From positions 1 through 24,809 of IMG/VR virus record IMGVR_UViG_3300027907_000410: a DNA stretch of 24,809 nt. One strand, given 5' to 3'. The notes under the pieces are model-generated. The model did not search any database. It was given only the letters and a program-made list of their open reading frames with translations, and was not told the origin of the DNA. This DNA is from a virus. Positions 1 to 24,809 of the stretch are shown in pieces; position 1 is the first letter of the stretch, and each line of letters begins with the position of its first letter. Both the position numbers and the translations under genes were made by a program.

Positions 1-2
1 AC

Positions 3-3191
<3,189 letters not shown>

Positions 3192-3386
3192 GAGTAATAT
3201 CCCTCTACGTCTATTAAAATTCTGCCGTCTGGCGCTTTCCGCCAAACAAGGTGTTTCGGCCATTTGCCGTCGCGGATTTTGGTTCTGATGGCATCGGGGG
3301 TATAGCCCGACTCCCGAGAGAACTGCTCTACGGTCTTGTATCTGACCATGTGCATGCTCCATGCCGCGCGTGGCGGCAGAAGGTGG

Positions 3387-4121
3387 TTAATCCCAGTCGT
3401 GGCTGAGCTTGGGGTTGATTGGTGGTGTGCACTGAAGCGTGGCGAGATCCAGCAGAGTGAAGTGGCCGTCCATCCATCCGGCTGTGTCGATGTAGTGGAC
3501 GTTCCCGAGCAAGGCCGGCTGTCGCAGCGGGGTGTGGCCCACCACCAAGGCGCGTAAACCTTCAACGCCACACATCTCGCCGTCCTGAATACGGCTACGC
3601 GACCACATGCAGCTGTTCTGCACCAGCTTCAGCCGCTTGTTGCTCTCGGGCGACTCCAGCTCAGCGCGCAGCTGCTCCCATGAAGAGAAAGGGCAGTCGG
3701 CGTGGACGATCCCGACCAGTCCGCCAGGTGTCTCGACTTCGATGGCGATCGGCAGCTCTGCAAACTGGGTGGCAAACTCCCGCTGCTCATCCCAGGCCAA
3801 GCCGGCGAACCAGGCGCCGCCGTTGTAGACCCAGTTTTCCGAATCGCAGGTATCGAAGCGCACCACATAGTCATCATGGTTTCCACGTACCGGGTGGAAC
3901 CATGGCTTGTCCAGCCAGGTGAGAACGTCGCGGCATTCCGGCCCGCGGTCGACCAGATCGCCGACACTGAACAGGCGATCCGCCGACGGATCGAAGCCGG
4001 CAACATCAAGCGCGTCCTGTAGCCTGGTGAAGTGCCCGTGTATGTCGCCGACCGCGAAATCCCGGCCAGCCGTGTTTGCGGCGAAGCGCTTCACGCGCGA
4101 CACCTCGATATTTTCGAGCAT
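3387..4121 (-). CDS. Serine/threonine protein phosphatase, PP family (NinI/PrpA-like)
   Basis: Calcineurin-like metallophosphoesterase of 244 aa that probably dephosphorylates phosphoproteins in the cytoplasm. All metal and phosphate motifs are present in order: GDIHGH (residues 25-30), GDLVDRG (54-60), GNHD (80-83) and VVGHTPL near residue 205. Lambda NinI and E. coli PrpA/PrpB have the same layout and length. The ATG at 4121 is chosen over the in-frame GTG at 4145 because CGAGGA lies seven bases before it. It reads leftwards towards xis. About 280 bases upstream hold no convincing gene. Its phage role is unknown; in lambda the comparable gene lies in the nin region rather than beside xis. 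Confidence 0.9.
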   Translation of the reverse strand: MLENIEVSRVKRFAANTAGRDFAVGDIHGHFTRLQDALDVAGFDPSADRLFSVGDLVDRGPECRDVLTWLDKPWFHPVRGNHDDYVVRFDTCDSENWVYNGGAWFAGLAWDEQREFATQFAELPIAIEVETPGGLVGIVHADCPFSSWEQLRAELESPESNKRLKLVQNSCMWSRSRIQDGEMCGVEGLRALVVGHTPLRQPALLGNVHYIDTAGWMDGHFTLLDLATLQCTPPINPKLSHDWD

Positions 4122-4402
4122 GTGGGTTCCTCGCCCGCCGTTCACCGGCAGGCTGGTAAGTGGATTGTGGAAATCAGATGAAGGGCGTCAGGCAGATTGA
4201 GCGGGTGGGCTATGGTTTATTGGTTCGTCTCGTCAGTTGCGTACACGCTATCTCCCCTGAAGGTAGCTGGCGGGACGAGCTCGTATCGTTATGGCTCTGC
4301 CCCATGACAACCTGAGCAAGTGAGCTATTATCGAAGCTTGCGTCCCATCAGTTGCCGAACACCTGTCCGGTTCATTTCGGCGGCTGGTGGGGCGGTTTAT
4401 AT

Positions 4403-4456
4403 TTAGCGCGGCCCCTTGTAGCAGTACACGTAGGCGAACCAGGCGAAGGCGATCAT
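4403..4456 (-). CDS. Very small leftward ORF, 17 aa, translationally coupled
   Basis: The frame reads MIAFAWFAYVYCYKGPR and is rich in aromatic residues. Its ATG overlaps the stop of the upstream 64-aa gene in an ATGA junction, the arrangement used by its neighbours. The N-terminal part could be a short membrane helix. Function unknown. Its reality rests only on the coupling and on plausible composition. Confidence 0.4.
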   Translation of the reverse strand: MIAFAWFAYVYCYKGPR

Positions 4457-4647
4457 GATTTCGCCTCCGCGCGGACGGCAGCGACAATCTCTTCCTGTTT
4501 GTCGAATTTGCTCTTGCCGTAGTCAGCCGGAACAGTCACGACATCGCCGTCCGCCAGATAAACCTTCACCTGCGCATCGAAATCGCTGACAACGATCTTC
4601 GAGACTTGGCTGGCAGCGACGTGGACTTTTTCGGTCAGCTTGATCAT
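4453..4647 (-). CDS. Small phage protein of unknown function, 64 aa
   Basis: Begins MIKLTEKVHVAASQVSKIVV, has a beta-rich middle (VKVYLADGDVVTVP) and a charged helical end. I do not recognise the family; the pattern suits a small single-domain protein. The ATG at 4647 is chosen because GAGGTG lies just upstream and because it forms an ATGA overlap with the stop of the 141-aa gene upstream. The downstream 17-aa ORF is coupled in the same way. Part of the leftward early operon. Confidence 0.7.
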   Translation of the reverse strand: MIKLTEKVHVAASQVSKIVVSDFDAQVKVYLADGDVVTVPADYGKSKFDKQEEIVAAVRAEAKS

Positions 4648-5069
4648 GGCGCCACCTCGCGGCGAGCCCACTGCACGTACGGGCCGTCCTCAGTATCGAA
4701 AATCCCCATCAGGAACCACTCTGGCCCTGGCGATTCGGGATTCCAGGCGGTGCACGCGGCATCCTCTTCTGGCAGGTCGTACGTCTCGTCTCCCGAGTGC
4801 CAGCCTTTCAGCTCTAACCCTTGTTCTGCTACCCATGCCCTGTACGGCGCCGGATCTTCGCCTCCATCGAATTCAGGGATGCCTGGGTGCCACCACCAAC
4901 CGTCTTTGTCGCGCTTCACTTCGACTGGGCCAAAGGACTTCGGGCTGTGGTTCGGGCAAGGCATCACGTAAAGCACGTCGGAGTACTCACCACCGCCGGA
5001 GCTGAACTCCATCTGGCAGCCGCACTTCGCCGGCTCGCCATTTACGAACGTTATCTTTTCTTCAGGCAT
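4644..5069 (-). CDS. Conserved phage hypothetical protein, 141 aa
   Basis: A soluble acidic protein with a cysteine-containing N-terminal part (CGCQ at residues 16-19, then CPNH at 38-41) that could bind zinc, and a Trp-rich core (KDGWWWHPGIPEFDGGED). I recall similar proteins in Pseudomonas phage early regions but know no function. AAGGA lies seven bases before the ATG. It heads a small coupled set with the 64-aa and 17-aa genes downstream. Two perfect palindromes sit in the 85-base gap upstream of its ribosome-binding site. Confidence 0.75.
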   Translation of the reverse strand: MPEEKITFVNGEPAKCGCQMEFSSGGGEYSDVLYVMPCPNHSPKSFGPVEVKRDKDGWWWHPGIPEFDGGEDPAPYRAWVAEQGLELKGWHSGDETYDLPEEDAACTAWNPESPGPEWFLMGIFDTEDGPYVQWARREVAP

Positions 5070-5081
5070 GACTTCGTCCTT

Positions 5082-5146
5082 GCCGCTATAGCGGCTGACT
5101 TTGAAGGGGGAGGGGGTTACAGATGGTTGGAGTACAGATGTACTCC
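5082..5146. repeat. Two perfect dyads in the gap upstream of the 141-aa gene
   Basis: Positions 5082-5095 are a perfect 14-bp palindrome (GCCGCTATAGCGGC). Positions 5129-5146 are an 8-bp inverted repeat with a 2-base centre (GGAGTACA-GA-TGTACTCC). Neither is followed by a T-tract on either strand, so they look more like protein-binding sites or mRNA hairpins than terminators. The first lies just before the ribosome-binding site of the leftward 141-aa gene. Confidence 0.55.
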
Positions 5147-5154
5147 TTTCGGAA

Positions 5155-5457
5155 TCAAACGCCCGGGCGGCCTTTGAAGGCGAGCCAAATATAATGGCGG
5201 CCTTTGGCGGTGACCTTGATCTTGTCCATCTGCTTGTTCCAGCTGATCAGGCGAAGCTCTTCAAGGATGGTGGTCAACGTGTGGCCCTGGTGCCAGGCGG
5301 CCAGCGTCTTGATGCAGCCTTGGGCCAGCAGGCCTCGGTAATCGGTGTGGCCGAAGTTGGTGCCCTGGAACACGGCCTGCATCTGCTCGTCTGTGACAAG
5401 GTCGGTGACAGCCTTTATGTCCGGGTCACGCCGGTAGCATTTGTGGGTCATGGTCAT
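5155..5457 (-). CDS. Phage hypothetical protein, 100 aa
   Basis: Begins MTMTHKCYRRDPDIKAVTDL and has the look of a small winged-helix protein: helices up to LAAWHQGHTLTTILEELRLI, then basic strands (KIKVTAKGRHYIWLAFKGR). That is a suggestion from pattern only. Its ATG forms an ATGA overlap with the stop of the coiled-coil gene upstream; an alternative ATG lies two codons later. The gap of about 85 bases before the next gene holds two dyads. Function unknown. Confidence 0.7.
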   Translation of the reverse strand: MTMTHKCYRRDPDIKAVTDLVTDEQMQAVFQGTNFGHTDYRGLLAQGCIKTLAAWHQGHTLTTILEELRLISWNKQMDKIKVTAKGRHYIWLAFKGRPGV

Positions 5458-6017
5458 TCGCCCTGGTTGGCTAGCATGTTCAGGCGCATGCCCGATGTGC
5501 CGGGGATTTCATCGCACCGCTCTACCTTTTCTGGCTTGAGTGCGGCACTGATTCTGGCCAAAAGACCGTACAGCCTGTCACCACCATCCTCACGCTGCAT
5601 GCCAGCGTGGTAGTCGACGCTGCGTCGGGCCTCGTTGAGCAACTCTTCCAGATCATCAATGCGCTGACCGGCCTCCAGACTAAGAAGGGCGAAGTCATCG
5701 TCTGCCTTGTCCAGTCGCTCATCCGCGGAGGTCAGGCGCTGTTGCAGGGCTTCACGCTCTTCCCGCAACACATGCCCCCGCTCGCCGGCAGCTACATAGG
5801 CTTCCTGCAGTTCGCCGATTCGGTCTTGGGCCTGGTCGACGACCTTTTGAGCTTCGTGCACATCGATCCAGTTGCCTGCACGGTCCTCCAACTTTTGAAT
5901 ACCGGCGTCTGAAGGCTTCAGTAGGAACATGTAGCGCGGCAGGGCATTCAGCTTGTCCCAGAACTCCTTGCCTGGGCGCGGCGCGAGTGCTGTGTTGGAT
6001 TGATTTTCTGTGGGCAT
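5454..6017 (-). CDS. Coiled-coil phage protein, 187 aa
   Basis: Residues ~50-140 are a long charged heptad-like region (VVDQAQDRIGELQEAYVAAG and LTSADERLDKADDDFALLSL), indicating a coiled coil. A short N-terminal segment is rich in aromatic residues. It resembles the 'ead/Ea22'-style early coiled-coil proteins of lambdoid phages in general shape only. AGGA lies about six bases before the ATG, and the stop is coupled to the 100-aa gene. No catalytic motif is visible and the function is unknown. Confidence 0.75.
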   Translation of the reverse strand: MPTENQSNTALAPRPGKEFWDKLNALPRYMFLLKPSDAGIQKLEDRAGNWIDVHEAQKVVDQAQDRIGELQEAYVAAGERGHVLREEREALQQRLTSADERLDKADDDFALLSLEAGQRIDDLEELLNEARRSVDYHAGMQREDGGDRLYGLLARISAALKPEKVERCDEIPGTSGMRLNMLANQGE

Positions 6018-6063
6018 GGGGCGTCCTATGCCGGGTCATGCCCGGGCGGTGGAGGGTGTTGGT

Positions 6064-6091
6064 TTGACAGGTTTCGGATATAGCGGATGAT
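6064..6091 (+). promoter_or_regulatory. Candidate rightward sigma-70 promoter
   Basis: A consensus -35 box TTGACA (6064-6069) is followed after 16 bases by GATGAT (6086-6091), a fair -10 box. It points at the plus-strand gene starting at 6125 and lies in the gap between divergent genes. Confidence 0.45.
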
Positions 6092-6124
6092 TGGAGCTCA
6101 CCCACAGCAATCAGGATTTCAACG

Positions 6125-6352
6125 ATGACGTTTCACGCGAACCATCAAGAAAGTGAGCCGATGTACATAAACCCAAAAGATGCAATCTGCTTCGATTGTG
6201 GGCGTCCATTAGAAGGGGCCTCCGTCCGGTACGACGGCTATGCATTTTCCGGGTCAGGAGGCGGTCATTCCATATACCTGCATACCGTCTGCGCTTCCGA
6301 AATGGCCCAACGGCTAATTTGTGATGCATGGCCAAATCGCCGAGCAAAGTGA
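6125..6352 (+). CDS. Small putative zinc-binding protein, 75 aa
   Basis: A CxxC pair (ICFDCGRPLEG) followed by a His and Cys later (YLHTVCASEM) suggests a small treble-clef or zinc-ribbon fold. It runs rightwards, against the surrounding leftward operon, between the coiled-coil gene and the methyltransferase. AGGA lies eight bases before the ATG at 6125; a second ATG at 6161 is possible but has a weaker site. A consensus-like promoter lies ~35 bases upstream. A leftward frame of similar length on the other strand (6111-6362) is open but lacks any recognisable pattern. Function unknown. Confidence 0.62.
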   Translation: MTFHANHQESEPMYINPKDAICFDCGRPLEGASVRYDGYAFSGSGGGHSIYLHTVCASEMAQRLICDAWPNRRAK

Positions 6353-6358
6353 TTCGTG

Positions 6359-7282
6359 TCATGCGGCCGCTTTCAGTGCCTCAATGATCCGTTGCCCGGC
6401 CAGAGGCGGCACCGCATTGCCAGCCATGTGCATCGTCAGCCGATGATTGTCCGGGCGCTTCGTATCAGCCGGGAATGACATGGCAGCAAGGGCCTCGTTC
6501 GCCGAGAGCATTCGCATCTCGTCGCCTCGTACCAGTGCCCAACGGTCAAGCGTGGTGATGGTTCCGATCGGTCGGTTGATGTCGCGCCCGGTCAAGCCAG
6601 AGCCCTTGCCGTAATAGGGCATGATGAATCGCTCGCCGAAGCGTTCGCGGCCATTGCGCACCCGCTCCAGAGTGGCTTGGGCCCGGCCTGGCTTCTCGAT
6701 TGGCGACCAGCGGCCGGCATCGAAGTCGAGGAAATTGGAGGCCGGCACATGCTGACGACGGTGCAGCTCGAGCATCAGCGGCGCCTTGCTGCGGGTCAGG
6801 ACCAAGAACAGTCGCACCCGATGCTGCGGTACCCCTAAGTCGGCGCAATCCACTACGTGCGGTGCTATCTGATAGCCCAGCGCCCGCACTGCAGCGACCC
6901 AGGCCGGGTACAGCGCCCAGTCGGTGAATTCCTCGACGTTCTCCACCAGCCCAGCTTCAGGCCGGTGGAACTCCAGCGCCGACACCACTGCCCAGGCTGT
7001 CGAGCGCGAAGAGTCGTGCTGCGGATTTCCCGACTTCTTGCCGCGAGCTTTCGAGTGCCCTTGGCAACATGGAGAGGCCAGCAGTAGATCGTGGGCTGGC
7101 ACCTTCTCCCATTGCGCCTGGTGCAGATCTTGGCAGACATGCTGCGTGTCCGGGTGGTTGGCGCTGTGCCACTCAACCGCAACCGGCCAGTGGTTAGCGT
7201 CCCAAAGAACGTCGATGCCGGCATTGCGGGCACCAGTTGACCATCCGCCGAGGCCGGCGAACAAATCGATTGCTGTGGGCAT
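6359..7282 (-). CDS. DNA cytosine-C5 methyltransferase (Dcm family)
   Basis: SAM-dependent enzyme that methylates cytosine in DNA, 307 aa. Motifs in order are I (DLFAGLGG, residues 6-13), IV (SPCCQGHS, 70-77, catalytic Cys73), VI (ENVEEF, 114-119), VIII (QHRVRLF, 153-159) and X (GNAVPP near 290). The proline before the catalytic Cys-Gln is replaced by Cys, giving PCCQ rather than PPCQ. The target-recognition region is short, about residues 180-260. GGAG lies eight bases before the ATG at 7282; upstream in-frame sequence to 7396 has no site. No restriction gene lies next to it, so it is probably a self-protection enzyme against host restriction. It is separated from the rest of the leftward operon by the inverted membrane-protein cassette. 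Confidence 0.92.
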   Translation of the reverse strand: MPTAIDLFAGLGGWSTGARNAGIDVLWDANHWPVAVEWHSANHPDTQHVCQDLHQAQWEKVPAHDLLLASPCCQGHSKARGKKSGNPQHDSSRSTAWAVVSALEFHRPEAGLVENVEEFTDWALYPAWVAAVRALGYQIAPHVVDCADLGVPQHRVRLFLVLTRSKAPLMLELHRRQHVPASNFLDFDAGRWSPIEKPGRAQATLERVRNGRERFGERFIMPYYGKGSGLTGRDINRPIGTITTLDRWALVRGDEMRMLSANEALAAMSFPADTKRPDNHRLTMHMAGNAVPPLAGQRIIEALKAAA

Positions 7283-7332
7283 GGGGATATCTCCCGGATA
7301 TAGTTGATAGTTCACAGTTGGAGGGAACACGT

Positions 7333-8139
7333 ATGGATGTTTTTCTGGCTTCGGGCGGGTCAGCAGCTCTATTTGCTTTGGTACTCTGGCTCGCAAGGAA
7401 TTTGATAATTACAAGATTGACAAAATCGGTTGAAAGCGAATACCAGCGCCTGCTGGAGTCTTATAAGTTCGATCTCAGAAAATCAGAAGAGTTGTTTAAG
7501 GCCGATCTGAAAACGAAAGAAGTAGAAATTGCTGCTCTGCGAAGTGGAGCTTTGTCTGCGATATCAAATCGGCAGTTATTGTTGGATAAAAAGAGAATGG
7601 AAGCTTCTGAGGAGATTTGGGCTTCGGTTGTCTCACTAGGGGCGTTTAAATTTGTATCTACTTGGATGTCTTGGATAAAGTTCGAGGAAGCAGCCGAAGC
7701 TGCAAAAAAGGATCCAAATATTCGTAGAATTGTGGAGGTTTTAGATAAGCAGATAGATCCTGAATTCATAAAAAATCAACTGGTCCCTGTAGGAGCACGT
7801 CCATTTGTCTCACCAATGTTATGGGCGTCTTATAGTGCCTATACCCATGTAATGATGCAGGCCGTAATGCGCGCATTTGCGATTAAACATGGTGTTGGTG
7901 CAAGTGTGTTTGATGATAAAAAATCTGCTGATATTTTAAAGCTCGTTCTCCCGCATCAGGCTTCTTACATCGATAAATTTGGTCCTTCGTGCTATCACTA
8001 TCTCCTCGAAGAGCTTGAGGAAAAAATAATCAAAGAAATACATCACTCTATTTCAGGTGCTTCAACCGACGATGTAAGCATCCAGCAGGCTGCAGCTGTG
8101 ATCAAAAAGTGCAATGAAATTGCGACTCCAACCGAATAA
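7333..8139 (+). CDS. Membrane-anchored coiled-coil protein, possible defence or exclusion factor
   Basis: A 268-aa protein with an N-terminal membrane helix (residues ~7-23, SAALFALVLWLARNLII), a charged coiled coil (~28-90) and a mostly helical C-terminal domain. I recall this general type (one membrane helix, coiled coil, then 'EIWASVVSLGAF'-like helices) from prophage and defence-island hypotheticals, but no function. GGAGGG lies eight bases before the ATG at 7333. The gene is clearly more AT-rich than its neighbours and runs opposite to the leftward operon. It is followed after 92 bases by the putAbiC-like gene, and the two probably form one transcription unit. Confidence 0.85.
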   Translation: MDVFLASGGSAALFALVLWLARNLIITRLTKSVESEYQRLLESYKFDLRKSEELFKADLKTKEVEIAALRSGALSAISNRQLLLDKKRMEASEEIWASVVSLGAFKFVSTWMSWIKFEEAAEAAKKDPNIRRIVEVLDKQIDPEFIKNQLVPVGARPFVSPMLWASYSAYTHVMMQAVMRAFAIKHGVGASVFDDKKSADILKLVLPHQASYIDKFGPSCYHYLLEELEEKIIKEIHHSISGASTDDVSIQQAAAVIKKCNEIATPTE

Positions 8140-8231
8140 AGTTGGGTGAAAAAATAATTCTTGATCTCTTTGTCGGCTGGCGTGATTCGTTGAAGTGGGG
8201 TAGGTTCAGACGTTTTTAATGGGAGAAGAAG

Positions 8232-9062
8232 ATGAATAAGGAAACGACGGCAAAACCCTGGCTATGGTGTGCAGGGCTTTTTGCTCTTTTCGTCATTCTC
8301 TGTGTTGCCGGTATGTATGTATCGGTTTTTTCAACTTACATACTTAATGATCAAGAGAAGTGGGGGCAGTTCGGTGATTATTTTGGAGGTGTTTTAAATC
8401 CAGTTTTATCATTTTTTGCTTTCATAGCGCTGCTGGTTACTCTGCGGATGCAACTTGTTGCAAATGAAGATGGTGAGCGCAGGCACAACGAACAACTGAA
8501 AGAACAGCGCCTATTTCAGCTTATTGGCCTGATGAATGAAAACGCTTTGAGCACCAAAATTCGTGCAGACGAGTTTGATAGTGCCGAAGCTATAGGTCAC
8601 GAAGCACTGCATTACTCCCTCGTAAATCTAAGAAGCTCATTATCTCGACTAGCCCGTATAGAGCACGATCCTGTAATAAGTGATCTAGAGCTCTTTCAAA
8701 CACTGGAATATAAATTTAAAGTATGGCGAAAGTACTACTGGCCAGCTATTGGGTTGTATGTTGACTCGGTTTTTTTAGTTCTTGATTTTATTCTTAGAGA
8801 AAAATCCAGCGATAGTTTTAAACAGTTCTCTTTGAGAGCTTTGCGCGTCCAGCTTTCAGAAAGTGAGCGGCTGCTGTTATGGTATTCTGCTATGTTCACA
8901 GCTGAATATGTTATTTATCTGGAGCCGCTTCAACAGTCGGGCTTTATAGATGACTACGAGGGGTCTCTTGATGATCAAATAAAACCCTGGCGCGAAAGGA
9001 TGATTCAGTGCAGTCGTCTGTGGTCCCATATCGAAATCGAAAAGCGCTCTACCAATGCATGA
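8232..9062 (+). CDS. Putative phage abortive-infection membrane protein (putAbiC-like)
   Basis: A 276-aa protein with two N-terminal membrane helices (residues ~12-33 and ~53-70) enclosing the hallmark WGQFGDYFGGVLNPVLSFF. It continues as a cytoplasmic coil and a helical domain. The 'FGDxFGGxLNPxLSFxxFxALLxTxxxQ' pattern is what I remember of the family named putative phage abortive infection protein (PF16872). The ribosome site GGGAGAAG precedes the ATG. It is AT-rich, downstream of the coiled-coil membrane gene and convergent with the leftward 102-aa gene. Its role as a prophage-borne defence effector is inferred from family and setting, not shown. Confidence 0.72.
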   Translation: MNKETTAKPWLWCAGLFALFVILCVAGMYVSVFSTYILNDQEKWGQFGDYFGGVLNPVLSFFAFIALLVTLRMQLVANEDGERRHNEQLKEQRLFQLIGLMNENALSTKIRADEFDSAEAIGHEALHYSLVNLRSSLSRLARIEHDPVISDLELFQTLEYKFKVWRKYYWPAIGLYVDSVFLVLDFILREKSSDSFKQFSLRALRVQLSESERLLLWYSAMFTAEYVIYLEPLQQSGFIDDYEGSLDDQIKPWRERMIQCSRLWSHIEIEKRSTNA

Positions 9063-9112
9063 GTCGCCGTCGTGGCATATTCACCTCGATAGCATACTCG
9101 GCGTGGGGGTGT

Positions 9113-9421
9113 TTACACTTCGGTGCCGGTCTTAGCGAACTCTTCAAGCTGTCGCGACCACTTTTCAGAAACGACGATTTCAGGTCGCGACATGCTTGCG
9201 AAGCGAGTGGACTCATCGGCAGGCGCTGCGGCCAGGTTGATCAGGAACGTCGATACCGTTTCCTGCCATTCTTCGAAGTCGTGGCGCTCTCCGAGCACCT
9301 GAAGCGCATCATTGAGCGCTTTCGACACAATCAGCGACCGCTTCTCGGCGCCGATCCGGCCCAGCAAAGCTTTCTCCTTGGCGCGCTTGTCCCGCTGGAT
9401 CTGCGCATTGTCTTTGGCCAT
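9113..9421 (-). CDS. Phage hypothetical protein, 102 aa
   Basis: Begins MAKDNAQIQRDKRAKEKALL, a highly charged helical start, followed by a segment with SKALNDALQVLGERHDFEEW. The whole looks like a small helical DNA- or protein-binding protein, but I do not recognise a family. GAGG lies seven bases before the ATG at 9421, which is preferred over the in-frame ATG at 9436. It is convergent with the putAbiC-like gene and continues the leftward early operon. Confidence 0.72.
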   Translation of the reverse strand: MAKDNAQIQRDKRAKEKALLGRIGAEKRSLIVSKALNDALQVLGERHDFEEWQETVSTFLINLAAAPADESTRFASMSRPEIVVSEKWSRQLEEFAKTGTEV

Positions 9422-9506
9422 GGCGTGCCTCTTCAATTCCGTGGGCCGGTAGATCCAGCCATGTCTGTCGTCGGCGCTGGCGCACCTGGTTGTTGATACG
9501 TCTCAT
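9309..9506 (-). CDS. Doubtful small ORF, 65 aa, coupled to the gene upstream
   Basis: Its ATG overlaps the stop of the 153-aa gene in an ATGA junction, and it would fill an otherwise empty 80-base gap (MRRINNQVRQRRRQTWLDLP). Its second half lies in another frame of the 102-aa gene and reads like shadow sequence. It is kept only because the neighbours use the same coupling. Confidence 0.25.
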   Translation of the reverse strand: MRRINNQVRQRRRQTWLDLPAHGIEEARHGQRQCADPAGQARQGESFAGPDRRREAVADCVESAQ

Positions 9507-9964
9507 GCTGCTCTCTGCTGATTCCAGACACCCACGGCGTCGAACACCCGGGCGGCCTGTTCTTCAGTCAACGATATCTCGGCGGGAATGGCGATCCAGC
9601 CCGACGCGACCCGGTGATTCGGATTGCTCTCGGTGACCAGGTCCTTGTAGGTTTCTTCGATCACGTCTTCGAGGTGCGCGGCCAGATAGTTGCCTTGGGG
9701 CGCAACCTCTACCGATTTGGTGTAGCGGTGCCCGCGCTGATCGCGGCACTGGACGCTGAGGTAGATCGTCCAGCGGTGGGCGAAGTCGCATACCGCGTCG
9801 GCGATGCGCTGGCCGGGCGGGATGTTCTTGCAGTTCTTCCAGTTGATCATGCCCTGGCGGCCGCTTGGATCGATATTCACCACCGCGACGTGGTTGGTGC
9901 TGAGCAGCGCCCGGCACGATCGCTCGATACGGGCGCGCATGTTGTTGGGTTTGCGCTTGCTCAT
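9503..9964 (-). CDS. Phage hypothetical protein, 153 aa
   Basis: Basic N-terminus (MSKRKPNNMRARIERSCRAL) followed by a mixed alpha/beta region with DFAHRWTIYLSVQCRDQRGH. The C-terminal helix holds LTEEQAARVFDAVGVWNQQ. I recall homologues in Pseudomonas prophage early operons without a function. The ATG overlaps the stop of the 80-aa gene upstream (ATGA), so translation is probably coupled. No enzyme motif is visible. Confidence 0.72.
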   Translation of the reverse strand: MSKRKPNNMRARIERSCRALLSTNHVAVVNIDPSGRQGMINWKNCKNIPPGQRIADAVCDFAHRWTIYLSVQCRDQRGHRYTKSVEVAPQGNYLAAHLEDVIEETYKDLVTESNPNHRVASGWIAIPAEISLTEEQAARVFDAVGVWNQQRAA

Positions 9965-10203
9965 AGTGAGTCCGCCATTTTGCGCAGAGCCTGGCGCTCG
10001 GTCCGACCCGGAGAGATGCGTCGGCGCTTGAGGACTGTCTCAGGATCTATTTTCTGTGAGCGGGGAGGCAGTAGCGGGTTGCGCGGTGGGTTTTTCAGTT
10101 GGGCTATCTGCCCGCCGGCTGCCAGGTACAGGGCGACCCGGTCATTGATGGATTCCGCGGTTTGTCGCTGCTGCTCGATGAGGTTGAGGTGATTGCTGAT
10201 CAT
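9961..10203 (-). CDS. Phage hypothetical protein, 80 aa
   Basis: A short helical N-terminus (MISNHLNLIEQQRQTAESIN) then a proline- and arginine-rich tail (RNPLLPPRSQKIDPETVLKR). The ATG at 10203 has AGGAG seven bases upstream, and that site lies in the last codons of the exonuclease gene. The TTG at 10209 is a less likely start. It sits directly downstream of the recombination pair, but nothing in it shows a recombination role. Confidence 0.65.
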   Translation of the reverse strand: MISNHLNLIEQQRQTAESINDRVALYLAAGGQIAQLKNPPRNPLLPPRSQKIDPETVLKRRRISPGRTERQALRKMADSL

Positions 10204-10205
10204 GA

Positions 10206-10868
10206 TCAAGCTCCTAATCTATGTGCTTGCGCCCGAGCTTTGTCCGCGACCTCATCAACCATGCGATTCAGTTCCAGGTTGAACTGGACAAGCTCTTTGT
10301 GCAGGTTGGCGATGTAGTCTTCGTCGCGATAAATCGTTTCGACGTAGAGCTGGCACTCTTCATCTTGACGAGAATCGAACGACAGAAAGTCCCACCATTT
10401 CCGTCCCGTAACGAACATGCAGCCTTGGACCTGCGGCATGTGCTCCTCGGGCATGCCTTCGAGCCAAGTCCTGACGTGTATCGCCTCATTGAAAGGGCAC
10501 TTCGACTCGGTCCCGCCGTCATCGTTTATGAGGCCGTCTGGCGAGCATCCGAGCCAGTCGTACTTCGGATGAACGATGAACTCTGACGGCACGACGATGT
10601 TGCCGGTCAGCATCTCGTAGGCATCCTGAGCCTTCTGTTCTTCGGTGTGACCCCACTTCATGGAAGCGCTGCTGACGTTGTGCTTGGATTTCTTTGCCAG
10701 ACGCTCGAAGCACAGTTCGCGCATGTATGAGGTGCGCGCGCCCATGGGCTCGCGCTTCCCATTTTTGTCAGGCTTCCCCCAAGCCATCACGTCTTTAAAC
10801 CGGCTGGCTGTCACTCGGCCAGATCGGTCTGCATGCCACTTTTCAGTGCCCTGAAGTTCCGCTCTCAC
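10206..10868 (-). CDS. YqaJ-type viral recombination exonuclease (lambda Exo-like)
   Basis: A 5'-3' double-strand DNA exonuclease expected to produce 3' single-strand tails for RecT-mediated annealing, 220 aa. It shows the PD-(D/E)xK core: Glu in GHTEEQKA (~75-76), Asp111 in GCSPDGL and the ExK pair Glu121/Lys123 in GGTESKCP. Length fits the YqaJ family. The start is a GTG whose first base is the last base of the upstream recT-like stop codon (TAGTG). AGGAAG lies about eight bases upstream. Exonuclease plus annealing protein in tight coupling is the classic phage homologous recombination module. Confidence 0.9.
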   Translation of the reverse strand: MRAELQGTEKWHADRSGRVTASRFKDVMAWGKPDKNGKREPMGARTSYMRELCFERLAKKSKHNVSSASMKWGHTEEQKAQDAYEMLTGNIVVPSEFIVHPKYDWLGCSPDGLINDDGGTESKCPFNEAIHVRTWLEGMPEEHMPQVQGCMFVTGRKWWDFLSFDSRQDEECQLYVETIYRDEDYIANLHKELVQFNLELNRMVDEVADKARAQAHRLGA

Positions 10869-11857
10869 TACGCCGCTTCCTCGGCCTGACCCAGGCCATC
10901 ATTGGTGCCAGTCATGTCGGTAAAGTCGCCATCAACGGTTGCCGCCATGTTCTTAAGCGCTTCGTGGCACTCCAGGCCGATTGCTGCACGTTGTTTCGGC
11001 TTGAGACCTGCCCAGGCTGTCGCATAGGCGTCGATGTCCTGCCGCTTCGCGACGACCAAAAGGTCTGCGAATACTCCGTCTATTTCCGGCGACGGGGATT
11101 TCGGGCCGAACGAAACACCAGCAGCGGCAGCGGTATTTGAAGCCTGCTTCGCGGGGGTGATATCGATTTCGCCGCCGTATGAGTCTTCGAACTCATCGGG
11201 TGTATAGACGCCGAGGATGACGTCAGGGCAGAAGAGTCGAGCCCATTTTTTTGTCACCAAGTAGGCAATCTGCTGCTTCGGATCCTCCGCCCAAAGCGTG
11301 GAGTTCCGGGTGCGCACCTGGGTGAGCAGAAGCTCCAGTGTGCGCGGTTCGTCTTCGCCTTTGAAGGTTGCCCAGACCTTGATCCCGAGACCCTTCTCAT
11401 CGTCAAAGCTCCAGGCAGGAACGCGGTATTTCTTGAACTCGCCAGTGTCCTCGTCCTTCTTGGTTTTGCTGGTGACTTCGCGCATTTTGCCGATGACGTT
11501 TTCCCAGGCACCGAACCATTCGAAGTTCAAACGACCCTTCACCGGTGCCTTGGAGGTGATCACTGCGTTGACGAGCTGCGCCTCGTAGCTCAATGCACCG
11601 CCGTTGACGATGAACGTCTTCTGCGCAACAGCGAATGGGTTCATCTGCCACTGCATTGCTTGTAGCACCACCGCCATGCAGTCAGCTTGATTGCCCTTCA
11701 AATGCTTGGGGACTGTGGTCACGCCCTTCGACATCATCAGCGCGAGGTCGCTCATCGACTTCATGGTGCCAGGATCGAGGATGAGCGCTGCCGCGTTGTG
11801 CGAAGGATCGTGGTAAGTGGCGAGGCCCGTTGGTGCTTGAGTGTCTGAGTCGGTCAT
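10868..11857 (-). CDS. recT: RecT-family single-strand annealing protein
   Basis: Cytoplasmic annealing protein of 329 aa that pairs complementary single strands produced by the adjacent exonuclease. Typical RecT features are the early helical segment MSDLALMMSKGVTTVPKHLK, the QWQMNPFAVAQKTF motif, the GGALSYEAQLVNAVI motif, and the C-terminal core LVTKKWARLFCPDVILGVYT. An Ala/Pro-rich linker near residue 265 leads to a tail domain. GGAG lies seven bases before the ATG at 11857; in-frame sequence upstream to 11959 is not needed. It is followed by the exonuclease with a one-base overlap. Confidence 0.92.
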   Translation of the reverse strand: MTDSDTQAPTGLATYHDPSHNAAALILDPGTMKSMSDLALMMSKGVTTVPKHLKGNQADCMAVVLQAMQWQMNPFAVAQKTFIVNGGALSYEAQLVNAVITSKAPVKGRLNFEWFGAWENVIGKMREVTSKTKKDEDTGEFKKYRVPAWSFDDEKGLGIKVWATFKGEDEPRTLELLLTQVRTRNSTLWAEDPKQQIAYLVTKKWARLFCPDVILGVYTPDEFEDSYGGEIDITPAKQASNTAAAAGVSFGPKSPSPEIDGVFADLLVVAKRQDIDAYATAWAGLKPKQRAAIGLECHEALKNMAATVDGDFTDMTGTNDGLGQAEEAA

Positions 11858-11909
11858 TGCGCTCTCCGTGGCCGACAAGGAATGTGTCGGCCTTTCGATT
11901 GAAAGGTGG

Positions 11910-13070
11910 TTAGAAGCGGATGGCACGAAGCCAGGCGCGAGCAGTATCGAGGTCCACATCGAAACCCAGGGCTACAACCTCGACAATGTCGTCGACTGAT
12001 GGCGCGGTCGTAGTCACATCGTCGGATTCAGCAGTCAGCGCATCTGTGCTGATGGGGGCGACTTCAACCTTTTCTGCGACCAGAGGCGTAGCTGCGATAG
12101 TGACCGGGGTCGGTGCGGAAGCCTGGGCGCGCAGGCGGGCCAGTTCTTCCTGATCACGCTGATACTGGGCGTCGCGTTCACGCTGCTGGCGCTGCTGCTC
12201 TTCCTGCTGCTCACGCTGTTGGCGTTGCTGTGCTTCCATGTCGCGGCGCTGTTGGTCCAACTCGTCCTGCTGTTGCTTCAGACGCTTGCGATCTTCCTCG
12301 GCGCGTTGCTTGCGCAACTCTTCAGCTTCGGCATCAGCAATGCGCTGCCTCTCGCGCAGCTCGTCGAGCTCTTTCTGTTGGGCCAGCAGCTTGGCGGCAG
12401 CCTCTTCTCGTTCAACCGCAGACCTGTGCAGCGTTTCAAGCTGCTCAATAGCGTTGTCGCGAGCGATGGTGCCTTCAGCTTCGAACTCGGCATATTCTTC
12501 GGGAAGGATTACCGAATCCTTGACGCTTTGCAGAATGCTTGCGACATCGGCAGCGCTACGGTTTGCATAGGCGGCAGCGACGGAACTGAAGCGGGTAATC
12601 TTCGCCCGGATGGCTTCGACACGTTCAGCTTCGACTCGCTCGCGCTCGGCTTTGGCATCAGCTACGCGCTTTTCTTCGGCCTTGATTGCTTCGTCAACAG
12701 GCGCCTCGATTGCCAAGACTCGATCCTTCAACGCCTCGCCGAACTCCTTAACCTGGTTGACGCGAGCCTGGGCATCTTTGACTTTCTGTTGATAGGGGAC
12801 GAGCGCCGTCTTGGTGGTTTGCGCCAGGGCATAGCGCACGTCGCGGATGTCGACACGAACTTCCTTCGCATTCGCCAAACCTTCGCTGGTCGAGCAGTCA
12901 ACGACCAACTTCGCGTAGGTGGTTTCCAGACGAACGATCTGCTCTTCGTGCGGCCGATATTCGGCGATGTCGGTAACGGCAACCGCAGGGACGACAGGTT
13001 TTTGAGAGTCCTCGGTTTCGCTCATTTCGAGCGATTCTTGCGCGAGTGCTTGTTTAATATTTGCGGACAT
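11910..13070 (-). CDS. Gln-rich coiled-coil phage protein (DUF1351-like)
   Basis: A 386-aa protein upstream of recT. Residues ~40-130 form a helical domain (RLETTYAKLVVDCSTSEGLA ... YALAQTTKTALVPYQQKV) that reminds me of DUF1351, a family often found beside RecT genes. Residues ~215-325 are a very Gln/Glu/Arg-rich coiled coil. The C-terminal ~30 residues (DDIVEVVALGFDVDLDTARA) are a conserved-looking compact helical tag. AAGGA lies seven bases before the ATG. Probable accessory of the recombination module by position only. The plus strand is also open over most of this gene because of codon bias, and I treat that as shadow. Confidence 0.82.
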   Translation of the reverse strand: MSANIKQALAQESLEMSETEDSQKPVVPAVAVTDIAEYRPHEEQIVRLETTYAKLVVDCSTSEGLANAKEVRVDIRDVRYALAQTTKTALVPYQQKVKDAQARVNQVKEFGEALKDRVLAIEAPVDEAIKAEEKRVADAKAERERVEAERVEAIRAKITRFSSVAAAYANRSAADVASILQSVKDSVILPEEYAEFEAEGTIARDNAIEQLETLHRSAVEREEAAAKLLAQQKELDELRERQRIADAEAEELRKQRAEEDRKRLKQQQDELDQQRRDMEAQQRQQREQQEEQQRQQRERDAQYQRDQEELARLRAQASAPTPVTIAATPLVAEKVEVAPISTDALTAESDDVTTTAPSVDDIVEVVALGFDVDLDTARAWLRAIRF

Positions 13071-13115
13071 GACAATTCCTTGCCGCGCGGTGCGCAGCCT
13101 TGAAGGGTGTTGGGT

Positions 13116-13232
13116 TTACTGAGTGACGCGATCAGCCAGAGCGCTGAGCAGCATCAGAAGGGAGAGGGTGGTGATGGCCGAGAAAGATCCGCGCCAGATC
13201 AGCAGGCGTCTCACCCGCTGCCGCTGAGTCAC
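13116..13232 (-). CDS. Small membrane protein, 38 aa, coupled
   Basis: The frame reads MTQRQRVRRLLIWRGSFSAI followed by a hydrophobic stretch TTLSLLMLLSALADRVTQ. The basic N-terminus and single ~20-residue hydrophobic segment fit a small inner-membrane protein. It starts with a GTG that overlaps the stop of the 44-aa ORF upstream (GTGA), continuing the coupling chain. Function unknown. Confidence 0.5.
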   Translation of the reverse strand: MTQRQRVRRLLIWRGSFSAITTLSLLMLLSALADRVTQ

Positions 13233-13363
13233 GACAACCGCGCGATAAGCATCCCGCGCCGCGACTGGATCTTGATGCGGGTTGGCAGATCAGCGACCAG
13301 AAAAAAGCCCTGTCGGTGCAGGGCTTCGGTCATTGCTTTTGCGTTGCGGGCGATGATGGTCAT
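13229..13363 (-). CDS. Small phage ORF, 44 aa, with an embedded terminator
   Basis: The frame begins MTIIARNAKAMTEALHRQGF and ends in a basic stretch (KIQSRRGMLIARLS). The ATG overlaps the stop of the 77-aa gene (ATGA) and its own stop overlaps the next GTG (GTGA), so both ends fit a coupled operon. A strong leftward terminator hairpin with T6 lies inside the frame at codons ~13-21, so full translation requires read-through or antitermination. Function unknown. Confidence 0.5.
   Translation of the reverse strand: MTIIARNAKAMTEALHRQGFFLVADLPTRIKIQSRRGMLIARLS
13301..13326 (-). terminator. Rho-independent terminator inside the leftward operon
   Basis: Arms AGCCCTG and CAGGGCT with a 6-base loop are followed by T6 on the minus strand. 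It lies within the 44-aa ORF, between the first and later genes of the leftward operon. Confidence 0.75.
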
Positions 13364-13593
13364 GCTGCGACTCCCTGTGTGATCGATGCGTTGTAGGTGG
13401 CGTAGATCTGGTCGATACGCGCCCTGTAGTGCCGGTGTTCGTCTTCATTGATGGCACGCAACATGAAGGCCAGCGTGATTGACGATGTCGCCGCGGAACT
13501 CGCGTTGGGCTTGCCAAGGTCGCGGATCATGTTGTCGATCTCACCCTCGATCCAGGTAACCGCCGTCTGGTGGTCGCGTTGTTCAGCGTTCAT
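13360..13593 (-). CDS. Phage hypothetical protein, 77 aa
   Basis: Helical protein beginning MNAEQRDHQTAVTWIEGEID with a second helix HRHYRARIDQIYATYN. I do not recognise the family. GGAGG lies six bases before the ATG, and the start overlaps the upstream gene by 11 bases. The stop is in an ATGA junction with the 44-aa ORF. Early leftward operon. Confidence 0.68.
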   Translation of the reverse strand: MNAEQRDHQTAVTWIEGEIDNMIRDLGKPNASSAATSSITLAFMLRAINEDEHRHYRARIDQIYATYNASITQGVAA

Positions 13594-13837
13594 GTGCGCC
13601 TCCGCCGGGAGGGCAGATCATTTCCATTTTCACCATGGCCAGGCCAATACGTCGCTTGAGGCTTTTGCGCTCTTCCAGCAAGCGCGTGTCCCGATCGGTC
13701 AGCGCCTGGGTGCGAATCTGCTCGGCAGCCTCGTAGTCGTGGAACTCCTCGGGCTGCGATCTTTTCTCGCGCCCCCAAGCGTCGTAGCGCCTGTCCCACT
13801 CTCGGGCCTGCGCGCTATCTGCATAGCTGGTTGACAT
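13583..13837 (-). CDS. Phage hypothetical protein, 84 aa
   Basis: Charged, helical protein (MSTSYADSAQAREWDRRYDA ... LLEERKSLKRRIGLAMVKME) with a probable short coiled coil in its second half. No known family recognised. The ATG at 13837 has GGAGG six bases upstream; in-frame sequence further upstream has no ribosome site. It is the first gene after a 556-base gene-poor stretch in the leftward operon. Confidence 0.7.
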   Translation of the reverse strand: MSTSYADSAQAREWDRRYDAWGREKRSQPEEFHDYEAAEQIRTQALTDRDTRLLEERKSLKRRIGLAMVKMEMICPPGGGAHER

Positions 13838-14393
13838 GGTCGCCTCCAGACTGGCGGGGTGTTGATCCAACAAAACTCGGCTGCACTCATCCATTCCGCT
13901 GGTTGCCGTTGGGCGCGGAGGGGAGTGCACGCGGGTGGTGTCGGTCTGTGGGAGCGAGATGGTTTGTTTGGGCAGCTTTTCGACTACCAGCGCCCGGAAT
14001 AGAGCGCTTTCACCTGTAGGAGCGAGGCTGAAGCAGCATTGGAATGTCGGTCCTGACCAAGTTGCCTAACTACGTCCGCCCGTTCGCATACAAACAGTTG
14101 GCCTGGATCAGCTTTTTTCATGGGGCGCCGACATTCCGATGCAGCCTCTTTCGAGGCGCTCGGGCTTGCTTGTGGCTCACTGCAAGCAGGTGTTTCGACT
14201 CCCTAGTGAGATAGGGCTGCCATTCCTTGCTGCCGATACCCGACAAGGCTGGTCGAGAAATCATCTAGCCAGCGCTAGTAACACTGGCCTCACAGATCGG
14301 CTCTGTGGGTTGACGCAGGTGGGCGGTTATAGGCCGCAGTTTCGTCCGCATCCGTCTGCCCACTCGCTGAATGGGCAGAGGTGATGCTGGCGG
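13838..14393. other. Gene-poor stretch with REP-like fragments and hairpins
   Basis: No leftward gene fits here. The stretch holds two direct copies of TGTRGGAGCGAG (13948-13958 and 14015-14025), which match one arm of the REP elements common in fluorescent Pseudomonas. It also holds the long inverted repeat at 14036-14142 and small hairpins (14146-14157, 14202-14216, 14292-14306). Plus-strand frames 14044-14214 and 14139-14384 are open but have no ribosome site and no recognisable family; they could be remnants of one frameshifted gene. Confidence 0.5.
14036..14142. repeat. 107-base element bounded by 15-bp inverted repeats
   Basis: GCATTGGAATGTCGG (14036-14050) pairs with CCGACATTCCGATGC (14128-14142), 14 of 15 exact plus one G-T wobble. 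A second inner stem pairs 14051-14060 with 14098-14107 (8 of 10). It could be a structured RNA in the leftward transcript or a miniature inverted-repeat element. No clear target-site duplication is visible. Confidence 0.6.
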
Positions 14394-14666
14394 TCAGTCG
14401 TCTTCGCCATGAGCGAGCATCTTTTCGATGTCAGCGGCGCCGGGCTTCTTCCAGTTCTTGATCTGGCCTGTTTCCAAGTCGATGTTGAGGATCAGGTAGT
14501 CGCCGTAGTGGTCACCCGGGAAGAAGTCCGGCACGTAGCCTTCATAACTTCCGACTTCTTCACCCTGCGCATCCTTGAGGCCGGCAGCGAAGCCGTCACG
14601 CACCTTGATGTGCAGGTGCAGCTCGGTCACGTCGACCTGCACCGTTTTCTGCTGGTTGATTTGCAT
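14394..14666 (-). CDS. Phage hypothetical protein, 90 aa
   Basis: Beta-rich small protein: MQINQQKTVQVDVTELHLHI, then GFAAGLKDAQGEEVGSYEGY and a segment with DYLILNIDLETGQIKNWK. I recall this type in Pseudomonas phage early regions; function unknown. GGAG lies upstream of the ATG at 14666 with a slightly long spacer. It is the first confident gene of the leftward operon below PL, boxA and a ~330-base leader. Confidence 0.72.
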   Translation of the reverse strand: MQINQQKTVQVDVTELHLHIKVRDGFAAGLKDAQGEEVGSYEGYVPDFFPGDHYGDYLILNIDLETGQIKNWKKPGAADIEKMLAHGEDD

Positions 14667-15002
14667 GCTGCTGTCTCCGGTTGATTTTCCGGATGACCCT
14701 GTTGCCAAGGTCATCGAGGAAATCTGTTGTCTCCACTACGCGCATCGCCGGATTCATATCTCTGGCCAGGTCACACATTTCGTGTCCGGTGTTCTTCCTG
14801 GCTGGCTTGCGTGGTTTCGCGCACTCACATGTGGGAGTACGGCCAGTTCCAGAGCTGGCGATGGCATCGACTGTTTATTGCTCGCCCTTACCGGTTGCAA
14901 CCCGGGGTAGTCGATGGCGAGGATCCTGAGTTGTTAAAGAGCAGCGGATCTCTCGACCCTTCGCAGCTGGTCCCGATGTGGGGACTGGGTTGCGATGAAG
15001 GT
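14667..15002 (-). other. Leader of the leftward operon
   Basis: About 335 bases between PL and the first confident gene. It contains the boxA element (14931-14943) and, 26-40 bases further along the transcript, a short hairpin CCGG-N7-CCGG (14891-14905) that could be a boxB-like element. A leftward frame at 14596-14778 is open but has no ribosome site. Confidence 0.5.
14931..14943 (-). promoter_or_regulatory. boxA: rrn-type boxA antitermination element
   Basis: The minus strand reads TGCTCTTTAACAA, identical to the boxA of E. coli rRNA operons, which binds NusB/NusE in nascent RNA. It starts about 60-70 bases downstream of the PL -10 box, where lambda nut sites lie. This is direct sequence identity; function is inferred. 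Confidence 0.72.
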
Positions 15003-15044
15003 AAATTAACCGCCGGTTTATATATCGTCAATACCGGCGGTTAA
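15003..15044 (-). promoter_or_regulatory. PL promoter with two repressor operators (OL)
   Basis: On the minus strand, TTGACG (15026-15031) and TAATTT (15003-15008) are separated by 17 bases. Two 15-bp operators cover them: TTAACCGCCGGTTTA (15006-15020) over the -10 and AATACCGGCGGTTAA (15030-15044) over the -35. Their centres are 24 bp apart, like OR1 and OR2. The layout matches PR at 22.1 kb, so the same repressor should shut both. Confidence 0.8.
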
Positions 15045-15081
15045 TTTATTTTTTAATCTGATGCCGTATGCTTGGCTATAG

Positions 15082-15097
15082 CTGGATATGCATACAG
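15082..15097 (+). promoter_or_regulatory. LexA box (SOS operator)
   Basis: CTG-GATATGCATA-CAG fits the CTG-N10-CAG LexA box with an AT-rich alternating centre. It lies 16 bases before the start codon of the DUF1654-like gene, so LexA would block its promoter until DNA damage. Confidence 0.75.
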
Positions 15098-15112
15098 TAT
15101 TTGGAGGTGGGA

Positions 15113-15430
15113 ATGGCAAAGGCGAAAAAACAGGGGAATCCATTAGAGCGGCAGGAAATGAGCGGTATTGAAAGGCTTGGCTTACGCGTCTCATCAATGA
15201 TCAATCACCCGGTTGCGCAGATTCAGCGCTGGGTGACGATCCACCGCCTGGACACGGATGGCGATCGGGAGTGGGAGGAAGTGATGGGCTTGCTATCCGA
15301 GACGGACGGCATAGACATGACGTTCAACGACGATGAGTCGGTGACGCTGAGGTGGGAGGCCCTGGCTGAAGTAGATCGTGTAGCCGAAGTAGAGGATACG
15401 ATGGAGGTGGAGGAGGTCGCGCCTTTCTGA
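15113..15430 (+). CDS. DUF1654-like small protein under LexA control
   Basis: A 105-aa protein: a Lys-rich start (MAKAKKQG), a helical core (GIERLGLRVSSMINHPVAQI), the segment EWEEVMGLLSETDGIDMTF, and a very acidic tail. The core fits the DUF1654 family as I remember it, which is largely confined to Pseudomonas and its phages and includes LexA-regulated members. GGAGG lies six bases before the ATG at 15113, which is preferred over the ATG at 15068. A LexA box is immediately upstream and the OL operators lie ~40 bases further. It runs rightwards, divergent from the leftward early operon. It may act in SOS induction of the prophage, possibly as an antirepressor; that is inference. Confidence 0.75.
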   Translation: MAKAKKQGNPLERQEMSGIERLGLRVSSMINHPVAQIQRWVTIHRLDTDGDREWEEVMGLLSETDGIDMTFNDDESVTLRWEALAEVDRVAEVEDTMEVEEVAPF

Positions 15431-15436
15431 TGGATA

Positions 15437-15462
15437 GAAAAAAGCCCGCGCTGAGGCGGGCT
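15437..15462 (-). terminator. Rho-independent terminator
   Basis: AGCCCGC-N6-GCGGGCT followed on the minus strand by T6. It lies 19 bases past the lipoprotein stop and also just after the convergent DUF1654-like gene. Confidence 0.8.
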
Positions 15463-15480
15463 TCGATGATGGAGCCGGGG

Positions 15481-15984
15481 CTAGTTGGAGAATTTGATTT
15501 CGGTAGCAAGGGCTTCTTTTGCTGACTGATATGCAGCCTTAGCCCGCATATCAGTTGGGCTATACGGGCTCATAGTCATGAGATAGGTGGACCATTTTGC
15601 GTACAGGTCCTTGCTAAGCTCAGCTTGCTTGGCGGGTATCTTGGCTGCCTTAAGGCGTGCAATAGCCTCATCACCTTGAGATCTGGAGTGCTTGACGCAC
15701 TCTAAAAGCGAATTGCTGTATTCAGCAATCATTGCTTGATTCCCGTACCGCACAGCTGTCCCGCCCGTAGTTGCTTCCAGATCACACTGCCAAGCCGGCA
15801 GATCAAGTTGGCGCGAGAAATTAAGAGCCGCCGCCGAATTGGGGTCGTACTTAAACTCAATGGGCTTGAAGGCATGAGGTGTCCGTGTTGGTGCCGCTGC
15901 ATTCGTCGGTCTTTGTTGGGGAGCCACACAGCCAGCCAAAGAAATTGCTGCAACCGTGAGCAGAATGGTGGTTCTCAAACGCAT
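15481..15984 (-). CDS. Predicted lipoprotein, 167 aa
   Basis: An N-terminal signal MRLRTTILLTVAAISLAGC ends in a lipobox LAGC, so Cys19 should be lipidated and the protein anchored to the inner or outer membrane. The mature part is a soluble helical domain with two conserved-looking cysteines (WQCDLEAT and SLLECVKH) that may form a disulfide. GGGAGGG precedes the ATG at 15984. It is followed by its own terminator and is probably a lysogenic-conversion gene. No known family recognised; surface exclusion is one possibility. Confidence 0.8.
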   Translation of the reverse strand: MRLRTTILLTVAAISLAGCVAPQQRPTNAAAPTRTPHAFKPIEFKYDPNSAAALNFSRQLDLPAWQCDLEATTGGTAVRYGNQAMIAEYSNSLLECVKHSRSQGDEAIARLKAAKIPAKQAELSKDLYAKWSTYLMTMSPYSPTDMRAKAAYQSAKEALATEIKFSN

Positions 15985-16048
15985 GGTATCCCTCCCGTAA
16001 TTGAGCCCGAACTCTACCATTCGTGGCACGCAGCCACCATTGGATGGC

Positions 16049-16291
16049 TCAGTCCTCGGGATCAATCTCCTCCTCAGGCTTCCACCTGGCTATCAAGTCA
16101 ATCAACAGTTCGGCGATGGCCTCGTTGTTGTTTTCCAGTACTTTTAGATGTTCGTTGATTTGATTGGATACAGCCGTGGAGCCGCTCTGGTCGATCCAAA
16201 TGCCTATCTCCTCGATAGCGCAGCCTAAGGCCATGATGTTCTGATTGAGTCGGCTGAGTAGGGCGGGGGTAGGGTCGTCTGGTAGGGGCAT
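16049..16291 (-). CDS. Hypothetical acidic helical protein, 80 aa
   Basis: Begins MPLPDDPTPALLSRLNQNIM and continues as two helices (SNQINEHLKVLENNNEAIAE, then LLIDLIARWKPEEEIDPED). Composition and spacing suggest a small soluble helical hairpin. GGAG lies nine bases before the ATG. It reads leftwards 65 bases before the lipoprotein gene, with no terminator between them, so they may be co-transcribed. Family unknown. Confidence 0.62.
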   Translation of the reverse strand: MPLPDDPTPALLSRLNQNIMALGCAIEEIGIWIDQSGSTAVSNQINEHLKVLENNNEAIAELLIDLIARWKPEEEIDPED

Positions 16292-16332
16292 AGCCGCGTC
16301 TCCTGTGTCTAAGAAAAGCGTAGCAGCTAGCT

Positions 16333-16355
16333 AAAAGCGCGCGCTTGGCGGGCTT
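16333..16355 (-). terminator. Probable Rho-independent terminator
   Basis: AAGCCCGC and GCGCGCTT arms (one C-C mismatch) with a short loop and T4 on the minus strand, 17 bases past the zinc-ribbon gene. Confidence 0.45.
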
Positions 16356-16371
16356 TCTTTTCTAAGGTTCG

Positions 16372-16719
16372 CTATGGCGTGTGACCGAACTGCGATCTGA
16401 AGTCATTCTCCAATTTTTGGCAGGCGCCGCCAGCGTAAAGGCCTTCCTCGCGATGACAAAGATTAATGAGGGCTCGCACCCGAGACTTCGCTTGGCTTTC
16501 CGGGCTATTGCCGACTATTGCGCCGAAGGTAAGAAATAATATAAGAGCAGCAAAAATTCCAAGTACTATCTTGCCGAACACTCCGAAGCGAGGACTTAGA
16601 GGGGGATCTGGCAGTTCCGCGAGGCCATACTCACGATCAGCATGGCAGTACTTACATCTAATTGCTGCAGGATTGATCGTTTCTGCGCAATACGAACATT
16701 TCAATTCATCTGAGTCCAT
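16372..16719 (-). CDS. Zinc-ribbon membrane protein, 115 aa
   Basis: Two CxxC pairs at the N-terminus (CSYC and CKYC, residues ~8-26, with INPAAIR between) form a typical zinc ribbon. A single membrane helix follows (FGKIVLGIFAALILFLTFGA) at ~45-65. The last ~50 residues contain two more cysteines (LINLCHREEG and GACQKLEN). GGAGG lies upstream of the ATG at 16719, and the ATG at 16734 would overlap that site. Leftward cargo gene with its own terminator. Function unknown. Confidence 0.75.
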   Translation of the reverse strand: MDSDELKCSYCAETINPAAIRCKYCHADREYGLAELPDPPLSPRFGVFGKIVLGIFAALILFLTFGAIVGNSPESQAKSRVRALINLCHREEGLYAGGACQKLENDFRSQFGHTP

Positions 16720-16796
16720 CAACACCCCCTCCATATTTAAGTCGTAACTTTACCATGACACGTAGCTACCATTGTCGGGCAGGAAAGGCCAGAAAC

Positions 16797-16819
16797 AAAA
16801 GCCCGGCGCTGGGCCGGGC
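16797..16819 (-). terminator. Rho-independent terminator (GCCCGGC type)
   Basis: GCCCGGC-GCTGG-GCCGGGC followed by T4 on the minus strand, just past the 131-aa cargo gene. The hairpin is identical to the one at 17741-17759. Confidence 0.75.
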
Positions 16820-16841
16820 CTTCGATGAGAGGAGATTTTGG

Positions 16842-17237
16842 CTATTGCAGCTGATCAGATTTGTGTTCTTTGAAATATTCTTTTTTGCCAGCCGCGGACT
16901 CAATGTTCCGAAAGGTGCGTCCATCGGCTGCACAAAGCATGGACCTACCATCTCTGAGCATTAGTGAAAATGTTATTTCTTCCTCTTCACCTGCCAGCAT
17001 CAGACCCGCAAAGGCACCAATCGGACCGAGTACCATCGCGCCGGCTAATCCCAGACTGACAGAACTCGACACATCGCGGCGCGAGCTTTCGCTGACTAAT
17101 GAAACGTCACGGATCTCTTGTGTGGATATCTTTAGTCCTGGCCACGGGTAAACGACTGTCTCTATGGTGATAACACCGGGCTCATACGTTGCATGCCCAT
17201 CAAGAAAATCTCCTGCCAAGATTTTTATTTTTGCCAT
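16842..17237 (-). CDS. Cargo protein with glycine-rich hydrophobic segment, 131 aa
   Basis: The N-terminal half is beta-rich (MAKIKILAGDFLDGHATYEP and VVYPWPGLKISTQEIRDVSL). A glycine-rich hydrophobic stretch (LGLAGAMVLGPIGAFAGLML, ~residues 63-82) follows, then more strands (EEITFSLMLRDGRSMLCAAD). This resembles small PH-like proteins split by a glycine-zipper segment, but I cannot name a family. GGAGGA lies eight bases before the ATG at 17237. Leftward cargo gene followed by its own terminator; function unknown. Confidence 0.7.
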   Translation of the reverse strand: MAKIKILAGDFLDGHATYEPGVITIETVVYPWPGLKISTQEIRDVSLVSESSRRDVSSSVSLGLAGAMVLGPIGAFAGLMLAGEEEEITFSLMLRDGRSMLCAADGRTFRNIESAAGKKEYFKEHKSDQLQ

Positions 17238-17734
17238 ACGGCATCCTCCCTGCATCCTCCTACAAGAAAAATTCAACGCTCAGACGGTTGTGGCGTCAAC
17301 GGGCTGTGGACGAGAAGCATTGATTGTCCGACTGTTGGAAGGCCACAAATGAAAAGGCCTGCTAAGGAGCTGCCTGTCTGGACTGAAGTCGCAAACCGAG
17401 TAGGGCTGGCGCCGATCTTACTTGCGCATTGCATCAGGTGGGCAGGACGCATCACTCCACCAGTGCTTACCGTCCTTCTGCATCAACCTGGGGGGTTAGA
17501 GAGCTCGTGAAAGTGCCGCGGCTTGCTTCCGGAGTTAGAGTGAAGGTTCGGCTCGGTGAAAGGCCACATACCAGGTCGCCTTGTCGAAGGCTTCAGAGGA
17601 GGCATTGGTGGTCGGAAAGATTGGTGTCATGCGACGGCTTCTTCTCATAGTGGTACCAGGGTAGATGGAGCACACCATTCGTGTGCTCGTCCTGAATTAT
17701 GCCGAGTCGTTCAGATTATTAGCGAAGGATAGAT
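17238..17734. other. Gene-poor stretch
   Basis: About 500 bases with no confident gene. A plus-strand frame at 17349-17510 (53 aa, MKRPAKELPVWTEVANRVGL) has AAGG seven bases upstream and could be a small gene or remnant, at about 0.25 confidence. A perfect 8-bp hairpin GAGCACAC-CATTC-GTGTGCTC lies at 17668-17688 without a T-tract. The promoter of the leftward 131-aa gene should lie near 17240-17290 but I cannot place it. Confidence 0.4.
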
Positions 17735-17737
17735 ACA

Positions 17738-17759
17738 AAGGCCCGGCGCTGGGCCGGGC
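17738..17759 (-). terminator. Terminator-like GCCCGGC hairpin
   Basis: Same 19-base hairpin as at 16801-16819, seven bases past the secreted-protein stop. The T-tract is short (CTTTG), so termination may be weaker. Confidence 0.55.
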
Positions 17760-17765
17760 TTCTCA

Positions 17766-18575
17766 TCATAGGGTCTTGAAAGTCAGCGGGAGCTTCCGGT
17801 CGAAAAAGCTTGGATCTGTTGCAATCAATCTGCTGCCTTGTTCACCTAGCGAGACACCTCTGACCGTAAAGTAAGCTCCTTCAACTTTTACTTTCTGGTT
17901 GATCAGTTTTTGCCAGATGTACTTTTCCCCATCTGGCAGTGTATCCCTCATGTCTACTAACCCGATCCCATGCTGCTCACCTACGTTGGTCAATGACTCG
18001 AGGTACAGCCAGCCAGACCACGGACCAGTTCCTTGTTTGACATAGCCAAGCAACCTTTCCTGACGCGGGGGTAGGTTATTCGGTACCCCTTCGATCTTAT
18101 AGTCGGGATCGCCTTCTATGACGTAATCGGCCGAGGTGATAGGGATTTCGCGTGCAAGATCTTTTGCATACTGCAAGGTCCGATCCGTCGCGGCTCCAGC
18201 TTTTTTGAACGCTCCACCAACGCCATCGTTTTTTAGGAAAATCGCGTAAGTTTCGAGGTTTATCTTAGACATAAACAGAATGACATTTCCCGTACGTTCG
18301 CCTTTGAAGTAGCTGTAAAGCGTGTCGTCCATACTGAAGCCGGCTTTTTCAAACGCTTTGTTCATGTACTTGGCGTAAACGTAGGATTGCTCTGGTGTAG
18401 GGATGGCAAATTTTGGCACTCTAGCCATCTCGCTGTTGAAGTCATCGTCGTAGTAGTCCTTGAAGGCATTTACGATCTTTTGCGCTGAGACCATGTCCAA
18501 TGGGGCTGCGGGTTGAGCTGCGTGAACGACGGTGCACAGGAACAGTAGGCAGGACGATATGAGCAATCGAAACAT
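17766..18575 (-). CDS. Secreted (periplasmic) hypothetical protein, 269 aa
   Basis: A signal peptide MFRLLISSCLLFLCTVVHA ends at a likely AxA-type site (VVHA-AQ), so the protein should be exported. The mature domain has a helical first half (KIVNAFKDYYDDDFNSEMAR, AGFSMDDTLYSYFKGERTGN) and a beta-rich second half (KVKVEGAYFTVRGVSLGEQG) resembling a small OB-like barrel. I do not recognise the family. AAGGA lies eight bases before the ATG at 18575. Leftward cargo gene with its own terminator hairpin. Confidence 0.8.
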   Translation of the reverse strand: MFRLLISSCLLFLCTVVHAAQPAAPLDMVSAQKIVNAFKDYYDDDFNSEMARVPKFAIPTPEQSYVYAKYMNKAFEKAGFSMDDTLYSYFKGERTGNVILFMSKINLETYAIFLKNDGVGGAFKKAGAATDRTLQYAKDLAREIPITSADYVIEGDPDYKIEGVPNNLPPRQERLLGYVKQGTGPWSGWLYLESLTNVGEQHGIGLVDMRDTLPDGEKYIWQKLINQKVKVEGAYFTVRGVSLGEQGSRLIATDPSFFDRKLPLTFKTL

Positions 18576-18765
18576 GGAGGCATCCTTGAGGTACGGCTGG
18601 CAAATCTCCATGCGGCCAGCCCATGATTCAGGGCGCTTTCAATCCACCGAAATGGAGGTTGAATGCGTGAGGAGTCACCATGGGATCGGCCGGATGTAAT
18701 CAATCTTTAGCTTTCTACAGTGCGCTGAGAGTTCGAGGTGTTTGGGAGGAGCGGGACAGAAAATG

Positions 18766-18789
18766 AAAAAGCCCGGCGCGAAGCCGGGC
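18766..18789 (-). terminator. Rho-independent terminator (GCCCGGC type)
   Basis: GCCCGGC-GCGAA-GCCGGGC followed by T5 on the minus strand; no gene ends directly upstream of it. Confidence 0.75.
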
Positions 18790-18870
18790 TCTCTATCGAT
18801 GGGCCAAATCCCTCTGACTGAGTGCATTGTGCTGGGTAGGTGTGACGATGGCGTGACAGGGCGGATACGA

Positions 18871-18892
18871 AAAGCCCGGCGCAGGGCCGGGC
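18871..18892 (-). terminator. Rho-independent terminator (GCCCGGC type)
   Basis: GCCCGGC-GCAGG-GCCGGGC followed by T4 on the minus strand, 25 bases past the DUF3037 stop. Confidence 0.75.
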
Positions 18893-18917
18893 ATTGATCT
18901 CTATGTGAGATTTCTTT

Positions 18918-19796
18918 TCATGCAACTTTCCCTGACCACCAGTTGATCGTTTTAATGGCGAGATCATCGGTTGAAGGCGCTTGGATGATTTCCACTCCAG
19001 AGCGCATCAATCGGTCTAATTGTCTACCGATAACATCTGAAACCCTTTTGAACTCTACAGGATCCATGCCGCTTTTTTCTGTCGGAACGAGAATGGAAAG
19101 AGCTCCTTGGCGGTCCGTATTGCTGGTTACAAGCATTAGATCTGAAGAAGCCTGAAGTATGTTCTTTTCAGCTACTACTGGACTTTTATACCAAACCGAA
19201 ACGACTGATCCTACCGCTGATGAGCTAAGAAGTGGTGCATCGACATCAATGGTTTTTCCATTCTTCAAGCTGAGCCGATAACGTTCTTCCTTAATAATCG
19301 ACGACGCTGAGAGCTCCATGCGCTGCCTCATGATTTGGAATAACCCGTCGCGGAGCTTAGGTGTCGACGTGTACCTGAAGGCGTTGTTTTTTGCTGAGCC
19401 TTTAGGATGGCCCAAAGTAACCACATCTTCGAAAAACTCGTTGACCACCGCCTCTGCTGACTCCCCGGCAGCAAACAGCTCCGGTCCCAGACGAACGTTG
19501 CCACTAATTTCATCCGGTAAACCAGCACGGCTTTCGTACACAAACTCTTCGATATCATGAAGATAATGTGTCAGCTCGCGAAGGTTCACCCGCTCGCCAT
19601 ATAGACATTTGAGTCTGTCAAACGTGTCTAACATGCGGACTTCTACGCGGCCCTGGTAACAGAAAGCAACGCCTACATTGAGGAATTCCCCTGCGTCCGT
19701 ATCCATGCACATTTGAATCGTGCGCCAATGACCGCTCACACCCTGCCGGGCGGAGCTTTCTCCGATCTTGTGCTTTATCTTGGCGAAGATGGTCAT
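18918..19796 (-). CDS. DUF3037-like partner of the HipA-like kinase, 292 aa
   Basis: The N-terminal third (SGHWRTIQMCMDTDAGEFLN, then VGVAFCYQGRVEVRML) fits the DUF3037 pattern, in which a 'GEF(V/L)N(I/V)GV' strand is characteristic. The rest is a mixed helical domain with an FFEDVVTLGHPKG segment and no catalytic motif I can name. Its ATG overlaps the stop of the HipA-like gene (ATGA), so the two are made together. From memory, HipA-like kinase genes with a DUF3037 gene directly after them recur in many bacteria, which supports the call. Biochemical role unknown; it could be the kinase's regulator or substrate. Confidence 0.68.
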   Translation of the reverse strand: MTIFAKIKHKIGESSARQGVSGHWRTIQMCMDTDAGEFLNVGVAFCYQGRVEVRMLDTFDRLKCLYGERVNLRELTHYLHDIEEFVYESRAGLPDEISGNVRLGPELFAAGESAEAVVNEFFEDVVTLGHPKGSAKNNAFRYTSTPKLRDGLFQIMRQRMELSASSIIKEERYRLSLKNGKTIDVDAPLLSSSAVGSVVSVWYKSPVVAEKNILQASSDLMLVTSNTDRQGALSILVPTEKSGMDPVEFKRVSDVIGRQLDRLMRSGVEIIQAPSTDDLAIKTINWWSGKVA

Positions 19797-20668
19797 ACCA
19801 TAAGGCCTACTGCCGAATTATAGTGTTGCGGTTCGAGCCGAGAAGATAAGAAGTCTAGCACCTGTGTGACTTCATCTTGCTCCAAAAATTCAGCAAGAAG
19901 CTCTCTCGCTTGACTTTCTGCTTTGCTCTTCCATGAGACTGAAAATGTGTTGTAGGCGAGTCCGCGAGCAGATCTGATAGGGGTCCTGCTGCTCCAATTT
20001 GGTACCAAGCTGTCGATCAGCTCTTTGAGTGCATTACGCAACTCCAGCGGGCTCGTTGCTAATCTGCTTGGATCCCATGAGGGGTGCCTGAAAAGCCTGC
20101 CGTGGTCAATCAATACTAATGAGCCTTCGGCATTCCCAAGCAGGTTCCCTAGGTGGCGATCAGTGTTCTCCGTCCATTCATCAAACGACACTATTCCCGG
20201 CGTCGATTTGTTCGAGGCCAAATCTGCAGCAATACGGGATAGGTTTTTTTGCCTTAAAAAGTCAGGTCCGTCCGAAGGGCAACCCACGACCAAGCTTGGA
20301 TGTCTCATATCCTCGCTGAACCAAGCTAGGAATTCTGCTTGATCGCAGCCTTCCGGCATGGAGTTTGACAGCTTCTCTAGAACGGCCTCAGGTATTTGCT
20401 CTCGCCGCAAAACGATAACACCTGCGGTGCCAGGGACTACTAAACCGCAGGCTTTTGCGAGTACGTAGCCTAATGCCTCGCTTACAATAGATCTGTTCTC
20501 AGCTAGATTGTCGTCATTTAACGCAATTTTGTTTGGAAACGGTTTTATATAGCAGCGAAAAGACGCATCGCCAACGGCAACTTTTCCTCTAAATATTGCA
20601 TTCTCACCTTTCGAGTCCACCTCGCGGAGCTGGCCGCGGAAGGCGTCGCCACCAAGCACTATAAACAT
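19793..20668 (-). CDS. HipA-like protein kinase, 291 aa
   Basis: Resembles the stand-alone HipA-like kinase family (HipA_2). Kinase features are Lys42 in CYIKPFP, a helical lobe with SEALGYVLAKACGL, the catalytic loop WTENTDRHLGN (Asp170, Asn175) and the metal-binding Asp188 in LIDHG. The long HipA N-terminal subdomain and any HipB antitoxin are absent. AAGGA lies seven bases before the ATG at 20668. It is translationally coupled to the DUF3037-like gene. It sits between the repressor operon and PL, like rexAB in lambda, and reads in the same direction as the repressor. Protein or small-molecule phosphorylation is implied by family; the target is unknown. Confidence 0.78.
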   Translation of the reverse strand: MFIVLGGDAFRGQLREVDSKGENAIFRGKVAVGDASFRCYIKPFPNKIALNDDNLAENRSIVSEALGYVLAKACGLVVPGTAGVIVLRREQIPEAVLEKLSNSMPEGCDQAEFLAWFSEDMRHPSLVVGCPSDGPDFLRQKNLSRIAADLASNKSTPGIVSFDEWTENTDRHLGNLLGNAEGSLVLIDHGRLFRHPSWDPSRLATSPLELRNALKELIDSLVPNWSSRTPIRSARGLAYNTFSVSWKSKAESQARELLAEFLEQDEVTQVLDFLSSRLEPQHYNSAVGLMV

Positions 20669-20742
20669 CTGTCGATCCTTGATTCTTACTGTGTAAAACC
20701 GAATAGAGACCCTACATACCTTGAACGATCATGCTGTCCTGG

Positions 20743-20979
20743 TCATTCAACCTTCCCCCGCACAATCCTTCCCGCCTTCACCTCTTCCGCATACCCCGCC
20801 AGCCGCTCCTCATCCCCCTGAAACACCTTGATCATGCGCAGCAAGGCTTGGGCGTCGGCTTCATTCCCGGCCGCGCTCAATCGATCTGCGATCCGAACCA
20901 GCTCCACGGCTGACCACTTGAGGTCCGAGGCAATACCCTGGAGGTTACGACGCAAATCATCCAGCAACAGTGTGGTCAC
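20743..20979 (-). CDS. Small helical phage protein, 78 aa (paralogue of the next gene)
   Basis: Begins MTTLLLDDLRRNLQGIASDL and ends RLAGYAEEVKAGRIVRGKVE. The last 20 residues match the upstream neighbour's RLMEYAEEVRVGRVSRSKAE, and both begin with an LRR(D/N)L helix, so the two are tandem paralogues. The start is a GTG overlapping the neighbour's stop (GTGA). It is downstream of the repressor in the same operon and so probably expressed in the lysogen. Function unknown. Confidence 0.72.
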   Translation of the reverse strand: MTTLLLDDLRRNLQGIASDLKWSAVELVRIADRLSAAGNEADAQALLRMIKVFQGDEERLAGYAEEVKAGRIVRGKVE

Positions 20980-21203
20980 TCAGCTTTGCTCCTGCTTACT
21001 CGGCCGACCCTTACTTCCTCGGCATACTCCATCAGTCGATCAACATGCTCGTGCAGCTTTCCGATCTTCTCCATGGCTGCCAAGAACTCAGGTCCGGCGA
21101 AGGTCTTTGCCTCGCGGAAGAGGTCGTGCGCGGTATCTTCAAGAGTGGAGGCCGCGGCTTTCAAATCACGGCGCAGTTCCTGGTTGGGTTTGGTGAGGGG
21201 CAT
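20976..21203 (-). CDS. Small helical phage protein, 75 aa (tandem paralogue)
   Basis: Begins MPLTKPNQELRRDLKAAAST and is almost all helical, ending with the same YAEEV-x-G-R motif as its downstream paralogue. The ATG at 21203 lies two bases past the repressor stop and lacks a good ribosome site, so translation is probably coupled to the repressor. The alternative TTG at 21227 is less likely. Function unknown; co-expression with the repressor suggests a lysogeny-stage role. Confidence 0.7.
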   Translation of the reverse strand: MPLTKPNQELRRDLKAAASTLEDTAHDLFREAKTFAGPEFLAAMEKIGKLHEHVDRLMEYAEEVRVGRVSRSKAE

Positions 21204-21205
21204 GG

Positions 21206-22078
21206 CTATACCAGTTGGGCATTCCAAACCAGGAGCACTCGAGCCTGGATGTAGGTCTCGTCAGCTCTGATCGTTTGCGGCGGATGTCTATCGTTGTCAG
21301 AAATCATTTTGATCTGATCATCGCCAATCCACTGGAGGCGCTTGATGTACAGGTGGCCCTCCCAAGAGAACATGTAGATCCCATCCCCGATGAACTCACG
21401 AATGCTGATGTCGACCAGGAGCGGGTCGCGGTGCTTGATCGTTGGCGCCATCGACTGACCCCATCCGGTCACCATCTTGAGGTGGAAGTGCTCTTTGAAC
21501 TCGACGCCCATCTCGCGCAGGTGCTGAGGGCTTACTCGCACGTCCTGGAGCAATTCCGGGTAGTCGTGCGGTATTTGCCCGCCACCCATAGCGGCACGGA
21601 CGTCGTAGTGCGCGATCCACACCTCGTCACCCATGACTCCGGGTCGGTAGTAGTCGATCTCGATGGCACCACCGCCATCGAGATCGACTACCGCTGCAAG
21701 TAACCGGCGGCGGGCCGTATCCGAAAGCCCTTTTCCCTGTTTTGCAAGCATCTGGCGAACCATGTCAGCAGCAGATGCACCTTGCGAGTAAGTGTTCGCT
21801 TGTTCCGAAGCGCTCGCGAGTCCACTGATCTCTTTCGCCAGTCGCTTGCTGAATTTCTCGATAGGCACGTCAAGCAAGCGCGACAGCACTGCCGCGAACT
21901 TCGCATTCAGCGGATTGGTGCCGTTCAGATACATCGCCACAGCGGCTGCGGAAATATCCGCTGCTTCCGCAAGGCTTGCTTGAGTCAGACCAAGGGCGTT
22001 CTTTTTCGATACGAAAATCGCCTTCGCGGCGTCGCACTCAGCTTTTAACTCTGGGGAAAGTTCTTTCTTTTTGCTCAT
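21206..22078 (-). CDS. cI: CI-like prophage repressor (HTH plus S24 peptidase fold)
   Basis: Lysogeny repressor of 290 aa. An XRE-type helix-turn-helix lies at residues ~29-52 (ALGLTQASLAEAADISAAAV). The C-terminal S24 domain has the catalytic Ser209 in GQSMAPT and Lys246 in YIKRLQW, and should dimerise. No Ala-Gly or Cys-Gly pair occurs anywhere; the region where cleavage would be expected reads YDVRAAMGGGQ. Self-cleavage after RecA activation is therefore doubtful. It is divergent from cro, and three 15-bp operators lie between them. One of these (OR3) lies only nine bases from its start, fitting autoregulation. Confidence 0.9.
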   Translation of the reverse strand: MSKKKELSPELKAECDAAKAIFVSKKNALGLTQASLAEAADISAAAVAMYLNGTNPLNAKFAAVLSRLLDVPIEKFSKRLAKEISGLASASEQANTYSQGASAADMVRQMLAKQGKGLSDTARRRLLAAVVDLDGGGAIEIDYYRPGVMGDEVWIAHYDVRAAMGGGQIPHDYPELLQDVRVSPQHLREMGVEFKEHFHLKMVTGWGQSMAPTIKHRDPLLVDISIREFIGDGIYMFSWEGHLYIKRLQWIGDDQIKMISDNDRHPPQTIRADETYIQARVLLVWNAQLV

Positions 22079-22087
22079 CCGTGAAAT

Positions 22088-22154
22088 TTAACCGTTGGTT
22101 AATTTATTTGCGGCAACCGGCGGTATTGCTAGAAAACTAACCGGCGGTTAATAT
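22088..22154 (+). promoter_or_regulatory. OR region: PR promoter with three operators
   Basis: Operators are OR3 TTAACCGTTGGTTAA (22088-22102), OR2 GCAACCGGCGGTATT (22113-22127) and OR1 CTAACCGGCGGTTAA (22137-22151), with centres 24-25 bp apart. PR has -35 TTGCTA (22126-22131) and -10 TAATAT (22149-22154) with a 17-base spacer, overlapped by OR2 and OR1. OR3 lies in front of the repressor gene, where PRM must be. The order mirrors lambda OR. Confidence 0.85.
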
Positions 22155-22186
22155 TGATCTTGAAACCACCATTCGAGATTTCCAGA

Positions 22187-22393
22187 ATGAAGCAGATCCC
22201 ACTTACAGAGCTGGTTGCTACGAAAGGGCAGGCCTTTGCGGCCAAGGCTCTTGGGGTCAGCCCTGCCGCAATCAGCAAAGCCGTCGCGGCCGAGCGAAAC
22301 ATTTCCGTCACCTGCAATCCGGACGGGACTTTTGAAGCGCATGAGCTCAAATCCTTCCCGGCGCAAGCGTCTCCAAAGAAGTCAGCCGCCTAA
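22187..22393 (+). CDS. cro: Cro-like repressor, 68 aa
   Basis: Small helix-turn-helix protein (MKQIPLTELVATKGQAFAAK, then ALGVSPAAISKAVAAERNIS) of the lambda/D3 Cro type, which would bind the same operators and turn down early transcription. It is the first gene after PR, divergent from the repressor. The ATG at 22187 is chosen because it gives the canonical Cro N-terminus; the ribosome site is weak (GAG at nine bases). Confidence 0.85.
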   Translation: MKQIPLTELVATKGQAFAAKALGVSPAAISKAVAAERNISVTCNPDGTFEAHELKSFPAQASPKKSAA

Positions 22394-22428
22394 CCCAGTC
22401 CTGTCACACCGACCCCGGAAGTGAGCCC

Positions 22429-22632
22429 ATGGCCTACGACGACAAAGCGCACCGGTACGAGCACCAGGTGAAGGTGCGTCTTGATGACGAAGTCTTCCAA
22501 GAACTCAAGGACGTTGCTCGCGACATGAAGCTGCAACACAGCGTGCTTAGCCGGGAAATCATCGAGGCGGCGCTTGAAGTCAGGCGAACCCTGGGTGAGT
22601 TGCCGTTTGAGCTGGAAAAGCGACAAGCCTGA
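22429..22632 (+). CDS. Ribbon-helix-helix DNA-binding protein, 67 aa
   Basis: Arc/Mnt-type fold: a strand HQVKVRLDDEVFQELKDVAR followed by the second helix LQHSVLSREIIEAALEV. Such dimers bind operators through the strand. It lies just after cro in the rightward early operon, so it is probably an early regulator. The possible link to the Bro-N antirepressor further downstream recalls arc/ant of phage P22, but that is only an analogy. The ribosome site GGAAGTGAG is moderate. Confidence 0.78.
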   Translation: MAYDDKAHRYEHQVKVRLDDEVFQELKDVARDMKLQHSVLSREIIEAALEVRRTLGELPFELEKRQA

Positions 22633-22653
22633 AAAGGCGCAGGAGGGGGATTT

Positions 22654-22845
22654 ATGCCCAGTGCAGAAGTGGATCTCAGGAAGACCGCAACAGAAGAACT
22701 GGCGCGATGGGCGATGGAGATTGGCATTACTCCCGACGCATTGGCTTCCGAGCTTGTGCGAGTGGCGATGCCGGGGCTCAAGAAGGCGATATGCGACACC
22801 GCGAAGCCCGACAGCAACGTACTCGCCTTCACCCTCAAGCGATGA
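22654..22845 (+). CDS. Small phage protein, 63 aa
   Basis: Begins MPSAEVDLRKTATEELARWA, then a helix with GITPDALASELVRVAMPG, which looks like a small helix-turn-helix or RHH-like unit. No family recognised. A strong ribosome site (GGAGGGGG) precedes the ATG. Its stop overlaps the next ATG (ATGA). Rightward early operon. Confidence 0.68.
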   Translation: MPSAEVDLRKTATEELARWAMEIGITPDALASELVRVAMPGLKKAICDTAKPDSNVLAFTLKR

Positions 22846-22970
22846 GTTCCGGACCGAAGAGCGAGAAGGACGGGTCGGTTACAAGTTTGAAGTTTGGTGC
22901 TGGTCCCTGTTTCGGGACTGGAAGAAGAAAGGGTCATGGGTTCATCCCTGATCAGTTGATGAACGAATGA
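22842..22970 (+). CDS. Small Gly/Lys-rich ORF, 42 aa, coupled
   Basis: Begins MSSGPKSEKDGSVTSLKFGA and ends HGFIPDQLMNE. The ATG overlaps the stop of the 63-aa gene (ATGA). It fills an otherwise empty gap before the CII-type gene. Basic and glycine-rich with one Cys; no family recognised. Confidence 0.45.
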   Translation: MSSGPKSEKDGSVTSLKFGAGPCFGTGRRKGHGFIPDQLMNE

Positions 22971-23020
22971 TCGCCTTGTTGGCACTACGCCACCACGGAA
23001 ACAGAAACGAGGTTTTACGA

Positions 23021-23443
23021 ATGGAAGACTTTCTTCGGGCCTGCCAGAGCGCTGTTCTGGACAACGAGGCAAAGGCACTGGCGGCAAAGATGGGCGTTCC
23101 GCACGTTGGCCTGCTCCAGCGCGCCAACCCCGACAACGATGCTCACCACCTGACGGTGGAGCACCTGTTCGGAATCTTGCTGCACACCGGCGACATGCGC
23201 CCTCTGGCCGCGCTCGCAAATGACTTCGGATTCGACCTGGTCGCCAAGTCTGCTCCTGAGCCTCAGGCGCTGACCAAATCTCTGATCAATGTCGGCAAGG
23301 AAGTGGCTGATCTGACTATCGCGGTGCACGAAGCACTCGGCGACGACCATGTGAGCACATTCGAAAAGTCCTTGATTCGCCAAGAGATCAACCATGTACG
23401 ACAAAGCCTGGACGTGATGGATGCATCGGTGAAGGCCGCCTGA
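23021..23443 (+). CDS. CII-type phage regulatory protein (CP76 family)
   Basis: A 140-aa protein beginning MEDFLRACQSAVLDNEAKAL. The segment LTVEHLFGILLHTGDMRPLA is typical of the phage regulatory CII/CP76 (YmfL-like) proteins, which bind DNA as early-stage regulators. GAGG lies eight bases before the ATG at 23021. An in-frame ATG at 22967 overlaps the stop of the 42-aa ORF but gives an atypical N-terminus. Expected to influence the lysis-lysogeny decision; family assignment is from pattern. Confidence 0.75.
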   Translation: MEDFLRACQSAVLDNEAKALAAKMGVPHVGLLQRANPDNDAHHLTVEHLFGILLHTGDMRPLAALANDFGFDLVAKSAPEPQALTKSLINVGKEVADLTIAVHEALGDDHVSTFEKSLIRQEINHVRQSLDVMDASVKAA

Positions 23444-23525
23444 AAACATTCCGCATGCGAAAACTCGGGAAATGGGTCACTGCCTTCCCACTATTAGCTT
23501 GAAGGTCGACAAAACCATCAGGCAC

Positions 23526-23551
23526 AAAAAAGCCGACGGTCGAGGTCGGCT
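23526..23551 (-). terminator. Leftward (antisense) terminator in the antirepressor leader
   Basis: AGCCGAC-N7-GTCGGCT followed by T6 on the minus strand. All nearby genes run rightwards, so it would end an antisense transcript, or stop leftward leakage, ~30 bases before the antirepressor start. Confidence 0.6.
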
Positions 23552-23579
23552 GATTCGAAAACACTTTGTGAGGCCGATT

Positions 23580-24440
23580 ATGCAGAGCCAACCTAATTCA
23601 AGCAATACCCCGACCAGTGTCGCGACACGTTTTTCGAATTCTGAAAACGTGTCGCGTACTCAGGCTGCAACCCCATTCAGTTTTCACGGCCTTCTGGTCC
23701 GCGTCATCGACGATGGCACCGGTGAGCCGTGGTTCATCGCCAAGGACGTCGCCGAAGCGCTTGGCTACGCCAACACTTCGAAAGCCATCAACGCCCACTG
23801 CAAAGCTGTGAATACCTGCCATACCGAAATGGGAGGGCAGGTGAGGGCGGTGCAGATCATCCCTGAGCGCGACCTTTACCGGCTGGTGATGAAGTCGAAG
23901 CTTCCGGCGGCCGAGCAGTTTGAAGAGTGGGTGGTAGGTCTGGTGCTGCCAAGTATTCGCAGGGTCGGTCACTTCTCGGTCCAGGCGCCGAACAACTCCA
24001 AGATCGTCGGTGAGCTGGCAATACTGGAGTGCTTCGACCGCCTGCTCAAGCCGGCACCTTCGAGCAAGATGCTGATGCTGGCCCAGATCGCGGCCAACAA
24101 CGGGCTCGACGCCAAGTTTCTCCCCGGCTACGCCGTCGACGCTGCGCCAGACGCAACTGGCGGTTCCTCAATGCCCACCAGGTCGGCCACAGCCTTGCTC
24201 AAGGATCACGGCATTCGTTACGCGCCAGCGGCATTCAACCGCGCACTAGAAGCCAGGGGCTTTCTCAAGCAGCTCCAGCGTAAGAACTCCAAACAGGAGA
24301 TGGTTCCGTTCTGGTCGGTGACCGAGAAGGGCCTGGCCTACGGCAAGAACCTCACCAGCCCCCAATCCCCCCGCGAGACGCAGCCTCACTGGTACGTCGA
24401 TCGCTTCCTTGAACTGGCCAAACTGGTCGGGAAGGCCTGA
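23580..24440 (+). CDS. Phage antirepressor with Bro-N domain, 286 aa
   Basis: After a ~30-residue polar start, residues ~37-125 form a Bro-N domain (GEPWFIAKDVAEALGYANTS and LVLPSIRRVGHF), the DNA-binding module of phage antirepressors. The C-terminal half holds a winged-helix-like part (ATALLKDHGIRYAPAAFNRA, FWSVTEKGLAYGKNL). GAGG lies seven bases before the ATG at 23580. A 13-bp perfect inverted repeat lies in codons ~14-26. An antisense-direction terminator lies in the leader. An in-frame GTG at 23649 is possible but lacks a ribosome site. Expected to inhibit the repressor or regulate early genes. Confidence 0.85.
   Translation: MQSQPNSSNTPTSVATRFSNSENVSRTQAATPFSFHGLLVRVIDDGTGEPWFIAKDVAEALGYANTSKAINAHCKAVNTCHTEMGGQVRAVQIIPERDLYRLVMKSKLPAAEQFEEWVVGLVLPSIRRVGHFSVQAPNNSKIVGELAILECFDRLLKPAPSSKMLMLAQIAANNGLDAKFLPGYAVDAAPDATGGSSMPTRSATALLKDHGIRYAPAAFNRALEARGFLKQLQRKNSKQEMVPFWSVTEKGLAYGKNLTSPQSPRETQPHWYVDRFLELAKLVGKA
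23621..23656. repeat. 13-bp perfect inverted repeat inside the antirepressor gene
   Basis: CGCGACACGTTTT (23621-23633) and AAAACGTGTCGCG (23644-23656) with a 10-base loop. In RNA this is a strong hairpin 40 bases past the start codon; in DNA it could be an operator. Confidence 0.75.
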
Positions 24441-24441
24441 T

Positions 24442-24809
24442 ATGCAATTCACCGTCACGATCAATCAGGTGAAGGCGCTGGAGTGGGGGCTGAACTCTCA
24501 GCAAGCCCTGCTGTTCGCCTTCGTCTACGGCTGCCCGAGTTGGACCAAGCCAATCAAGACTGATGACGGGATCTTCTTCGCGCTGAGCAAGGCCAAGATC
24601 ATCGAGGAGCTACCACTGCTCACCGATAAGCCGGATACCGCTTACCGCATGCTGAAGGCCCTGGAAGAGGCCGGTTTGATTGAGCTTTCCAGCACCTCGA
24701 ACATCACGCTATTTCGCCTGACCGAGAAGGCGATCGAGTGGAACCAGAAGCTTGATGGGTCGGAAAAATATCCGACCCCGCCACAGAACAAAGGTCGGAA
24801 AAAAATCCG
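24442..24809 (+). CDS. Phage replication protein (O-like), 3' end cut by window
   Basis: The visible 122 codons begin MQFTVTINQVKALEWGLNSQ. They form a winged-helix DNA-binding domain with an aromatic first strand and the recognition region DKPDTAYRMLKALEEAGLIE. It then passes into a low-complexity linker (SEKYPTPPQNKGRKK) encoded by iteron-like repeats. This layout fits lambda O-type initiators, whose gene contains the phage origin. It starts one base after the antirepressor stop. The C-terminal part that would bind a helicase loader is outside the window. Confidence 0.7.
   Translation, partial: MQFTVTINQVKALEWGLNSQQALLFAFVYGCPSWTKPIKTDDGIFFALSKAKIIEELPLLTDKPDTAYRMLKALEEAGLIELSSTSNITLFRLTEKAIEWNQKLDGSEKYPTPPQNKGRKKI
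24757..24809. repeat. Iteron-like direct repeats, possible phage replication origin
   Basis: Two 17-base repeats, GGTCGGAAAAATATCCG (24758-24774) and GGTCGGAAAAAAATCCG (24793-24809), differ at one base. The first is also the core of a perfect 8-bp inverted repeat GGGTCGGA/TCCGACCC (24757-24778). More copies may follow past the window edge. Confidence 0.6.

Follow-up and report, generated by a model that had tools for sequence, protein, structure and literature searches.

Which role does a HipA-like kinase play in a prophage when its gene is coupled to that of a DUF3037 protein and lies behind the gene of the lysogeny repressor? This question is raised by two genes on the minus strand of a viral sequence of 24,809 nucleotides (positions 1 to 24,809 of IMG/VR record IMGVR_UViG_3300027907_000410), which is referred to here as the window. 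An earlier note on this DNA, made from the sequence alone, had proposed that both genes form a toxin or anti-phage system expressed in the lysogen from the position that rexAB occupies in lambda, with the DUF3037 protein as regulator, sensor or substrate. The kinase gene (19793..20668, minus strand) encodes a protein of 291 amino acids of the HipA/PI3K fold (phrog_11186) in which K42, E64, D170, N175 and D188 are intact. Lys42, Asp170, Asn175 and Asp188 occupy precisely the positions given in the earlier note, and K42, E64, D170, R171, N175, D188 and G190 are invariant in an alignment of 21 homologous kinases with identities down to 26%. In the PDB, the AlphaFold2 model of the kinase (pLDDT 87.8) matches HipA in first place (2wiu, E=3.5e-5; also 3fbr and 3tpe), among PI3/PI4 kinases and with TM-scores of only about 0.4. 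The kinase family and the catalytic residues claimed at the outset are thus confirmed by the alignment and by the HipA fold of the model.

The partner gene (18918..19796, minus strand) encodes a DUF3037 protein of 292 amino acids (phrog_14695), the putative antitoxin. Both open reading frames are present as the earlier note described them and share four nucleotides, ATGA. Their assignment to HipA_2 and DUF3037 is supported. The window proteins themselves stay below the curated Pfam cut-offs, the kinase with E-values of 3.6e-4 for HipA_2 and 7.2e-5 for PI3_PI4_kinase and its partner with 9.5e-4 for DUF3037 (19.8 bits, the cut-off being 22.6), whereas 20 of the 21 DUF3037 homologues match PF11236 (E<=1; best 7e-5). 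The matches to the PHROGs are stronger than those to Pfam and relate the kinase to phrog_11186 (3e-19, residues 4-202 of 291) and its partner to phrog_14695 (3e-23, residues 10-286 of 292), both of which are families of unknown function. The model of the DUF3037 protein has no significant match in the PDB, and its fold therefore gives no hint of function. Sub-significant Foldseek matches of its C-terminal part (E 0.14-0.3), which may be due to chance, are to XPF/Mus81-type nuclease folds and to the Can2 nuclease.

The surroundings of the pair are those of a phage immunity region. A cI-type repressor of 290 amino acids with HTH_3 and Peptidase_S24 domains (21206..22078, minus strand) is encoded by what would be the first gene of the lysogenic operon. 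It is followed by the genes of two small phrog_6388 proteins, one of 83 amino acids (20976..21227, minus strand) that overlaps the end of cI and one of 78 amino acids (20743..20979, minus strand) located between cI and the cargo. The cro gene is divergent from cI (22154..22393, plus strand), and CII-like and Ant proteins and an integrase are also encoded in the window (Pfam, PHROGs). Directly after the DUF3037 gene there is a terminator-like hairpin (18874..18892, minus strand), and a second one with a stronger stem is found at 18766..18794 (minus strand). No sigma-70-like promoter was found on the minus strand of the window. Because of the order of the genes on the same strand and the downstream terminators, the kinase pair is expected to be co-transcribed with cI in the lysogen. 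Past the terminators, a gene at 17766-18611 encodes a protein of 281 amino acids with a likely signal sequence, no PHROG match and no Pfam match above the cut-off. At the other side of the window, a catalase-peroxidase gene (24-3362), the 3' end of which is complete, borders on the gene of the phage integrase with a slight overlap. Some host DNA is therefore probably part of the window, and the att site may be located at the end of the catalase-peroxidase gene.

A search of viral contigs with a phrog_6388 protein retrieved 46 contigs, most of which have a repressor-sized gene before phrog_6388, and what comes after it varies by phage. Cargo selected by hand from eight of these contigs matched PADLOC families in seven cases, a non-random choice that gives no estimate of frequency. 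The cargo of the slot includes PDC-M53A, PDC-M32A, PDC-S42, PDC-M24B, an AAA ATPase of the AriA/PtuA kind, an RmrA-like M78 peptidase (the AAA and M78 matches are broad) and a second HipA_2 and DUF3037 pair (L123), as well as PIN in other phages. The arrangement of cI, phrog_6388 and variable cargo is thus supported, at the level of gene content, as a hotspot in about 45 viral contigs (L112-L157) whose cargo is often defence-like, and the position proposed by analogy with rexAB stands, as cI and both phrog_6388 genes precede the window pair and the corresponding slot of about 45 other prophages contains exchangeable cargo. This slot is a place in which to seek new prophage defence genes. Among its cargo there are also unannotated gene pairs, e.g., one encoding 354 and 195 amino acids in L138, with no Pfam match. 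The second pair (L123:4428-6100) scores above the Pfam cut-offs and is unlike that of the window, which suggests independent capture; its type of DUF3037 protein had no match among named phages.

Defence by kinase-DUF3037 pairs is already known, although recent, and the window pair is a divergent member of this group. In Retron-Sda1, defence against Bas51 is lost when HipA is deleted, and the parts of the retron can be dispensed with (PMC12548924). As in the window, this is a two-gene module in which, in the case of Retron-Sda1, the kinase is needed for defence and DUF3037 neutralises it (PMC12548924); the pair adjoins a retron RT there and a phage repressor in the window. Because deletion of DUF3037 is toxic in Retron-Sda1 (PMC12548924), the DUF3037 protein of the window is best read, by analogy, as the antitoxin of the kinase, which narrows the three roles initially considered for it. 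The name of the Retron-Sda1 pair in PADLOC is PDC-M66 (PMC12548924). In DS-6, a DefensePredictor system renamed HipAD, a catalytic-residue mutant of the kinase loses defence, and AF3 predicts a contact between A and B (PMC13092281). A paper about prophages of E. coli, Brenes & Laub 2025, is given as the origin of HipAD (PMC13092281). As in the window, the HipAD/DS-6/PDC-M66 systems lack HipB and consist of a HipA-like kinase with conserved catalytic residues and a DUF3037 protein encoded after it. In contrast, the window family has no detectable DUF1829, occupies a fixed place behind cI and mostly overlaps an S24-less tailed repressor. Matches of the window pair to PDC-M66A and PDC-M66B are weak and cover partial stretches (E 0.0091 and 0.0013, respectively), and DUF1829 was detected in none of the 21 DUF3037 members searched with Pfam (E<=1). 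DUF1829 is a feature of DS-6B; nowhere did we find it named as a defining trait of the PDC-M66 group at large. On account of the weak PDC-M66 scores and the undetected DUF1829, the pair is filed here as a divergent relative of HipAD/DS-6/PDC-M66 and not as DS-6 itself.

Resemblance to other systems is partial. Lambda rexAB and RexABpp of P. putida are, like the window pair, cargo located directly downstream of CI in a prophage, and two small genes separate CI from RexABpp (PMC12894663). Nevertheless, no sequence relation between RexAB and the window pair was found (their Pfam and PHROG matches are to other families), and the mechanism is different. The kinase of phage 933W is also a prophage kinase, but of another kinase family. 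We know of no DUF3037 partner of this protein. It is expressed in lysogeny and produces abortive infection upon HK97 superinfection (described in PMC8008677). The window kinase is shorter than E. coli HipA, and a plain HipBA system is ruled out, the upstream genes being those of the S24 cI and the two phrog_6388 proteins with no HipB-type gene.

The explanation that we consider likely, its mechanism included, is that the pair is a divergent toxin-antitoxin or anti-phage module of the HipAD type, which a lambdoid prophage of the Pseudomonas type has in its cI operon as exchangeable cargo. In this mechanism, of which we infer the expression, the trigger and the target, the lysogen would co-express the pair with cI and the DUF3037 protein would keep the kinase inactive. 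Infection by another phage would then free the kinase, which would phosphorylate a host or phage target and stop growth or phage production. The dependence of defence on the kinase and the neutralising effect of DUF3037 are carried over from the distant homologues, and it is these published members (PMC12548924; PMC13092281) that support the original proposal of a toxin or anti-phage function. No report on the trigger or the target of kinase-DUF3037 defence was found in the literature.

An additional layer of complexity appears when the homologues of the pair are compared. Homologous pairs were drawn from one named phage (D14P, BK061589), four bacterial genomes and viral contigs, mainly the latter, so that prophage settings are favoured. 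In 33 of 33 loci, which amount to about 21 distinct ones at the protein level because several are near-identical and not independent, the repressor, kinase and DUF3037 genes follow each other in this order on one strand and the last two overlap by four nucleotides; the conserved pairing anticipated for the two proteins is therefore borne out. In 26 of the 33, the repressor is short and ends in a distinctive tail, and S24 was detected in none of the 13 of these repressors run against Pfam. The open reading frame of this repressor overlaps the start of the kinase gene by 8-29 nucleotides, most often 23. The remaining seven loci, to which the window belongs, have an S24 repressor (six by Pfam; the seventh, L033, equals L012 in all measures) separated from the kinase gene by a gap of 31-595 nucleotides. 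No repressor with both S24 and tail was seen among the loci compared. In quick FastTree trees of the pair, S24-type loci appear to nest among tail-type loci more than once (the window clade, L012 and L057). Relatives of phage D14P have the same flanks as this phage, together with a longer, S24-sized repressor and no pair. To judge from these gene orders, module and lysogeny repressor are linked across the family, the former being located just behind cI in the prophages examined and mostly with a dedicated tail in place of S24. The earlier note overlooked this tie to the phage repressor itself. Its statement that HipB is missing is correct, as the operon of the window contains no HipB-like gene; in most relatives, however, there is an HTH partner, namely a cI that lacks S24 and overlaps the kinase gene. 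In HipBA and HipBST the gene of an HTH protein also lies beside that of a HipA-family kinase; the HTH partner in tail-type loci is, in contrast, the phage's own cI, and DUF3037 is neither HipB nor HipS. Our literature search found no description of a HipA kinase linked to cI, and the order cI-kinase-DUF3037 with an S24-less tailed repressor overlapping the kinase appears to be new.

The tail common to the S24-less repressors is conserved, comprises about 70 amino acids and has the consensus AxxLAxxASPRSRxxLxRIAxAAxxGRLTExDxxLLDQIAxRFE...HxRLREKL. Every tail contains [S/T]PR[S/T], with invariant P and R, and the boundary between head and tail was placed at this motif, which was selected after the sequences had been seen. 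With this boundary, median pairwise identity is 18% for the HTH heads and 46% for the tails. All 14 HTH heads match the head of a cI of ordinary length, with up to 72% identity, and the similarity is confined to the head, ending where the tail starts or close to that point. For D14P, the head has 55% identity with residues 1-101 of the S24 cI encoded in the window. Distances between tails correlate with those between kinases (r=0.75, p=2e-4; 0.87 without the outlier L040) and between DUF3037 proteins (r=0.59), and distances between heads are uncorrelated with those of tails (r=0.05) or kinases (0.01). Since the heads match S24 repressors while the tail co-varies with the kinase and not with the head, the natural reading is that tail, kinase and DUF3037 look like an exchangeable cassette that is joined to whatever HTH head and swapped against S24.

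The tail is not a diverged phrog_6388 protein (hhalign probability 0.8%) nor a known domain, with no Pfam match above the cut-off over the tail and no PDB match below E=0.08. A tblastn search of 50,697 phage records with one tail found only D14P, which carries the pair. A tail-only pattern scan of viral contigs, for which a closer subset of five rows was used because the alignment of 13 rows was too diverse, found 13 contigs, all already known pair carriers, with strict patterns that diverged tails would escape. In 391 genomes of the order, a tail profile found the one known pair-bearing genome, three weak matches and a diverged tail in L074. The latter (L074:1180-1704) is the C-terminus of a phage-type repressor, and kinase and DUF3037 genes are absent within the 3 kb read. 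A diverged form of the tail thus exists elsewhere, whereas the close form accompanies the pair.

The coupling between tail and repressor suggests a role beyond defence, and this counts against the explanation that we favour, as do the low PADLOC and Pfam scores of the window pair, the failure to detect DUF1829 and the search of the minus strand in which no sigma-70-like promoter was found. The pair could be part of the lysis-lysogeny switch, with the kinase or the DUF3037 protein binding or phosphorylating the repressor (its tail in the tail-type phages) and thereby setting repressor activity and induction, in replacement of or in addition to control by RecA and S24. We regard this as a tentative and clearly less probable alternative. 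It would account for the replacement of S24 by the tail on heads common to S24 repressors, for the co-variation of tail and kinase and for the [S/T]PR[S/T] motif with its invariant P and R in every tail. The core of the tail is also constrained as protein, since codon positions 1, 2 and 3 of its first 44 codons differ in 36, 28 and 71% of comparisons, respectively. Moreover, there is a precedent in hex of phage 434, an open reading frame on the PRM transcript that, as in the tail-type loci, apparently overlaps the repressor gene, and whose product controls the repressor (PMC3564112). However, Hex blocks RecA-stimulated cleavage and is not a kinase, and the 434 repressor keeps its protease domain (PMC3564112). 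The last residues of the tail (RLREKL) encode the AGGGA-type ribosome-binding site of the kinase, and this stretch may be conserved as DNA; with the start and the ribosome-binding site of the kinase inside the repressor gene, the overlap alone would make tail and kinase travel together. In addition, the tail may merely be a dimerisation domain, and the window phage and others retain S24 and lack the tail. In its most far-reaching form, which is equally doubtful, there would be a class of repressors in which the S24/RecA damage sensor is replaced by a tail of about 70 amino acids that serves as the target or docking site of kinase and DUF3037, so that lysogeny would be controlled by phosphorylation and the defence module would double as an induction switch. 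If true, tail-type phages might induce, or refuse induction, on superinfection instead of DNA damage.

A further point against a switch is that homologous pairs function or occur without any cI. Distant pairs are indeed found with repressors, in a prophage with an S24 cI (L096), behind a cI-like gene in an A. baumannii record (L162) and behind phage repressors in the Moraxella phages Mcat18 and Mcat22. In Mcat22 (L160, 2689-4822), a 139-aa HTH-like protein whose gene overlaps that of the kinase has a C-terminus that weakly resembles the tail. Pairs without an adjacent repressor have type I R-M-like genes as neighbours in L095 and L097 and are also found on an E. coli plasmid of 3.5 kb, as expected of defence or toxin-antitoxin modules. 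This plasmid (L161; NZ_AP027872, 3489 bp) has as its only listed genes those of a HipA-family kinase, a DUF3037-like protein and a VbhA-family antitoxin, and has relatives in Salmonella, Klebsiella and Raoultella. A scan of 369 genomes of the class with PF11236 found mostly chromosomal pairs of HipA_2-type kinase and DUF3037 from other branches. The PDC-M66B profile found the pair in one of four genomes known to carry it and is therefore too remote for a survey, and pattern scans overlook diverged members. Since some pairs lack an adjacent repressor, the pair can probably function by itself in defence or as a toxin-antitoxin module, and its link to cI would be an adaptation of phages.

The same plasmids, which carry pairs and little else, bear on another alternative, namely that the pair is an addiction module of the toxin-antitoxin kind that serves to stabilise the prophage without itself acting against phages. 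Location in a prophage and the toxin-antitoxin behaviour of a distant member agree with this, but distant members give kinase-dependent protection from phages and other defence candidates fill the slot, and we regard it as improbable. Modification of host physiology in the lysogen by a regulatory kinase and its partner that are neither toxin nor defence (lysogenic conversion) is very improbable, for although the kinase fold is common to lipid and small-molecule kinases, homologues exert toxicity when DUF3037 is missing and give defence when it is present.

In all, the likely defence module of the window belongs to a family in which, in many prophages, kinase and DUF3037 are fixed behind the lysogeny repressor and mostly welded to it, S24 having been swapped for the tail on several unrelated HTH heads. 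This tie to the repressor connects prophage defence with the lysis-lysogeny decision directly and in a testable way, the repressor is a natural candidate substrate for the kinase, and tail-type prophages may be a class that does not respond to RecA/SOS.
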